In this document: positions 1 through 64,000 of the stretch, piece after piece
How the letters are laid out: every line of letters begins with the position of its first letter
How positions within the stretch are numbered: the first letter of the stretch is position 1
Source of the DNA: Pelagicoccus enzymogenes
Lineage (GTDB): Bacteria; Verrucomicrobiota; Verrucomicrobiia; Opitutales; Opitutaceae
Assembly (NCBI RefSeq): GCF_014803405.1
Contig: NZ_JACYFG010000035.1
Span: forward strand, 62,001-126,000
Direction: 5' to 3'
Length of the DNA stretch: 64,000 nt
Translations under genes and position numbers: made by a program
Notes under the pieces: generated by a model
The model's database searches: none
The model's input: the letters and a program-made list of their open reading frames with translations, nothing else
What the model was told of the DNA's origin: nothing

Positions 1-156
1 GCGTTCGGGTTCACTTCTGGCGTTTCCGTCGACTCTGCTACCATGGGAGACGAGACATTTGCTGCGATAGACGCCCTCCTCGACGATGGAAACCTCACCA
101 CTGGCTTCATTGTGAAAACAGCCGGCGACCGCTTGTCCTACATCCTAGCGCCCTAG
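1..156 (+). CDS. C-terminal fragment of an unidentified protein, possibly prepilin-like
   Basis: An open frame enters from the left edge and ends at a TAG at 154-156, giving about 51 C-terminal residues. The end of the protein contains the pattern AIDALLDDGNLTTG followed by a short hydrophobic tail (LSYILAP). Similar 'ID..LDDG...TG' tails occur in prepilin-type (GspG/PilE-like) proteins of Verrucomicrobiota and Proteobacteria, so a pseudopilin is possible. This rests on family memory only, because the diagnostic N-terminal methylation motif lies outside the window. The start and most of the gene are missing. Confidence 0.4.
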   Translation, partial: AFGFTSGVSVDSATMGDETFAAIDALLDDGNLTTGFIVKTAGDRLSYILAP

Positions 157-254
157 AGGCAGCCCCTCTGCCCTATTGACGGGACAACAATCCCACCCCA
201 TTGAAAGGGGTGCGTCGTCTTGCGAAATTCAACTTCAGACGGTGCTTAGCTACC

Positions 255-1229
255 GTGAATTTCCATACCCGAGTTTCCCTACCTGCAGCCAAGCGACGGT
301 ATTCGCATGCCCACCGGTTCGTAAGCCTTGGCTCATGTTTTGCCGACGAAATCGGGAAACGACTTTCTCGATCGCTTTTCGGCTGCGCTACAAACCCGCT
401 GGGTAACCTCTTCAACCCGCTCGCCGTTTCGGAAATATTGATCCGTGCCACGGAGGGGCGGGACTTTCGAGAGGATGAATTCTTCGAGCACCAAGAGCTT
501 TGGCGACACTTCCTCGTGCATAGCTCCCTTGCCTCTACCGATCGCGAACGAAGCATACAAACCGCTAACCAAGCGATCAAAATACTGGGCGAAAATCTGC
601 TGTCATGCGATTTGCTCATCATCACGCTCGGCTCAGCATGGGTGTACCAAAAAAAGGAATACGTCGGCGCCATTGGCCATAACCACAAGCTTCCGCTTTC
701 AAGCTTCAGCAAGAGAAGGCTATCGCCCGACGAAGTCTCAATCACCCTAAAACGAGCGATTCAACTGCTGCGAAAAGAAAACAAAAAGTTGGAAGTATGC
801 GTCACAGTCAGCCCAGTCCGGCATCTGCGCGACGGCTTACACGAAAACAACCTCAGCAAAGCCTCCCTCCTTCTCGCTGTCGACCAAATGGTCGAAACGT
901 GTCCAGAGATCCCATATTTTCCAGCCTACGAACTGCTCCTCGACGAATTGAGAGACTACCGCTATTTCGCAGAGGACCTCACCCATCCTAGCAATTCAGC
1001 AACGGAATATATCTGGTCTCAATTTCGAGAATCTTATTTTGACGACAAGACCACGGAATTGATTAGCGAGCTAGATCAAGTGCTCGCCATGCTAAACCAT
1101 CGTACCCTCCACACGGATACGTCACAGTACGCCGCATTCAAGGCAGCCTTGCAAAAACGCATCCATTCGCTAGCGAACGAAATTCCTCAGGCCCAAAGCT
1201 TACAAGATGCCTTTCAGCAACTCCCATGA
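255..1229 (+). CDS. GSCFA domain protein
   Basis: The protein carries the signature SLGSCFADEIGKRL near its N-terminus, which names the GSCFA family (an SGNH-hydrolase-like family with no firmly assigned substrate). The frame can be read from a TTG at 201, but I prefer the GTG at 255: it gives MNFHTRVSLP about 20 residues before the GSCFA motif, and family members usually begin with a similar 'F.T.V.LP' strand. A downstream region holds LTHPSNSATEYIW, a plausible Asp/His-containing C-terminal block of an SGNH fold, which is an inference. Length is about 324 residues. The stop overlaps the next start by four bases (ATGA), so the two genes are probably translated from one message. The cellular role is unknown. 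Confidence 0.8.
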   Translation: MNFHTRVSLPAAKRRYSHAHRFVSLGSCFADEIGKRLSRSLFGCATNPLGNLFNPLAVSEILIRATEGRDFREDEFFEHQELWRHFLVHSSLASTDRERSIQTANQAIKILGENLLSCDLLIITLGSAWVYQKKEYVGAIGHNHKLPLSSFSKRRLSPDEVSITLKRAIQLLRKENKKLEVCVTVSPVRHLRDGLHENNLSKASLLLAVDQMVETCPEIPYFPAYELLLDELRDYRYFAEDLTHPSNSATEYIWSQFRESYFDDKTTELISELDQVLAMLNHRTLHTDTSQYAAFKAALQKRIHSLANEIPQAQSLQDAFQQLP

Positions 1230-2248
1230 GCGATAGACGCCTTCCCAAAGAAATCGAGCTTTCGATCGATCGAAGCCTAGCCAAGCCAACACGCATTCAC
1301 AAAGTAGCAACGCCATCCGCTTCACAGCTCTGGATCAAACGAGAGGATGAGCTCAGCTCAGGCATCAGCGGCGGAAAAGTACGCAAATACGCGAGCTTGA
1401 TCCCTTATTTGAAGCAAAACGGCATCGATCTGGTTGGCATGATCGGAGGCCCGAACTCGAACAATCTCGTAGGCCTCGCCCAGCTTCTCAAGGAAAACCA
1501 GATAAGCCCATTCGCATTCGTGCGGGAAGCTGCCGCGCCAAACATCCATGGCAATGCCCTGCTCCTCGCAATGCTTCTTTCTGAGGAGGAAAGAATGCTC
1601 ATCCCACGAGACAAATGGGATGCTGTAGAAAAAATAGCCTCGGAAGTCCTGCAACAACGTGAATCGCGCGGGCAGCACACACATTTGCTGAGGGAAGGTT
1701 GTTTCGGCGTTCCGGCATTGCTTGGATCCCTCACTCTCGCGGAAGACATTTTACGCAACGAATCTGAACTGGGACGAGCCTTCGATAGGATCTATATTGA
1801 CTGCGGTACCGGCCTTAGCGCCATCGGCCTCGTACTCGGACTGCAAATGCTTCTAGGCGAAGCCGCGATCGAGCGAGAAATAGTCATCACCTTGATCGCC
1901 GAAACGGAAGCAAGGTTCTTGGAAAAGCTGAATTCCATAAAGATGCAGCTACACGCTTTGTATCCTATTGCTGCTTACAAGCAGGCGAACCTTCGCTTTC
2001 TCAAACCTGTTCTTTCACCTCGGTTTGGCTCCGTCAACAAAAGCCTGTTCCAGTCCTGCTGCAATGTTGCGAGAGAATCAGGCATGCTCATGGACCCCAC
2101 ATACTCCGCAAAGCACTTCGCAACCGCGCTGCAGGATCAAGCGAGTGCCAAAGCCCCGCTCCTTTCGCTATTCGTGTTCAATGGTTCAGCACTCGGCCTG
2201 ATGGGCTTTCAAGATCAGATAGCTCGCTCTTCCATGGAAGGCATCTAA
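1226..2248 (+). CDS. PLP-dependent ACC deaminase / D-cysteine desulfhydrase family protein
   Basis: This is a fold-type II PLP enzyme of about 340 residues. The N-terminal part shows WIKREDELSSGISGGKVRK, where the Lys of the SGGKVRK segment matches the PLP Schiff-base lysine of ACC deaminases and D-cysteine desulfhydrases. GMIGGPNSNN follows, at the position of the G-G-x-x-S-N substrate and phosphate loop. The family releases ammonia from small amino acids such as ACC or D-cysteine, but the exact substrate cannot be read from sequence. The ATG overlaps the stop of the GSCFA gene, so the two are likely co-transcribed and may work on a common product. No terminator is obvious downstream; a repeat-rich spacer follows. 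Confidence 0.8.
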   Translation: MSDRRLPKEIELSIDRSLAKPTRIHKVATPSASQLWIKREDELSSGISGGKVRKYASLIPYLKQNGIDLVGMIGGPNSNNLVGLAQLLKENQISPFAFVREAAAPNIHGNALLLAMLLSEEERMLIPRDKWDAVEKIASEVLQQRESRGQHTHLLREGCFGVPALLGSLTLAEDILRNESELGRAFDRIYIDCGTGLSAIGLVLGLQMLLGEAAIEREIVITLIAETEARFLEKLNSIKMQLHALYPIAAYKQANLRFLKPVLSPRFGSVNKSLFQSCCNVARESGMLMDPTYSAKHFATALQDQASAKAPLLSLFVFNGSALGLMGFQDQIARSSMEGI

Positions 2249-2292
2249 AAGTCAGTCCAATGGTACATACTAGTGGACGTGTCATGCATCAA

Positions 2293-2371
2293 ACGTAGTG
2301 CCGAGCTTTAGCTGGCGTCCGCGCTGCAGGATTTGATCTCTGCGGTCGCTGGCTGAAGCTCAGCGCTACGT
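2293..2371. repeat. Long imperfect inverted repeat (25-bp arms)
   Basis: The left arm 2293-2317 and right arm 2347-2371 are reverse complements at about 21 of 25 positions, separated by 29 bases. Some of the mismatches would be G-U pairs in RNA. It lies downstream of the PLP-enzyme gene but has no T-tract, so it is not a standard terminator. It may be a REP-like or MITE-like remnant. Confidence 0.65.
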
Positions 2372-2425
2372 CGCATGCGACATTGGACGCGTGACAGGAC
2401 ACTAGCTAGCCTCTTCTGAGTAGGG

Positions 2426-2492
2426 CTGCAGCTTGCTGCAGACCGCAGCGCAAACCCGTTCACAACACGACGCGGTCTGGCCCAAGGTCCAA
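2426..2492 (-). repeat. Dispersed intergenic repeat, family C, copy 1
   Basis: About 67 bases starting CTGCAGCTTGCTGCAGACCG reappear in inverted orientation at 53864-53930, with only a few differences and small gaps. Both copies sit in gene-free spacers. The internal CTGCAGCTTGCTGCAG is itself partly palindromic. Function unknown. Confidence 0.75.
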
Positions 2493-2763
2493 CCCTGCAA
2501 ATACTCGACTAATTGGACAGATTCTGAGGAACGAGGGCAAGGCTTAGCGATCACTCCCGAGTGGTTTGCCTCACTTCCTTGGTCCAGGTCAGCGGGTCGC
2601 TATCCTTAATGCGCGAAGGTACCGCTTCCGACTGACGCGAAGCATAAGTACCTAATCCGTCTTGCACGGCACACCAAAGACTTTGGTAAAACATTTCTCA
2701 ATTTTCGCATACCTCTGGTAATTAGAAACTTAAGCATGTATAATTCGACCAAGCAACGCAGAG

Positions 2764-3522
2764 ATGCACCCCCTCCCATACAACATACGCATGCTCGCAG
2801 CTGCTTTCGCGGTGTCGATTTCCCTCACCGCAAGCGCTGTGCACGGCACCCTCGAAGGCGAAGACTTAGCTACCGTCAAAAGCTGGCTGCCCTACTATCA
2901 TAGTCGTCTGCAGTTGATCTTTGAATACGACGCAGAGGATCCAGCTAAATCTGGCAAAAGCTCGGAACATCTGCATGCATCGGTCGATCGTGCCGGCCCT
3001 ACCGTCGTCATTCTGGAAGTTCAAACGCCTTACCACGATGAACCGCGACTCATTGGCGGCTACAATCCCTACAAATGGAAAACGTGGACCGGGCGGTACG
3101 AAAGCAATCCAGGCCGCTTCATTTTCGATCTCGATAAGGACAAAAAATGGGAGCGGACCGAAAAACGAAAAGGTAGTTTCCGAGCCAATACGTCTGAGTA
3201 CGGCCTTCAGTTCGGCAACGGCGATCTCATCATCCATCCAGACCTTCGGAGCGGTAACGCTCAGAACCAAACCTTTGCTCCCCCTTCCAACCAATCCGTT
3301 CTCGTGGGACAAGCCGGTGACTTTCTCATTAACAACTTGAGAGTCTACAAAGTGATTAAAGAGCAAGACCCGGCTCCGCAACCAGCACCCTTGCCTCAGA
3401 TAAGAACATACGAACCAATCGGCCCAGTCAGCCCCGTACCGGACCATGCGGGCTTTTTATTCGAGTGTTCTGCCGCCCTCGTTGGCCTCGCCCTCTTCAC
3501 TTTGATTTTTCGCAGAAGTTAG
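2764..3522 (+). CDS. Exported TLDc-domain protein with VPD-type C-terminal sorting signal
   Basis: The protein has 252 residues. A signal peptide covers roughly residues 1-28 (hydrophobic stretch ending ASAVHG). The middle matches the TLDc fold: a LIGGYNPYKW segment, then FIFDLDKDKKW, then GLQFGNGDLIIHPDL and a C-terminal DFLINNLRVYKV strand, in the order seen in TLDc proteins (the eukaryotic TBC/LysM-associated domain linked to oxidative-stress resistance). A proline-rich linker follows, and the protein ends with VPDHAGFLFE, a hydrophobic helix and a final RRS. That is the layout of a PEP/VPDSG-CTERM signal processed by exosortase-type enzymes. The likely location is the envelope or extracellular matrix. 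No sortase gene is in the window. The domain call is by eye. The gene stands alone between two repeat-containing spacers. Confidence 0.7.
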   Translation: MHPLPYNIRMLAAAFAVSISLTASAVHGTLEGEDLATVKSWLPYYHSRLQLIFEYDAEDPAKSGKSSEHLHASVDRAGPTVVILEVQTPYHDEPRLIGGYNPYKWKTWTGRYESNPGRFIFDLDKDKKWERTEKRKGSFRANTSEYGLQFGNGDLIIHPDLRSGNAQNQTFAPPSNQSVLVGQAGDFLINNLRVYKVIKEQDPAPQPAPLPQIRTYEPIGPVSPVPDHAGFLFECSAALVGLALFTLIFRRS

Positions 3523-3540
3523 GACTGTTGAACAAGTTAG

Positions 3541-3650
3541 AGGCTCCTTCGGCAAGTTGAGTGGAGATTCTGAGCAGGGATACGCGGCACATCGCAAGCG
3601 ACGGGCAACAGGTAAACAGCCATTCCTCTGCTGTTGATGAACCTAAAAAA
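3541..3650 (-). repeat. Dispersed intergenic repeat, family A, copy 1
   Basis: Read on the minus strand, this begins AGGTTCATCAACAGCAGAGG and continues through GCTGTTTACC, CGTCGCTTG and GTGCCGC...ATCCCT. The same order of blocks is found on the plus strand at 58100-58279 and 61349-61503. The start overlaps the groEL terminator, so the element sits directly behind groEL. No coding capacity is evident. Confidence 0.65.
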
Positions 3651-3676
3651 AGCGGCCCCGGAAACCGGAGCCGCTT
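3645..3676 (-). terminator. Rho-independent terminator of groES-groEL
   Basis: On the minus strand a GC-rich stem (AGCGGCTCCGG / CCGGGGCCGCT, loop TTT) is followed by a run of seven T residues, 36 bases after the groEL stop. This is a textbook intrinsic terminator. Confidence 0.92.
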
Positions 3677-3711
3677 GAGAGTAATGATTGAGCTGCGTAT
3701 CAGAGCAGGGA

Positions 3712-5388
<1,677 letters not shown>

Positions 5389-5406
5389 TTAAGGAACGAA
5401 TCGAAC

Positions 5407-5715
5407 TTAACCCTCGATGACACCGAGAATGTCATCTTCGCGAACGAGAAGGTAAGTTTCGCCGTCGATCTTCACCTCTGTACCGCCGTACTTGCTGGTG
5501 AGAACCTTGTCGCCGACCTTGACGTTGAAGGCGATAGCCTTGCCGTCCGCGTCCTTGGCGCCAGTGCCGAGAGCGATAACTTCCGCCTCTTGTGGCTTTT
5601 CCTTGGCAGAGTCTGGGATGTAGATACCACCACGGACTTGCTCGTCTTCTTCGATGTGCTTGATCAGCACGCGATCACCTAGGGGTTTTACTTTCACTGA
5701 TGTTGATGCGCTCAT
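5407..5715 (-). CDS. groES: Co-chaperonin GroES
   Basis: A 102-residue GroES, the seven-subunit lid of the GroEL chamber. The family hallmarks are present: [38 protein letters not shown], which contains the mobile loop (described here by its span, residues 9 to about 45), and the conserved [19 protein letters not shown] segment near residue 75. It is the first gene of a groES-groEL operon. The upstream region 5716-5767 lacks the CIRCE inverted repeat that marks HrcA control, so its heat regulation must use another mechanism or a site further away. Confidence 0.97.
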
Positions 5716-5760
5716 ATTTTGAGTTAACAGTTAGTTAGATATGTTTGGTTAATTGAACGA

Positions 5761-5797
5761 ATAGAAAGGGACGCCTCGAGCACTCTCGAAACGTCCC
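5761..5797 (-). terminator. Terminator after dnaK
   Basis: On the minus strand the hairpin GGGACG-TT-TCGAG / CTCGA-GG-CGTCCC (5768-5797, loop AGTG) is followed by TTTCTATT. It lies 14 bases after the dnaK stop and ahead of groES, so it should separate dnaK transcription from groES-groEL. Confidence 0.85.
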
Positions 5798-5810
5798 AAA
5801 AGTTTGAATA

Positions 5811-7757
5811 CTAGTCTTTCTTTTTGTCGTCGTCGACGACTTCGAAGTCAGCATCCACTACGTCAGCTTGCTTCGGGTCCTTGTTGCCGCTGGATTCGCC
5901 GCCACCCTGAGGAGGTGGCGGAGCGCCCGCTCCTGCGGGATCGCCACCCGCAGCCGCTGCTGCCTGCTGGTAGAGCTCAGCGCCTACCTTGGTCAGCTTT
6001 TCAAGGGCAGCCTTGATCTCGTCGTTGTTGTCGGACTCGAGAGCCTTCTTGCCTTCAGCGATAGCCCCTTCGATCGGAGCCTTCTTGTCAGCAGGGAGCT
6101 TGTCTCCCGCTTCGCCCAACATCTTTTCCATCTGGTAGATAGAGGAGTCGAGCTGATTGCGGTTTTCGACCGTCTCCTTGCGCTTCTTGTCCTCTTCGGC
6201 GTGAAGCTCAGCGTCCTTGGTCATCTTTTCGACTTCGTCTTCGGAAAGGCCACCCGAACCAGTGATCGTGATCTTTTGGTCCTTACCTGTGCCCTTGTCC
6301 TTGGCGGAGACATTCAAGATACCGTTGGCGTCGATGTCGAAAGTAACTTCGATTTGAGGCGTTCCACGCGGAGCTGGCGGAATGCCGTCGAGGTGGAAGG
6401 TGCCAAGCACCTTGTTGTCCGTCGCCATCTGACGCTCGCCCTGCAACACCTTGATCTCAACAGACGGCTGGTTGTCAGAGTAAGTGGAGAAGGTTTGAGA
6501 CTTCTTGGCGGGAATAGTCGTATTTCGTGGTATCATCGCTGTGGATACACCACCCGCTGTTTCAATACCTAGCGTCAGCGGAGTAACGTCGAGAAGAAGA
6601 ACGTCACGCACGTCACCCTTCAGGACAGCGCCTTGGATCGCAGCACCGATAGCAACCACTTCGTCAGGATTAACGCCCTGATTCGGCTTCTTGCCAGCGA
6701 GTTCCTCAGCAATCTGCACCACCTTCGGCATACGTGTCATACCACCTACGAGGACGAGTTCGTCCACTTCGGAGGTGGACATGTCAGCGTCGCGCAAGCA
6801 GTTCTGGAATGGCACCTTCAAGCGGCTGAAGAGATCGTCGGTGATCTGCTCGAGCTTCGAGCGTGTCATGGAGATGTTCAAGTGCTTGGGACCTGACGCG
6901 TCAGCCGTGATGAACGGAAGGTTGATGTCGTAGGTCGTGGAGGAGGAAAGCGCGATCTTAGCCTTTTCCGCTTCTTCCTTCAAACGCTGGAGAGCCATGG
7001 GATCGCCCTTGAGGTCGATGCCGTTCTCCGCCTTGAACTCCTTCACGAGCCAGTTGATGATGTGCTCGTCCCAATTATCACCACCGAGCATGGTGTCGCC
7101 GTTGGTAGACTTTACTTCGAAAACGCCGTCGCCGATTTCGAGAATCGAAACGTCGAATGTACCGCCACCCAAGTCGAACACGGAGATTTTCTCTTCCGAC
7201 TTTTTGTCGAGACCGTAGGCCAGAGACGCAGCGGTTGGCTCGTTGATGATGCGAAGGACATTCAATCCGGCAATCTTGCCGGCGTCCTTGGTGGCCTGAC
7301 GTTGGCTGTCATTGAAGTACGCAGGTACAGTGATAACCGCTTCCGTGATCGTTTCGCCAAGGTAGGCTTCCGCATCCGACTTGAGCTTCGCCAAGACGAA
7401 AGAGGAAATTTGCTGAGGAGCGAACTTCTCGACCTTGTCGCCTACGTTACACTCGATGTAAGCATCGCCGTTTTCTGCTCCAACCACCTTGTAAGGAAGA
7501 TTTGCGGCTTCCTCACTCAGCTCGGAGAAGCTGCGGCCAATCATTCGCTTGGCCGAAAAGATGGTGTTCTTTGGATTCGTAACTGCCTGGCGCTTAGCCG
7601 CCTGGCCCACGAGCCGTTCACCTGTCTTGCTAAACGCAACGATTGACGGAGTCGTACGTGCGCCCTCCGCGTTCGGTATAACGACTGGCTCATCGCCGTC
7701 CATTACTGCCATGCAGGAGTTTGTTGTTCCTAGATCTATGCCTAATACACGTCCCAT
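5811..7757 (-). CDS. dnaK: Molecular chaperone DnaK (Hsp70)
   Basis: A 648-residue Hsp70 that binds exposed hydrophobic segments of client proteins under ATP control. The start chosen at 7757 gives [16 protein letters not shown], the standard N-terminus with the phosphate-1 motif; an upstream in-frame extension lacks homology. Other hallmarks are the [17 protein letters not shown] segment, [16 protein letters not shown] (phosphate 2), [12 protein letters not shown] (adenosine site) and the substrate-binding domain beginning [15 protein letters not shown]. The C-terminus is Gly/Pro/Ala-rich and ends in an acidic and lysine tail ([11 protein letters not shown]). No grpE, dnaJ or hrcA lies in the window, so these co-factors are encoded elsewhere. 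The gene is divergent from the Lon-N gene. Confidence 0.98.
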
Positions 7758-7892
7758 GCCAACGCAGGAGCAAGCGATATACCAACCCGGCTTGATTTTC
7801 CTCAAACACCTGCTTATGTGTTACTTACAAACCTAAACCGCTAATTAACGCTATAGCTGCCCACTCAAAGCCAAAGCCGATGTCCCATATTC

Positions 7893-7920
7893 TGTCTCAC
7901 TTTTTTACATTTATGAGACA
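7893..7920. promoter_or_regulatory. Inverted repeat in the dnaK / Lon-N divergent promoter region
   Basis: The arms TGTCTCA (7893-7899) and TGAGACA (7914-7920) are perfect reverse complements, 14 bases apart. Related TGTCCCA words occur at about 7881 and 7938. The position, between divergent genes that include dnaK, suggests an operator or a regulated promoter, but no known consensus (it is not CIRCE) is matched. Confidence 0.4.
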
Positions 7921-8011
7921 TCGCCCCCTTCCGCTGTCCCAAGTGTGACATGCGACGACGAAACCAGCATTCGCGTCGAAACATTATTTCGCTGAATCAA
8001 TCTCAAAGCCT

Positions 8012-8650
8012 ATGAACATCCCCGAGGAAGTGCCCGCAATGATACTGCCGGGCACCGTTTTACTCCCCAAAACCATCATGCCGCTGCGCATCTTCGAAGA
8101 AAGGTACCGCCGGATGCTGGCCGACTCCCTAGGAAGCGATCGCGTCTTTGCCATATCGGCCAGCCTTCCGGGAGAACCGAGCCTGCCTTTCCCTTCTACC
8201 AATGACGCGTGCGAACCGATTGCCACGGTCGGCCTGATTCGCATGAGCTCGCAAAATCCGGACGGCACCTCGCTGCTGATGCTGGAAGGAACCGAACGAG
8301 TGAGGATCGAATCCGTTGTGCAGCGAGAACCCTATCCCCTGCTCCGAGTCACCAAACTTCCCTCAACCCACCGTCCTCAGGACGAGTTCGAGGCTGAAAT
8401 CGTTGTGGACCTGCTCGACAAGGTGGACGTGATCGACGAGATGCTGGGAGCTGAAGGCGGCGACGCCGCAGTCGCCTGCCATGCCATCGACGACCTAGAA
8501 ATGCTGGCCCACTTCATAATGCAGACTTATTGCACGAGCGAAGAGACGCTGCAACGCACCTTAGAAACCACCAACATTATCGAAAGATGCAAGATCGTCT
8601 CCGACTACCTGCAGCTGCAAATCATGCTGATGAACGACTCCGAGGAATGA
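8012..8650 (+). CDS. Lon N-terminal (substrate-binding) domain protein
   Basis: A 212-residue protein made of a stand-alone Lon-N (LON substrate-binding/PUA-like) domain. The start matches the family pattern: PAMILPGTVLLPKTIMPLRIFEERYRRM, read here as the first beta strands and the P-L-x-I-F-E-x-R-Y motif (described by position, residues 8-36). GTERVRIESV and YPLLRVTKLP follow mid-protein. The C-terminal half is helical. The ATPase and Ser-Lys protease domains of Lon are absent, so it is not a protease. Such proteins are widespread with unknown roles, presumably in protein or ligand binding. It is divergent from dnaK with about 250 bp between them, which fits a link to protein quality control but does not prove it. 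Confidence 0.88.
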   Translation: MNIPEEVPAMILPGTVLLPKTIMPLRIFEERYRRMLADSLGSDRVFAISASLPGEPSLPFPSTNDACEPIATVGLIRMSSQNPDGTSLLMLEGTERVRIESVVQREPYPLLRVTKLPSTHRPQDEFEAEIVVDLLDKVDVIDEMLGAEGGDAAVACHAIDDLEMLAHFIMQTYCTSEETLQRTLETTNIIERCKIVSDYLQLQIMLMNDSEE

Positions 8651-8668
8651 GCAGCTCCCACCTCGCCG

Positions 8669-10426
8669 CTAACTCTTGAGCCGCTCCAAAGCGGGACGTT
8701 TCTTGGCGAACGCCTCTTTCACCTCGGCCAAGCTCAATGTGTTGAATACATTGGCCGCGCTGAGCCAACCCTTGCGGGCGACGTTCACGCCAGCATCAAC
8801 GAAATCGAAATGTTCCGCTCGATGCGCGTCCGGGTTGATGCTCGTCATCAGCCCCTTCTCGGCCGCCCGTCTCCAAAACCGCCAGTCCATATCTAAACGT
8901 CGCGGGTTAGCGTTGATTTCCACGATGACGTCGTTCGCAATCGCTGCATCCACGACCTTCGCAACGTCCACCTTGTAGCCTTCACGCTTCAGCAGGATCC
9001 GACCTGTCAAATGACCCAACATCGTCGTCGCCGGATGCTCGATCGCCCGGATCAGGCGCTTGGTCATCTCGTCCTCCGATTGACTCATCGAGATGTGCAC
9101 AGAAGCGACGACGTAATCGAGGGCCATCAATGTGCTTTCCTCCAAGTCGAGACTTCCGTCCCCTAAAATGTCGCACTCGATTCCAGCAAAGACATGAGTG
9201 GAAAACTTGCCGGACGCATTCAAAGCCTCGATTTGTTTCAACTGCTCGAGCACACGTTCGTCATCCAAGCCGTTCGCCTGAAAGCTGGCCTTCGAGTGGT
9301 CTGCAGTCCCCCAATACTCCCATCCCTTAGCCTGAGCAGCCTCCGTCATTTCCTCGAGAGAACAACGCCCATCCGATGCGGTAGTGTGGTTGTGAAACAC
9401 ACCTCGAATCGCCTCCGGCTTCAGGAGCTCCGGAAGCTTCCCTTTTTCGGCGGCTTCAATCTCGCCCGAGCCTTCTCGCAGCTCCGGCAAGATGTATTCA
9501 AGATCCAAGCACCGGAAAAGCTCTTCCTCCGAAGCGATGACCTTGCTGTTGGAGAAATCCTCGTCGTCGACTGGCTTCAATCCCCACTCGCTCAAACTCA
9601 TTCCGCGAGCCAAGGCTCTCTGCCGCATCGCAACATTATGGTCCTTGGACCCTGTGAAATGGTGCAGGGCGAAATAAAACTGCTCGGGAGGAACCACGCG
9701 TAAATCCGCCTGCAAGCCGCTATCGAAACGCACGCTCGACTTCGTTTCGCCATGAGCCGTCACCTCCTTCACCCCTTCCTGGCCAACAAACCAATCCATG
9801 ATCGGCTTTGCGTCTCTTGAACCCACGATAAAGTCCAAATCGCCCACCGTGTCGCGCTTGCGACGTAGACTGCCAGCATGAGAAGCCTCCTCCACCTCCG
9901 GCAACTGCTTCAGGCCCTCCAGGATCGGCTTCGCAACTTCATTAGCGTCCCACCAGAGGTGACGCATGCCGTAAGCCTCCCGGTTTTCGATACCAACAAG
10001 AATCTTCTCGGCGGTCTTTTTGCCAAAGCCTTTCAAAGCTGCGACTTCTCCGTTCTCGCAGGCCGTCTTTAGCTCTTCGATACTGGCAATGCCAAGCTCT
10101 TTGTGCATCGCCTTGATTTTCTTTGCCCCCAAGCCTGGTATTTCCAGCATGGATACAAGCCCAGGCTCGACGGATGCCTTCAGCTTCTCGAAGAACTCTA
10201 AAGATCCCGTTTCGTGAAGCTCAGTAATCTTCTGCACGAGAGCGTCGCCAAATCCTGCGACCTCCTTGAGCTTTCCCTCCGCCACGAGTTCGCCCAAATC
10301 TGCGTCGAGCGTCTCTAGCTTTCGGGCTCCGTTTTGGTAGGCTCGAATCTTAAAAGGGTTCTCTCCCTTTATCTCTAGCAAAGTCGCTATCTCGTTCAGT
10401 ATGTCCGCAATGTCGCTCTTGTTCAT
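8669..10426 (-). CDS. polX: DNA polymerase/3'-5' exonuclease PolX
   Basis: A family X DNA polymerase of about 585 residues, expected in gap-filling base-excision repair. The N-terminal third has helix-hairpin-helix segments ([41 protein letters not shown]). The polymerase core has the nucleotidyltransferase motif [17 protein letters not shown], where the Asp pair binds catalytic metal. The C-terminal PHP domain has HNHTTASDG and TADHS, which match the metal-binding motifs of the exonuclease. The start at 10426 ([10 protein letters not shown]) was chosen over the longer frame because it matches family N-termini and lies 10 bases beyond the menE stop. It is the third gene of a menC-menE-polX run on the minus strand. 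Confidence 0.95.
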
Positions 10427-10436
10427 CTGTAATTTA

Positions 10437-11840
10437 CTACGATCCAGTCCTTGCCTCGAGTTCACGCAACACCGGTTTTCCCGCCTCATTGCGAGGGATC
10501 TCGTCGAGACGTATCCATTTTTTGGGCATCTTAAAATTGGATAATTCCTTCGCTACAAGATCTTGCAGCGTCTCTTGACCGATAGCCTCGTCCTGAGGCA
10601 CATAGGCAACCGCTAGCAACTCCCCCCACTCGCGGTCTGCCAGCCCAAAAGCGTATACGTCTTTCACCAAACCGGATCCTTCGAAGACAAGCTCTACCTC
10701 CCTCAGGTTCACTTTTTCACCTCCAGTGATAACGACTCGATCCGCCCTGCCCAGTACCGTCAAATGCCCTGCCGCATCCATTCGCCCGAGATCGCTCGTC
10801 AAAATTGAGAGGTTAGATTGCTTGGAACTGTCGCCCCAGTATCCACGAAACAGAGACAGACCGACCACCTTCACCAAACCGATCTCGCCTGCCGGCACCC
10901 TCTCGCTCGTAACTTCCTCGTTGACAATATCGATCCTTACATGCGGCAAAGCGCGGCCATGATGCAGCTCCCCTTTCAGAAAATATTCAGGAGCGAGGGT
11001 CGCAACCTGAGCTGCTGTCTCAGTCATACCATAGGTTGGGGCTAGAGGCAGGCGCAAGGACCTCGCCTTCTCCAGAAGCCCAATCGGAGCAGGTCCACCT
11101 CCAATAAAGATGGCGCGATAGGCTCGCAGGCGTTCCACATTGCTCTCGTCGCGCAACAGACGCTCCAATTGAGTTGCTACCAAAGAAAGGAATCGGTCCT
11201 CCCTGTTCTCCTTGAGCAGCAACTGATGCTCCCTCGCAAAAGTCTCCAAACGCCCGAAAACCACGCAACCCATAGTCAAGAGAGCGCGAACCAGCTGCAT
11301 AAATCCGCTGACATGATAGAGCGGAAGCACGCAGTGTCCCGCCATCTTGTTGCAAGCCACATGCTGTTGGAAGCCATAAGCGGCGGCGGCTAGGGTGCTC
11401 CAGTCGTGGATCGCGAAACGAATACGTCCCGAAGTCCCTCCGGTTGGAATCATCACCCGCAATGGATTCGCCCCCATAACTACCGAATCCGGGGAGCGTG
11501 GACCTCCCGTTTGGCGGCAAGAAAAAGCGCCGGCATCCTGGTCAGCGATTTCGAAATGCGTTTCCGCCAATCGGCGGGCTGTATCCAGTTCTACCCTACC
11601 CCAAGTAGGATTGTAAAGAAAGAGGTCTACTTCCTCTCGAGCGAAGGCAAGGAACAATGCTGCGAAACTCAGGGGGTGCGTTGCGGTGATCGCGACCCGT
11701 TTCCGCCCATCACCGCTTCCTCTGACTCGATCCGCCAAATCGTGCGCAGACTGAAAAACGGGATCCCAAACTCCCTCAAATTGAGGAAATAAACCGCCGT
11801 GCGATTCAAAATCAAAGAGTCTATCTAGGTCAGGTTCCAC
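10437..11840 (-). CDS. menE: o-succinylbenzoate-CoA ligase (MenE-like AMP-binding enzyme)
   Basis: An AMP-forming acyl-CoA ligase of about 467 residues. Core motifs are the P-loop [15 protein letters not shown], the [10 protein letters not shown] motif A5, the [31 protein letters not shown] block (A7-A8 hinge, described by position, residues about 346-377) and the C-terminal lysine region NEAGKP. With menC directly upstream and overlapping by 16 bases, the natural assignment is activation of o-succinylbenzoate with CoA in menaquinone synthesis. The start is a GTG at 11840; no ATG is available nearby. The rest of the men pathway is not in the window. Confidence 0.85.
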
Positions 11841-12823
11841 AGGCTTTCGAAGCTACCGCTACTTGGTAAGCCACCATTCTGCAAGAATGGACCCAGCTCC
11901 AAACCGATATTCCTGTCCGCAAATAAGCGCTCCACGCCAAATCCAAGCGCCCGCTCCAATCCTTTTTGGCGGATCGCAAACTCAATCGCGTTAGCGGCCC
12001 CCACCATGGTCTCCAGCGAAGATGAGAAAACGCAATCGCTCGCCTCGCCCTGCAGCTCCGCTTCCAAATCGCTGAGCCGACCGCACAAGGACGGCTTGAT
12101 CACGTACAAGCCTTCCCACTGCTCGTCGCGCCAACGTTTCAAGTCATCGACCGAAGCCACCGACTCGTCCAAGGCCAAAGCGGTGGGAAAGTCCCCCGCC
12201 AAGCGGCGCATCTCCCTCTCCTCTCCTCGGGGCAGGACTTGTTCGATGAACTCGACCGGCAACTCAGCCGTTCGCTCCAGCCAGGCAGCCGCCGTCCGGT
12301 AATCCAGCATCCCGTTGGCATCAAGACGGATCCCGACCTTCCCATCGCTGGCATCCACCACTCGATCGAGGGCCTTCAACTCATCCAGCAAAGCCCCCTT
12401 GCCAATCTTGAACTTGAGGCACTGGTAGTGCAGCGAGAGCTTTTCCTCGATCTCCGCGAGATTGTTGATGTCGGACACGAGACCACAAACGGGCCTCGGC
12501 TTCGCCAGTTCGGTCCAATGCCCCTCACGCGCGATCATGTCCAACGCCGACTCCATCGCCCAAGAAAAGCACGGGTAGCCGCCGAGCTCCGCCAGCGCTT
12601 GCTCTACCTCCACCTTTTCCTGCAGAGACTCCGCTACGCCGAGCGCCGATGCGAAGCTTTCGGTGCCGAAGCTAGGGATCGGAGCGACCTCGCCAAAGCC
12701 GACTCGCCCATCGCCGTCCTCCATCCGAATCAGAATCCCCTCTCGCGTGGCGAAACGTTCCTTCGCATTGGAGAAATCCCCCGCGAAACGGCGGCGATAA
12801 GCCTTGTATTGGAAGCGATGCAT
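11825..12823 (-). CDS. menC: o-succinylbenzoate synthase (enolase superfamily)
   Basis: An enolase-superfamily enzyme of about 332 residues that dehydrates SHCHC to o-succinylbenzoate in menaquinone synthesis. CLKFKIGKG carries the KxK motif (proton-relay lysines), GIRLDANG supplies the first metal ligand, VEFIEQVLPRGEE the second and LALDESVAS the third. VIKPSLCG carries the C-terminal catalytic lysine. The start at 12823 (MHRFQYKAYRRRFAG) is chosen because it matches the usual beginning of the capping domain; a longer frame to 12961 reads into the guaB promoter region. The gene is divergent from guaB and overlaps menE at its end. Confidence 0.85.
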   Translation of the reverse strand: MHRFQYKAYRRRFAGDFSNAKERFATREGILIRMEDGDGRVGFGEVAPIPSFGTESFASALGVAESLQEKVEVEQALAELGGYPCFSWAMESALDMIAREGHWTELAKPRPVCGLVSDINNLAEIEEKLSLHYQCLKFKIGKGALLDELKALDRVVDASDGKVGIRLDANGMLDYRTAAAWLERTAELPVEFIEQVLPRGEEREMRRLAGDFPTALALDESVASVDDLKRWRDEQWEGLYVIKPSLCGRLSDLEAELQGEASDCVFSSSLETMVGAANAIEFAIRQKGLERALGFGVERLFADRNIGLELGPFLQNGGLPSSGSFESLWNLT

Positions 12824-12923
12824 TGGCCCGCGAATTAAGGAGGCTCCTTGTCGCAGAGCAAAATTTTTCAGATATCTAAGCCAAAATTCTTGATTCCAAA
12901 GAACCCTCTCCCTAATCCGGACT

Positions 12924-14492
12924 ATGGCCAGCCTGAGTGCAAACGACTTCAACGAGGACAAATACTATCTCGGCAGCGACGACTTCTTCACCGCGCAAAG
13001 AGATAACGCCCTGACATACGACGACGTGTCGTTGGCGACCAACTACACGGAGATCCTGCCGAGGAACGCTTCTCTAGCAACCTCGCTCTCCGACCGCCTG
13101 AAGCTCAACCTGCCGATCATTTCCTCGGATATGGATACGGTGACCGAGTACCAGATGGCGATCCACATGGCGCTATCGGGTGGCATGGGCCTCATCCACT
13201 ACAACATGCCCTATCGGGAACAGGTTTCGCAGGTGACGCGAGTGAAGTACCATATCAACGGTCTCCTTCCCAATCCGATCACCATCCCCATCCACCTGCA
13301 AATCGGAGACGTGCTCGCTCTAATCGAGGAAAAGGGCTACAAGTTCCGCACCTTCCCAGTCGTGGACGAAAACGGGCGCCTCGCCGGACTGTTGAGCAGC
13401 CGGGTCGTCAAGGACCGCTACAGCCACCTCTCCGTGAAGGAGGCCATGGATTCAATCGAGCAGGTTCACACCATGAACCAAAAGGACGTGCTGCACGATC
13501 CTATCAAAGTCGCCGACTCATTCTTCAGCAAGCACATCGGCATCAACAAGCTTCTCGTCGTCGACGACGACCGCTTCCTCAAGGGCATCGTCTCCCTATC
13601 CGACATCGAACGCATCAACGCGGAGTCCCAGTCAGTCCTCAAGCCAGCCCGCGACTCGGACTTCCGACTCGTCGTTGGCGCCGCAATCTCGGCCATCCGC
13701 AAGCCGGACGGCACCCTCGATCACGACGCCATCGCCGAGCATGTCGGTAACTTGGTCGCCGAAAAGGTCGACGCAGTCGCCGTTTCCACCGCTCATGGCC
13801 ATTCCGCCGGCGTCGGCGAGACTGTGAAGTTCGTTCGGGAGCAATTCCCCGAGCTGACCATCATAGCCGGCAACGTCACCTCCGCCAGCGGAGTCGAATA
13901 CCTCGCCGACTGCGGAGCGAACGCCATCAAGATTGGCCAAGGTCCCGGCTCAATTTGCACCACCCGTATCGTAGCTGGGGTCGGCATACCGCAGCTCACC
14001 GCCCTTTACGTGGCCGCTCAAGGAGCCAAGAAGAAAGGGGTCCGCATCATCGCAGACGGTGGCATCACAAAATCTGGCGACATGGTCAAGGCCCTCACCC
14101 TCGCTGACTCCGTTATGCTCGGAGGCATGCTCGCCGGCTGCCGCGAAGCTCCCGGCGAACTGATTGAGATCAATGGCAAGCTCTACAAGAGCTACCGTGG
14201 AATGGGAAGTCTCAGCGCCATGGAAAAAGGCTCCGCTTCACGCTACGGCCAAGACAAGAGGGACACCACCCGCAAGCTTACCGCCGAGGGCATCGAAGGC
14301 ATGAAGGAAGTACAAGGCACGGTCGCCGAGACCTTGGCGCCGCTGGCTGGCGGCATCCAAGCCGGCATGGGCTACCTCGGCGCCGCTACGATCCCCGAAC
14401 TCAAAACCAAGGCCCGCTTCGTCCGCATCTCTGGAGCCGGCATGATCGAGTCAGCGCCCCACGACGTGATCGAGGTCTCCAAGCGCGGCTGA
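12924..14492 (+). CDS. guaB: Inosine-5'-monophosphate dehydrogenase
   Basis: A full-length 522-residue IMP dehydrogenase, catalysing the NAD-dependent oxidation of IMP to XMP, the committed step of GMP synthesis. LTYDDVSL and [12 protein letters not shown] mark the first part of the barrel. Two CBS domains follow between about residues 120 and 240. The active-site loop [15 protein letters not shown] holds the catalytic cysteine near residue 345. [12 protein letters not shown], the phosphate-binding site, and a flap with [10 protein letters not shown] follow. The gene is monocistronic, divergent from menC, and ends at a strong terminator. Confidence 0.97.
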
Positions 14493-14517
14493 AACCAATT
14501 ACCTACCCCGAAAAATA

Positions 14518-14550
14518 AAGCGGCGATCCCAATCAGGATCGCCGCTTTTC
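14518..14550 (+). terminator. Bidirectional terminator after guaB
   Basis: The near-perfect stem AAGCGGCGATCC / GGATCGCCGCTT with a short loop is followed by TTTTCGTTT on the plus strand. On the minus strand it is followed by TTTATTTTT, so it can also serve the opposite gene that ends at 14574. Confidence 0.92.
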
Positions 14551-14573
14551 GTTTAAATTCATCTTCCGTCTCG

Positions 14574-14945
14574 CTAGGACCGCTCCCGGTACTTGGCCGA
14601 GCTTGGATCGGCTTTGGGAACCTTCGAGCGAAAGACTTCGCTCCAGACGGAGTACATCACCCAGATTCCGAAGACGCAGGGCGCCAGCGTGATCAATCCA
14701 TGCGTGAAATCCGTAGGCCGAATGAACTCAAGCACAGTCGGAATCGTCAGGAAGAACGCGAAGCGCTTGCACGACAAAGCCTTCCGAGCCAAGCGCTCGG
14801 GAGATCCCTGAACGTCGACCAGCTTCAAGTCAGGCTTCAAACGCTTGGCCACATGCTTGAAGTAGCGACCGTAGAAAAGCGCATAGAAAATCCATACTGA
14901 ACCCCATATCCAGCTGGAATCGGTGATGCCGTTCGTTTCGTTCAT
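14574..14945 (-). CDS. Small membrane protein of unknown function
   Basis: The protein has 123 residues and about three predicted membrane segments: residues 12-28 (WIWGSVWIFYALFYG), about 62-75 (FAFFLTIPTVLEF) and about 84-102 (LITLAPCVFGIWVMYSVW). A positively charged loop containing HVAKRLKP lies between the first two. I do not recognise a family. The ATG at 14945 is the only good start. It converges with guaB across a shared terminator and is divergent from pyrE. It is probably a real gene because of its hydrophobic pattern and consistent codon use, but nothing more can be said about its role. Confidence 0.65.
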   Translation of the reverse strand: MNETNGITDSSWIWGSVWIFYALFYGRYFKHVAKRLKPDLKLVDVQGSPERLARKALSCKRFAFFLTIPTVLEFIRPTDFTHGLITLAPCVFGIWVMYSVWSEVFRSKVPKADPSSAKYRERS

Positions 14946-15126
14946 GATTGATAAGTAGTTTGATTTGCAGTGCGCATCGACTTTGTCAGGCGCCCAAGGA
15001 ATAGATCGGCTTAAGCTCTAAGAACCTGAGGTCCCACCTTTGTTCCGCCTTCCTCAAACAACTGCCGCGAGACAAAAGGGTCCTTTTTTGCTGGAGTGCG
15101 CCTTTCCCGCTCTACAATTTCCCGCC

Positions 15127-15696
15127 ATGCAATCCACGCAGGACGAAGTTCTAGATATTTTCAAACGTACCAAAGCGCTACTCGAAGGTCATTTCATCCT
15201 ACGCTCCGGCCTTCGCAGCCAGTACTTCTTTCAGTGCGCCCAGGTGTGCCAGTACATCGGAGAAGTCACTCGCCTCATCGAGCTGCTCAAGCCGAAGCTC
15301 GACGCCGTTGAATTCGACACCGTGCTCGCACCCGCAATGGGAGGGCTCGTCGTAGGACAGGAAGTCGCGCGACAGTTCGACAAGCGCTACATATTCGTGG
15401 AAAAGGTGGACGACAAGCTAGCCCTGCGTCGCGGATTCAAGATAGCCGAGGGAGAACGCATCCTGATCGTCGAAGACGTCGTCACACGCGGCGGACGGGT
15501 GAACGAAGCGGTCGAAATCGTGAAGCAAAATGGCGGTGTGGTTGCCGGCATCGGCGTTCTGGTCGACCGCAGCCAAGGCAAGGTCAGCTTCGAAGCTCCC
15601 CTGCACTCCTTGCTGGAGATGGGATTTCCCACCTACGATCCGGAAAACCTACCGGACCACCTCAAGGATATCCCGGCGATCAAGCCTGGCAGCTAG
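15127..15696 (+). CDS. pyrE: Orotate phosphoribosyltransferase
   Basis: A 189-residue type I phosphoribosyltransferase, forming OMP from orotate and PRPP in pyrimidine synthesis. GHFILRSGLRSQYFFQC is the substrate-side N-terminal segment, VDDKLALRRGF is a flexible loop with catalytic Lys/Arg, and ILIVEDVVTRGG is the PRPP-binding motif. The start at 15127 (MQSTQDEVLDIF) is preferred over a frame starting at 15040, because the extra 29 residues have no counterpart in the family. The gene stands alone and ends before an intrinsic terminator. Confidence 0.94.
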   Translation: MQSTQDEVLDIFKRTKALLEGHFILRSGLRSQYFFQCAQVCQYIGEVTRLIELLKPKLDAVEFDTVLAPAMGGLVVGQEVARQFDKRYIFVEKVDDKLALRRGFKIAEGERILIVEDVVTRGGRVNEAVEIVKQNGGVVAGIGVLVDRSQGKVSFEAPLHSLLEMGFPTYDPENLPDHLKDIPAIKPGS

Positions 15697-15772
15697 CGGT
15701 GGACTGAGGACACACGCTGTGCGAGCAGCGATTTTGTGGCGAGGTTTGCAAGACAACGTCGCCGAAACCAGA

Positions 15773-15802
15773 AAGGCCCAACGCTGAGCGTCGGGCCTTT
15801 TT
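15773..15802 (+). terminator. Terminator after pyrE
   Basis: The stem AAGGCCC-A-ACGCT / AGCGT-C-GGGCCTT is followed by TTTTT. It lies about 75 bases after the pyrE stop and separates it from the convergent vWA operon. Confidence 0.9.
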
Positions 15803-15823
15803 CCTATACGAAATGAAAGGACG

Positions 15824-16924
15824 CTAGGGGAAGCGGATGATCACGCCTCCTCCCCTGGAAGGCGGCGGTGGCGGAGGCAATGGATAGCGGTCCGACTCGT
15901 TGCGATCGATGTGATCGAGGTTGTCTCGGTTCATGCCGATGAAGGCTCCACCGTGCTCGTAGGTCAGGTCATGCATCAACTTGGCGAATTTGACTCCTGA
16001 GTTCTGCAGAATCATGGCCCCGTTATGAATGACGTTCGGAAATCCGATCGCGTTGATCCGAGCGATCCGATTTCCGTCCTTGTCCTTATTGAGCTTGCGG
16101 ATCTCCTGCAAAACCGGTTCCGGCTTGCCCGTAAACTCGTCGCCAAAAACATACACTCCGAAGTGAAACTCCTCCACGTTCGGATCGTAGAGGGTTCGTA
16201 TCGCCCGCCGTATTCCAGGCACCGGGTTACTCTCGCTTTCGTATGGGTAAAGCAGCACCTGACGCACCATCGCTTCACGCATTTCAGGCGAATCTTGCAG
16301 CCACTTTCCGCCCATGCGCGACCCCATGATGAAGTGGCCGCTCGCATCTAAAAGCTGGATGCCTTTCACCTCCGGATAAGACAAGACCACCTCCTCGAAC
16401 TTACGCACCACGTGAGGATTGATTCGGTTCGTGCTGCTTTCGCGCATGCTACCGGAGGTATCGATGACGAATGCGATGTAGTTGCTTTCGACCGGCACGC
16501 CTATCGGCATGGGCTTGATTACCTTTTGCTCGATTTCCGGCTCCGTCTGGAAGGCAGCGAGCTCCTCCTTGATCGACTCCAGATCCGTGATGAACAGCTC
16601 CTTGGCCTTTTCCTTGTCGCTGATCTGCTGCCGCAGCTTAGCGATAAGCGCTTCCAAGGTATTCCGCTCCGCGTCCTTCTTCTTGCGCTTGGTCTTCTGC
16701 AGGTCCAAGTGCACATCCAGCTCGTCCTTCCGAATCTGGTAGTCGGCTAGCATCAGTTGCTTCTGCATTACCGTGTTCTCCAGGACCCGCTGCAGCTTCA
16801 CGATCTCCGTCGCTTGCACGCCCATGGATACGATAAAGAGCAAGATGATCGCCCCGAAACCGCAACAAATGCAGTCTAGGAACGACAAGCTGAACGCCTC
16901 TGCCTTGCGCGTGCGACGACTCAT
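15824..16924 (-). CDS. Membrane-anchored vWA protein with ExbD/MotB-like N-terminus (canonical MIDAS)
   Basis: The protein has 366 residues. After a short basic cytoplasmic start, AFSLSFLDCICCGFGA begins a membrane helix that continues to about residue 35. The Phe-Leu-Asp at its start lines up with the F-I-D of ExbD (TPFIDVML...), whose Asp carries protons, which is an inference from alignment by eye. A long coiled coil follows (about residues 40-130), then a von Willebrand A domain with the canonical metal site motif FVIDTSGSM (near residue 160). A short proline-rich tail ends the protein. The ATG at 16924 overlaps the TGA of the preceding gene (ATGA), implying translational coupling. It is the last gene of the four-gene operon. 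Predicted topology puts the vWA domain in the periplasm. Confidence 0.8.
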   Translation of the reverse strand: MSRRTRKAEAFSLSFLDCICCGFGAIILLFIVSMGVQATEIVKLQRVLENTVMQKQLMLADYQIRKDELDVHLDLQKTKRKKKDAERNTLEALIAKLRQQISDKEKAKELFITDLESIKEELAAFQTEPEIEQKVIKPMPIGVPVESNYIAFVIDTSGSMRESSTNRINPHVVRKFEEVVLSYPEVKGIQLLDASGHFIMGSRMGGKWLQDSPEMREAMVRQVLLYPYESESNPVPGIRRAIRTLYDPNVEEFHFGVYVFGDEFTGKPEPVLQEIRKLNKDKDGNRIARINAIGFPNVIHNGAMILQNSGVKFAKLMHDLTYEHGGAFIGMNRDNLDHIDRNESDRYPLPPPPPPSRGGGVIIRFP

Positions 16925-17985
16925 ATGTCTGGCCACCCCTCCGAAGGACTGATCATCGAGCCACCGCTCGAATTGGCGAGACGCCAAAAGTGCACTGCCG
17001 AGCCGGGATCCGGCATCAGCGGGTACATGATCGTGTTTACCGGCAAATCGATATCCAAGGCATTCTGCGCCATGCGCAGCATCGCCACGCGATCGTCGTA
17101 CATCACCTGGCTGCTACCCGCATAAGAGTCAGCCAAAGTCGGAAGCCCATCGCAAATCAGCACCAAGCGATCCGGCTCGATCGGGAGTTCGTTGACGATG
17201 GCAAACGCCTTCTCGAGGTTGGCGCCCCCTTCCGGAGTGATGTCGTCGATGGCATTGAGCACCTCCACGGTCAGGTTGTTGTCCATAGGGTCGAACCAAT
17301 CCCGGCCGAAGCCAACTTCCAGCGGTATGAGCTCCTTGTTGTAGAAGATGATCTTGTAGTTAGACCCTTCCTTCAAATTGGCAATGAGCCAACGCAAAGC
17401 CAGCTTCACCCGTTTCCACTTGGGAGCGTTACGGCGTTCCTTTTCGCTTTTCTCAGCGAATTCCGTGGCCTCCACAATCGTGTCGGCCGTCATACCGGCC
17501 GAAGCCTCCACGAGGAACAGGACTTGGTCGCCTAGAATGTCGAAACCGGTCAAGTACTGGCGACGGTCAGGATTGGGAATCGGGATCGGCGCCTTCTCCT
17601 CCTGCTTCGGCATGTTCTCCTTGTCGTCGATTAGCTTTCCTAGCTCTTCCTCGATTGCCGCAAGCTGAGCGAGCAGCAACTTGAGCATCTCATCCAGCTC
17701 GGTGTGGCGCTTCTTGGTCTCGTCGAGACGCGCCCCGCTGTCCTCGGCTCGCTTGGTTTCGAAGGCCAAGGTCAGCTTCTTGTCCTCTATCTCCTTGTCG
17801 TTCTTGGCGATTTCATCCTCCATCTCGCCGATAATTTCCATGATCGCCGCCTGAAGGTCGTCCATTTCCTCTGCTTTGCGACTCGCAGTCAGCACGAACA
17901 ACAAGAGCACCGCCCCGAAACCGCAGCAAATGCAGTCTAGGAAGGAAAGGCTGAAAACCTCGGTCTCTTTTCTCTTACGCCTCAT
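16921..17985 (-). CDS. Membrane-anchored vWA-like protein with ExbD/MotB-like N-terminus (degenerate MIDAS)
   Basis: The protein has 354 residues and the same architecture as its downstream neighbour: a basic start, VFSLSFLDCICCGFGA and a membrane helix, a coiled coil to about residue 125, then a vWA-like fold starting at FDILGDQVLFLVEASAG. The metal-site pattern DxSxS is replaced by E-A-S-A-G, so metal binding is doubtful. Later vWA landmarks remain, including TPEGGANLEKAF (the expected threonine/glycine loop) and RLVLICDGLPT (the position of the conserved Asp). The two N-terminal segments are nearly identical while the vWA parts are divergent, so they are paralogues that probably form a heterodimer. 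Confidence 0.78.
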   Translation of the reverse strand: MRRKRKETEVFSLSFLDCICCGFGAVLLLFVLTASRKAEEMDDLQAAIMEIIGEMEDEIAKNDKEIEDKKLTLAFETKRAEDSGARLDETKKRHTELDEMLKLLLAQLAAIEEELGKLIDDKENMPKQEEKAPIPIPNPDRRQYLTGFDILGDQVLFLVEASAGMTADTIVEATEFAEKSEKERRNAPKWKRVKLALRWLIANLKEGSNYKIIFYNKELIPLEVGFGRDWFDPMDNNLTVEVLNAIDDITPEGGANLEKAFAIVNELPIEPDRLVLICDGLPTLADSYAGSSQVMYDDRVAMLRMAQNALDIDLPVNTIMYPLMPDPGSAVHFWRLANSSGGSMISPSEGWPDI

Positions 17986-18008
17986 AGGTTAGCAGCATTC
18001 GTCACGAC

Positions 18009-19490
18009 TTACTGGATACAGTGAATAAGCAGCAACTGCTTGCGTCGCCCGGGCAGGGCCACTTCGAACGAGTCGCCAGCCCGCAGGCTGGAGGTGGAGA
18101 CCGATTCGATAATCGTACTCTTCGACTCCGACAAGATCCAGCGGTCCTCCTCGAACTTCAAGCGGCAGAGCTCCGCTGGGGCGGGCGTGAGGTCCCTTTC
18201 CACTACCAGGTGAAAGTCCTCCGATTCTCCAAAACCGATGATGAAATCCCCCGTACCCAGCTCATAGGCTAAGCCGTCGCAAACGATATGCGTAGGATTC
18301 AAGGACTTGCCCTGCTTGACCAAACGGATAGCGCCCACTGGGACGCGCGGGTGGAACTCGCCGGTATCACCCTCTTGGGGAACATCCAAATTGATTCCAG
18401 TTTCGACACGCACGTCCTCGATGCTCTCCGGCAGCTCCCAAGTCTTGCCGAGATTGGCCGCCCCGAAGGCGGCGCTTTCGGCCGGCAGTTGCTTCACGAC
18501 TCCAACGCCTTGAGCCACGATCGCTTCTTTAAGTCCTTGGATCGCAGCGGCACGCTCGGAGAGAATGACCTGCACCGGCCTGTCGCCATCGCCATAGTCG
18601 TTGATGGCTCGCAACAGAATTTGCGTGAGAACCTTAACGTAAGGAGCGAGGTCCAGAGCCGCCAAATCGCGAGTCACCGTCATCTGGCGAGATTTCTCAC
18701 GCGTCGAAACCTCCAAGCTCGCCTCTCCAGACTTGCCGAGATGGAAAAGCATCTCACGCGTCTGAGCGTGGAAGGCCTGCTCGATCTTGCGGTCCTCCGT
18801 GACGTCGAAGGATGTCTGCTTCAGAAAGCGACTGGCCAACGCGTTGGCGAAGCGCTCCTGCATCGAGTGGAAACCGTTTTGCGGTTGTCGCGAGAAGTAG
18901 ACGCGCTCCAAACCGAAACGCTTGTTAAAAACAGTGATATGGGTCGCGTGCAGCAGCAAGTCCAAGTGGAAGAGGCGCTCTCCTTCAGCGACTCCCCACA
19001 GCCCTTCGCTGTAAAGCGAGGCCGCCGCCATGTCTACGACACCCACCACTGGAATCTTCAGGTCGTTAAGAATGCCCAGAAGTATACCGATGCGTTGCTC
19101 GGAAATCTCGTTCTGCTCGAGATAGTGTCCCGGTACCGCGATGACTACTCGCTCGACGTTCTCGACCTCCCTCCTTAGGCGCGCCACCAGTTCCGACAGG
19201 AATTTGTAGGCGATCTGCGAATACGCGATGCGCGATTGTCGGCCTTCGAAATTCGTCGTTTGCAGGGAGAGTTCGTCGATGAACGACGAATTCACGCGAC
19301 GGGGAAAAACCTGCCCCAGCTCTTGGGCTTCGGTACCGAACACCAATGCGTCGGAATTGGACCCCGAAAACGCGTAAGCGGGCAAACGCTCCGTTTCGCT
19401 GTCTAGCTGAATAGTGCGCGAGGAGCCGTCATCATTAATCACGACGCCGTGCACTCCGACGTCACTCAGCTCAATACCTAGGGTTGCCAT
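18009..19490 (-). CDS. Hsp70/actin-fold ATPase-like protein
   Basis: The protein has 493 residues. It starts MATLGIELSDVGVHGVV, in the place of the phosphate-1 loop of the Hsp70/actin ATPase superfamily. VVIAVPGHY and a VVGVVDMAAASLYSEG block correspond to the Hsp70 segments VPAYF and 'EPTAAALAYG'. A C-terminal part of about 120 residues looks beta-rich and is not an Hsp70 substrate-binding domain. The start at 19490 was chosen because the longer reading to 19820 overlaps the preceding gene and has low-complexity, shadow-like sequence. It lies between the ExbB/MotA-like gene (35-bp gap) and the vWA genes (23-bp gap). I infer a cytoplasmic ATPase that regulates or assembles the membrane complex. 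Confidence 0.72.
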   Translation of the reverse strand: MATLGIELSDVGVHGVVINDDGSSRTIQLDSETERLPAYAFSGSNSDALVFGTEAQELGQVFPRRVNSSFIDELSLQTTNFEGRQSRIAYSQIAYKFLSELVARLRREVENVERVVIAVPGHYLEQNEISEQRIGILLGILNDLKIPVVGVVDMAAASLYSEGLWGVAEGERLFHLDLLLHATHITVFNKRFGLERVYFSRQPQNGFHSMQERFANALASRFLKQTSFDVTEDRKIEQAFHAQTREMLFHLGKSGEASLEVSTREKSRQMTVTRDLAALDLAPYVKVLTQILLRAINDYGDGDRPVQVILSERAAAIQGLKEAIVAQGVGVVKQLPAESAAFGAANLGKTWELPESIEDVRVETGINLDVPQEGDTGEFHPRVPVGAIRLVKQGKSLNPTHIVCDGLAYELGTGDFIIGFGESEDFHLVVERDLTPAPAELCRLKFEEDRWILSESKSTIIESVSTSSLRAGDSFEVALPGRRKQLLLIHCIQ

Positions 19491-19525
19491 ACGTTGGGAA
19501 TAAATTGCGGGTTGCTGGGGCTCGA

Positions 19526-20374
19526 CTAACGGAAGCTGATTTGCGTTTCCTCGTGTTCCGGCGTCTTCATCAGCGCCACCACTCGCTTCGTCGCGAAATC
19601 CTTCAGGTCGATTAGCAGCTTTTCTTGCTTCGACTGAAGCATGTGCAGGAAGAACATCAAAGCGATGCTGAGCAACAGAGCGATCAAGGTTGAGTTGAAG
19701 GCGAGGCCCAAGGCCGCCGTGACGCCTGAGATGTCGCCTCGAATCGCTTCGTCGGCCAAGGCCAGAGCCTCGCCGATACCGCGCACGGTCCCGATAAATC
19801 CTACGGAAGGAATCGCCCAAGCCAGGTAGCGAAGCAGCCCCAAGTTCGAGTCGAGTTCGTCGTAAGCCATCTCGGAGCGCTCGTGAACCGCAAGCGAGGC
19901 GTCTTGAATCGAGCGCGTGGAGTCAAAGCGGTGCAGGGCGGCGAGGATGATCTCCGGCAAGATCTTGTCCCGCAGTCGCGGCGTTCGCCTCACGTCTTCC
20001 TTGAGCTCCTTGTAGTGGGCCAAGGCGTCCTCCGGTATGATGCGCTCCCCCTTGGAAATTCCCAAAAAAGGATGGCTAACAATCGCCCGTTCCCTGGAGA
20101 CCCCGTACGCCTTGTAGGCCAGGATGATCATGGCCCAGGACATCAACATGAGGCAGACCATCTGCTCCTTGTCCTTCAGGATAACTACGATCGAGCGGTT
20201 CGCCACCCGAGGCTTGTCCGGATTTTGGTTCGCCTCTACCAGACTGGCGATCTGGATGTCCTCCGCCACCGGCCAAACGTAGTACCGATAAGCTGAAAAG
20301 ACGACTAGGACTGAAAAAACGAGGCCCAGAGCTAAAACGACGAACTCACGGGACAGAAAGCTGTTCCTCTTCAT
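19526..20374 (-). CDS. MotA/TolQ/ExbB-family proton channel protein
   Basis: The protein has 282 residues and about four membrane segments: residues 10-28, 71-90, about 183-205 and about 222-246. The third carries the family signature region WAIPSVGFIGTVRGIGEAL, and the fourth contains GLAFNSTLIALLLSIALMFF. These are the two pore-lining helices that surround the ExbD/MotB helix in this family. It is first in the operon followed by the Hsp70-like and two vWA genes, whose N-termini look like the matching ExbD/MotB helix. A cytoplasmic segment (about 95-180) links the second and third helices. The ATG at 20374 is well placed after a 230-bp divergent promoter region. The canonical ExbB of the window is a separate gene (43192-43875). 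Confidence 0.85.
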   Translation of the reverse strand: MKRNSFLSREFVVLALGLVFSVLVVFSAYRYYVWPVAEDIQIASLVEANQNPDKPRVANRSIVVILKDKEQMVCLMLMSWAMIILAYKAYGVSRERAIVSHPFLGISKGERIIPEDALAHYKELKEDVRRTPRLRDKILPEIILAALHRFDSTRSIQDASLAVHERSEMAYDELDSNLGLLRYLAWAIPSVGFIGTVRGIGEALALADEAIRGDISGVTAALGLAFNSTLIALLLSIALMFFLHMLQSKQEKLLIDLKDFATKRVVALMKTPEHEETQISFR

Positions 20375-20602
20375 ATAATTGCTAGGTGATCTTGCTGTTG
20401 TTGGGGCTTGGAGCGGCTACATTAGCTCAACTCGACGCGAAGTCCAGTATGGCAACGAATCTGTATACGAAATAGGAATCAACATAGTTTCATTGAAATT
20501 CTTGGCCAATCAGACTAACTATTCAGCTAATCCCATACCCATACCCCGAAAAAAAAATTTAGCGAATCCAATCCATACATCTCAACCGTAGTTAACTGTA
20601 AT

Positions 20603-21217
20603 ATGAACCGGAAGAACGCCCTTATCTCCACCCCCATCGCCCTTCTTGCTGCAGCGGCCCTCGTTTTCCAGACGGGTTGCGCCGGACCGGCGGCGTCAAA
20701 AACCGTCAAAGGCGGAACCGTTGGCGCCGGAGTGGGAGCCGTGGGCGGACTCATAGCCGGGGAAGACGCTGGCGGCATCGCCGCTGCCGGAGCCGCGGGC
20801 GCAGTGGTCGGTTCCGTCATCGGAGCCGTAGCCCAAAACCGCGAAAACAAACGTCAGGACACGCTCGCCCAGCAACGCGCCTACAACCAAGCCATCGCCA
20901 TGCAGAAGCGGGCCCAGGAAAAAGAGAAGTCTCAGCTCCAAGAGGAGCTGGAGATCGCCGAAGGCTTCCGCATTACCGAAGAAGAGCTCGACGAAATGAC
21001 AAGCCGGGCCGAATCCGCCGAAGAACGACTTGCGATCCTGCAGAAGAAACGGGACGCAGCCATCGAGCGTAAGCGCGAGCTCGACGAACTCGAGGAGCGT
21101 GAACGCGAAGCCCTCGCCGAAGCGGCTCGACTCGAAAAGGAACTCGCAGAACTCGAAGGTGGCACCGCTACCGCCTACAAGAAGACGACCGAGGAGCCGC
21201 AAGCGCCCCAACTTTAG
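20603..21217 (+). CDS. Glycine-zipper lipoprotein with coiled-coil tail
   Basis: The protein has 204 residues. A lipoprotein signal peptide ends with VFQTGC, so the mature protein starts at a lipidated Cys near residue 26. A glycine-zipper region follows (KGGTVGAGVGAVGGLIAGED and then GAAGAVVGSVIGAVA), the pattern of YMGG/17-kDa-antigen membrane-inserting segments. From about residue 80 the protein is a charged coiled coil rich in Glu, Arg and Lys. It is probably anchored in the outer membrane with the coiled coil in the periplasm. It is divergent from the stator-like operon (230 bp between starts) and followed at 44 bp by another lipoprotein gene. A functional link with the operon is suggested only by position. 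Confidence 0.8.
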   Translation: MNRKNALISTPIALLAAAALVFQTGCAGPAASKTVKGGTVGAGVGAVGGLIAGEDAGGIAAAGAAGAVVGSVIGAVAQNRENKRQDTLAQQRAYNQAIAMQKRAQEKEKSQLQEELEIAEGFRITEEELDEMTSRAESAEERLAILQKKRDAAIERKRELDELEEREREALAEAARLEKELAELEGGTATAYKKTTEEPQAPQL

Positions 21218-21261
21218 CGACAACGCCGTCGTCTATCGCCTAACTCCCTAACAGCCACGCC

Positions 21262-21999
21262 ATGACCAAACAAATACGCAACATTGCGGTCGGATTGTTG
21301 ATGGCCTTCCTTTTGCAGGCCTGCAACACGACCTACGAGATGCAGGTAGACGCGATCAAGAATCCGCAGCCCATCGACCCGGACGCCGATTCCTACGTGC
21401 TCATCCCTCGCGACCCCGCCCAGGACACCACCGACCTGCGCTACCAAGAAACCGTGAAGTGGATCAAGACCGCTCTCTCTGCTAAAGGCATGTACGAGGC
21501 GCTGGACCCGCTGGAAGCGGACATGGTGATCGAAGTGGACTACGGGATGGAACCGCCTCGCCAAGAGATTCGCGTGGTTGAAGTTCCCGAATACCGAACC
21601 GTTCGCGGTCCCGGCCATTACGCCCTTCAGACCGTTTACGATCCCGTGACCAAGAAAACAAGGACTGTACGCGTCTACATTCCCGGCCGCACTTCGACAG
21701 AACTGGTCGGCTACTCGCAGCAAACTCAGACGATCATCATCAACGAGAAGTACATGGTGCTGACCGCCAAGCAGAACAAGCTCGCCGAATCTGGCGATAC
21801 CGCCGCGGAGGAACTTTGGAGCGTAACCGTTCGCAACGAGGACTCCAGCACAGATCTGCGCGAATACCTTCCCATCATGGCTTCTGCCGCAACCGACTAC
21901 ATCGGAGAAGACACGGAAAAGTCTACCACCGTTCGCTTGAAGAGCGACGACGAGGTCGTGGCCTTCGTCAAACAAGGTCTCGCGAAGGAAGCCCTCTAA
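21262..21999 (+). CDS. Outer-membrane-type lipoprotein of unknown function
   Basis: The protein has 245 residues. A lipoprotein signal peptide ends LLMAFLLQAC, placing the lipidated Cys near residue 20. The mature part has alternating short strands and the pattern SYVLIPRDP...RYQETVKWIKTAL...YEALDPLEADMVIEVDYGM (described by segments), which resembles DUF4136-type periplasmic lipoproteins; this resemblance is weak. It forms a probable two-gene unit with the glycine-zipper lipoprotein. Its last 32 bases overlap the end of the convergent DedA/ATP-grasp gene. Confidence 0.75.
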   Translation: MTKQIRNIAVGLLMAFLLQACNTTYEMQVDAIKNPQPIDPDADSYVLIPRDPAQDTTDLRYQETVKWIKTALSAKGMYEALDPLEADMVIEVDYGMEPPRQEIRVVEVPEYRTVRGPGHYALQTVYDPVTKKTRTVRVYIPGRTSTELVGYSQQTQTIIINEKYMVLTAKQNKLAESGDTAAEELWSVTVRNEDSSTDLREYLPIMASAATDYIGEDTEKSTTVRLKSDDEVVAFVKQGLAKEAL

Positions 22000-24391
22000 A
22001 GTGGCCCACCGCTAGTTTAAGCACCTCTCTTTTTGAAACCGGCTCGTGTCCCGCGAGCCGGTTTTCTTTTGCCAAGGCGAAAATGCTTCGCCACTGACGC
22101 ATCAAGCTGCTCCAGCCAAAAAGGGGCCCGTGCTGCGGGTCATACATGTGGGTGGGCTCCGAAGTGATTCCATTGAGTTCGATGACTTTAATCCCTTCGC
22201 CACGCTTCAACGCATCCTCGTTGGGCACTCGCAAATCGTAGCGTCCGAAGTGAAAGCCCGCCACCCGGCGCGAAAAGCCGTCCACCGCTGCCTGCAATTC
22301 AGGCGTCATCAGGTGGCAACCATCCAAGAACACCGCTCCGCGACTATGGGTTCCGATTGATGCGAGCATAAACCGCTCGCCACGGGCAAGCACCGACTCC
22401 AGCTCGGATTCAAACTCCTTCAAGAAGAAGGGAGCCATGCAAACCGCACGCTCGTCCTTCAAAATCAGGGTCTCCAAATTCGACTCGCCATCGCCTTCGA
22501 CCCAAGTGGTTCGCTTGTCAGTGATCGAGATGACTTCACCGCTCTCCTTGTTCGCGAAGCGTTGATAGAAGACGCCGTATTCACTGCCCTCCACGTACTC
22601 CTGGGCAATCGTAGCCTCCTCCTGATTTTCGAAAAAAGCTTCGGCGTCCGACTCGCAGCGAGCAATCACCACTCCTTGCCCGCGCTGGCCGACGTCCGGC
22701 TTGAGCACGACCGGATAAACCAGCCCCAAACGGGCCATAAAATCACGCAACTGCCCCAGCTTCTCGTCGACCGGACTCTCGAGAGGGATCGCAACAAATC
22801 GCGCCACCGGAACGCCGGCGCTTTGCAGATGGCTCAAAATCTGGATCTTCGATTCGTAGACAAGTCCGCTCGCTGGCATGCAGGGGTTCACCGAAAACGG
22901 CAGCGATATGGAACGATAGCGGACCGCCAGCCAAACGATCTGGGCGATGACCGGCGCATAAACGGCCCACATCGGCCAAAACTCCCAGCCTATGAGTCGC
23001 CGCCATCTGCAATACAACATCCTTCTTCCCTTCCAAGTCGATAGCTTGGCGAGTAGGCGAACCCCAATCGCAAAGCACACGATGACCGCTAGAATTCCGA
23101 GCCAGCCCCCGATGCCTAGCGACTCGAAGGCTGCCAAAAATCGTTCCCCGAAAAAGTATGCGGCGAGCACCAACAACGGCGTCCAGATCGCAGAGGCCAG
23201 AAGCAAAGCGAAGGTAAAACGTATCCAGCCTACCTTTACAACGCCTGCTGCGAAATAGGTGGGGACTCGGCTTCCTGGAAAAAACCGGGTCAGAACGACC
23301 AATCTCACCCCTTTGTCTTCGAACCACTCGGCGCTCCTGTTCATTGCCTTGGCCGACACGAGGCGCCGCAACACCGGCAACTCGAGCGCCGTAGCTCCAA
23401 AAACGCGACCGATAAAATAGATCCCGAGGTCGCCCAGAAAGATCCCCAGCAAACACCCCAATATTGCCGGAACCAATCCGACCGTGCCGGTCGCAGCCAA
23501 CAAGCCACCTCCGATACATGCGAAGTCTTCGCTGGCGAGCGTGGACATAGCCAATAGGAAACCGCCCCACCAAGGGGAAAGCTGTACTCCGGAAAAATCG
23601 CCGAATTCAGCTTCGCTAGCTGTATCCAATTGAGAAACAGTGAAGCTCGCTCCCTGAACAGCGACCTTTTCAGCTAAGGTATCCAGATTGCCATAAGAGG
23701 CGGCTGCAGTGGCTGGCCTCACTTCCAAATACGCGTCAATGGCGCCCGAGCCCACGAACGAACCGCTTTCGGGATAGAGCAACTGCATCTTTCCCGCATA
23801 ACTTTTGTAGAGGGATTCCGCCGCGCCTTGGTCCGCCTCAAAAACCCTGCGAGCTGTCTCAAGATTGAAGGGTAGCTCGCGACTGTATCCAAAATGCGGA
23901 ACAGCGTTTTCCAGCACCCAGAACCAGGCCAGCTGAAAGGTTTTCAAAGCAGCGTTCAAACGATCGTCGCCCAACAACTCAAATCGGGTCGATAGCGCCG
24001 GATCCACCAGAACCAGCGAATCAGGAGCAATCTCGAGTTCCGAGGCCAAGAGCAGCGCTTCAAGGCTACCGTAGCCAATTCCCAACACCACGACAGAATC
24101 AGCCCTCGAACTCTGGACCGCGGTCGCTACGTCCTCCATCGAGAACCTTTCTTGCGACTGGAGGGGCGCCCAAACGGTTTTCAGCGGATCTTCTCCAAGC
24201 TTGCCAGCGATAGCCTGTAACTCTTCGTTGGCGCCGCCGGCTCGTCCCCAAAGCACGTAGAGACTTTGCCCCTTCCCCTCCATCTTCGGAAATACGCCAA
24301 AGGGCGGCATGTCTGCTTGTCTCGCCGTCCAGAGGTGCGAGGCCAGCAGCAAGAGGAGGTAAGCGATGAAAAAAACGGTTCTTCGTCCCAT
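21968..24391 (-). CDS. Fusion: hydrolase-like domain, DedA/VTT membrane domain and ATP-grasp domain
   Basis: The protein has 807 residues. It starts with an N-terminal membrane anchor or signal (residues 1-20), then an alpha/beta-hydrolase-like part of about 230 residues with VVVLGIGYGSLEALLLA at the place of the nucleophile elbow. A DedA/VTT (SNARE-associated) membrane domain spans about residues 270-440, with LSTLASEDFACIGGG and the typical FFPGSRVPTYFAAG motif. The C-terminal 300 residues resemble ATP-grasp enzymes: YPVVLKPDVGQRGQGVVIA, AQEYVEGSEYGVFYQRF and a final VIELNGITSEPTHMYDP metal-binding segment. I infer a membrane-bound ligase or lipid-modifying enzyme. It is the last gene of the DinB-NRDE-fusion operon, with gaps under 10 bp. 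Its 3' end overlaps the opposing lipoprotein gene by 32 bp. Confidence 0.78.
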   Translation of the reverse strand: MGRRTVFFIAYLLLLLASHLWTARQADMPPFGVFPKMEGKGQSLYVLWGRAGGANEELQAIAGKLGEDPLKTVWAPLQSQERFSMEDVATAVQSSRADSVVVLGIGYGSLEALLLASELEIAPDSLVLVDPALSTRFELLGDDRLNAALKTFQLAWFWVLENAVPHFGYSRELPFNLETARRVFEADQGAAESLYKSYAGKMQLLYPESGSFVGSGAIDAYLEVRPATAAASYGNLDTLAEKVAVQGASFTVSQLDTASEAEFGDFSGVQLSPWWGGFLLAMSTLASEDFACIGGGLLAATGTVGLVPAILGCLLGIFLGDLGIYFIGRVFGATALELPVLRRLVSAKAMNRSAEWFEDKGVRLVVLTRFFPGSRVPTYFAAGVVKVGWIRFTFALLLASAIWTPLLVLAAYFFGERFLAAFESLGIGGWLGILAVIVCFAIGVRLLAKLSTWKGRRMLYCRWRRLIGWEFWPMWAVYAPVIAQIVWLAVRYRSISLPFSVNPCMPASGLVYESKIQILSHLQSAGVPVARFVAIPLESPVDEKLGQLRDFMARLGLVYPVVLKPDVGQRGQGVVIARCESDAEAFFENQEEATIAQEYVEGSEYGVFYQRFANKESGEVISITDKRTTWVEGDGESNLETLILKDERAVCMAPFFLKEFESELESVLARGERFMLASIGTHSRGAVFLDGCHLMTPELQAAVDGFSRRVAGFHFGRYDLRVPNEDALKRGEGIKVIELNGITSEPTHMYDPQHGPLFGWSSLMRQWRSIFALAKENRLAGHEPVSKREVLKLAVGHFRGLPSRDLV
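22036..22070 (+). terminator. Terminator inside the end of the opposing gene
   Basis: The stem AACCGGCTCG / CGAGCCGGTT (loop GTCCCG) followed by TTCTTTT on the plus strand ends the lipoprotein operon. On the other strand the same bases encode part of the C-terminus of the DedA/ATP-grasp protein (residues ENRLAGHEPVSK). Confidence 0.85.
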
Positions 24392-24400
24392 GGCCCAAAC

Positions 24401-25144
24401 TCAGCGACTCGATAGGCTACGCAAATCAAGAGAAGCACCCCTCTCTTCTCCCAAAGTTCGCGTCTCATCCAAAACGCGCTGGTAGCGTAGACAAGCTCGG
24501 TGAAGGTCGAGCTCGACTCTGGAAACGCTCTGAGTCCTCGCATCCGCGCGTAGCATCATTGGGTTGAAAGCGGGATCGGGATGCGGGGTATCGAGATGCA
24601 AGGATCTTCGGCTCTTCTCGCTGAGCGAATCTCTCTCTCCCAGAAGGGCGTCGTATCGCGAAATCCGATACGACTGAACCTCGCGCGTCCGGAAGGATGA
24701 AGTGGTCAAAAAGGCCCGCGGCAATGCCAAAGAAGCGAGCTCCGCCCCGTCCCATGAAAAAGCCTCGGTCCCTTTACAGTCAGCCAAGACAAGCAGGAAG
24801 GGATGGTAGCTCGTTAAATCTTCGTCCTTTAAGCGACGCGCAGCCTCGCCTCGGCTGGGAATGCTGGCATAGCGTAATGGCAGCTTGCCGCGGCTCGTCG
24901 GATTCTCCAGCGCTTTGCCGAAAGCAGCCTCCGCTCCGTAATGATTGAGCAAAAAGACACAAAGGCCCCACTCGCTGACGGCCAGCCAAGTGCCGCCTCC
25001 GTCTGGATCGATGGCAGCCAACATGCGAGTCCCGTCAATTTGTAGACATTCGGGCGGCCTCGCCGCGCTGCGAGTCTTTCGCTCGTCGCGGTTGAAATAG
25101 AGCGACAGTCGCCCCTGCCCTGCGCTCCAAGAAGCGGTGCACAT
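24401..25144 (-). CDS. NRDE (TANGO2-like) family protein
   Basis: The protein has 247 residues and starts MCTASW, with a Cys at position 2 as in Ntn-hydrolase-like members. It carries the eponymous FNRDER motif at about residue 17. Further family features are DPDGGGTWLAVSEWG and FLLNHYG near residues 47-70. The family (TANGO2 in eukaryotes) has been linked to heme and lipid handling, but the enzymatic activity is not established. It overlaps the following gene start by one base (TAATG arrangement with the DinB-fold gene) and precedes the DedA/ATP-grasp fusion by 9 bp, so the three are one operon. Confidence 0.85.
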   Translation of the reverse strand: MCTASWSAGQGRLSLYFNRDERKTRSAARPPECLQIDGTRMLAAIDPDGGGTWLAVSEWGLCVFLLNHYGAEAAFGKALENPTSRGKLPLRYASIPSRGEAARRLKDEDLTSYHPFLLVLADCKGTEAFSWDGAELASLALPRAFLTTSSFRTREVQSYRISRYDALLGERDSLSEKSRRSLHLDTPHPDPAFNPMMLRADARTQSVSRVELDLHRACLRYQRVLDETRTLGEERGASLDLRSLSSR

Positions 25145-25650
25145 TAGCTCTGGACCGAATTCAAGAACTTCAAAGTAGAGGGAGCGACACCGAAGCCATC
25201 TTCCGGGAAAATCCCCTGCATACGACTCGCGATGGCTATTAGGGCGTAATGATGCACCGTGTGGCTTACGAGGAACTGCAGTTCTCGTCCAAAGCTGGAG
25301 ACCGAATGCAAGTCGTCGCCCTCCGTGGAAGCGCAGACCTTCACCCGCACCGAAGTCTCAACGTCCACCGCCGCAACCTCCATCCGACGGGCAACCTCCT
25401 CCAAGGAGGCGAGAGCCACCGAGAGCTCCTTTTCCTCCGCCGTATCGCGCTCCCGATTGTCGTAATCGATGAGACCAAGGCTTACCCCTTCCAAAAACGA
25501 GCGATAGTGGTCGAGCACATGTCGAAAATGAGCCCCGATTCCCGAACCGTAGCTCGCCGGATCAGTGGCGTTGAAGGTACGATCGTCGTGGCGAGAAAGC
25601 AGCTGGATTCCTTGTTGCAGCAGTTCGCAGTTGGCGCAGAGCAGGTTCAT
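25144..25650 (-). CDS. DinB-fold putative metalloenzyme
   Basis: The protein has 168 residues with a four-helix bundle pattern. Candidate metal ligands are the histidines of GAHFRHVLDHY (near residue 41) and of SHTVHHYALI (near residue 130), the usual positions in DinB/MST-type thiol-dependent enzymes. No catalytic function can be assigned. It is first in a three-gene operon with the NRDE protein, whose ATG shares a base with this gene's TAA stop. The upstream region is gene-free to 25997. Confidence 0.75.
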   Translation of the reverse strand: MNLLCANCELLQQGIQLLSRHDDRTFNATDPASYGSGIGAHFRHVLDHYRSFLEGVSLGLIDYDNRERDTAEEKELSVALASLEEVARRMEVAAVDVETSVRVKVCASTEGDDLHSVSSFGRELQFLVSHTVHHYALIAIASRMQGIFPEDGFGVAPSTLKFLNSVQS

Positions 25651-25997
25651 CTAAAAGGGATTGGTAATGAGAGTCTTTTAGTGCCCCCTTATTCCGAGTA
25701 AACCCAGTTTTTCGTAAAATTGCCCCCTGTAGCCGGAAACGGCGCACCCCCTCAACCAGACAAGTCGCAACGGGTCATCGCCACACTCCCGCCAGCAGCG
25801 CGATCACGAGAGCGACGAAGTGCAATTTTCGTGGCAAAGCCTAGCCGCTCGCGCTGTTCACACTGAATAGCCAAAAGGCTTTGACCTAGCTTGACTTCAA
25901 GGTTTGCTGGTAGACCTTTGCCCACGCTTGCGCAGCGAAACAAGTCGCCTCTCCTTTACTGCTGTAGTTCTATCCCTTTCGTCCCACCGCACGGAAA
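25651..25997. other. Intergenic spacer, divergent promoters
   Basis: About 350 bp between the divergent DinB-fold gene and the first sensor kinase. I see no gene, strong hairpin or recognised repeat. It must contain both promoters. A 63-codon minus-strand frame (25752-25943) has no start-site support or recognisable features and is not called. Confidence 0.6.
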
Positions 25998-28055
25998 ATG
26001 ACTCTCTCTCCTCGCCCCGAACTTCCCCGTACCCAGAGAGTTGAGCTGATCGCATTTCCTGACAAAGTTGGCGACGCCTTGCGGCGCGAAATCACCAACA
26101 CCCACGGTTGCGACTGCCTGCGCTTTCGGGAGGTCAATCTCGCTCCCGACATCCTACTTGGCGATTCGCTTGTCCGCTGTACCTGGTTGCCGACCCAGTT
26201 CCCCATCCTAGGGACCGACTTCGCCGGCGCCCACGTCGCCTTCGGTCGTGATCTGAGCGCCGTCCGTATCGCTGAAATCATAGCCGCAGGATACACCGCT
26301 GCGATCGATTTGCGTAAGACAAGCGTGGAAGAAGCTGCTCTCATCGTCGTCGCATACTCGCGCCAAACCGATCCGCGCCAGCCGTCCCGCAAGCCATCTT
26401 CCAACGAAACAGTCCCAAACGCCCATCCCTCCTTCATAAAACTGGGAGATAGCGACAGCGGGACCGAGTTTCTCGCCGCAGCAGTGGAGATGCTTGATAT
26501 CGGCGTCTACGTTCTCGAATTGCAGACCGACGGTCGCATCACCGTTTGGAACTCCGAAATGGAGCGTCTTTTTCTGCGCAACAAACAAGAAGTGCTCGGC
26601 AAACCGATCGCGAAGCTATTCGACGACCCGCTGGTTCAAGACGTCTTTCGGGAGATGCCAAACGGCTTCAACCGAAATCGAGCGATCTTTCCAAGCAAAG
26701 GCATAACAAGGAGCAACTTCATCGCGGATATATCGAAAACCCAACTACTCGACTCCGATGGAAACCCAGTTGCAGTCGTCGGCATCATCCAAGATGTCAC
26801 CAATCGAATTCATTCGGAAAATCGACTCATCGCAGCATTCAACGAACTTGAGTCCTCCAAGGAAAAGCTAGAGCAAAGTAACATCGAAATCCGCAAGGGT
26901 ATCGAAAAGGCCAAGAAACTCGCAGTAGTCGCCCAATCCTCGAACAAGGCGAAGTCCTACTTCCTTTCCAACATCTCACACGAGCTGCGCACTCCTCTCA
27001 ATTCCATCGTCAGCCTCACGCACGCTCTCTTGGAAGGCACGTTCGGCGACCTCAACGCCAAACAGCACGAACACCTCGAGATCGTCACCGACTCCAGCAA
27101 GCACCTCCAATCGCTGATCAATGACATTCTCGACCTCTCGAAGATTGAGTTGGGGAAGATGAACCTGAAATTTGCCCAGACCAGCGTAGAGGATGTCGCA
27201 AGATCTTCGATACGAATGATCGAGCAAGAAGCTTCACTAAAAAACGTATCGTGTATCCTTGAGATAGATACAGAGCGAGACAGCCTTGAAGTTGACGCTA
27301 AACGCTTGCGCCAAATCCTGCTCAACCTTCTGGTCAACGCCGTCAAGTTCGCCAAACCGAACACCGATGTAACGCTGCGTATCCAGGAGGACCCTGACAT
27401 GCAGGCCCTCGCCTTTCACATCATCGACCACGGCATCGGCATCAACGAATCCGACTTCGCAAAAATCTTCTCACCTTTCACTCAACTCGACGACTCCCTC
27501 TCCCGCCAATACGAAGGAACCGGACTAGGACTGGCGATCGCATCCAAATTCGTCGAACTGCACGGAGGCGGCCTCCGCGTACATTCCCAACCAGACCTCG
27601 GCTCCACTTTCACCGTAACCTTGCCGCTTCAGCAGCCACGCGACGACGGCGAATCCGCAGAGCGAGCCAGTCTCGCCGAAATCGCGAGCGACCCCAAGGC
27701 CGTACAGAACCTTTTGCTTATTGTAGACGAAAACGAGCTTTCTGCGCGGCGCATCGAAGAGCAAATCAAGCAATTCACCGACTTCACCCCCATCATCGCC
27801 TTGCCCAACGAGATATCCGCCTACCATGACCAAGTCGCCCCCCGGTCGATCATCGTCGACTTGAACATCATCGCCTCCCACGGGACCGACTGGATCGCCA
27901 GCGCTCAAAAGCTCCCCGCCTGGAAGCGCACTAAATGGGTCGCCATCGGATCTCTCGATTTACCCGACAACCACACCGCTGCCCGTCGCCTCGGCTTCGA
28001 TACCTGCAGCTGCAAGCCCATTTCCCGATCCCTGCTCTCGCAGATCCTACGCTAA
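25998..28055 (+). CDS. Soluble PAS sensor histidine kinase with C-terminal receiver-like domain
   Basis: The protein has 685 residues and no membrane segment. The first 150 residues are not recognised. A PAS domain follows at about 160-275 (GVYVLELQTDGRITVWNSEM in its core), then a coiled coil. The HisKA dimerisation helix carries SNISHELRTPLNSI with the phospho-accepting His near residue 330. The ATPase domain has NLLVNAVKFAK (N box), DHGIGI (G1) and GTGLGLAIA (G2). A receiver-like domain from about 575 has LLIVDENELSA, an Asp in SIIVDLNI and CKPISR with the conserved Lys, although its acidic pocket is altered. Fourteen bases separate it from the next kinase gene, so the two likely form one signalling unit. 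Confidence 0.88.
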   Translation: MTLSPRPELPRTQRVELIAFPDKVGDALRREITNTHGCDCLRFREVNLAPDILLGDSLVRCTWLPTQFPILGTDFAGAHVAFGRDLSAVRIAEIIAAGYTAAIDLRKTSVEEAALIVVAYSRQTDPRQPSRKPSSNETVPNAHPSFIKLGDSDSGTEFLAAAVEMLDIGVYVLELQTDGRITVWNSEMERLFLRNKQEVLGKPIAKLFDDPLVQDVFREMPNGFNRNRAIFPSKGITRSNFIADISKTQLLDSDGNPVAVVGIIQDVTNRIHSENRLIAAFNELESSKEKLEQSNIEIRKGIEKAKKLAVVAQSSNKAKSYFLSNISHELRTPLNSIVSLTHALLEGTFGDLNAKQHEHLEIVTDSSKHLQSLINDILDLSKIELGKMNLKFAQTSVEDVARSSIRMIEQEASLKNVSCILEIDTERDSLEVDAKRLRQILLNLLVNAVKFAKPNTDVTLRIQEDPDMQALAFHIIDHGIGINESDFAKIFSPFTQLDDSLSRQYEGTGLGLAIASKFVELHGGGLRVHSQPDLGSTFTVTLPLQQPRDDGESAERASLAEIASDPKAVQNLLLIVDENELSARRIEEQIKQFTDFTPIIALPNEISAYHDQVAPRSIIVDLNIIASHGTDWIASAQKLPAWKRTKWVAIGSLDLPDNHTAARRLGFDTCSCKPISRSLLSQILR

Positions 28056-28068
28056 TCCAATTCCCGCA

Positions 28069-29520
28069 ATGCCCCTCAGCCCACTGTCCACGATTCTCGT
28101 AGTCGACGACAACCTCGGAGCCAGACGCTCAATAGAGGCTCTACTCACTCAAGAAAACTACCGTTTCCTCCTCGCGGACAGCGGAACCACCGCCCTCCAG
28201 GTGCTCGAAACGCACACCCCCGACGTCATATTGCTCGACGTCATGATGCCCGGCATGAACGGCTTCGAGGTTTGCCAAAAGATCCGCAGCACGCCCCATA
28301 TCTCCGAAATACCGATCATCATGATCACCGCCTTGGACGACGAGGAATCGATGATCCAAGGCATCGACGCAGGCGCCGACGACTTTCTGTCCAAGCCCAT
28401 AAGCAAGATCGAACTGCGTTCCCGAATCCGCAGTATCCTTCGCCTCAACCGATTCAGAAAACTCTGCGACGAGCGACAGAAGTTCGAGTTGGTCGTGGCC
28501 CAATCCCACCGCGGATATGTGGTTATCGACGCAGACAACCGTATCTTGTCCTCCAATACAGCGGCGGAAAACATGCTGCAACTCTCCCCAGAAGAGACTC
28601 AGCAAAATCCCCATTTTTTCGATACGGCGAGGAAGCTATTCACGATTCAACCCGATGACATCGAAACCAAGATAGAGCATCAAACGGAATCCAGAGAACT
28701 CGACCCCTTCATCCTCGTTCGGTCCGCCCAAAACGAACAAGCGGCTAAATGGATACGAGTTACCTTCCAAGATCTCGGCCTCAGCCAAATCGGACAACAT
28801 TTCCTGCGCCTAGAGGACATCTCGGACCGAATCATATCGTTTCAAGAGAAGCACACCTTCTCCCGCATGATCACGCACAAGCTGCTCACTCCCCTAAACG
28901 CTATCAAGGCCGCCCACCAACTACTCGATACCAGGGACCCCACCCCCGAGCGCATCACCCAAATCCAAGCTATCCAAAAAAAAGGCATCGACCGCCTCGA
29001 GTACGACATCCACTCCATCCTCAGCTTCCTCGAAGCCGAACGCAATCCGCGCAATTTACTGAAAATCGCCGACGCCAGGATCCACATTCAACGCCTTGCA
29101 GAAACCTCGCCCTTCCACTTTGAAGTCTTCCAAGAAGCCACATTCGCTCCAGACGACTCCATCCACATCTCAGGGCATGCCTTCGATGCCTGCCTTCGAG
29201 AAATTGTGGAAAACGCGATCAAATTCCATCGCGGAGCCACCGTTTCCATCGATTGCTACATCAAAAAGGCAGAAGATCCGCAACGGGTTCTCATCGTGTT
29301 TCAAAACAACTCGTATCCATTGAGCAAGGACGAGCTCGCCAACGCTTGGAAGCCCTACTGGCAAGCCGATCGCTATGTAACAGGCGAAATAGCCGGCATG
29401 GGCCTTGGGCTATCGCTGATAGCCGCAAACGTATGGACTGCCGGCGGCACTTGCAAAATCGAGAACCACTCTCAAACCGACGGAGTGCAGCTCACCCTTT
29501 CTTTTCCCATCCAAGCCTGA
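28069..29520 (+). CDS. Response regulator-PAS-histidine kinase hybrid
   Basis: The protein has 483 residues. An intact N-terminal receiver domain has ILVVDDN (acidic pair), VILLDVMMPGMNG (phospho-accepting Asp near residue 55) and FLSKPISK (Lys). A PAS-like domain follows (about 140-260), then a kinase core in which the expected His is in FSRMITHKLLTPLNAI: the residue after His is Lys instead of the usual Glu. The ATPase domain has a recognisable ENAIKF N box and GMGLGLSL G2 box. I infer a phosphorelay partner of the preceding kinase. No output DNA-binding domain is present in either protein. Confidence 0.85.
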   Translation: MPLSPLSTILVVDDNLGARRSIEALLTQENYRFLLADSGTTALQVLETHTPDVILLDVMMPGMNGFEVCQKIRSTPHISEIPIIMITALDDEESMIQGIDAGADDFLSKPISKIELRSRIRSILRLNRFRKLCDERQKFELVVAQSHRGYVVIDADNRILSSNTAAENMLQLSPEETQQNPHFFDTARKLFTIQPDDIETKIEHQTESRELDPFILVRSAQNEQAAKWIRVTFQDLGLSQIGQHFLRLEDISDRIISFQEKHTFSRMITHKLLTPLNAIKAAHQLLDTRDPTPERITQIQAIQKKGIDRLEYDIHSILSFLEAERNPRNLLKIADARIHIQRLAETSPFHFEVFQEATFAPDDSIHISGHAFDACLREIVENAIKFHRGATVSIDCYIKKAEDPQRVLIVFQNNSYPLSKDELANAWKPYWQADRYVTGEIAGMGLGLSLIAANVWTAGGTCKIENHSQTDGVQLTLSFPIQA

Positions 29521-29747
29521 GCAGCCGGCGCCTCTACCTCAAACCTAGCCAGAGAATCCCTACATCAGCTACGCCGCCCCCTAGAACCGCACCGACGACT
29601 GCTATCCGCCCGAAGCCATCCCGTCGTTCCTGGCCTCAAAGGTATCGCACCCCGGAGCGGCATCAGGCAGGTGAGCTGAGATGGGAACCCCCTCGTAATG
29701 CTGTGCTTTGACAGCCGTCGTTCCCCGCTACCCTTCGAACGGAAAAC

Positions 29748-29823
29748 TGGTGGAGCCGATCGGGATCGAACCGACGACCTCCTGCATGCCATGCAGGCGC
29801 TCTTCCAACTGAGCTACGGCCCC
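29748..29823 (-). tRNA. tRNA-Ala (anticodon GGC), CCA end encoded
   Basis: On the minus strand a 76-base cloverleaf starts GGGGCCGTAGCTCAGTTGG and ends GGCTCCACCA. The acceptor stem has seven pairs, one of them G-U. The anticodon arm CCTGC-ATGGCAT-GCAGG gives anticodon GGC (29788-29790), reading alanine GCC/GCU codons. The T-arm has GGTTCGATCCC. No other tRNA is nearby. Confidence 0.96.
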
Positions 29824-29947
29824 AAAACAGAGTCGCTAAAACGGCAACGAATCAGTCCCTTGGCAAGAGAAATTTTGGAGAAAGTTGAAGGATTTTGCGC
29901 AAGCCGAGATTTTGGGCTCCGACAACCCTCCGATGAGAGCTCGCGCT

Positions 29948-30196
29948 CTAGCTCACTCCCTGCTCGGCGAGAAATGGGACCAGCTCCTCCACGCCGAAGT
30001 CCGCTAGCACTGCACCGCCCAACTTCATGGTGGGAGCTTTGCTTTGACCGGAGATCTCGACCATCTCCGCCATGGCAGCTGGATCGGACCGTACTTCCTT
30101 CACGGTGTATTCGATCCCTTTCTTCTTGAGGTAAGCTTCAGCTTCGATGCACCAAGGGCATCCAGACTTAACGTAAACGATTGGTTTCTCTTTCAT
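29948..30196 (-). CDS. Glutaredoxin-like protein
   Basis: The protein has 82 residues. The start at 30196 (MKEKPIVYVKSGCPWC) gives a typical glutaredoxin N-terminus; 16 upstream in-frame residues are ignored. The redox site is CPWC at about residues 13-16. QSKAPTMKLGG holds the expected cis-proline region, with Thr-Met in place of the usual Val-Pro (T-V-P in most members), which I read as a variant. It is expected to reduce disulfides or mixed disulfides in the cytoplasm. The 124 bp between it and the tRNA-Ala gene has no gene. Confidence 0.82.
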   Translation of the reverse strand: MKEKPIVYVKSGCPWCIEAEAYLKKKGIEYTVKEVRSDPAAMAEMVEISGQSKAPTMKLGGAVLADFGVEELVPFLAEQGVS

Positions 30197-30375
30197 GGTG
30201 TTCTCTACCCGATAGTGAACGTACAAATCGACTGAGGGCTGCATCTAGTCAAACCGAGAACGACCTCCCCAGTCATCAGAACGCTCGCGCGATTCATGGC
30301 ATTCCTGGGGAAATCGAAAATCAAGGGCCCTGGGAGCAAGCCCAGTCCGACTCCGCTTCGTCTCGAGCGACGCGC

Positions 30376-31449
30376 CTAAGCGAGCGTTTCCTCGAGGCTA
30401 GGGTAATCGACGTAGCCTACGGGGTCCTCTTTCTTGGGGCTGTAGAAAGTGTCCGGATCGGGTTCGTTGAGCGGGGCATTTTCCTTGAGCCTTCGCACCA
30501 AATCTGGATTGGCGATAAAGAGCTGCCCGTAAGAGACTGCGTCCGCGATACCTTCCGACACAAGCTTCGCTCCGGATTCGGCGGTGAGCCCTTGGTTAGC
30601 GATGTAAGTACCGCCGAACTTCCGCTTCATTTCGAGACTCACGCTGTCCTCGCTCACAGACTCGCGGGTAAAGATGAAGGCGATTCCGCGCTTGCCGAGT
30701 TCTTCCGCAACGTATCCAAACGTTTCGGACGGATTCGAATCACCCATGTCATGGGCGTCACAGGCAGGAGCTAGGTGCATTCCGACCCGGTCCGACCCCC
30801 AAACGGAAATCACCGCATCCGCCACCTCGAGCATCAAGCGGGCGCGGTTTTCAACAGAGCCGCCATACACGTCGCTGCGCTTGTTGGTCGAATCCTGCAA
30901 AAACTGGTCCAGAAGGTAACCGTTGGCCCCATGGATCTCAACGCCGTCGAAGCCGGCTCGCTTGGCGTTCTCAGCCCCTTTTCGAAAGGCCTCTACAATC
31001 GCAGGAATCTCCTCCGTCTCCAATGCTCGGGGCGTCTCGAATTCCTTTTCCGGACGAATGTGGCTGACGTGGCCTGCCGGTTTGACGGCCGAAGGGGCGA
31101 CCGGCAACTTGCCGTCCAGGTAAACCGGATCCGAGATGCGCCCCACATGCCAGAGCTGCAAAATGATTTGCCCGCCCGCATCGTGTACCGCCTGGGTCAC
31201 TTGCTTCCAGCCTTCGACCTGCTCCTCCGACCAAATCCCAGGAGTGTTCGCGTAGCCAACCCCCATCGGATCGACGGACGTCGCCTCCGAAATGATCAAG
31301 CCGGCTGTCGCCCGTTGAGCATAGTATTCGGCCATCAAAGCGTTGGGAACGCGTCCTTCGCTCGCGCGGCAACGCGTGAGCGGCGCCATGATGATTCTGT
31401 TCGGGAGTTCCCAGGCTCCTATCTTAATCGGGTCGTGCAAAGTATTCAT
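30376..31449 (-). CDS. Old Yellow Enzyme-family ene-reductase
   Basis: The protein has about 357 residues and is an FMN-dependent NADPH dehydrogenase/alkene reductase. The start at 31449 (MNTLHDPIKIGAWEL) matches the family. Hallmarks are NRIIMAPLTRCRA, QLWHVGRIS (FMN contact), EIHGANGYLLDQFLQDSTNKRSDVYGG (barrel motif, about residues 180-206) and SVENRARLMLEV. Such enzymes reduce activated C=C bonds of enones and nitro-compounds; the physiological substrate is unknown. It lies 180 bp downstream of the glutaredoxin start on the same strand. No regulator is adjacent. Confidence 0.92.
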   Translation of the reverse strand: MNTLHDPIKIGAWELPNRIIMAPLTRCRASEGRVPNALMAEYYAQRATAGLIISEATSVDPMGVGYANTPGIWSEEQVEGWKQVTQAVHDAGGQIILQLWHVGRISDPVYLDGKLPVAPSAVKPAGHVSHIRPEKEFETPRALETEEIPAIVEAFRKGAENAKRAGFDGVEIHGANGYLLDQFLQDSTNKRSDVYGGSVENRARLMLEVADAVISVWGSDRVGMHLAPACDAHDMGDSNPSETFGYVAEELGKRGIAFIFTRESVSEDSVSLEMKRKFGGTYIANQGLTAESGAKLVSEGIADAVSYGQLFIANPDLVRRLKENAPLNEPDPDTFYSPKKEDPVGYVDYPSLEETLA

Positions 31450-31572
31450 ACTTGGATCTAAGTTGTTTTGAAGCTGCTTTCCTCTACGACAAGAACAGCC
31501 GCTCAACTGCAGGTGTTGCACGATTTCTTTGCCACGTCTCGGTCACAGCAGAAACGGACCCGCAATCGCTAT

Positions 31573-31923
31573 CTACCGCTTTCGATCTTTTCCCACTCCC
31601 ACGCGCTCCCTCGCCCGCAGGCACTGGTCGCTGCCACGCTCGAATCGACGGCAAACCTCCGGCCGGCTTTCATAGATAGCGCAGAGTTGGTTTTCGCCCA
31701 AAAAGGCGCAGCCCTGCGTATGGGCCAATGGATACATGCGATAAGCAACCTCTCCCTTCCCTAGAAAGTCGTCAACGCGTACGCACTTTTCCGATACGAG
31801 CGGTTCGCGTTCAGCATCGCTTACGCTTGCGAAAATAGGATAGCAACGACAACAGGCCCCGCAGTCCGTGCAATCGAGCGCATCCGTTTCGCCCGCCAGC
31901 GGCATATTCACATCTGAGGACAT
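31573..31923 (-). CDS. YkgJ-family cysteine-cluster protein
   Basis: The protein has 116 residues. Its N-terminal cluster CTDCGACCRCYP and later GCAFLGENQLCAIYESRPEVCRRF fit the YkgJ/Fe-S-type zinc-or-iron-chelating family (UPF0153). The metal bound and the function are not established. It is 124 bp upstream of the Old Yellow Enzyme start and 51 bp downstream of the large sensor-kinase gene, all on the minus strand. Confidence 0.85.
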   Translation of the reverse strand: MSSDVNMPLAGETDALDCTDCGACCRCYPIFASVSDAEREPLVSEKCVRVDDFLGKGEVAYRMYPLAHTQGCAFLGENQLCAIYESRPEVCRRFERGSDQCLRARERVGVGKDRKR

Positions 31924-31974
31924 GGGGCTATACCAATCTGCAAAGCGAATGAGTCAAGGAGTCATCGTAGCCAA

Positions 31975-34900
31975 TCATGAGGGCATCGAATCGAGAAAGC
32001 CGGCGATCTCGCGAAACAAGTGCTTCCGCTCCACGGGCTTCGTGAGGCAACTCTGGAATCCCGCGTCAAGCAGCGCATCCACGTCGTTCTTGAAGGCATG
32101 CGCCGTCAGCGCAATCGCGGGCACGTCCGGATCCATCTCGCGAATGGCTTTCAACGCTTCAATTCCTCCGAGATTCGGCATCGAAATATCAAGTAGCAAC
32201 AGGTCGATCTTGCCCTCGAATTCACGGAACTGGCGAATCGCCTGCTCCCCGTCCAGAGCATGAATTAAACGGGCTCCAGTGGGTTCCAAGAAGCGTTCCA
32301 AGATAGTATAGTTGTTCACGATGTCTTCGGCGACGAGAATCCGCCGCCCCACCAAGTCCAACTCTGGAAGCAAACCGCCGAGCTGTTTGCTAGGTTTTCG
32401 AGATTGTGATGATTCCGCAACAAGCTCAACTGGTATCTCGACCGTGAATACAGAGCCTTTTCCAAGCTCGGACTTGAGGCTGAGCTGGAACCCGAGTTCG
32501 TCCGAAAGGCGCCGACAAATTGCGAGCCCCAATCCCGTGCCTTTGGCGAAGGACTTAGTGTTGTCGATGATTTTGTGAAAGCGTTCAAAGACAGCCTCGT
32601 GCTCAGAGGGGGCGATCCCAACCCCAGTATCTTCCACCCAATACTTCAATGTCTTCGTCTCTCGATTAAGCGACATCCCAAAACTCACGATGCCTTGCTC
32701 GGTAAACTTGCAGGCGTTCGTTGCAAGGTTGAGCAGAATCTGGCGAACTCGAACCTTGTCGGCTTCGAAGCGAACGGTAAGCCCGTCCCCTAGCCTGTCG
32801 TCCGCGACGTACTCCACCCCCGCGGGCGCTCGGCTCTTGACCAGCTGCCCAATATCCACGCTCAATTCGTGGAACAGCATCCAAGCGTCGATCGTCTCGT
32901 AGTTGAGGGTCAGCTTCTCCGACTCGAAAATAGAAAAATCGAGGATGTCATTGAGCAACTGAACCAGCATCTCCGTGTTCTCCCGGATACAATTGCTGTA
33001 GTTGTCGAATTCGCCTCGCCCCTCGGCCTCCATCGCTATCAACTGCGAGAAGCCCATAATCGCGTTCAAGGGAGTCCTGATCTCATGCGACATGTTACCG
33101 ATGAATGCGGACTTCAAGCGATCCGAAACCTCCGCCTTGTCACGGGCTGCCTTGAGTTCCCTCGTTCGGGCTTCCACCAGCTCCTCCAGATGGGCCCGAT
33201 GCACTTTAAGCTCTTCGTTCTGCAGCGACAGCTCCTCCTTGGCTTCCGCGAGCTCGCGCGTGCGATCCTCGACGCTTTTCGCGAGAGCGAGCCTCGAACG
33301 CTTCAGCGAAATCACGCGCAGGCGGTAAGCGAGAAAAAGAGCCAATCCCACCACGAGCAATCCGAACAAGCGGAACCAGATAGACTTCCACCACGCAGGA
33401 GCGATGGTAACGAAAATCGTCTCCGCATTGTCCCCCCAGATCCCATCGCTGTTCGACGACTTTACACGAAAGGTATAGCGGCCCGGGTCGAGATTCGTAT
33501 AGATCGCGGTGGACGCCCCTCTCACATACTGCCAGGCTTCATCGAATCCCTCCAGCATGTAGGCATACTCGACGTCATCGTTGCGTGGATACACAAGCGA
33601 CGAAAACCGAAAGGAGAAAACCGAGTCCTCGTACCTGAGCTTAACCTCATCCAAGAGATACGGTTCCTTGCTCAAGGGACCTGCTTCCGGGCTAGGAAAC
33701 ACCTTTCGATTCAATACGCTCAGGTCCGTGATTACGACCTTGGGCAAACTTAAATTGGGCTCGATCTCGTCCGGGCGAAAATGAGTCAAACCGGAGACGC
33801 CCCCCACCCATATTTGACCGTCCGCAGCGACAAAGCTGGAGCGCTTGACGAACTCCTTCGACTGCAAACCGTCCTTGCGGTCATAATTGATAAAGCGCGG
33901 TCGAGCCGGAACACTAACCCCATCGACGAACTGCGACAACCCTTGGTTCGTCGTGATCCAGAGGTTGCCTCTACTATCTTCGCTAATCGACTTGATCGAA
34001 TTGTTTGGCAGGCCGTCGGATACGCTGTAGCGGGTATATCGTTGCGCGTCTGGGTCGAAAGAGATCAGCCCGACTTCGGTTCCCAGCCAGAGCTGGTTAA
34101 GGCTATCGAAGAAAACAACTTCCAGATCGCCGCGGTTTTGCGGCAAAGGATCCCCTGTATGACTAAAATGCTGAAAGTATCCAAGACCTGGATCATACTT
34201 ATCGAGAGAGCTATAGGTAGAAATCCAAAGGTTTCCAATTTCGTCCTCTTCGATGTCGTTTATGTACTGGCTATTGATTGATCGACTGTCTTCAGGGTCG
34301 TGCACATGACGGACAAACGTCTCGTTTTCGGGATCAAACTGGTTGAGTCCCCCTCCTACCGTGCCTATCCACAAATAGCCATTTCGGTCTTCGTAGATGC
34401 AAAATACATTGTTGTTGCTCAGGCTATTCGGATCGCTTGGGTCGTTTAGATAGCGGACAAAGGAATCGCTCTCCGGAACGTATCGATTGAGACCTCCCGC
34501 CCACGCGCCCACCCAAATATCGCCTCTCGAGTCCTTAAAAATCTGATACACCGCATCCGCACCAATCGTGCTGGGGTCTTCCGCAATCGACTTGTATTCG
34601 TGGAAGGTGTCCGTCGTACCGTCATAGCGAACAAGTCCACGTTCTGTCCCCACCCAACGTTGCTCGCCATCGATCAGCACGGAATTCACCTGTTCCCCCA
34701 CGTCGAGATCTCCATCGGTATCATGGATTTTTGTGGTCACGAAACGCTTCTGAGCGCCCGAGAAGTAGTTGGCTCCGTTTCCATAGGTGCCAATCCATAC
34801 CCCTCCCGTATCATCCACGTAAATACAATCAACCCCATCCGCGCTTAAGCTCCGCTCGTCGTGAAGTCGGTTGAAATAGCGCTCCTTCTCCAACAGGTCC

Positions 34901-35760
34901 CCCGTTTCGTCAGCTATTTCCCAAAAGGTGAGCCCCTGCGCCGAAGCATGCCCGAGCCAGATGTCCCCGTTCTGGTCTTCAGCGATACATTGCCCTCGAA
35001 TATCCATCACCTTCTCGACCTTCATGCTGCCCCAATCCCCTAATTCGTAGAGGTAAATGGAGTCCTCGGTCCCGACCCAAACGCGGCCCCAATCGTCTTC
35101 CAACATCGATTGCACCCAGCGATCTCCCGCCCCCTGAGCGTCGTCCAAACGAGTGAAGGAGTCGTTTCTCCGGTCGTAGAGGCAGAGCCCTTCATCCGTT
35201 CCGATCCACAGGCGCTTCCTCCTGTCCTCGAGCAAGTTCCATACGATATTGCTCGGCAAACTCGCGGGGTCGTCCGCCTCGTGCAAATAACGCTTCAACT
35301 CGCCCGAATCCGGTTCGTAGCGAAACAATTCGTTGGGCGTGCCAAACCAATAGCTGCCATCCCAGGCCTGAAGCACCGTACTCACCGTGGCCCGTCCAAT
35401 CGGCTCGAAAAGCTCGAAGCGATCCAGTTCCTCGTCGTAACGGAAGACCCCGCCCAAAGTGCAAACCCAAAGCGTCTGGGCCGCGTCGAGGTAGAGCTCG
35501 TTGATCGATCCGCTTTCGAGGCCACGCATGTTTTCCGACTCGGGCCGGTAGACCCTGAAGTCCCGACCGTCGTAGCGATTCAAGCCGTCCTTGGTGCCGA
35601 ACCACATGAAGCCGTGCGAATCTTGGGCCAGCTTCCGCACCCAACTTTGGGACAAGCCGTCTTCCACTCCGAGACGCGTGAACTTCTTGTCGCCCTGCGA
35701 CCAGGCTACTCCGATAGAGGAGCAGAGGAGCAAACAGAACAGCAACGATCGAAAACGCAT
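31975..35760 (-). CDS. Propeller-type hybrid sensor histidine kinase with receiver domain
   Basis: The protein has 1261 residues. A signal peptide (about 1-21) leads to a large periplasmic sensor made of repeated Reg_prop blades, seen as recurring DSHGFMWFGTKDGLNRYD-type units with W-x-G-T, from about residue 30 to 680. A Y_Y_Y domain (about 690-760) precedes a membrane helix near 765-785. The cytoplasmic part has a coiled coil, HisKA with NMSHEIRTPLNAI (His near residue 890), a HATPase domain, and a C-terminal receiver with LLLLDISMPNLGG (Asp near 1190). Unlike classical hybrid two-component systems, no AraC-type DNA-binding domain follows. It lies upstream of esterase and pectinase genes on the same strand, so it may sense pectin oligosaccharides; that link is inference. 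Confidence 0.9.
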   Translation of the reverse strand: MRFRSLLFCLLLCSSIGVAWSQGDKKFTRLGVEDGLSQSWVRKLAQDSHGFMWFGTKDGLNRYDGRDFRVYRPESENMRGLESGSINELYLDAAQTLWVCTLGGVFRYDEELDRFELFEPIGRATVSTVLQAWDGSYWFGTPNELFRYEPDSGELKRYLHEADDPASLPSNIVWNLLEDRRKRLWIGTDEGLCLYDRRNDSFTRLDDAQGAGDRWVQSMLEDDWGRVWVGTEDSIYLYELGDWGSMKVEKVMDIRGQCIAEDQNGDIWLGHASAQGLTFWEIADETGDLLEKERYFNRLHDERSLSADGVDCIYVDDTGGVWIGTYGNGANYFSGAQKRFVTTKIHDTDGDLDVGEQVNSVLIDGEQRWVGTERGLVRYDGTTDTFHEYKSIAEDPSTIGADAVYQIFKDSRGDIWVGAWAGGLNRYVPESDSFVRYLNDPSDPNSLSNNNVFCIYEDRNGYLWIGTVGGGLNQFDPENETFVRHVHDPEDSRSINSQYINDIEEDEIGNLWISTYSSLDKYDPGLGYFQHFSHTGDPLPQNRGDLEVVFFDSLNQLWLGTEVGLISFDPDAQRYTRYSVSDGLPNNSIKSISEDSRGNLWITTNQGLSQFVDGVSVPARPRFINYDRKDGLQSKEFVKRSSFVAADGQIWVGGVSGLTHFRPDEIEPNLSLPKVVITDLSVLNRKVFPSPEAGPLSKEPYLLDEVKLRYEDSVFSFRFSSLVYPRNDDVEYAYMLEGFDEAWQYVRGASTAIYTNLDPGRYTFRVKSSNSDGIWGDNAETIFVTIAPAWWKSIWFRLFGLLVVGLALFLAYRLRVISLKRSRLALAKSVEDRTRELAEAKEELSLQNEELKVHRAHLEELVEARTRELKAARDKAEVSDRLKSAFIGNMSHEIRTPLNAIMGFSQLIAMEAEGRGEFDNYSNCIRENTEMLVQLLNDILDFSIFESEKLTLNYETIDAWMLFHELSVDIGQLVKSRAPAGVEYVADDRLGDGLTVRFEADKVRVRQILLNLATNACKFTEQGIVSFGMSLNRETKTLKYWVEDTGVGIAPSEHEAVFERFHKIIDNTKSFAKGTGLGLAICRRLSDELGFQLSLKSELGKGSVFTVEIPVELVAESSQSRKPSKQLGGLLPELDLVGRRILVAEDIVNNYTILERFLEPTGARLIHALDGEQAIRQFREFEGKIDLLLLDISMPNLGGIEALKAIREMDPDVPAIALTAHAFKNDVDALLDAGFQSCLTKPVERKHLFREIAGFLDSMPS

Positions 35761-35833
35761 GGGAAAATCCGTGAAATCAGCGTCCTAGGCTCCTCCGAGC
35801 GCCCTCGCTTGTCAACGCGCTCAAAGGCGGCGC

Positions 35834-35849
35834 CCCCCTTGCAAGGGGG
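35834..35849. repeat. GC-rich perfect palindrome
   Basis: CCCCCTTGCAAGGGGG is a perfect 16-base palindrome in the spacer before the sensor-kinase start (minus strand). It could be a protein-binding site or a small hairpin. On the minus strand a T-rich run does not directly follow it, so it is not called as a terminator. Confidence 0.45.
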
Positions 35850-35908
35850 CATCGTCAAACGATTATAAGTTTTTTCACAAAGGCCCGTAGGCCGGGTTCC
35901 AAGAACCT

Positions 35909-37483
35909 TTACAAGTCGACAGGCAGGGTCTCCAAAAATTCGTAACGGCTCCGGTGCGTATCCAGCTGAAGCTCCGGGCTCTCGTCGATGTGCAACACTG
36001 GCTTGTCATTTTCCGCCGCGTAGGCGGGCCATCGGGGAAGCCCCTCAGCATTGGGATCGCCCGTCTTGGCGAACTGGGTCCAGTAAGAGGACATCAATCG
36101 AGCGACCTCGTAGTCTTCGCTCCGCCATGGAAGGTCCTTGGAATCGATGACATCGAAAACGTACTCTATCTCCCAGGAGTGGGCCGCCCTCGCTTGGGCA
36201 TCCGCTCGAGCGCCCTCCGGCAGCGGCAACAGCTGGTCGAAACGATAGCGATAAACGGGAGCGCCCGAGGTCCGAGCGTGCTCCTCGGCAAGCTTCCAAG
36301 TGCCGAAGCCTATGAAACGATCCCCCGCGTAGTCCGCTGCGGCGCGCTTCACTTCCTCCGGAGTGGCGGCCGCATAGACTTCCAGAAACGCATCCGCCCT
36401 TTCACCAAATTCCTCTTTGGCTCGAGCCTGGAAACCTTCCGGAGTCGCAGGCGCCCCTCGCAGGAAGCCCTCCGGTCCGCTCTCGTCCAGATTCCAGCCA
36501 ACCACCAAGGGCACAGGGCGCTGTTCGCCTCGGGCGAAGATCTCGCTCGGGGACTTCGGGAAAAAATAGCCGTCCTCGCAAACAGAGAATTTCCCAAGCC
36601 CTTCCGCCCAGAAGACGTCGATCAACTTGTCCGCCGGGAGCTCCCGAAGCGATTCCAAGGTGGCCCCGCCGAAGTGCTCTTCGAGAAATCCCACCGCGGT
36701 CGCTTCGGCCTCCAATCTCGAGGGTGGCTGCCGCCACGGGCTCAACACCGCCCCGCTTTGGGCAATCGCCTTGTGGAAAAGTCCCTCGGACAAGGGCGTG
36801 GCCATCAGGGAGCTGACCGCCCACGATCCCGCTGACTCTCCAAAGATGGTCACGTTCCCCGGATCGCCGCCAAAAGCCGCGATGTTTTCCTGCACCCACT
36901 CCAATGCCGCCACCATGTCGAGCAGGCCATAGTTACCGGAGGCTCCAACGGCTGACTCCTCCGTCAATTCCGGATGGGCCATAAAGCCAAAGATCCCCAT
37001 GCGGTAGCCGACGCTGACGACGATCACCTCCTTGCGAGCCAACTGGTGCCCATTCTGCCGAGGCTCCGATGTGCCTCCCGCAAAGAAGCCTCCCCCGTGG
37101 ATCCAAAACATGACCGGCAGCTTCTTTCCTTGCGGCGCCGCAGGGCTCCAAACGTTGAGGTAGAGGCAATCCTCGCTCGGTCCCTCGTCGTAGAAAAACA
37201 TGTCATCCCAGATGCGCTTTTGCATGGCCCGCGGACCAAATTTCGTGGCATCCCGCACGCCCTGCCATGGACGGACCGGCTGGGGCCGCTTCCAGCGCAA
37301 GTCGCCCACAGGCGGCGCCGCGTAAGGAATGCCTTTGAAGGAGAGAACCTCCCCGTCAGGACTCGCTTCCCCCTCCACGATGCCACCCGTCACTTTCACC
37401 TGACTGGCCTGGGAGTGAGCGGAGAGCAGGCAAAAGAGAAATGCCAGCGAAAAGGGACGGACGAGCGGGAGCAGTCGTTTCAT
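35909..37483 (-). CDS. Exported type-B carboxylesterase
   Basis: The protein has 524 residues with a signal peptide ending near residue 26 (HSQAS). It is an alpha/beta-hydrolase of the COesterase family: SEDCLYLNVW is the first signature, FWIHGGGFFAGG carries the oxyanion hole, and FGESAGSWAV has the catalytic Ser near residue 215. Near the C-terminal half, AAHSWEIEYVFD holds the candidate catalytic His, and a downstream Glu in the same fold completes the triad (position not firmly assigned). Substrates of this family are acetyl, feruloyl or other esters. Its neighbour is a pectinase with an acetylesterase domain, 128 bp away on the same strand, so a pectin/hemicellulose ester is a reasonable guess. 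Confidence 0.9.
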   Translation of the reverse strand: MKRLLPLVRPFSLAFLFCLLSAHSQASQVKVTGGIVEGEASPDGEVLSFKGIPYAAPPVGDLRWKRPQPVRPWQGVRDATKFGPRAMQKRIWDDMFFYDEGPSEDCLYLNVWSPAAPQGKKLPVMFWIHGGGFFAGGTSEPRQNGHQLARKEVIVVSVGYRMGIFGFMAHPELTEESAVGASGNYGLLDMVAALEWVQENIAAFGGDPGNVTIFGESAGSWAVSSLMATPLSEGLFHKAIAQSGAVLSPWRQPPSRLEAEATAVGFLEEHFGGATLESLRELPADKLIDVFWAEGLGKFSVCEDGYFFPKSPSEIFARGEQRPVPLVVGWNLDESGPEGFLRGAPATPEGFQARAKEEFGERADAFLEVYAAATPEEVKRAAADYAGDRFIGFGTWKLAEEHARTSGAPVYRYRFDQLLPLPEGARADAQARAAHSWEIEYVFDVIDSKDLPWRSEDYEVARLMSSYWTQFAKTGDPNAEGLPRWPAYAAENDKPVLHIDESPELQLDTHRSRYEFLETLPVDL

Positions 37484-37611
37484 AGGAGCTTCGGGGTAAA
37501 ACTAAAAGGAGTGACGGCTCCACAAAGCGCCATGCTTGCGTGAAAGACAAGACGCGGCGCCGGAACCGCCCCTTCTCATTCACTATTGCAGTTTAATCCT
37601 GCTCCCTCGGC

Positions 37612-40242
37612 TCAGGGCTTTGGGGCAAATGGAGCGACCGGCTCTCCCGACTCGAAGATCGCGTTCACCTCCAGCTCCTTCGCTTCCTTGCGCGAAAGCT
37701 GGCGTGCCCAGCTCACGCGTTCCCCCATGTCGCCGCCCTCCCCGTAGCTGCCGTATTCCGCATAGCGAGCAGTCTTCTCGCGCTCCGGTCCCGTCCAATT
37801 GTGCCAGCCCGCCGAGCGGACCACCTCCGACATTTCCGTGCGAACAAAAACCGTTTGGGCGTGAGCCCGCCAAGGCCGTCCCAAATAGGTTCTAACCCCC
37901 GGCTCACCCGTGATGCGACAGTCCAGAAACACCATGCCATATTCCTGCTGGGCTGGAGTCGCCGCAGCCGTGATGTATCCGTCCTTGAGGCAGTGGATGT
38001 GACAGTTTTCGAAGACCGAAAGCCCTCCGCCGAAGATGAAGTCAACGTGCCCCTCGATATAGCAGTTTTCAAAATAGTGGCGGCCTCGGTTCACGAAAAT
38101 CGTGTCCTGCCAACCTTTGAAGACGCAATCGCGGAAAACCACGCCATCGCCGTCCACGCGCAGGGCCAAGGCTTGGCCAACCGGCCCGGCGTCGTTGGCG
38201 ATCGTCATAGAGTGTACCTGAAAGCCTTCCCCGTCGACCTGCAGGGTCGGCGTGCGAAAGGTGCCCAGCTTCTTCCCGTCGGGTCCGATCATGTTTGCGT
38301 GTATCCCTTCCACCAATACAGTCGTTTCCGGAGAATCTCCCACCAAGCGGATGTTGCCGCGCTCGCGCTGCACGTAAGCCCGCTCGCGGTACTCTCCGTG
38401 CTTGACGCGGATGATCCAGCGCGGCGATCCCTCCGGACCTTGCGGCGCCTTATAAATTGCCTGCTCGACCGAATCCCAGTCCCCCGAACCGTCTCGGGCC
38501 ACGAGCGCGTCGGCGAAATACCGAGCGATCGGCAGCTCCAAGCGCCGCATTTCCCCGATGGCCAACGCAGCCACCTCGCGAGCTCCCAAGCGCGAGTAGT
38601 GGGTGTTGTCGCTCAGCCCCTCGGGCCGGATCGCCAGTTCCCCCGCCTCGAACCAGAGGTGCAATTTCTTGGACCCCTCGACGCCCTTCGACTCCTCGAG
38701 TGCGGTGGTCAAGGTTTCCATCTCCAGCATCGGCACCTTTTCAGCCTCAGCAACCTGCCGCACTACCAGAGGGTAGTCGCCATGAGTGGGCACCATGCGC
38801 TCGCCCGCGTCGTCCCACTTTCGCCGCGCCACGGAGGTGGCGAGGATGGGATTCGCCCCCTTCGCCCGCGTCTCGCGGACCATCCGCCTCAAATTGTCCC
38901 GATAGCTGGTATGCGCCTCCGCATAGACCGACGGCTTGTGCTCCTTCTCGTCATTGTGGCCGAACTGGATCAACACCCAGTCCCCTTCCTTGAGTCGGCT
39001 CACCACCTCGTCCCAGCGCCCTTCATCGATGAACGACTTGGTGCTGCGGCCATTCCTCGCATGATTGTCGACCCGCAGCGGCAACAAGGCATACTCGCGC
39101 AGCAATTGCCCCCAGCCTTTCTCCGGCGTGGTAGGACGTGGCTTGTCCGCCATGGTGGAGTCGCCCACCAAGTAGAGTACGGGACCTTCCGACTGCAGGG
39201 CCAGGCGACTGCGCCATTCCGGGTATTCCTTCGAAATCATATCCTTCGGCCAGCTTCCGTAGTACCCGTAGCCTCCGCGACGCTCTTGCTCGATCTCCGA
39301 TAGCTCGTAGCGAACCACGCTGTCCCTGCCCACAAAAATGGGGCGATTCGTTCCAATTTCATAGAAGCGGGCCCAGAGGTCCTCTCCCGGAGACTCCTTC
39401 AGAATCCGGTCCCTCTCTCCATTGGCATCTCGGACCAATTCCGAGCTCATTCCAGGTATGGCCACCTTGCTGAACCAAGCGACCGCGCCTTCGATCGCGG
39501 CGACCACCCGCGGGGACGGAGTTTCGATGTCCATCAAGAAACGCACGATCTCCACCGATTCGCCGCCGGAAAGCGAAACAAGCTCGAAAGCCCGAGCCTT
39601 GGCGGGAGCCAAGGTTTCCACGTCGTGTTGGGCGCACCAAACCGTCAATTGCCCATCCACTCGCACCTGGGTCGCCAAAATGCACTCAATTCCCTTCTCA
39701 ACCGCTGCAGCTGCCTGCTGCTTGGTCGCCTCGTCTACCCAGGTCCAAACCGATTCTCCACTGCTGACTTCTTCCAGTACCCGCATCACCCGCACCATGG
39801 CGTTGTCGTTGTAGGTGATGTGAGAGTAGTATCCCTCGCGCAGCGGATAAAACTGGGGCCAGCCCCCATTCTCGTACTGGGCCTCCAGCAAGTAGTCGAT
39901 GCCACGCTGCATGGCAGCCCGCCACTTCGCGTCTGGCTGGGCAGCGTTCACGCGGGCCAAATAAAACAGGGGCGTTGTCGTGCCGCCATTGTCGATGGTC
40001 GGATAGCGGGCCTTTTCGCTACCTGTAAGATAGGCCTCGGAAGGCGGTTCCGCCAAGTTCAGGTTCTTGGGCCAGCCTCCGGAATCCGTCTGGTAGGCCA
40101 ATACCGAGTCCGCCACTTGGGCGGCTTCCGCGGAGCCGTACCAATCGCTCGATTGCCTGAGCGCATCGTCCCAATCCGGAAAGGCTTGCAGAGAAACGGC
40201 AGCCCACGCCGCCGCGAATATCGCTTGAAAAAATCGGTTCAT
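37612..40242 (-). CDS. Three-domain pectinase: PL10 pectate lyase, CE12 acetylesterase, CE8 pectin methylesterase
   Basis: The protein has 876 residues with an export signal (about 1-20). Residues 25-340 match PL10 pectate lyase: SDWYGSAEAAQVADSVLAYQ, SGGWPKN, a NGGTTTPLFYLA segment and ENGGWPQFYPL. Residues about 352-575 match the SGNH-fold rhamnogalacturonan acetylesterase family CE12: LVGDSTMAD (catalytic Ser), GHARNGRST-like block (VDNHARNGRST), QFGHNDEK and SDNTHYSRLGA with Asp/His. Residues about 590-860 match CE8 pectin methylesterase: GQALALRV (oxyanion Gln), FKGWQDTIFV and VDFIFGG (catalytic Asp pair) and LGRPWRAHAQTVF (Arg/Trp). It could remove methyl and acetyl groups and cleave the pectate chain in one protein. 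Family names are from knowledge; the exact preferences are not known. Confidence 0.88.
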   Translation of the reverse strand: MNRFFQAIFAAAWAAVSLQAFPDWDDALRQSSDWYGSAEAAQVADSVLAYQTDSGGWPKNLNLAEPPSEAYLTGSEKARYPTIDNGGTTTPLFYLARVNAAQPDAKWRAAMQRGIDYLLEAQYENGGWPQFYPLREGYYSHITYNDNAMVRVMRVLEEVSSGESVWTWVDEATKQQAAAAVEKGIECILATQVRVDGQLTVWCAQHDVETLAPAKARAFELVSLSGGESVEIVRFLMDIETPSPRVVAAIEGAVAWFSKVAIPGMSSELVRDANGERDRILKESPGEDLWARFYEIGTNRPIFVGRDSVVRYELSEIEQERRGGYGYYGSWPKDMISKEYPEWRSRLALQSEGPVLYLVGDSTMADKPRPTTPEKGWGQLLREYALLPLRVDNHARNGRSTKSFIDEGRWDEVVSRLKEGDWVLIQFGHNDEKEHKPSVYAEAHTSYRDNLRRMVRETRAKGANPILATSVARRKWDDAGERMVPTHGDYPLVVRQVAEAEKVPMLEMETLTTALEESKGVEGSKKLHLWFEAGELAIRPEGLSDNTHYSRLGAREVAALAIGEMRRLELPIARYFADALVARDGSGDWDSVEQAIYKAPQGPEGSPRWIIRVKHGEYRERAYVQRERGNIRLVGDSPETTVLVEGIHANMIGPDGKKLGTFRTPTLQVDGEGFQVHSMTIANDAGPVGQALALRVDGDGVVFRDCVFKGWQDTIFVNRGRHYFENCYIEGHVDFIFGGGLSVFENCHIHCLKDGYITAAATPAQQEYGMVFLDCRITGEPGVRTYLGRPWRAHAQTVFVRTEMSEVVRSAGWHNWTGPEREKTARYAEYGSYGEGGDMGERVSWARQLSRKEAKELEVNAIFESGEPVAPFAPKP

Positions 40243-40470
40243 AAAACTCTGAAACTTTGGGGTAAACGCGTGAGGGAGCTGACTTCGGAACGCAAAACCC
40301 TACACGTGTTGCAAACTACTCGAAGCCATCCGCAAAGGTCACGAAGAAAAGCGCCGGGCCTTTCGATTCTAGCGGATTGCCGCGTCGGCAAGCGCCCCCC
40401 AAAAAACGAAGTTGCCGCTCCCGCGCAAGTTCCCCACAAGCAAAGCAACGATCCGTTCGTCTCCCCCCAC

Positions 40471-41037
40471 ATGAAGAAATTCCTGCAACTGCTCACCCTC
40501 TCCGCCATGTCCCTCTCCGCTTCCCTTTCCTCCGCTGCCCTCGAGGTCGGCAGCGAAGTCGCCAATTTCGCCGCCAACGACGACACGGGCGAAATCTGGA
40601 CCGTCGCCGAGCACCTCGGCAAAAAGAACATCGTCGTCTACTTCTACCCGGCGGCTATGACCGGAGGCTGCACCGCCCAAGCCTGCGCCTACCGAGACTA
40701 CTCCACCAACCTCGACAAGGCAGACGCCATCGTAGTCGGCGTGAGCGGCGACTCCGTCAAAGGCCTATCCCTCTTCAAAGAAGCGCACAACTTGAACTTC
40801 CCGCTTCTCTCCGACCCCAACGGCTCAATCGCCGCCATTTTCGGCGTTCCTACCCGTGCCGGCGGCTCGCTGGAACGCGAAGTCAATGGCGACATGCACA
40901 CCTTTTTCCGCAACCTCACCACTTCCCGCTGGACCTTCATCATCGGCAAGGACGGCAAGATCATCTACAAGAACGAGGAAGTGAACGCCCGCGAGGACAC
41001 CGCCACCGTGCTCGCCGTTCTCGAGAAGAATAAGTAG
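40471..41037 (+). CDS. Exported peroxiredoxin (AhpC/TSA, Bcp-like)
   Basis: The protein has 188 residues. The ATG at 40471 gives a clear signal peptide (MKKFLQLLTLSAMSLSASLSSA), so it acts outside the cytoplasm, unusual for Bcp-type peroxiredoxins. VGSEVANFAAND begins the thioredoxin-like fold. MTGGCTAQACAYRD holds the peroxidatic and resolving cysteines in the five-residue Bcp/PrxQ spacing, and a TTSRWTFIIGKDGKI segment fits the family. It reduces hydroperoxides using thioredoxin-type electrons. The next gene starts immediately after its stop (41038), implying co-transcription. A longer upstream reading is antisense to the pectinase and is rejected. Confidence 0.9.
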   Translation: MKKFLQLLTLSAMSLSASLSSAALEVGSEVANFAANDDTGEIWTVAEHLGKKNIVVYFYPAAMTGGCTAQACAYRDYSTNLDKADAIVVGVSGDSVKGLSLFKEAHNLNFPLLSDPNGSIAAIFGVPTRAGGSLEREVNGDMHTFFRNLTTSRWTFIIGKDGKIIYKNEEVNAREDTATVLAVLEKNK

Positions 41038-41658
41038 ATGCCCCTGCGCGAGCGCCACCTCGAGCTCACCAAGGAACCGCTTTCCCCCAAGGTCCGCAGC
41101 TTCCTCGAAGCTGCGGACCTGTTTTGTAACGACTTTTTCGATACGGGAGCGAACAAGAGGATCCCTCGCTTCTTGCCCGCCGACTACGAGCTGGTCTGCC
41201 GCGGCTTGAAAACGTTGAAGGACGGTGAGCTCCTTCTCGGCAATCGCTTCTGCGAATGGGGCAGCGGACTGGGCATTGCGACTTGCTTGGCATCGTTGTC
41301 AGGATACGAGGCCCATGGCATCGAGATCGAACCCGAACTTGTCAAACGCTCCCGAACCCTCGCCGCTCAACAGCAAGTTCCTGCCCTCTTTCTGGAAAGC
41401 AGCTTCTTGCCGAAAGGTTTCGACTTTTTGCAGACGCAAGGCGGACGCGAGCTGATGACGCCCGCAAACGCCCGCAGCGAGAGCTTCGCCTACGAGGACT
41501 GCGACTGGCAGCTCGACGATATCGACCTCTTCTACGCCTACCCTTGGCCGGAGGAGCAACAGTCCCACCTCGACCTCTTCGAATCCGTAGCAGCGGACGG
41601 AGCGTATTTGCTCTGCTATTACGGCGACAACGATCTCTGCGCCTATCAAAAGGTGTGA
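41038..41658 (+). CDS. Class I SAM-dependent methyltransferase-like protein
   Basis: The protein has 206 residues. FCEWGSGLGIATCLAS (about residues 71-86) is the SAM-binding motif I, and AHGIEIEPELV the acidic-loop motif II ending beta-2. Later segments, DIDLFYAYPWPEE and ADGAYLLCYYGDN, are typical of the post-I/motif III region. The target is unknown. The gene begins one base after the peroxiredoxin stop, so they are one operon. There is no terminator hairpin with T-tract in the spacer behind it. Confidence 0.78.
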   Translation: MPLRERHLELTKEPLSPKVRSFLEAADLFCNDFFDTGANKRIPRFLPADYELVCRGLKTLKDGELLLGNRFCEWGSGLGIATCLASLSGYEAHGIEIEPELVKRSRTLAAQQQVPALFLESSFLPKGFDFLQTQGGRELMTPANARSESFAYEDCDWQLDDIDLFYAYPWPEEQQSHLDLFESVAADGAYLLCYYGDNDLCAYQKV

Positions 41659-41774
41659 AAATCCGTAGCGCTGTTCCAAGCCTCAGGCGACACCCCTCAC
41701 CTTAGCCAGGGCCCGCATGGCAGGATCAGGCGCCGACGATAATGTTCACGCCCCCTCTCATTCAGCCGAGGTAG

Positions 41775-41795
41775 GGCTGTCTGGCCCAGACAGCC
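41775..41795. repeat. Palindromic hairpin in the spacer before the TonB gene
   Basis: GGCTGTCTGG-C-CCAGACAGCC is a perfect 10-bp inverted repeat with a one-base centre. It lies in a 233-bp spacer between convergent genes. About 60 bases further, GGGCCCTTCGACGGAGCTCA (41855-41876 region) resembles the CTTCGACAAGCTCAG-type repeats common in many bacterial genomes. Both look like extragenic palindromes rather than genes; T-tracts are missing. Confidence 0.6.
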
Positions 41796-41891
41796 GCAGC
41801 GCGCGCAAACGTATCGCTCCGACCATGATCCATTATCATGCAACGCTGCGGACAGGGCCCTTCGACGGAGCTCAGGCTGAACCAGTCCGCC

Positions 41892-42725
41892 CTACCACTG
41901 CTGCACGAACTCGATCTGCAAGCCCATCAAAGCCTGGCCCTTGGGCGGCGGAACGTAGGAAGCGAGACGTCCGTAGCCGGCCAGCACCTTGTTGTCGAAT
42001 TCCCGGTCTCCGCTGCTGCGCACGATACGCACGTTGCGCACCGAACCGTTGGCCAAAATATCGCACACCACCAAGGCCGAGAGCTTCGCCCCGCGCGAAG
42101 GATGGCTCGCGACCGCTCGCTTGAGCGACGCTTTGAAACCAGCAATGTAGCTGCCCAAGGCGTCTTGGTCTGCTTGGCTGTAGCTAGCAATCTCCGCGGC
42201 GGGCAGGCTGCCGATCTGGATCCCTTCGAATTGCGGAACGTTGATCTTGGGACGACGGTTTGTGGTAGGAGCCGGGTTCTTGCGCACGTTCTTGATTTTG
42301 TCCGCATCCGGATTCTGGTTCAAAAAGTCCTCGAGACTCATCTGCTGCTGCTTGGGCGGAGTCACTTCCACCACTGGCTGCTCGCGCCTGACTACCGGCT
42401 CGGGCTTTGGTTCGGGCGGGACCTCCACCTCGATGGTGCGAACCGGACGCTCGGGCACCTGGATGTCGTCGAGCGTGGGCATGCTGTCTTCCACCGGGTC
42501 GTACTTGATGTCCTCGAGGGTCGGCTGCGACTGCGATTGTTGCTGCTGGGCAGCTCCTCCCGACGGTGGCGGCACCAGCTCGAATTGAAAAGGTTCCTTC
42601 TCCTGCTCGGCAAAGAACAGGACCCAGATCGCAGTCACCACCAACAGGGCCAAATGCACGCTCGCCGAGAAGACCAGCGGTCCCCTTTGCTCGTAAAACA
42701 TGTTGGCGAGGCGAACGTCGTTCAT
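41892..42725 (-). CDS. TonB-family energy transducer
   Basis: The protein has 277 residues. A short cytoplasmic start leads to one membrane helix (residues about 15-38, LVFSASVHLALLVVTAIWVLFF). A Pro/Glu/Gln-rich periplasmic linker follows to about residue 150 with runs of EVPPEPKPEP. The C-terminal TonB-like domain has LSALVVCDILANGSVRNVRIVRSSGDREFDNKV, described by position (about residues 220-253). It transmits the energy of ExbB-ExbD to outer-membrane transporters or TolA-like functions. The linker ends close to the domain without a YP-box visible. It is the last gene of an exbB-exbD-tonB operon. Confidence 0.85.
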   Translation of the reverse strand: MNDVRLANMFYEQRGPLVFSASVHLALLVVTAIWVLFFAEQEKEPFQFELVPPPSGGAAQQQQSQSQPTLEDIKYDPVEDSMPTLDDIQVPERPVRTIEVEVPPEPKPEPVVRREQPVVEVTPPKQQQMSLEDFLNQNPDADKIKNVRKNPAPTTNRRPKINVPQFEGIQIGSLPAAEIASYSQADQDALGSYIAGFKASLKRAVASHPSRGAKLSALVVCDILANGSVRNVRIVRSSGDREFDNKVLAGYGRLASYVPPPKGQALMGLQIEFVQQW

Positions 42726-42737
42726 CGCTTTGCTACC

Positions 42738-43154
42738 CTATTCCTTCTCCTTCGTGACGAAGTGAATCTTGCCGAGCTCGTACTCTTTGAGCAAGTCCAT
42801 CAAGTTCATGATGCGCTGGTACGGCGTCTCCGCGTCCCCGCGAATGCTGATAACCGGGGCTTTGCTCATGGTGGCAAATCCCGCCAGCTCCCGCTCCAGC
42901 TCAGGCTCGCCCATCAGGTTTCCGTCCACCCGGTATCCATCTTTCAATACCGTGATGTCCACCGACTTCGGTTGCGCCTTCTCGCTGCTCTGCCCCGAAA
43001 CCGGCAGGTCCACTTCCATGACTTGCTCCTTCTCGATGAGCGGCGTGCTGATCATGAAGATGATCAACAGGGCGAAGCCCAAGTCGATCAAAGCCGTCAC
43101 GTTCAGCTCGGAGTTGGGCTCCAGCGAGCGTTTTCTATGAAAGGAGCGTGCCAT
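42738..43154 (-). CDS. exbD: ExbD/TolR biopolymer transport protein
   Basis: The protein has 138 residues. After a basic start, NVTALIDLGFALLIIFMIS carries the ExbD/TolR membrane helix with the proton-carrying Asp. The periplasmic part resembles ExbD (PVSGQSSEKAQPKSVDITVLKDG and GDAETPYQRIMNLMDLL near the end, described by segment). With ExbB it forms the proton channel energising TonB. It lies 12 bp from the TonB gene stop side and 37 bp from exbB, all co-oriented. It serves as an in-window reference for the stator-like operon at 15824-20374. Confidence 0.93.
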   Translation of the reverse strand: MARSFHRKRSLEPNSELNVTALIDLGFALLIIFMISTPLIEKEQVMEVDLPVSGQSSEKAQPKSVDITVLKDGYRVDGNLMGEPELERELAGFATMSKAPVISIRGDAETPYQRIMNLMDLLKEYELGKIHFVTKEKE

Positions 43155-43191
43155 CAGAAATCCGTTTCACTCTTTACCGTTCGAAATGCCC

Positions 43192-43875
43192 TTAACGGCT
43201 CTCCAGCTCGATCACGTCGGCCAAGGCGCTGGCGAAGTTCTCCAGCTCCGTAACCAAAATCTTGGTACGCGACAAAAGATAGTTGTATCCAAATACCGAC
43301 GGGATCGCCACGCACAAACCGGCAACCGTGGTGAGCAAGGCTCCCGAAACGCCCGGAGCGAGGTTTTGCAGGGTCGCGTTCGACTGCAGCCCCATGGAGC
43401 CAAAGGCGTCCATCACGCCCCAAACCGTACCGAGCAGGCCGAAAAACGGGGCGCCGGAAACGATGGTTGCGAGGAAAACCATGCTCGACTCGTAGCTTAG
43501 CGTCTTGTTCGCCAAGGCCCGCTGCAAGGCGTTCTCCACATGCTCCACCCGAGCCGAGCGCAGCTGCTCGTCGGACTCGCCGTTCTTCGCTTGGATGCGG
43601 TGATAGGCATCCACCGCGTCGAGATAGAGAGCGGCGTAAGGCACTTGGCGCGGAGCCTTGAAGCTGGCGGGCGGGTTGAGGATGGAGGTCTGCCGGTGCA
43701 GGTTATGCTCGAATCCAAGGTTGAGCAGACGGAACTTTTTCAGCTCCCAATACTTCCCGATCATCACGGCCCAAGCGCAGACGCTGAAGAAGGCCAAGGC
43801 TATGATGATGAATTTACCTGCCAGGTTACTCTGGCTGAAATAAGTGAAGAGGCTCGCGGATTGGGCTAGAAGCAC
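43192..43875 (-). CDS. ExbB/TolQ-type proton channel protein
   Basis: The protein is about 227 residues from a GTG at 43875 (MLLAQSASLFTYFSQSN). A longer frame starts with TTG at 43965 and adds 30 residues without family support, so I chose the GTG; the start is uncertain. There are three membrane segments: about residues 20-40, about 130-155 (MVFLATIVSGAPFFGLLGTVWGVMDAF) and about 172-195 (SGALLTTVAGLCVAIPSVFGYNYL). The APFFGLLGTVWGVM block is the ExbB/TolQ signature. It begins the operon with exbD and a TonB-family gene. It is divergent from the PfkB-type kinase gene. Confidence 0.88.
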   Translation of the reverse strand: MLLAQSASLFTYFSQSNLAGKFIIIALAFFSVCAWAVMIGKYWELKKFRLLNLGFEHNLHRQTSILNPPASFKAPRQVPYAALYLDAVDAYHRIQAKNGESDEQLRSARVEHVENALQRALANKTLSYESSMVFLATIVSGAPFFGLLGTVWGVMDAFGSMGLQSNATLQNLAPGVSGALLTTVAGLCVAIPSVFGYNYLLSRTKILVTELENFASALADVIELESR

Positions 43876-44092
43876 GGCGGTGATGAATTTGTTGTAGACG
43901 AAAAGGGACGAGCCGGAGGCATTCCGACACCCCTTTGAACGCAAGCGGAGCAATACGTTCAACAAATTTTCAACCGCTCCGTAAAATAGCTGCCATCCCT
44001 CAGGCTTTTACATCCAGCCTACACAAACAAATTCTATTGCGCTACCCGCCGCCCGACGCTTACTTCAGCGCTTTCTCTACCCCCTCTAATTT

Positions 44093-45208
44093 ATGGACTA
44101 CCGTCAAAGAGCTCTTCAGGAACTATCGGAAAATCGCAACAACCAGGCGGGCAAGCGCGTCGTGGTCGGACTGGATGGATTTGTGGATACAATCCTCCAT
44201 CTCGTCGACAAGCGAAACGGCGCCGGGGAAAACTTCACCCGCCTGGAAACCATTTCCGACTTCGGCTCCCGCATCAGCGCGGCCGCCGGCAAGAGCGCCA
44301 ACATCGAGATGTTCCCCCGCATGGAAAAGCTCGGCGGCAACGGCCCCATCATGGCCAACGCTCTTGTGGCCGCCGGATTCCCCCTCCGCTATATCGGCTC
44401 GCTGGGCAAGCCAAACGTCCATCCCGTCTTCCAAGAGTTCGCGGAAAAGACCAACACCGTCTCCATCTCCGACCCAGGGCTCACCAACGCGGTCGAGTTC
44501 ACCGACGGCAAGATCATGATGGGCATCACCAAGTACCTCGAAGACATCACCTACGACGCCATCGTGGAAGCCATGGGCGAAGGCGCCCTGCTGGACGAGC
44601 TCTCGCGCAGCTCCCTCATCTCCTTGGTCAACTGGACCATGATCCCCAACATGACGCAGATCTTCGAGGACCTGCTCTCCAAAGCGCTGCCCAATCTCCC
44701 CCCGCTTGACGGCGGACGCTCCTTCTTCTTCGACCTGGCCGATCCGGAGAAACGCTCCACCTCCGACCTCGTTTCCGCGCTCAAGGTCATCTCCAAATTC
44801 CAGAATCACGGCAACGCCGTGCTCGGCCTCAACCTCGCCGAGGGCCAGCAGGTCAGCGAAGCCTTCCACATCGACGAATCTGGCGACGACGCGGATTCGC
44901 TCAAGCGCATGGCCGCCAAGATCCGCCGCGAGCTCGACCTCAAGATGGTCGTCGTTCACCCGAAGGAACGCGCCGCTTGCGCCACCAAGGACGGCGAATG
45001 GTGCGTCGAGGGGCCGTACGTGCAAAAGCCGAAGATCACCACCGGCGCCGGAGACCACTTCAACGCCGGCTTCATGACGGGACAGCAGCTCGGGCTCTCT
45101 CCCGAAGCCTGCCTCACCGTCGGCGTCTGCTTCTCCGGCTACTACGTGCGCACCGCCGTCAGTCCAAATCTTGACAACATCGAGACATTCCTTCGCGAGT
45201 GGAAGTAG
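44093..45208 (+). CDS. PfkB-family carbohydrate kinase
   Basis: The protein has 371 residues with the ribokinase fold. VVVGLDGFVDT is the N-terminal Asp-containing motif. GGNGPIMANALVAAGF is the first family pattern, and ITTGAGDHFNAGFMTGQ carries the second PfkB signature with the catalytic Asp (in G-A-G-D). The sugar or nucleoside phosphorylated is not evident. The gene lies immediately upstream of tmk (11 bp), so phosphorylation of a nucleoside or related metabolite is possible, but this is only suggested by position. No N-terminal signal. Confidence 0.85.
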   Translation: MDYRQRALQELSENRNNQAGKRVVVGLDGFVDTILHLVDKRNGAGENFTRLETISDFGSRISAAAGKSANIEMFPRMEKLGGNGPIMANALVAAGFPLRYIGSLGKPNVHPVFQEFAEKTNTVSISDPGLTNAVEFTDGKIMMGITKYLEDITYDAIVEAMGEGALLDELSRSSLISLVNWTMIPNMTQIFEDLLSKALPNLPPLDGGRSFFFDLADPEKRSTSDLVSALKVISKFQNHGNAVLGLNLAEGQQVSEAFHIDESGDDADSLKRMAAKIRRELDLKMVVVHPKERAACATKDGEWCVEGPYVQKPKITTGAGDHFNAGFMTGQQLGLSPEACLTVGVCFSGYYVRTAVSPNLDNIETFLREWK

Positions 45209-45219
45209 TCCCATCGCTT

Positions 45220-45864
45220 ATGAGCAAGAAGATTTCCTATCCCGGCACGTTCTTTACCTTCGAAGGCCCAGAAGGCAGCGGCAAGTCCACCCAAATCGAG
45301 CTCCTCGCAGAGGAGCTCCTCGGCATGGGCCACGAAGTCGTGGTCACCCGCGAGCCGGGTGGCACCGCGATCGGAGAGGAGATCCGCCATTTGCTCATCC
45401 ACAGCGCCGCGGGCAAAGGCATGACTCCCGAAACCGAGCTGCTCCTCTTCGGGGCCGCTCGCGCCCAGCTCGTTCGCGAGCTCATCCTGCCTTCGCTCGA
45501 AAAGGGCTGCGTCGTCATCTGCGACCGCTTCCTGGACTCCACCACCGTCTACCAAGGCGCCGCTCGCAGCATCGCGACCGACCCGGTTTCCTTCATCAAC
45601 CAGTTCGCCGTGGGCCCGGTCACTCCCGACCTCACCTTCATCCTCGACGTGCCGCACGAGGAATCCATGCGTCGCGTCAAGCGCCGCGCCACCGACATTC
45701 CGGACCGTATGGAGGAAGAAAACAGCGAGTTCTACAAAAAGGTACGCGACGGATACCTCTTGCTGGCAGGCTCCATGCCAGAGCGATTCCATGTCGTCGA
45801 CGGAACCCGCCCTCTCGAAATCAACCAAGAGGAAATCCTCAAAACCGCCCTCGAGAACCTCTAG
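45220..45864 (+). CDS. tmk: Thymidylate kinase
   Basis: The protein has 214 residues and phosphorylates dTMP to dTDP. The start at 45220 (MSKKISYPGTFFTFEG) fits better than the frame at 45199, which begins inside the preceding gene. The P-loop is FEGPEGSGKSTQ, the substrate-side motif VVVTREPGGTAIGEEIR, and the DRF/LID region CDRFLDSTTVYQGAAR. Together they are diagnostic of Tmk. The order PfkB-tmk-holB on one strand fits a nucleotide and replication operon. No Shine-Dalgarno sequence is visible before the ATG. Confidence 0.95.
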   Translation: MSKKISYPGTFFTFEGPEGSGKSTQIELLAEELLGMGHEVVVTREPGGTAIGEEIRHLLIHSAAGKGMTPETELLLFGAARAQLVRELILPSLEKGCVVICDRFLDSTTVYQGAARSIATDPVSFINQFAVGPVTPDLTFILDVPHEESMRRVKRRATDIPDRMEEENSEFYKKVRDGYLLLAGSMPERFHVVDGTRPLEINQEEILKTALENL

Positions 45865-45870
45865 AATCGC

Positions 45871-45896
45871 GTGGGAAGCGGCCTTGCGCCGCGATC
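45871..45896 (+). repeat. Dispersed hairpin repeat, family B, copy 1
   Basis: GTGGGAAGCGGCCTTGCGCCGCGATC contains the stem GCGGC / GCCGC (described as two halves: GTGGGAAGCGGCC and TTGCGCCGCGATC). Related units occur at 49355, 53677 (a head-to-head pair) and 58050. It lies between the tmk and holB genes. Confidence 0.75.
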
Positions 45897-45922
45897 CTCC
45901 ACCCGCTTTTCCTCCGCCGACA

Positions 45923-46873
45923 GTGACCGAAGCCACCGCGCCCACAGATCCACAAGCTCTCATCAACCGGGCCATGGCCGAAAACCGGCTCGCCCACGCC
46001 CTGCTCATCCACGGGCAAAACCTGTCCGTGGTCGAACGCTTCGCCACCGAGCTCTCCGCCCGGCTACTCGGCGTGCAGGCCTACGGCGACGAGCTGGAGG
46101 AAAAGCTCTTTCGCCATCCGGACGTCTTCACCCTGCGCCCTTCCAAGAAGTCCCGCGTCATTTCGGTGGACGACACCCGCGAAGCCATTCGCCAGATCCA
46201 GCATTCCCCGCAAGCGGGCGAGCGTAAAGTCGCTATCGTTTTCGAAGTCGACCGCTTCAACACCAGCGCCGCCAACGCCTTCCTCAAAACACTGGAAGAG
46301 CCGCCGCTGAACACCACGATCCTGCTGCTCACCACCCGCCCCCACTCCTTGCTGGCTACGATCCGCAGCCGCTGCCAACTCTTCCGCCTTCCCACCGCGG
46401 CCCACACTTTCGACGACCCCAGCGCCCAAGCTTGGCTCGAAGCCTACAAAAAGTGGCTGGAAGACCTGTTGACCGGCGGCCCCGGAGGCAAGCAAAGCAT
46501 ACCCCACTTCATCATCGGAGCCTATTCCCTCGTCGAACGATTCAGCGCCATCATCGGCGAACTCGGCAAGGCAGCCTGGAAAGACCAGTCCAAGAATTTG
46601 CCCGAAGACATGAAGGACGACGAGCGAATCGCCCTCGAGTCCCGTATCAGCATTTCCATACGTCAGGATTTTCTGGCCGCGATGGAGAACGCCACCGAGG
46701 TCCTCGCCCGCAAGAAGCTCTTCGACGATACCACGGTCCCGCAAAAGTTCATCGAGTCCGTGGAAGCCCTCGAAAACTCCACTAACCTGCTTCGCCTCAA
46801 CATGAAGACCGAGGCCGTGCTCGAGTCCTACCTCCTGCGCACCCTCCGCATCTGGACGGCTAAAGCCTCCTGA
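45923..46873 (+). CDS. holB: DNA polymerase III delta-prime-type AAA+ clamp-loader subunit
   Basis: The protein has about 316 residues from a GTG at 45923. A reading from 45791 would run through the hairpin repeat between tmk and holB and is unlikely. RLAHALLIHGQNLS is the HolB/DnaX N-terminal pattern but the P-loop itself is degenerate (no GKT), as in delta-prime subunits that do not hydrolyse ATP. VISVDDTREAIRQIQHSP, FEVDRFNTSAANAFLKTLEEPP and TIRSRCQLFRLP match the clamp-loader core (sensor and arginine-finger region). The gene follows tmk, a common order in bacteria. Confidence 0.88.
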   Translation: MTEATAPTDPQALINRAMAENRLAHALLIHGQNLSVVERFATELSARLLGVQAYGDELEEKLFRHPDVFTLRPSKKSRVISVDDTREAIRQIQHSPQAGERKVAIVFEVDRFNTSAANAFLKTLEEPPLNTTILLLTTRPHSLLATIRSRCQLFRLPTAAHTFDDPSAQAWLEAYKKWLEDLLTGGPGGKQSIPHFIIGAYSLVERFSAIIGELGKAAWKDQSKNLPEDMKDDERIALESRISISIRQDFLAAMENATEVLARKKLFDDTTVPQKFIESVEALENSTNLLRLNMKTEAVLESYLLRTLRIWTAKAS

Positions 46874-46920
46874 CCCAAAGCGTGCAAAGGTGGCGCGGCT
46901 TCTCCGAAGACGCTCTTTCC

Positions 46921-47751
46921 CTACAACCGCTCGCCGCAATTCCGGCAATACTTCGCCGTGTACTTGTGCCCGGTCTCCCCACAGGTTTCGCAGCGCCGCT
47001 CGTTCTTCTCCGTCGTCGTCGCCAAGGTCAGCTCCGCGGTCACAATCCCGGTGGGAACCGCGATCACCCCGTAGCCCGTGATCATGATCAGGGACGCGAA
47101 CATTTGCCCCAAGGGAGTTTGCGGCGAGATGTCGCCGTAGCCCACCGTCGTCAAGGTGACAATCGCCCAGTAAACGCTCTTGGGGATGCTAGTGAAACCG
47201 TGTTCCGGCCCCTCGATCAAATACATGATCGAACCGAGAATCAGCACCATCGTCACCACCGCCATCACGAAAACGATGATCTTGCGCAAGCTCGCCTTGA
47301 TCGCAGCGTAGAGCTGGTTCGCCTCCCCCACGAACTGCACCATCTTCAAGACCCGGAAAATCCGCAGCACGCGCAAGGCGCGGAACAGCATCAGGTAATG
47401 GGCGCCCGGCAGGAAAAGGTCCACGTAAGTCGGTAAAATCGACAGCAAGTCCACCAAACCGAAAAAGCTGAAGATATAGCGTAAGGGCTTTTTCGATACA
47501 TAGATGCGAACAAAATACTCTAGGGTGAAGAGCCCGGTAAACACCCACTCCACAGCGTAAATCAGACCACCGTATTCCGCCCGTATCAACTCTACGCTGG
47601 CCAGCATTACGGTGATGACGCTCACAATAATCGCCAGAATCAGCAATACGTCGAAAAGCTTCTCCGCCGGCCGCGTCGAGTGAAAGATAATCAATCGACA
47701 GCGTTCGCGAAATTTGGACCAATGTTCAGGCGTTTCCTCTGGTTCCGGCAT
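46921..47751 (-). CDS. Voltage-gated potassium channel with C-terminal zinc ribbon
   Basis: The protein has about 276 residues (ATG at 47751; a TTG at 47787 would add 12). Six membrane segments are seen. The fourth carries [15 protein letters not shown] with arginines every third residue, the voltage sensor. The pore loop [12 protein letters not shown] holds the potassium selectivity filter, followed by a helix with [15 protein letters not shown]. The last 30 residues have [23 protein letters not shown], a four-Cys zinc ribbon not usual in Kv channels. It is convergent with holB across 47 bp. The upstream spacer (to 48025) holds no gene. Confidence 0.9.
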
Positions 47752-48025
47752 ACCCCCAATGCAAAGCGCTTTTTTACCAAGCGACAAACCTTGATTGCAT
47801 CAGTCGCTACAAGCCTCAGGGCGCGTCTTTAATCTAAGCTATTAGAAAGCGCAATTTTCGGGCCACCATCTCCTCGCCTCGCTTGCCCTTTGGGCAGATT
47901 CAGATTAACTTATACGCGCATCAGACGATGCAGCGACTACCCCGAAGCAACCCGCCTGGGGCCTTCCCCGCGAGCATTCGGGACAGCCGAAAAACGAGAA
48001 CTCTTAAGCAGAAAGAGGGGGTATC

Positions 48026-49318
48026 ATGTTTGGCAAGAAAAGCGTAGAAACACTCGTGGTCGGAGCAGGTCCGTGCGGCATGCTTGCCGCCTTGGCACTA
48101 GCGGATGGAGGCGATGACGTCATGATCGTCGATTCCGCCCCGCGCACCTGCACCAGCAGCAACGCCACCATCCTGCACCCCGAGACCCTCGTGCTGCTGC
48201 AACGCTTCGGCATCGCCGATCGGGTCGTCGCCTCCGGATACGCCATCCATCAGGTATCTATTTACGACGACGTCTGCCATCGCCAATCCGTGCACCTAAA
48301 CCTTCATCCGCACGGTTTCCCCTTCGCCCTCAGCATTCCGCAATCCGAGTTGGAGGCCATCTTGGAGGACGAACTCAACGAAGCAGGCATGCACATTCTC
48401 TGGAACCATCGCGTTTCCGAATACGAGCCTGAGGATGGCGCCGTACAAATCACCGCCGACCGCTACTCGGACCGCGGCACCGGCTATGCGATCTCGCATA
48501 TGGAACGTGTAATCGTAAAGTCGATACACCTCCAAGCCAAGACCCTCGTCGCCGCAGATGGCTACAATTCCATCCTCCATCGGCTAGCTGGACTCGAAAG
48601 CCAGCCGCTGGGCGAAGACCAGTTCTTCGTATCCTTCGAATTCGAGACAGACCGCGACCCTAGCCACACCTGCTTCTTGAGCATCAAGGAAGGACTGGCA
48701 ACCGCCCAGCAACCGATAGAGGACGGCATCGCTCGACTCCAATTCCAGTACAAGGGGCTCACCTTACCGTCCCGCAATCGCGAAAAGGAACGCTCCTTCC
48801 TGCAGGACGCCGCAAACCTCCCCGACTATCTCGACGAAGAGCATTTCCACCAACTCGTCAAAGAACGCGTGCCCTGGAATGTTGGATACGTGAACAAACT
48901 GCGCTACCGAGCCGCCGTGCCCTTCAAGAAGCGCTACTTGCCCACGCCTCGCGCCGGGAACGTCTTCTTCCTGGGCGACTCCGCTCGCACCTTCGCGCCC
49001 CTCGGCAACCTTAGCCTCAATCTCGGCATGCAGGAGGCGGAAAGCCTCGCTCGCGTCCTGCTGGAAACGAAGGAGAGCGAACCGCGACTTCGCCAGCGAA
49101 AGCTCGACGAGCTTGGCGAACAGATGGCGCAAAATTGGAAGCGCTTGGTGAACCTCGACGCGACCACCCGCCCCGGCGTATCCGCCGATCCTTGGGTCGC
49201 AAACAACCGGGCCCGTATCCTCCGGGCGATGCCCGCCTCTGCGGAGTCGCTCGACGAACTCGCCCGACAACTGCGACTCGAGGTCAAAAGCGCCAAGGAC
49301 CACCACGTCTTGGCCTAG
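48026..49318 (+). CDS. FAD-dependent monooxygenase (PHBH/UbiH-like)
   Basis: The protein has 430 residues. VVGAGPCGMLAALALA is the N-terminal FAD Rossmann motif. LVAADGYNSILHRLAG is the DG motif, and FFLGDSARTFAPLGNLSLNLGMQEAESLARVL is the GD segment with the ribityl-binding Asp (residues about 310-340, described by span). Such enzymes hydroxylate aromatic compounds or quinone precursors with NAD(P)H and oxygen. The substrate is unclear. The start is preceded by AGAGGGGGT at a good distance, one of the few convincing ribosome-binding sites in the window. Confidence 0.87.
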   Translation: MFGKKSVETLVVGAGPCGMLAALALADGGDDVMIVDSAPRTCTSSNATILHPETLVLLQRFGIADRVVASGYAIHQVSIYDDVCHRQSVHLNLHPHGFPFALSIPQSELEAILEDELNEAGMHILWNHRVSEYEPEDGAVQITADRYSDRGTGYAISHMERVIVKSIHLQAKTLVAADGYNSILHRLAGLESQPLGEDQFFVSFEFETDRDPSHTCFLSIKEGLATAQQPIEDGIARLQFQYKGLTLPSRNREKERSFLQDAANLPDYLDEEHFHQLVKERVPWNVGYVNKLRYRAAVPFKKRYLPTPRAGNVFFLGDSARTFAPLGNLSLNLGMQEAESLARVLLETKESEPRLRQRKLDELGEQMAQNWKRLVNLDATTRPGVSADPWVANNRARILRAMPASAESLDELARQLRLEVKSAKDHHVLA

Positions 49319-49354
49319 CGAACGCCCACTGAGTTTCCCGAAAGCCGCTTCTCG

Positions 49355-49380
49355 GCAGGAAGCGGCCTCGCGGCGCGATT
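49355..49380 (+). repeat. Dispersed hairpin repeat, family B, copy 2
   Basis: GCAGGAAGCGGCC followed by TCGCGGCGCGATT. The 3' half is partly altered relative to the other copies. The 7-bp inverted repeat GCCGCTT / AAGCGGC (49344-49367) overlaps it and could act as a weak transcription end for the monooxygenase gene, but no T-tract follows. Confidence 0.6.
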
Positions 49381-49466
49381 TTCAGTACTGATAATCACGC
49401 CGCGTTCTATGAGGAGCGATTCCTTTTTGGTCGCCAACATTGCCACCCTGCCTAGCGTCCTCCGGC

Positions 49467-50645
49467 GTGAAAGATCTTAGCGAGCCAGAAGCGCAACTCG
49501 TAGCCGAACACCAAGCCAACCTGCTCTTCTCAGCAGAGCGATTCTTCGAACGCGGCCGCATCCCTAAGGCCATCCGCCGCGCCTTTCTCAAAACGCCGCG
49601 CCACAGCTTCGCCCCCAAGTTCTACTCCTCCCAAAAGCGCGAATGGATCGACCTCTCGAAAGCGCCGATCAAAGAGCATATCGCCGAAATCTATTCCGAC
49701 CACCCGCTTTGCATCTATCGCGACGCTAACGGCCGCTCCCTCTCGACCGTCTCCCAACCTTCCCTCGTGCTCTACATGCTCGACCTGCTCGAGCTGGAGC
49801 AAGGTCACCGCATCATAGAACTCGGTGGCGGCAGCGGATGGAATGCGGCCCTCATGGGCCGTTTGGTCGGCGATTCTGGATACGTCAAAAGCATCGAAAT
49901 CATCGAGGAGCTTGTAGCAGCAGCTCAATCAAGCCTCGCTGCCATGGGCCTTTCCCAAGTGGACTTTTGCGCCGGCGACGCCAGCCTTAGCGCCGAAACC
50001 TCCGAGCCCTTCGACCGCGGCGTATTCACAGCGAGCGCCTGGGAACTTCCTTCCTGCTTCTTTTCGCAGATCAAGGACGATGGACTATTGCTTTTCGTAC
50101 TGAAGGCCCAACCGCACTACGACTTGCTCTGCCTCCTTAAAAAAACGGAATCAGGCGTATTCACGAGCGACCTACACTTCCCCTGCAGCTTCGTCCCCGT
50201 GACCGGGTCACAAACCATCCCCGAGCAATCGCCTCGCCCTATTTCCGAAACCGGCCTGGCCCTCGCGAGCGAGTTAACTTGGGACTCCATCAAGATTCCC
50301 GCCCCTTCCATCCCCCAATTCCTCGAATTTCTAAAACTGGTTTACGACTGCCAGCACACCTACTTGCTGCCGAACCACGGACAGGACTTCGACGAAGAGT
50401 TCTGGGGAGTCCTCGATCCGTCGGGAAAAAGTCTCGTCATCTTCAACGAGGATAGACTGCTCGTCTACGGAGAAGAAGATTGCCTCATCCAAGTACGCCG
50501 GGCCGCGAAGCGCTGGCAAAAAGCGGGCTGCCCCGAAATCGAGGATCTCAAGCTTTCTTTCCACGCGAGCGCCGCCACACTGGCCCCCAACAACGATCAA
50601 TGGCTCGTGAAACGGGGCGAAACGACACTTCTCTGGAGCCTCTAG
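49467..50645 (+). CDS. Protein-L-isoaspartate methyltransferase-like protein with long C-terminal extension
   Basis: The protein has about 392 residues from a GTG at 49467 (a TTG at 49440 is an alternative; neither has a clear ribosome site). The first half resembles PCMT: RIPKAIRRAFLKTPRHSF, SLSTVSQPSLVLYMLDLL and HRIIELGGGSGWNAALMGRLV, the SAM-binding motif near residue 120. Typical PCMT proteins are about 210-230 residues, so the extra 160 residues at the end are unusual, and I do not recognise a domain there. Function may be repair of isoaspartate or another methyl transfer. Confidence 0.75.
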   Translation: MKDLSEPEAQLVAEHQANLLFSAERFFERGRIPKAIRRAFLKTPRHSFAPKFYSSQKREWIDLSKAPIKEHIAEIYSDHPLCIYRDANGRSLSTVSQPSLVLYMLDLLELEQGHRIIELGGGSGWNAALMGRLVGDSGYVKSIEIIEELVAAAQSSLAAMGLSQVDFCAGDASLSAETSEPFDRGVFTASAWELPSCFFSQIKDDGLLLFVLKAQPHYDLLCLLKKTESGVFTSDLHFPCSFVPVTGSQTIPEQSPRPISETGLALASELTWDSIKIPAPSIPQFLEFLKLVYDCQHTYLLPNHGQDFDEEFWGVLDPSGKSLVIFNEDRLLVYGEEDCLIQVRRAAKRWQKAGCPEIEDLKLSFHASAATLAPNNDQWLVKRGETTLLWSL

Positions 50646-50703
50646 GAAAAAGGAGAACAACCCCACAACCGATCATCCCCCATCCCTAATCGATCCAGCC
50701 CGC

Positions 50704-50732
50704 TTGACAGCAAAGACTACAGATGTAGTCTT
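50704..50732 (+). promoter_or_regulatory. Promoter with BlaI/MecI-type operator
   Basis: TTGACA (50704-50709) is a perfect -35 hexamer. Immediately behind it, 50713-50732 is a near-perfect palindrome with 9-bp arms, AAGACTACA-GA-TGTAGTCTT. Its centre TACA-N2-TGTA matches the BlaI/MecI/CopY operator core. The -10 is weak (TAGTCT, 50726-50731) and overlaps the operator. The start codon of the archaemetzincin is only seven bases after the palindrome, so the leader would be very short. Confidence 0.7.
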
Positions 50733-50738
50733 ATTGTG

Positions 50739-51671
50739 ATGAAACGCTTACCCCTCTTGTTTTGCTCCTCCTTCCTGGCCTTGGCCGAAGCTTCGGAATT
50801 CATCCCGCCGAGTAATCTAAAATGCGTCGAAGCGCTCGGTAATATCGAATCGATTCCTTCGGAGCTCCGTACCCTCTTTCTCGATACAGTTGATATCGCC
50901 CCTATCCCCGCGCCGGGTAGCAACGACTGGCTCGCATCGCATCGCGAACGCGGGCAAACCTTCCCTCAGTTCAAGGCGGGAAACTTCAACGTACCGGACA
51001 AGGACCGCCCCTACCTATACCTTCAACCCATCGGAGAAGAGAGCATCAGCGACGCAGACAAAGAGCTTCTCGCGAACTACTGTAGCGACTTCTTCAATAC
51101 CGAGGTCCGGCTCATGGACTCCCTTCGCGTCGACCCCAACCGTATCCGCAGCCGCGTCAACGCCTTCACCTCCGAGCCTCAGCTCAACGCAAAGGATATT
51201 CTTACCGTTCTCGACTTGAACAAACCCAAGGACGCCTACGCGATTATCGCTTTCAGCGAAACTGACCTCTATCCTGACGAGTCCTGGAACTTCGTATTCG
51301 GCATGGCGAACCTGCAAAAAAGCGTAGGCGTTTTTAGCTTCGCTCGCTACGGCGACCGCGACAAAGACGGCACGCTCTATTTACAACGGGCCCTAAAAGT
51401 GATGACCCATGAAATCGGCCACATGTATGGGATGATGCACTGCACCTACTACCACTGCCTCATGAATGGATCGAACAACCTGAGCGAAACCGACCGCTCG
51501 CCCATGCACCTCTGCCCCGTCTGCTTGCGCAAGCTTCATGAAGCCACCCAGCCCGACCACATCATGCGCTACACCAAACTCAAGAAGACCTACCAATCGC
51601 TCGAATTCACCGACGCTGCCGACTTCGCCCGCAGCCGCGTAGAGCAACTCCTGAAAGCAGCCCTCCAGTAA
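50739..51671 (+). CDS. Exported archaemetzincin-type metalloprotease
   Basis: The protein has 310 residues. The ATG at 50739 (a GTG lies three bases before) starts a signal peptide, MKRLPLLFCSSFLALAEAS. The catalytic region is THEIGHMYGMMHCTYYHCLM with the zinc motif HExxHxxGxxH and the following Cys pair, then PVCLRKL supplying the next cysteine of the archaemetzincin-specific four-Cys zinc site. Most archaemetzincins are cytosolic and have no signal peptide, so export is unusual. The promoter has an operator of the BlaI/MecI type (50713-50732). No blaI or M56 sensor gene is in the window. Confidence 0.85.
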   Translation: MKRLPLLFCSSFLALAEASEFIPPSNLKCVEALGNIESIPSELRTLFLDTVDIAPIPAPGSNDWLASHRERGQTFPQFKAGNFNVPDKDRPYLYLQPIGEESISDADKELLANYCSDFFNTEVRLMDSLRVDPNRIRSRVNAFTSEPQLNAKDILTVLDLNKPKDAYAIIAFSETDLYPDESWNFVFGMANLQKSVGVFSFARYGDRDKDGTLYLQRALKVMTHEIGHMYGMMHCTYYHCLMNGSNNLSETDRSPMHLCPVCLRKLHEATQPDHIMRYTKLKKTYQSLEFTDAADFARSRVEQLLKAALQ

Positions 51672-51722
51672 TCTCCAAAAAATCGAAAGCTCCCAGCCCC
51701 GCTAAATCATCCCCAAACCCCA

Positions 51723-53591
51723 ATGAAAAAAACGCTCGTTCCGCTGGCGCTACTCTTGGCCCAATCCCTCTTCTCCTGCATCAATCCCGGCGATCCACGC
51801 TACGCGGAGCTGCTCGCCGATAGACACATGCACCAACTGCTGGAGGAATTGAGCCCTCCCAACCATTCGGATACTCCAATCGATCTGCCAGCATTGAAAG
51901 CAGAGCTGAAACTCTCCGTTCCGGATGCGGAAACAACAAGCATCGGGGACGTTGACCCCTCGAATTTCTCGATTGATTCCAATTTCGAGGAGTTGGCGGA
52001 AAGCTTGAAACGCAATCCAAACTACTGGCAGTTGCGAGCAGAGACGCTCCAGAGGGACGCCACCGAAAAAGAGCCCAAATTCTCCGTCATGAACGAATAC
52101 GCCTCCGCCCTCATATTCACCGGCGAATACAAAGGAGCGATCCAAACGCTAAAAAAACAGGAACGACTCTACCCAAACCAATATCAGACCGCAACCAACC
52201 TGGGCACCGCCTACGAATTGAGCGGCAACCTGAAGCAGGCCAAAAAGTGGATCGCCGAGGGACAAAAGCGAAACCCAGCATCCCACCAAGGTTCCGAATG
52301 GATACACAGCGCAATTCTCGACGCCAAAATTGCTCTCGGTAAAAATTCCCGCTGGCTAGATACCCACTACGTTTCGGCATTGGAATTGGACTGGTCCGAC
52401 AACAAAAATCGTGCCCGCACCCGGGACGCGATACTGGTGCAGCTCAGCGAACGCCTCGTGTTCGTCAGAGCTCCCAATCCCATCGTCTCGAGCCTCTTCT
52501 TTGAGCTCGGCACCATCTACGAGTACGAAGACTCCATTCAGCACGCTGAGGTATTTTACCGAAAGTCATTGGAATTTGGAGACCTTCGCAAAAACGAGAT
52601 TGCAGGCCAGAGGAGGCAACGGGACTTCAAAACGACTTACCTCAGGCTCATCGAATCCGCCCGCTCCGAGGTGCTGCGAAAAGCGATCAAGATTGCGAGC
52701 GAAAAGCCGGACGAAGACTGTTGCCACGCTGTGAGACGCTACGGTCAAGGCCTGCTGGATATCGACATGCGCTCAAGCCATAACGTCGAGTCTTTGACCT
52801 ACCAAAATCCGAGCTTCTGGACCGCTCTTCTGCAAATGCCACCTGACAACCAATTGATCGATTCCATCCTCGTATCCCTCTACCTCCGATCCGGAGAACT
52901 CGACAAGGCGAGGCGAATTACGACCTCGCTATCCCCTTTTACCTTCGGAGAGGGGCTAACCGAGAATTTTGGGACCCATTCGATGCAAATGCTCACGAGC
53001 GAACTAGACGAATTCTACGAGCTGCAAGCTCAACGTATCCAATCTGGAATACAACAACACGACCAAGGAAACAAGGAAGCAGCTATCCGCATCTATAAAA
53101 CGGTCACCGACGTTTTTCCGAAGTCCGTCTGGGCTAATTGGGAAATTGCGCTCAGCTCTCCAACATTCTTGGAAGACAGCCTTAGCGACAAGTCCCGCAG
53201 CCTTTCCCAAAAGATCCAGTCCCTCGACCCATTGTTCATGATTGGTGGAAACTACTCCGGCAGCCGCGAAATAACCCAGATGCTGCTCCGCATGGAATTG
53301 CGAGATCTCGGATCCAAGAACCTTAGCTTGGAAGAGCGTTACTACAAGTACGCCGACAACGCCCTGCTGCTCGAACAACACGGTCTGGCTGCATACCTCT
53401 ATTGGAAAGCGGCGCCGATCCTAAAGCATCCCACCTTAAATAGAGAGGAGCTCCTCGGCCGTTTTCTTTACTGCATGGAAAAACTGGGGCACCAAGCTAT
53501 CGTATCCATATTTTCAGACAATCTTTCCGATGAAATAGACAAAACGCAGGGCTTCGTCGACGCGGCTTACCAAGCGTTCACGAGAAACTAG
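51723..53591 (+). CDS. TPR-repeat lipoprotein of unknown function
   Basis: The protein has 622 residues. MKKTLVPLALLLAQSLFSC is a lipoprotein-type signal with Cys near residue 19. A helical-repeat region follows: GEYKGAIQTLKKQERLYPNQYQTATNLGTAYELSGNLKQAKKWI (described by span, about residues 133-176) is two TPR units, and further TPR-like pairs occur at about 265-300 and 375-480. The rest is helical without a recognised domain. It lies 51 bp downstream of the archaemetzincin gene on the same strand, so it may be co-transcribed and could be a scaffold or substrate partner; this is inferred from position only. Confidence 0.72.
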   Translation: MKKTLVPLALLLAQSLFSCINPGDPRYAELLADRHMHQLLEELSPPNHSDTPIDLPALKAELKLSVPDAETTSIGDVDPSNFSIDSNFEELAESLKRNPNYWQLRAETLQRDATEKEPKFSVMNEYASALIFTGEYKGAIQTLKKQERLYPNQYQTATNLGTAYELSGNLKQAKKWIAEGQKRNPASHQGSEWIHSAILDAKIALGKNSRWLDTHYVSALELDWSDNKNRARTRDAILVQLSERLVFVRAPNPIVSSLFFELGTIYEYEDSIQHAEVFYRKSLEFGDLRKNEIAGQRRQRDFKTTYLRLIESARSEVLRKAIKIASEKPDEDCCHAVRRYGQGLLDIDMRSSHNVESLTYQNPSFWTALLQMPPDNQLIDSILVSLYLRSGELDKARRITTSLSPFTFGEGLTENFGTHSMQMLTSELDEFYELQAQRIQSGIQQHDQGNKEAAIRIYKTVTDVFPKSVWANWEIALSSPTFLEDSLSDKSRSLSQKIQSLDPLFMIGGNYSGSREITQMLLRMELRDLGSKNLSLEERYYKYADNALLLEQHGLAAYLYWKAAPILKHPTLNREELLGRFLYCMEKLGHQAIVSIFSDNLSDEIDKTQGFVDAAYQAFTRN

Positions 53592-53625
53592 TTTCCTCTA
53601 CTTCTGGTGAAGCCCCCAAAATAAA

Positions 53626-53658
53626 GGTTCATCTCCAAAAGCAGTGGAAATTGCTGGC
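53626..53658 (+). repeat. Dispersed repeat, family A, partial copy 2
   Basis: AGGTTCATCTCCAAAAGCAG...TTGCTGG matches the first 30 or so bases of the family A copies at 3650 (minus), 58100 and 61349. The rest of the element is absent. A second short AAAATGGTGATCC-like piece near 53755-53770 may be another truncated head. Confidence 0.55.
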
Positions 53659-53676
53659 TATGCATTCGGTCCAACT

Positions 53677-53738
53677 GTGGGAAGCGGCCTCGTGCCGCGA
53701 TTGGGCAAGATCGATCGTGCCACAAGGGCACTTCCCAC
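53677..53738. repeat. Head-to-head pair of family B hairpin repeats
   Basis: The plus-strand unit GTGGGAAGCGGCCTCGTGCC-GCGATT and, on the minus strand, a unit beginning GTGGGAAGTGCCCTTGTGGC-ACGATC face each other. Their tips are stems GCGGC/GCCGC and TGCC/GGCA respectively: different bases, same pairing. The whole 62-bp block is therefore one long inverted repeat ending in GTGGGAAG / CTTCCCAC. Confidence 0.75.
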
Positions 53739-53863
53739 AATAGGATCTCTCCCCAAAAAAATGGTGATCCCCCCAAAGACCGCTACCTGAATGGTCTGCG
53801 GCCCGCAAAACTCAAGATCGAGAGACGCTCAGCTTAGATCCGATAACTCGAGCTTTTGTAAGC

Positions 53864-53930
53864 TTGGAACTTGGTCCAGACCGCGTCGCGCTGAAAACCG
53901 GTTTGCGCTGCGGTCTGCAGCAAGCTGCAA
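53864..53930 (+). repeat. Dispersed intergenic repeat, family C, copy 2
   Basis: The sequence TTGGAACTTGGTCCAGACCGCG...CTGCAGCAAGCTGCAA (about 67 bases) matches 2426-2492 in inverted orientation with few differences. Confidence 0.75.
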
Positions 53931-54122
53931 GCCTGCGCATCGCTCGGAGAAGCAGCATATTCGATCCGCGCTCCGCGAACGCTCCTGCCGGCGATCGAGC
54001 TAGCTGCGTCAACGCGGAATTTCCCCCTTCACTTTCCGCCATGACTCTTCAAGCTGCGGCCCTTTCAAACCAATGACCTGACTGCCGATCCGCGCGTCAC
54101 TATCGTAAAATCATTCCTTCCT

Positions 54123-56684
54123 TTGACCTTTCCCCTCGAGCCAGCCACCGACACTAAAGATCCAGATGCCCTTTTGGAACGATTTCTCGACTACACTGCC
54201 GAGAAAGGCATCGAGCTCTACCCGGCCCAGGAGGAGGCCATCCTCGAGATCTTCGCGGGCAAGCACGTCATCCTCAACACCCCGACCGGTTCCGGCAAGT
54301 CGCTCGTCGCGGCCGCCATGCACTTCTACTCGGCCTCGCTCGGACGCCGCTCCGTCTACACCTGCCCCATCAAAGCCTTGGTCAACGAGAAGTTCCTCGC
54401 CCTTTGCCGCGACTTCGGACCGGAAAACGTGGGCATGATGACCGGAGACGCCTCCGTCAACCGCAACGCCCCCATCCTTTGCTGCACCGCCGAAATCCTA
54501 TCCAACATCGCCTTGCGCGACGGCGAGAAGGCTAAGGTGCACGACGTCATCATGGACGAGTTCCACTATTACTCGGACCACGAGCGCGGCGTCGCCTGGC
54601 AAGTTCCGCTCCTCACCCTGCCCCAATCCAAATTCCTGCTCATCTCGGCCACCCTTGGAGAAACCGCTTTCTTCTCGCGCGGCCTAGAGGACCTGACCGG
54701 AGTGGAGTGCGTCACTGTATCCAGCAAACAACGACCGGTCCCTCTCGAATTTTCCTACCTCGAAATACCCATGGTGGAGGCCCTCGACAAGCTGCGGGAG
54801 CAAAACAAGCTTCCCTGCTACATCGTGCACTTCACCCAACGGGCCGCCTCCGACACCGCGCAAAACTTGCTCAGCTACAACGCCTGCAGCAAGGAGGAAA
54901 AGGAGTTGATCAAAGAGGAGCTCAAAGGCGTCGAATTTACCAGCCCCTTTGGCAAGGAAATCAAGAAGTGCCTCCTCAACGGCATCGGTCTCCACCACGC
55001 CGGACTCCTGCCCAAGTACCGCGTCCTCGTGGAAAAATTCGCCCAGAAAGGACTGCTCAAGTTCATCTGCGGCACCGACACTCTCGGCGTCGGCGTCAAC
55101 GTCCCCATCCGCACCGTCCTCTTCACCCAGCTTTGCAAGTACGGGGGGCGCAAGACCTCCATCCTCTCCGCTCGCGACTTCCACCAAATTTCAGGAAGAG
55201 CCGGGCGCAAAGGGTATGACGATCATGGATACGTCGTCGCGCTCGCCCCCGAGCACGTCATCGAGAACAAGCGAGCCGAAGCCAGAGCCGGGAACGACGC
55301 CAAGAAAAAGAAGAAGCTGGTCAAAAAGAAACCGCCCGCCAAAGGCTTCGTGCAGTGGGACGAGGAAACTTACGACAAGCTTCAGAAAGCTCCCGCCGAG
55401 CCGCTCGAATCTCGCTTCGCCGTGTCGCACGGCATGCTGCTCAACGTGCTCAGCCGCGAGGGCGACGGCTGCCGGGCCATGCGCAAGCTCATCAACGACT
55501 CGCACAACCTTCCCGGAACCAAGCCTGCCCTCCGCAAGAAAGCCTTCCAGCTTTTCCGAGCCCTCGTGGAGCGCGAGATCATCGAAATCGCCCCTCCCGG
55601 CAGCAGCGGACAAAAGCTCACCCTCAACGTCGAGCTGCAGGACGACTTCTCGCTCAACCAAACCCTATCCCTCTACTGCGTCGACACCCTAGCCCTGCTC
55701 GATCCCAAGGACCCCGAGTACGCGCTGAAGCTATTGAGCCTGGCGGAGTCGATTCTCGAAAACCCGGACGTCATCCTGCGCAAGCAACTCGACAAGCTAA
55801 AGACCGAAAAGATGGCCGAGATGAAAGCGGACGGCATCGAATACGACGAGCGTATCGAAAAACTGGAGTCGATGGAATACCCCAAGCCGGAAGCCGACTT
55901 CATCTACGAGACCTTCAACGAATTCGCTCGCAAGCACCCCTGGGTTGGGTCCGAAAACATCAAGCCCAAGTCCATCGCTCGCGAAATGTTCGAGCGCTAC
56001 AGCAGCTTTTCCGACTACATCAAGCTCTACGGCCTGCAGCGAGCCGAAGGCCTGGTGCTGCGTCACATCACCAACGTCTATCGCGTTCTCGAAAACACCA
56101 TTCCGGAAGGGTTCCGCGACGATCAGGTCGACGAGATGATCATCTACTTCGAGCACCTGCTCCGCCACGTCGACTCCAGCCTCATCGACGAATGGGAGCT
56201 CATGCGCAATCCAGAATACCAAGCCAGCACGCTCGACGCAGACTCGCTTCCCGACACCGAGAGAGCCTCCGATATCACGCGCGACCGCTCCTCATTCACT
56301 CGGCTCATCCGCAACGAACTCTTCAGCTTTATCAGCCTCCTCGCCGCCGGCCAATACAAGGAGCTCGAGGACAGCTACGACCTCGCCCCGCTCTTTAGCG
56401 AAACGCACGACGAGACGCCCAAGTGGATGGACGTCGAACTGGAAAACCGCATGACTTCCTACTACGAATCCAGATCCTGGATACGCCTTGATCCTGCCGC
56501 CCGCAACAAGGAGCACACCCACATCACGATTTCCGATGACCGCCAAAGCTGGACGGTCGAGCAAATGCTGATCGACCCCGAAGAGCTGAACGACTGGGCC
56601 CTCACCGCTGAGGTCGATGTGCCCGCCTCCAAAGCAGCGGAAAAAGTAATCTTCAAGCTCGTAAGCCTCAAGCCCATCTCCTGA
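54123..56684 (+). CDS. Ski2-like superfamily 2 helicase (DUF3516-type)
   Basis: The protein has 853 residues from a TTG at 54123. Helicase motifs are [17 protein letters not shown] (I), [12 protein letters not shown] (Ia), [34 protein letters not shown] (II, DEFH in place of DExH), LLISATLGE (III), [16 protein letters not shown] and [14 protein letters not shown] (VI). A lysine-rich linker with [18 protein letters not shown] (about residue 395) precedes a long C-terminal region that fits the actinobacterial/verrucomicrobial DUF3516 type. It resembles Mtr4/Ski2 RNA helicases and probably acts on RNA. It is followed at 48 bp by the small 56733 gene. Confidence 0.88.
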
Positions 56685-56732
56685 GCCTCCTCGCCCTTCA
56701 CCCTTCCACATTCACAACTCACCCTTTCTCCC

Positions 56733-57218
56733 ATGCTTCCCGCACTTTCCTATACAACGCTCGAGGAATTCGAAGACGACTACGTCGCCGCTTTGATCGA
56801 AGAAGCAGCCGAACTCTCCCAAGAACACACTTGGTGGAACCAGCCTTTCCAGCTCGCCGCCGATGAGCGAAATCCTAACCTGCTCAGCGGCAGCACCAAG
56901 CTGATGCACCGCTACCTGACCAAGGCTGACGGGCAAGCGAGCAAAGTCGACTACCGCGACGACGTCTTGATGGGAGCCGTCGACACCCTCACCTTGCTCG
57001 AGATGCTAACCCTGCTCAGCAAAGAGCACGAATTCACCTGGCAAGTTTTCATCCCCTCCGACCCTCGCCCCAAACCGGTAGGCAGAATTCGGGAAGGAGA
57101 AATCGAGCCTCGCCTCTTCGAGCTGATCATGCCAGAGGTCGATGCTCTCGAAATCACCGAGGCCGAGCTGGAAGACCAAGAGCTGCACCAAAAGCTCCGA
57201 AACAAATACGGTCTATAA
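56733..57218 (+). CDS. Conserved-looking hypothetical protein
   Basis: The protein has 161 residues, acidic and mainly helical (LEEFEDDYVAALIEEAAEL at the start). I do not recognise a family. It has no signal peptide or membrane segment. The gene lies between the helicase (48-bp gap) and a methyltransferase (24-bp gap) on one strand, so the three are likely co-transcribed. The reading frame has the same codon use as its neighbours and a good ATG, so it is probably real. Confidence 0.65.
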   Translation: MLPALSYTTLEEFEDDYVAALIEEAAELSQEHTWWNQPFQLAADERNPNLLSGSTKLMHRYLTKADGQASKVDYRDDVLMGAVDTLTLLEMLTLLSKEHEFTWQVFIPSDPRPKPVGRIREGEIEPRLFELIMPEVDALEITEAELEDQELHQKLRNKYGL

Positions 57219-57242
57219 AATTGCCTTTTCCAATACAACTTG

Positions 57243-58007
57243 ATGCCTGACACCCCGCAACCATCCCATCCACCCGTCATCAACCGCGATCATTGGGAGC
57301 AGGTATCAGGCGACTACAGCAATCAAGTTCTCAGCGTTTTCGAGAACGACAAGCAACACTTGGTCGCCCGCAGCATCGAGGCTTTCGCTCAAAAGCATCC
57401 CGGCGCCACCGCGGCGGACCTCGGTTGCGGAGTCGGCCAATTCACGCCCACCCTCGCTCGCTTGTTCAAGACGGTGGTCGCCTGCGACCTCGCCTCCACA
57501 GGGGTTCAAGCCACCCGCCAACGTTGCGCCTCCTACGAAAACGTAAGCTCGCACCGTCTCGACCTCAGCGAAGACCCCATGCCCTTCGAGCCCGTCGACT
57601 TCGCCCTCTGCGTCAACGTACTCATCATGCCATCGCTCGACGAACGCCTGCGGGCTTGGCGCTGCGTGACCAACCAAGTCGTGAGCGGCGGCACCCTCCT
57701 GCTTGTGCTCCCCTCGCTAGAGTCCGTGCAAATGGATCTCATCCAACGCGTCGACAACCTGATCGACCAAGGGCACAGCTGCGAAGAAGCCTTGGCCCAA
57801 GGCCAATCTTCCCGGGCAAGCTCCCAAGACCTGCAACAAGGGATTCATCGCCTGGACGGATTGCCGACCAAACACTATTTCCAAGACGAGATCGAATACC
57901 TGCTCGGCGAACACCAGTTCGACGTGCAAGAAATGCTCAAAATCGAGTATTCAAATTCTAGAGACGCAGACTCGTGGGACTGGCTCGTCCGCGCCGTGCG
58001 ACGCTAG
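57243..58007 (+). CDS. Class I SAM-dependent methyltransferase
   Basis: The protein has 254 residues from ATG 57243 (a TTG three bases before is an alternative). ADLGCGVGQFTPTLARLF is motif I of class I SAM methyltransferases near residue 60, and VVACDLASTGVQATR gives the acidic end of beta-2. DFALCVNVLIMPSLDERL (motif IV region) and GGTLLLVLPSLES follow. The C-terminus has a HYFQDEIEYLLGEHQF block. The methylated substrate is unknown. It is the last gene before a repeat-bearing spacer. Confidence 0.82.
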   Translation: MPDTPQPSHPPVINRDHWEQVSGDYSNQVLSVFENDKQHLVARSIEAFAQKHPGATAADLGCGVGQFTPTLARLFKTVVACDLASTGVQATRQRCASYENVSSHRLDLSEDPMPFEPVDFALCVNVLIMPSLDERLRAWRCVTNQVVSGGTLLLVLPSLESVQMDLIQRVDNLIDQGHSCEEALAQGQSSRASSQDLQQGIHRLDGLPTKHYFQDEIEYLLGEHQFDVQEMLKIEYSNSRDADSWDWLVRAVRR

Positions 58008-58049
58008 GAAACACCCGCGTAAATTCCGCCCCCCCCACAACAGCCCCAC

Positions 58050-58074
58050 GTGGGAGCGTTCTTGTCACGCGATT
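58050..58074 (+). repeat. Dispersed hairpin repeat, family B, copy 4
   Basis: GTGGGAGCGTTCTTG followed by TCACGCGATT. The stem is GCGT / ACGC, again a covarying replacement of the GCGGC / GCCGC stem in other copies. Confidence 0.7.
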
Positions 58075-58099
58075 CCAAGCAGAGCACCCCGCTTCAAAA

Positions 58100-58279
58100 A
58101 GGTTCGCCAACAAAAGCAGTGGATTTGCTGTTTACCCGTAGGGCCGTCGCTTGTCGTAGAGCTTGAGCTAAGCCGAAAGGCGACGTGCCGCAGATCCCTA
58201 CTTAAGTATCCTGCATTGCGGCGTGGCGCGAGCGCCAGCCCTACGCTCGAGAGCGTCTGCCCGCAAATTGTCGATGACC
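58100..58279 (+). repeat. Dispersed intergenic repeat, family A, copy 3 (full)
   Basis: The element starts AGGTTCGCCAACAAAAGCAG and ends just before the stop of the gene on the other strand. Its last 100 bases (from CGACGTGCCGCAG at 58181) agree with 61404-61503 at roughly 88 of 100 positions by eye. A 30-base insertion (TAGAGCTTGAGC...) separates head and tail compared with the 61349 copy. No open reading frame. Confidence 0.8.
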
Positions 58280-58280
58280 T

Positions 58281-59921
58281 TCAGAAAAGCGACTTCAACT
58301 TGGCCAAAGTCGAATAGCGTCGGGACAAGGACTCACGCGGCAGATTCGGTATTCGCTCCACGAAAAAGAAGTCGAGGACCAGCTTCGTATCCTCCAACTC
58401 GGCTCCGAGCTGCAGCAATTCAGCCTTGAATTTCGACTCGGCCAATTTGCCTCGAGGCAACTCGCCTTCCTTCACCGCGATCACGATCCCCGGCCGAATG
58501 CCCGCCTTGGCATTCAAGGAAACCAGCTTAGCCATTTCCACCTTTTCGTGACGCTCGAAAACGGGCTCGCAACGAGCCGGAATGTAGCGACCGAAAGACG
58601 TCCTGACCACCTCCGAACTGCGTCCGCACAAGCGGAGCGCCCCGGCCTCGTCGCGAAACGCCAGCAGCGGTTCGTCCGTCTTTCCCGCAAGCTGCCCCAC
58701 TGCCGGTCCCTGCAGACGCAACTCTCCCACGCAGCCGTGCTTCACTTCGCAACGGTCCCCAGCGCTGCCGTTCCCCCACTCCGTCACGCGAGCCTCGAGC
58801 CCGGCTTGCAGCGGCCCCATGGCATAGCCGACCTCGCCCTTTTCGCTGGCCGACCCGCTCTCGGGCCACGGGCGAACGGCCGCCACCGGAGCGGCCGAGA
58901 CGCCAAACAAAGAATAGAATTCAGCCCTCGGAAACGCCGCTCGCAAACGGCTACATAACGACTGCCGCAAGCTCGTATCCGTTTCCACGAAGACCTGCTT
59001 CACGGACGCGAATCGCATCTCTCGCGACTCGCACGCCTGCAGGAAACGCATCCAGCCCTCCACGTCATCTCTCAATCGGGAGACTCCCAACTCCTCCACA
59101 GCGGAAGCGACGCCTGCCCAACAATCTCCCTCTAGCGTGCCAAACCCGGCGTCAACGACTGCCGTGCAGACTCCCAAACTCGGAAAGAGCACACACGAAA
59201 GCGCATCCGTAGCGATCTCCGTATCCTCCGATCCAATACGAAAAGCGGATTCGTAAGTTCGCAACAGCAAGCCAATCTGCCTTGGCTCAAAACGCACCCT
59301 CTCCACCTCGCCGCGACGACTCTTGCTGAAACAGCAAACCGACGAGCGAAGCGGACTTGCGGAATCGCTCGCCATTTGGCTGCTTTTGACCGCCGACGCG
59401 AGCCGCAGCAAAGGGCTCCTCACTTCCAAAATTTCGCATTGGCTGCCGAAGGCTCTCCGGCACGCTCCCAAGGCGACGCTGGAGACGACAGCCACTGTTG
59501 GATTCCAGCCTTCGTAGTTTGCCGGCAGTTCGAGAGCCTCGTCCGCGAGCCCAAGCTCCGCTCCCATTTTCAGCAGAGCATGTGCCGCCGCGACCTTGGC
59601 CAAGCCGCACGGAAGCCACAATAGAACCCGATCCTCGGAACTCACCCCGAGGGAGCGAAAGCGTTTCACCCACGCATCGCGCTCCAGTCTCAGATCAGAA
59701 AACGCAAGCGACAGGTAGCGCGACGCCTCGCCGCGCTTGGTACGCGGGTCCCTCAGGTACATCGCCGGATCCTCGGCCCTGAAAGCCGCGACCGACTCGA
59801 ACCGCTCGATCAAATCATAGCCGTCGGCCGCGATGTCTTCGCTCGAACGAGAGGTCCACCCCGCGGAACCAATCTTGGCTTCCCCTTTCTTCGGATCTAT
59901 CAGATTCTTAGCAAATTGCAT
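58281..59921 (-). CDS. Divergent AMP-ligase-superfamily protein with degenerate P-loop
   Basis: The protein has 546 residues. The C-terminal third matches acyl-AMP ligases of the OleC type: VGELRLQGPAVG, LCGRSSEVVRTSFGRYIPARCEPVF and the FFFVERIPNLPRESLSRRYS segment ending near a lysine. The AMP-binding P-loop, expected as S-G-T-T-G-x-P-K, is replaced by FSKSRRGEVERVRF, and the YG-x-T-E motif is also altered (SLFGVSAAPVAA). So ATP use is doubtful. Possible roles are a carrier or regulatory pseudo-enzyme. It is flanked by two direct copies of repeat family A and is divergent from the lipase gene. Confidence 0.7.
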   Translation of the reverse strand: MQFAKNLIDPKKGEAKIGSAGWTSRSSEDIAADGYDLIERFESVAAFRAEDPAMYLRDPRTKRGEASRYLSLAFSDLRLERDAWVKRFRSLGVSSEDRVLLWLPCGLAKVAAAHALLKMGAELGLADEALELPANYEGWNPTVAVVSSVALGACRRAFGSQCEILEVRSPLLRLASAVKSSQMASDSASPLRSSVCCFSKSRRGEVERVRFEPRQIGLLLRTYESAFRIGSEDTEIATDALSCVLFPSLGVCTAVVDAGFGTLEGDCWAGVASAVEELGVSRLRDDVEGWMRFLQACESREMRFASVKQVFVETDTSLRQSLCSRLRAAFPRAEFYSLFGVSAAPVAAVRPWPESGSASEKGEVGYAMGPLQAGLEARVTEWGNGSAGDRCEVKHGCVGELRLQGPAVGQLAGKTDEPLLAFRDEAGALRLCGRSSEVVRTSFGRYIPARCEPVFERHEKVEMAKLVSLNAKAGIRPGIVIAVKEGELPRGKLAESKFKAELLQLGAELEDTKLVLDFFFVERIPNLPRESLSRRYSTLAKLKSLF

Positions 59922-59953
59922 TAACCTATAATTCGCGCCACTCCCTGCAATAG

Positions 59954-60967
59954 ATGCGCCACGCCGCCGCCTTATTCCGAAAAACCGCCCAGAACCCTCC
60001 GCGAAGATCCGCCAGGAAGGCCTTTGCAGGGCTGGCTTGCTGCATCGCCCTCTTCCTGTTCACCCCACAGCCACGGGCCTCCGACCAGGCTCTTTCTCAC
60101 GCCGCCCTCTTCGCCCCCAACAAAACCTTTCTCTATTTCGCCCAAGGCTCGCAGCTCACCTCCGACGATCCTTCAAGCTTTTCCCTGCAAAACGCAGCAT
60201 TCCTCGCGCAATGCAGCTTGCTTATCTACGTCAAGGAACCGGAGTTCATCACCGACACGCTGCAGGAGGCAGGCTTCGGGCAAACTGAAATATTCGACAC
60301 GGAGGGCACCTTCGCCTTTCTCAGCGAAAGCGAAGCGCACATCGTCATCACCTTCCGCGGCACCGAGTCCGGCGATCGAGCAGATTACCTAACCGATTCA
60401 AAGTTCAACCAGACTGCCTTTTCCGAGCACGGCACCGCCCACTCCGGTTTCGTGGAAGCCCTCGCCCAAGTCGCCCCTGACCTGCTCGACACCCTCGGCG
60501 CTCGATCCGAAGCCGCGCCCCAGAAAACGGTTTGGCTGACCGGACACAGTCTCGGCGGAGCCCTCGCAACCTTGTTCGCCTTGCAAAACCCAGATCAGGT
60601 AGACGCCGTTTACACCGTCGGAGCTCCCCGCACCATGGGCCGCAAACTAGCAGCCCACTGGGAGGACAAGCTGCCGCTTTTCCGCGTAGTGAACAACAAC
60701 GACATCGTGCCTCGCTTACCCACTCCCCCTTTCTACGAACACCTCGGCCCGACCTATTTCCTGACTGCCGATCGCAGCCTAATCGTTGATCCAACCGGCA
60801 GCAAAGCTTTCAAAGAACGCTTTCGCGGCCACAAGAAGTTCATGAAGCGCCTCGTCACCGAACACTGGCTGCAAAAGGACTTCTCCGCCATTCCCTCGGA
60901 CTACTTCGTCGACCACTCGCCGCGGCTCTACGCCGAAATCCTCATCGAGCTGGCTGACGAAAAGTAG
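59954..60967 (+). CDS. Exported class 3 lipase family protein
   Basis: The protein has 337 residues. A signal or anchor sequence lies near residues 20-40 (GLACCIALFLFTPQPRAS). The class 3 lipase signature is WLTGHSLGGALATLFALQ with the catalytic Ser near residue 195. YTVGAPRTMGRK and VNNNDIVPRLP (catalytic Asp region) and HLGPTYFL follow, with the final His expected near the C-terminal block. It should hydrolyse acyl esters outside the cytoplasm. It shares a 32-bp promoter region with the opposing AMP-ligase-like gene. It lies between two direct copies of repeat family A. Confidence 0.87.
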   Translation: MRHAAALFRKTAQNPPRRSARKAFAGLACCIALFLFTPQPRASDQALSHAALFAPNKTFLYFAQGSQLTSDDPSSFSLQNAAFLAQCSLLIYVKEPEFITDTLQEAGFGQTEIFDTEGTFAFLSESEAHIVITFRGTESGDRADYLTDSKFNQTAFSEHGTAHSGFVEALAQVAPDLLDTLGARSEAAPQKTVWLTGHSLGGALATLFALQNPDQVDAVYTVGAPRTMGRKLAAHWEDKLPLFRVVNNNDIVPRLPTPPFYEHLGPTYFLTADRSLIVDPTGSKAFKERFRGHKKFMKRLVTEHWLQKDFSAIPSDYFVDHSPRLYAEILIELADEK

Positions 60968-61212
60968 GGCCGAAGCAGACTCTACCGTGTAAGACCTTCC
61001 ATTGAAAACCTCGCGATCAACCGGTCTCCCATCGCGACGCAAGGTCGCTTCCCACAAGATGTAACACAAAAAGCTTACACCGCACCAGAGACCGCCCTGA
61101 ATCGTTCTCAGCAACGTTATCAGTCATCACCAAATACAGTGGCAACCGCGGTCGCATTAGAAATCACTCCTGCAGCGCGGACGACACGAAGGTAGTCCCT
61201 ATATGGTCGCAC

Positions 61213-61232
61213 TCACCGGAAAGGACCGGTGA
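61213..61232. other. Hairpin in the spacer before the lipoprotein operon
   Basis: TCACCGG and CCGGTGA are perfect 7-bp arms with a six-base loop AAAGGA. No T-tract follows on either strand, so it is not a terminator. It could be part of a leader RNA structure. Confidence 0.5.
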
Positions 61233-61348
61233 ATGTGTCGGCTTCCAGCCTCGGTGCCACCCGGTCCGCTTCACCGGAGTCCCCCTCGAGCCCAACTGCA
61301 AGCTAGGAAATTCCCATTCCACTAAATCGACCGCATCCCCCCAAAAAT

Positions 61349-61503
61349 CGGTTCATCCCATACGCAGAGGATTCGCTTTATTACCTGTAGGGCTAAACAC
61401 TCACGACGTGCCGCAGGTCCCCACTTTGGAGTATCCTGCATTGCGGCGTGGCGCGAGCGTCAACCCTACGTTCGAGAGCGTCTCCCCGCAAATGGTGATG
61501 ACC
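61349..61503 (+). repeat. Dispersed intergenic repeat, family A, copy 4 (full)
   Basis: The element starts CGGTTCATCCCATACGCAGA and ends at GGTGATGACC. It is in the same orientation as copy 3 (58100-58279), 3.2 kb away; the two flank the AMP-ligase-like and lipase genes. Confidence 0.8.
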
Positions 61504-61549
61504 CCCAAAAAATCGGGAATATTCGCGGTCCCTTCCCCCTCTTTGCGGT

Positions 61550-61783
61550 ATGCGAAACCCCTTGCTTCCGCCCCTGCTCGCGCTGCTTGCCCTCAGCGCC
61601 GGACTCCTAGTCGCCGGTTGCCAGACCGTGCCCGCCTACCAGCAACAGCACCTTTCCAAGCCGGGCATGACCTTCTCCGACTCGCTGGTCGAAGACTCGC
61701 AAACCAAGCTCACCGCCCAAATCGAGCCCGGCTCCCAAACCTCGGGCGGCGCCCAGGCATCCGGCTGCTCAGCCTGCCGCTAA
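61550..61783 (+). CDS. Small lipoprotein, DUF4266-like
   Basis: The protein has 77 residues. MRNPLLPPLLALLALSAGL ends in LLVAGC, a clean lipobox with Cys near residue 24. A short linker with LSKPGMTFSD and a Gly/Ser-rich tail ends in GCSACR, giving a C-terminal Cys-x-x-Cys. The overall layout (lipoprotein, 'L..P.M' motif, Gly-rich tail with cysteines) recalls DUF4266 lipoproteins, which often sit with a beta-barrel and a thioredoxin-like gene, as here. The TAA overlaps the next ATG by one base, which indicates coupling. Confidence 0.7.
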   Translation: MRNPLLPPLLALLALSAGLLVAGCQTVPAYQQQHLSKPGMTFSDSLVEDSQTKLTAQIEPGSQTSGGAQASGCSACR

Positions 61784-62907
61784 TGAAACACGCTCTCGCC
61801 CCGCTTCCGTCCCCAGCCCGGCTCCTTTGCGGAATCGGCTGCGTCGCCGCCATCGTCTTCGCAACGCCGAGCCGCGCATTCGACAGCGTCGAAACCTCGC
61901 TCGAATCGCTCGACAGCGAATTGTTCGCCGTCGAGCTGCTTACCCTCAGGGCCGAGCACGCCCTGGGCGACTGGGAACTGCAAGGCACCTTCTCGCTCAG
62001 CGAATACGACATCGACTTCCAGCCGGTATCCTTCGACCTGCTGGGCCAAGCCGCTCAGCTCAGGGAACAGGCTCGCTCCGCCAATCTAATCGCCAGCAAG
62101 GCAGTCGTCGACAAGCTCACTCTCGACTTCGGAATCGCTTACCGCGACGGCTTCTCCAACTATCGCTCCGTCTGGCTCGACACCTACTTCGACCAACACT
62201 TCGAGCCCCTGGAAGGCGTTCCGGGACATGAGCTGTACCAAGACGTTCAGCCTTCCGCTGCGAGCGTGACCACAGGCCTGAAGTGGGAATACCTGCCTGC
62301 CAACGCTGTCGCCAGCGTAAGCGTTTCGCGAATACAAGACAACGTTTCGCCAGGCTACGAGATCGACTTCGACGGCATCCGCCGCGGCGAACTGGTGCTC
62401 GCCACCACCTCCCTCAGTTTGGTGACAGAAAACGTTCTCACGCCACGCCTGCGATCTCGGATCGCTCTCACCGCCACCGAAACCTCCGCCCGCAGCCCCC
62501 GATACGCCGCTGAAATCGCGCTCAACGCCGCCCTAAGGGACCGTTGGATCTGGCGCAACAAGCTCGGAGGATCCACCGAAAACCCGCAATTCGACGCCCA
62601 CTTCATCGAAAGCACGATCGAGTTCCACGCCAGCGACAGCTTCGCGATCTACCTCCAAGGGCGAAGCTACCAAGACAGCGGCGAGATCGAAAACGCGCTG
62701 CTGTTCACCACCGCAGCTCCCGAACTCGACAACGACTCCGTGGGAATCGGATTTCGCTACCTTGCCGAAAAATGGTCAGCCAAGGTATCGCTCCTGCACT
62801 CGCGTTCCCAATTCGTGGATACAAACGTCAACGTCGACTTTTTCAGAAATCTCTATGTCGACGCAGATTGGCTCACCCTGCAAGTCGCCCTCGGCAAACG
62901 ATTCTAG
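61783..62907 (+). CDS. Probable outer-membrane beta-barrel protein (DUF3570-like?)
   Basis: The protein has 374 residues from the ATG at 61783, sharing one base with the preceding stop. A signal peptide covers about residues 1-32 (ending PSRAF). The remainder alternates short amphipathic strands, with repeated aromatic-turn patterns such as FSLSEYDIDF, LKWEYLPANAVASVSVS and WSAKVSLLHSRS. It ends LTLQVALGKRF, with the terminal Phe typical of BAM-inserted barrels. I place it tentatively near the DUF3570-type barrels because of its partners; sequence similarity was not checked. It is the middle gene of a three-gene operon. Confidence 0.65.
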   Translation: MKHALAPLPSPARLLCGIGCVAAIVFATPSRAFDSVETSLESLDSELFAVELLTLRAEHALGDWELQGTFSLSEYDIDFQPVSFDLLGQAAQLREQARSANLIASKAVVDKLTLDFGIAYRDGFSNYRSVWLDTYFDQHFEPLEGVPGHELYQDVQPSAASVTTGLKWEYLPANAVASVSVSRIQDNVSPGYEIDFDGIRRGELVLATTSLSLVTENVLTPRLRSRIALTATETSARSPRYAAEIALNAALRDRWIWRNKLGGSTENPQFDAHFIESTIEFHASDSFAIYLQGRSYQDSGEIENALLFTTAAPELDNDSVGIGFRYLAEKWSAKVSLLHSRSQFVDTNVNVDFFRNLYVDADWLTLQVALGKRF

Positions 62908-62910
62908 CCA

Positions 62911-64000
62911 ATGAAGCGAAACGCCTACCCATTCTGCCGCCTCGCCCTGCTCATGCTCGCCCTGAGCCAAGGCCTCACCGCCCAGCGCTATCGAGAGGGT
63001 GATCTCGTCGAAAACTTCAGTCTCGTCAACCGAGCCACCAATCTGCCCGTCAGCCTAGCCGACTTCGAGGGCAAAATCGTTTTCCTCGAGTGGTTCGCCT
63101 ACTGGTGCCCCTTTTGCCAAGCGGCTGCCGAACAAGTCGAGACGGGCATCGTCGACTACTATAAGTCACGCAACGGAAATGCCCATGGCGTGCCCGTCAT
63201 GCACGTAGGCATCAACCTGGAAGGCGGCAACGAGCCCCTGAGCCAACAGTTCATCAACCGATTCGGCATGGAGCTCGTGCTCAACGATTTCGACGCCAGC
63301 CTCGCCAACCGCTTTCAACCGGGCGGCCAACCCATCTTCGCCATCATCAACGGTACCGCGAACGCTTCCAGCCACCAGCAATGGGAACTCGTGTATTCCA
63401 GATTAGGATACGGGGACACCACCCATCCTATCACCGAATTCCGCAACGCGATCGACTCCGTGCAAGCAGCGCCCCAGGTAGAGCCGCCCTTCATCGAGGC
63501 CAATCCCCAACCCGCTCGCATCGGCACCGGTTCCACTCTCACCTTGTCAGTGTCAGCGATTGGACAAGACCTAAGCTACCAATGGTCCAAAGACGGCAGC
63601 CCTATCGCCAACGAAACAAACGCCCAACTGCAAATCCCCACCTCCACCGAAGCCGACTCCGGCTCCTACTCTGTGCAAGTCAGCAACGCCGGCGGGCAGG
63701 TCACAAGCGCCCCAGCGGAGCTTGAAGTCGTTCGCTCCCTCGCCGACTTCCTCAGCGACGCCGGTCTCTCGGGCCACGATCTAGCCCCCGAAGCCGATCC
63801 AGACCGCGACGGATTCCCCAACGCCCTCGAATACCTCGCCCAAAGCCACCCCAACTCCTTTTCCCAAAGGCCCAACGCAAGACTCGAAGTCATCGAAGTC
63901 GATAAAATCCCCACTATACGAATACAATTCGAGAGCAGTTCCGACACTATCGGATACCGTCTCGCTGCCCACTTCTGGTCCTACCCCGCTTCCGCTGGAA
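62911..64000 (+). CDS. Exported thioredoxin-fold protein with Ig-like domain (incomplete at window end)
   Basis: An open frame from ATG 62911 runs off the right edge (at least 363 residues). A signal peptide covers about residues 1-23. FLEWFAYWCPFCQ (about residues 62-74) is a thioredoxin-like redox site, CPFC, in a TlpA/redoxin-type domain. An Ig-like domain follows at about 190-270 (YQWSKDGSPIANETNAQL, SGSYSVQVSNAGG). DPDRDGFPNALEYLA near residue 300 is a calcium-binding type-3-like repeat. It starts three bases after the barrel stop. I infer a periplasmic or surface redox partner for the lipoprotein and barrel. Confidence 0.82.
   Translation, partial: MKRNAYPFCRLALLMLALSQGLTAQRYREGDLVENFSLVNRATNLPVSLADFEGKIVFLEWFAYWCPFCQAAAEQVETGIVDYYKSRNGNAHGVPVMHVGINLEGGNEPLSQQFINRFGMELVLNDFDASLANRFQPGGQPIFAIINGTANASSHQQWELVYSRLGYGDTTHPITEFRNAIDSVQAAPQVEPPFIEANPQPARIGTGSTLTLSVSAIGQDLSYQWSKDGSPIANETNAQLQIPTSTEADSGSYSVQVSNAGGQVTSAPAELEVVRSLADFLSDAGLSGHDLAPEADPDRDGFPNALEYLAQSHPNSFSQRPNARLEVIEVDKIPTIRIQFESSSDTIGYRLAAHFWSYPASAG

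Follow-up and report, generated by a model that had tools for sequence, protein, structure and literature searches.

Among the systems with which the locus described here can be compared are ExbB-ExbD-TonB and TolQ-TolR-TolA, whose channel proteins ExbB and TolQ possess three membrane segments, and MotA-MotB, in which a large periplasmic output domain is part of the MotB-type axle itself. The new locus was found in a window of 64,000 nucleotides from the marine verrucomicrobium Pelagicoccus enzymogenes. It resembles the ExbB and Tol systems in the family of its channel protein, in the channel threonines and in an Asp within the N-terminal membrane helix of the partner. Unlike these systems, the operon encodes neither an ExbD domain nor a separate TonB or TolA, its channel protein has four predicted membrane segments, and the proposed axle extends through a long coiled coil into a vWA head. 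With MotA-MotB it shares a channel protein with four predicted membrane segments and an axle protein that appears to bear its own large periplasmic output domain, but this domain is a vWA head rather than an OmpA-like wall-binding domain, and the axle would be a heterologous pair. A separate MotAB-like pair is present in the genome among flagellar-looking genes (names assigned by reading).

More recently, a family of motors with paired TPH-vWA proteins and TolQ only has been predicted (Williams-Jones et al. 2025, PMC12204202, section 8, Fig. 4c-d). As described there, it occurs in Proteobacteria and Verrucomicrobia and comprises a TolQ-like gene without tolR or exbD and vWA genes that mostly form heterologous pairs; the pore helix carries a conserved Asp, which AF3 models set by a ring of threonines. 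In our locus, too, paired vWA genes accompany a TolQ-like gene, and no exbD or tolR adjoins them; the likeness to that family, for which Idiomarina sequences were used there, is one of gene layout and of the Asp. Thus, the core of channel and paired vWA proteins was predicted before, and the stator with paired vWA proteins proposed in the initial annotation has a precedent. Added here are a degenerate Hsp70 nucleotide-binding domain (NBD) with a probable FHA-like end, coiled coils of fixed length, a DxSxS motif in vWA2 only, divergent putative lipoprotein genes and a second cassette. The words Hsp70, chaperone and ATPase do not occur in the main text of PMC12204202, and its section 8 mentions for this family no FHA domain, lipoprotein neighbours, coiled-coil shaft or MIDAS asymmetry; its figures may show extra genes beside the family.

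Translation of the window confirmed four co-oriented genes on the minus strand (15824-20374) in the order ExbB, Hsp70-like, vWA1, vWA2, separated by 35, 23 and -4 bp according to the ORF coordinates. All four genes keep this order at 33 of the 45 vWA1 loci, and it is widely conserved among relatives; the observation as first read is real, while the interpretation given to it is partly supported. A scan of genome contigs with vWA1 alone detected five loci, those named belonging to Pelagicoccus, DG1235 and an Opitutales MAG, and the operon is present in a cultured Pelagicoccus type strain, identified by record title as KCTC 13126. Of 38 genomes with a match in one search, 15 gave only weak partial matches (E 1.6e-7 to 7.2e-6), were taken to carry other vWA proteins and were set aside; members from L063-L081 were left out of alignments A1-A4. 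Searches with vWA2 yielded zero matches on plasmids and, with its profile, zero relatives in viral contigs (62 pattern stretches). Zorya was considered and rejected: in PADLOC, ExbB found nothing better than weak ZorA-type matches (best 3e-6), the other three proteins did not rise above chance level, and the four include no Zorya partner.

The product of the first gene (19526-20374, minus strand; 282 aa) had been annotated as an ExbB/MotA-like channel, and indeed it matches Pfam MotA_ExbB above the gathering score (E 5.8e-13, 49.1 bits vs a cut-off of 22.9). The NCBIfam models tolQ (28 bits vs 221) and exbB2 (21 bits vs 135) stay far below their cut-offs, and the protein is therefore not TolQ or ExbB proper. 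Hydropathy analysis predicts four membrane segments, spanning residues 11-29, 74-92, 179-197 and 228-246, and the last of them shares residues with a borderline fifth window (215-233). The threonines T196 and T229, which a profile alignment places opposite the TolQ threonines of GTV and A-T, are invariant in 22 of 22 aligned members (alignment A4, without L047 and L049, which have long ORF starts, and without stretches having no full ExbB).

The second gene (18009-19490, minus strand) encodes a 493-aa protein that had been called an Hsp70-like ATPase. Its fold is that of the Hsp70/DnaK NBD and of Ssz1-type Hsp70: a PDB profile search matched DnaK (7.3e-8), and the AF2 model (pLDDT 87, pTM 0.81) retrieved Hsp70 structures in Foldseek with E values of 7e-21 to ~8e-18 over the best 50 matches, among them Ssz1-containing ribosome-associated complexes. 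Pfam HSP70 did not recognise the protein. Unlike in Hsp70/DnaK, the glycines of the phosphate-2 loop are lost (Gly remains at position 179 in 2/23, at 181 in 1/23 and at 182 in 5/23 members), which makes the ATPase label doubtful; the family consensus also lacks the adenosine-loop GG. Nucleotide binding may persist, as 22 of the 23 rows retain D177 and 20 retain G5. At the C-terminus, where Hsp70 has its substrate-binding domain, a probable FHA-like domain is located (18012-18338, minus strand, limits approximate). Pfam FHA was detected in 2 of the 23 family members (best 2.8e-5), the window protein not among them, and the latter gave a weak PDB FHA profile match (E 0.047) and is beta-rich at its C-terminus in the AF2 model. 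We conclude that the protein is a degenerate NBD with a probable FHA-like C-terminus, and these two features make a role as scaffold or sensor likelier than one as ATPase. The family was found in 23 of 57 genomes, every one of which also has vWA1, but the gene is absent at 6 of 45 loci and thus not essential; at L064-L068 the match is weak (15-36 bits). A flat hydrophobic window of the family (134-152) was rejected as a membrane segment and read as part of the folded NBD.

The remaining genes, on the same strand, encode vWA1 (16921-17985; 354 aa), with an N-terminal membrane helix followed by a long helix and a vWA domain, and vWA2 (15824-16924; 366 aa; start set at the ATG within the 4-bp overlap), with a membrane helix, a coiled-coil region and a vWA domain containing DTSGS. 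As noticed at the outset, both begin with nearly the same segment, and FSLSFLDCICCGFGA is present in each of them. By hydropathy and alignment, residues 14-32 form the predicted membrane segment of vWA1 (17890-17946) and of vWA2 (16829-16885), and the Asp at position 17 (17935-17937 and 16874-16876, respectively) lies inside it. D17 is invariant in 27/27 vWA1 and 22/22 vWA2 sequences and present in all 24 N-termini of a hand-picked set (A7). The assignment of the vWA domains is borne out at the level of the families and of the vWA1 fold, although the window proteins alone miss the Pfam cut-off: Pfam detected zero vWA matches in the window vWA1 and 14 bits, under the cut-off of 27, in the window vWA2, but VWA_3 matched 15 of 27 vWA1 members (best 5.5e-10) and VWA_2 matched 20 of 22 vWA2 members (best 4.6e-5), E values up to 0.1 being counted. 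Foldseek with the AF2 model of vWA1 retrieved vWA domains, including a BatB structure. PDB sequence-profile searches with vWA1 and vWA2 returned mainly coiled-coil proteins and marginal vWA matches (inter-alpha-trypsin inhibitor, 0.028 and 0.069). Within the MIDAS, DxSxS is complete in 22/22 vWA2 sequences, whereas the first position is D in only 3 of 27 vWA1 sequences and E160 in the window protein; on these alignments, the motif is kept throughout in vWA2 only. The remaining MIDAS residues of vWA2 could be assigned only tentatively. The vWA2 alignment (A3) is without L047, L052, L054, L058 and L062 (start unclear or copy cut), and L045 ends before vWA2.

Between membrane segment and vWA domain, the AF2 model of vWA1 shows a continuous helix (residues 23-122; 17620-17919, minus strand), which includes part of the membrane segment and is proposed to be a shaft; the model is weakest at the N-terminus (pLDDT below 50 at residues 1-11 and 15-17). 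The coiled-coil regions of vWA1 and vWA2 peak at the heptad period of 3.5 (0.78 and 0.61), and the distance from D17 to the MIDAS is 144-145 and 139-141 residues, respectively, in 18 of 22 vWA1/vWA2 pairs. Such coiled coils of fixed length in both proteins fit a two-stranded shaft. A correlation between partner shaft lengths was dropped as evidence for pairing, because its rank test falls short of significance (Spearman 0.34, p 0.12) and two related loci of one clade drive its Pearson value of 0.86.

The initial annotation stopped at the four genes, which stand, and left out an adjoining divergent pair of putative lipoprotein genes (20603-21999, plus strand). The first encodes a glycine-zipper protein (20603-21217; Gly-zipper_YMGG, 0.0015) and the second a DUF4136-like protein (21262-21999; DUF4136, 4.5e-5), both matches being below the Pfam cut-off. 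A Cys following a signal-like segment is invariant in 15 and 17 aligned rows, respectively, which were chosen by hand from 20 glycine-zipper (A5) and 21 DUF4136-like (A6) matches. The two genes neighbour the operon in 29 and 25 of 47 stretches, respectively, and the pair was not seen beside it at L058-L061, L063-L068 and L070. Genome-wide co-occurrence was determined for the DUF4136-like protein: in 57 genomes it is found together with vWA1 in 23, vWA1 alone in 2, the DUF4136-like protein alone in 4 and neither in 28 (Fisher 8e-10, by genus 1e-7; both tests ignore the tree). Paralogues of this protein are encoded elsewhere in the genomes, and the match in G056 lies on another contig. A connection between the glycine-zipper protein and TasL was discarded, as the paper concerned uses the term "glycine zipper" nowhere but in its reference list.

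We consider it fairly probable that, taken together, these components build a 5:2 motor of the MotA/ExbB/TolQ type that is powered by ions and has a vWA1-vWA2 axle, lipoprotein partners and an Hsp70-like regulator. One copy each of vWA1 and vWA2 would stand in for the ExbD/TolR dimer as central axle, with their N-terminal helices in the channel pore, where the invariant Asp would carry the ions. Beyond the pore, each helix would run on into a coiled-coil shaft some 90-100 residues long and capped by the vWA head, and a flow of protons (or sodium) would rotate the shaft. The heads could then engage a periplasmic or outer-membrane partner, for which the products of the adjoining putative lipoprotein genes are the best candidates. 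The Hsp70-shaped, FHA-like protein, probably no working ATPase, may act on the channel from the cytoplasm, either as a scaffold or by switching it on and off.

Alternatively, an ExbB-like pentamer could statically hold a wall-sensing or wall-binding vWA pair, with the Asp being structural and a signal passing inward through the Hsp70-like/FHA-like protein. vWA domains bind ligands, the Hsp70-like and FHA-like domains would suit signalling or scaffolding, and ion flow is so far predicted from sequence. However, the Asp and both channel threonines are jointly invariant, as ion coupling would conserve them, and we regard a static anchor as unlikely.

The vWA proteins might also grip the channel from outside like TonB or TolA, while an ExbD from elsewhere fills the pore. 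PF02472 has 12 matches in the genome, which could in principle be shared, and the first vWA family described in PMC12204202 is of such a side-binding type. That family is described, however, as binding via the conserved His of an SHLS motif and as adjoining a tolR-like gene pair. Here, the 14-32 segment contains a His in 0 of 24 N-termini, as opposed to the Asp in 24, none of the 12 PF02472 matches lies at the operon, and the ExbD profile detected none in or beside it in the 47 stretches. A transducer bound to the side of the channel is therefore quite improbable. ExbD homology of the vWA proteins themselves was not detected by profile-profile comparison: PF02472 matched neither window protein, and hhalign of the vWA membrane helix with ExbD gave a probability of 1-2 % with the Asp register shifted. 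The proposed match of FLD to the F-I-D of ExbD thus survives only by eye and as a similar depth in the helix; D17 is the fourth residue of the best hydrophobic window in both vWA families, and the Asp is the third in the genome's own 12 ExbDs. The separate, ordinary TonB system that had been recognised elsewhere in the window is real, with TonB (41892-42725), ExbD (~42747-43118) and ExbB (43192-43965). TolB_N was not found in this genome, which, for one domain in one genome, says little on absence of Tol-Pal. Finally, it is very improbable that the genes form a MoxR/vWA or Bat type of module for inserting metals or cofactors, in which vWA proteins act alongside an ATPase: vWA proteins often pair with ATPases and the BatB match would agree with it, but the ATPase-shaped protein is degenerate, the flanking ORFs, by reading alone, show no MoxR-type gene, and an ExbB channel is not known to belong to such modules.

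If the operon encodes the ion-driven motor with a vWA1-vWA2 axle, its 1:1 hetero-axle would give the 5:2 motor family a shaft that is asymmetric and an output domain that is new to it, an Hsp70-fold cytoplasmic regulator would be added, and the lipoprotein pair would be a specific candidate for the client at the outer membrane. The second cassette retains the core and has other partners, namely three proteins, one of them a coiled-coil protein and one thioredoxin-like. One reading, which we put forward tentatively, is a modular envelope motor with an ExbB-type wheel, an obligate coiled-coil hetero-shaft of fixed length, a cytoplasmic gate formed by the Hsp70-derived/FHA-like pseudo-ATPase and exchangeable clients in the periplasm or outer membrane, which may be the glycine-zipper/DUF4136-like pair in the common cassette and the three other proteins in the second. 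With the motor reading, the target of TolR-less vWA motors would become directly testable in cultured Pelagicoccus species.

The operon comprises four minus-strand genes encoding an ExbB/TolQ/MotA-type channel protein (ExbB, 19526-20374), an Hsp70-like protein (18009-19490) and two vWA proteins, vWA1 (16921-17985) and vWA2 (15824-16924). The gaps of 35, 23 and -4 bp reported in the initial annotation were reproduced from the ORF coordinates, and the start ATG of vWA2 lies within an ATGA overlap shared with the vWA1 stop codon. ExbB scores above the Pfam MotA_ExbB cut-off, confirming the claimed ExbB/MotA-like channel, and stays under the cut-offs of the NCBIfam TolQ and ExbB models. Hydropathy analysis of the ExbB family detected four hydrophobic segments and one borderline window overlapping the fourth. 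Threonines T196 and T229 are invariant (22/22 members) and, by a residue match made in this analysis, correspond to TolQ's GTV and A-T threonines. According to PMC12204202, the pore of this motor family is lined by threonines.

The closest named relatives of vWA1 are found in Pelagicoccus sp. SDUM812005 and SDUM812002 (96 % and 94 % identity, respectively), placing the genome that holds the window near Pelagicoccus (Verrucomicrobiota). vWA1 is present in 25 of 57 genomes including the own genome, and a sample of 387 genomes from the phylum Verrucomicrobiota, partly overlapping the 57, contains 23 with strong matches (E below 1e-70); weak partial matches in 15 further genomes of the 387 were counted as other vWA proteins. 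Gene order was compared in 47 stretches, i.e. 46 fetched ones (27 + 19) and the window, of which 45 carry vWA1 and two (L062, L069) carry vWA2 without vWA1. By hand tally, the order ExbB-Hsp-vWA1-vWA2 is intact at 33 of the 45 vWA1 loci and recurs in relatives; these include L064-L067, where the Hsp-like gene is a shorter ORF with a weak match (15-30 bits). Three loci (L048, L053, L075) end at a contig edge and are compatible with this order, six (L045, L057, L071-L074) lack an Hsp-like gene between ExbB and vWA1, the L045 stretch also stopping before vWA2, and at three (L055, L068, L070) the operon is split.

In both vWA families, residues 14-32 form the best 19-residue hydrophobic window, which in vWA2 is overlapped by a second, weaker one (26-44). 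Within this segment D17 and C21 are invariant in vWA1 (27/27) and vWA2 (22/22), and F15, D17, C21, G22, F23, G24, L28 and F30 are unvarying across 24 hand-chosen vWA N-termini. The Asp occupies position 4 of the best window in both families and position 3 in the 12 ExbDs of the own genome. Helix depth and invariance agree with the earlier proposal of an Asp at an ExbD-like place; however, hhalign detected no homology of the vWA N-termini with ExbD (2.0 and 1.3 % probability), and in these weak alignments Asp does not lie opposite Asp. Therefore, position, invariance and gene content are the grounds for our reading of the vWA N-terminal helices as candidate pore helices of the ExbB channel. With a profile built from the 12 own-genome ExbDs, no ExbD was detected within or next to the operon in any of the 47 stretches, a set that includes short ones; the two matches obtained belong to the window's TonB system, 22 kb off, and to a separate ExbB-ExbD pair at L047, about 3.5 kb off. 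C21 is the Cys within CGFGA of the membrane helix (17923-17925 in vWA1, 16862-16864 in vWA2); all 12 own-genome ExbDs lack a Cys at this distance from the Asp.

The two vWA families are homologues (hhalign 100 %, E 1.2e-40), with the homology spanning most of their length. An AlphaFold2 model of vWA1 (27 sequences; pLDDT 82, pTM 0.58; under 50 pLDDT at residues 1-11, 15-17 and 125-144) consists of a single helix (23-122), a disordered linker and a vWA domain, and Foldseek placed vWA proteins at the top of its list (best match 1.4e-7). Among nine periods tried, averaged hydropathy peaks at 3.5 (0.78 and 0.61 in the two families), followed by 0.42 at period 5 (vWA1) and 0.40 at period 6 (vWA2); no other period between 3.3 and 4 exceeded 0.34. 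In 18 of 22 compared pairs, D17 and the MIDAS serine are 144-145 residues apart in vWA1 and 139-141 residues apart in vWA2, although identity to the window proteins drops to 37-38 % among these. Constant spacing and heptad period fit a two-stranded coiled coil whose length is fixed; pairwise length correlation between vWA1 and vWA2 was not significant by rank. The DxSxS motif is kept in one head, vWA2 (DTSGS in 22/22), and mostly lost in the other, the first MIDAS position of vWA1 being E in 16, R in 8 and D in 3 of 27 sequences.

The Hsp70-like protein had been annotated as an ATPase. A Pfam search returned no HSP70 match, and the four PF00012 matches in the own genome, DnaK (near 5961-7748 of the window) being one, do not include the protein. 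A profile of 23 family members retrieved DnaK from the PDB (7.3e-8), and the AlphaFold2 model (pLDDT 87, pTM 0.81) matched Hsp70 structures in Foldseek (best E 6.7e-21), with chains comprising only the NBD at ~1e-18 and TM to target up to 0.79 among the 50 matches listed. Profile and model thus support an Hsp70 fold, whereas the loss of nucleotide-binding glycines speaks against the ATPase part: DLGGGT of phosphate-2 in DnaK reads DLLLHAT, with Gly at 179, 181 and 182 in 2, 1 and 5 of 23 members, respectively, and the family consensus lacks the adenosine-loop GG. Since D177 (22/23) and G5 (20/23) are retained, the protein may still bind ATP. The C-terminal part weakly matches FHA domains in the PDB (E 0.047); Pfam FHA is found in 2 of 23 members, the window member not being one of them. 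Members of the Hsp70-like family were found in 23 of 57 genomes, each of which also has vWA1; two genomes (G035, G047) have vWA1 without the Hsp70-like family. Two more Hsp70-type matches, distinct from DnaK, lie in adjacent ORFs of 882 and 630 aa elsewhere in the own genome (C60:261694-264401, L115).

Divergently from ExbB, the window carries genes for a glycine-zipper (20603-21217) and a DUF4136-like (21262-21999) putative lipoprotein, both with Pfam matches below cut-off. An invariant Cys follows a signal-like segment (15/15 and 17/17 aligned rows, respectively), and we infer an outer-membrane location for both. The glycine-zipper gene adjoins the operon in 29/47 and the DUF4136-like gene in 25/47 stretches. 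Beyond the window's own family, both are found at L056 and the glycine-zipper gene alone at L057 and L072-L074; the pair was not found beside the operon at L058-L061, L063-L068 and L070. A tandem pair of DUF4136-like genes adjoins the operon at L040, L043, L076 and L079. By hand count in the 57 genomes (E up to 1e-3 for vWA1, up to 1e-5 for the DUF4136-like profile), 23 have both, two vWA1 alone (G043, G047), four the DUF4136-like gene alone (G011, G038, G039, G049) and 28 neither (Fisher 8e-10). Counted by genus, the corresponding numbers are 16/2/4/28 (Fisher 1e-7), and 13/0/1/16 inside the window's family (Fisher 1e-7); the kinship tree is not modelled in any of these values, and DUF4136-like paralogues elsewhere in some genomes qualify the counts.

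The own genome contains 16 MotA_ExbB and 12 ExbD matches, including neighbouring MotA_ExbB pairs beside one ExbD (e.g. C39:302484-303910) and tandem ExbD matches with no MotA_ExbB match near by on the contig (C6:471056-471898; L088, L091). TolB_N had no match in this assembly, the control search being positive in 3 of 14 known genomes including E. coli; Tol-Pal may be incomplete or divergent.

Two genomes, G004 (L061, C85) and G015 (L060, C300), possess an extra divergent copy of all four operon genes lacking the putative lipoprotein pair. From reading the sequences, both cassettes have in common a coiled-coil-rich protein (731-746 aa), a protein of 338-344 aa immediately upstream of ExbB, another upstream ORF and, downstream, a thioredoxin-like protein with a membrane segment (229-250 aa). 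Given these other neighbours, the four-gene core is a unit found with differing partners.

The initial annotation knew of no characterised system of such composition. A precedent exists in PMC12204202, which already predicts the core, namely a TolQ-like gene without tolR, mostly paired vWA proteins and an Asp-bearing pore helix, hosted by Proteobacteria and Verrucomicrobia. The words Hsp70, chaperone and ATPase are absent from its main text, VWA and Hsp70 do not occur in the passages covered of PMC12505986, and no other description combining these parts was recognised in open-access PubMed Central by titles and abstracts. By composition, the operon core is a member of this predicted motor class. 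A degenerate Hsp70/FHA-like subunit, matched shafts, asymmetric heads and linked putative lipoprotein genes mark it as a variation on that class, with a predicted motor function.
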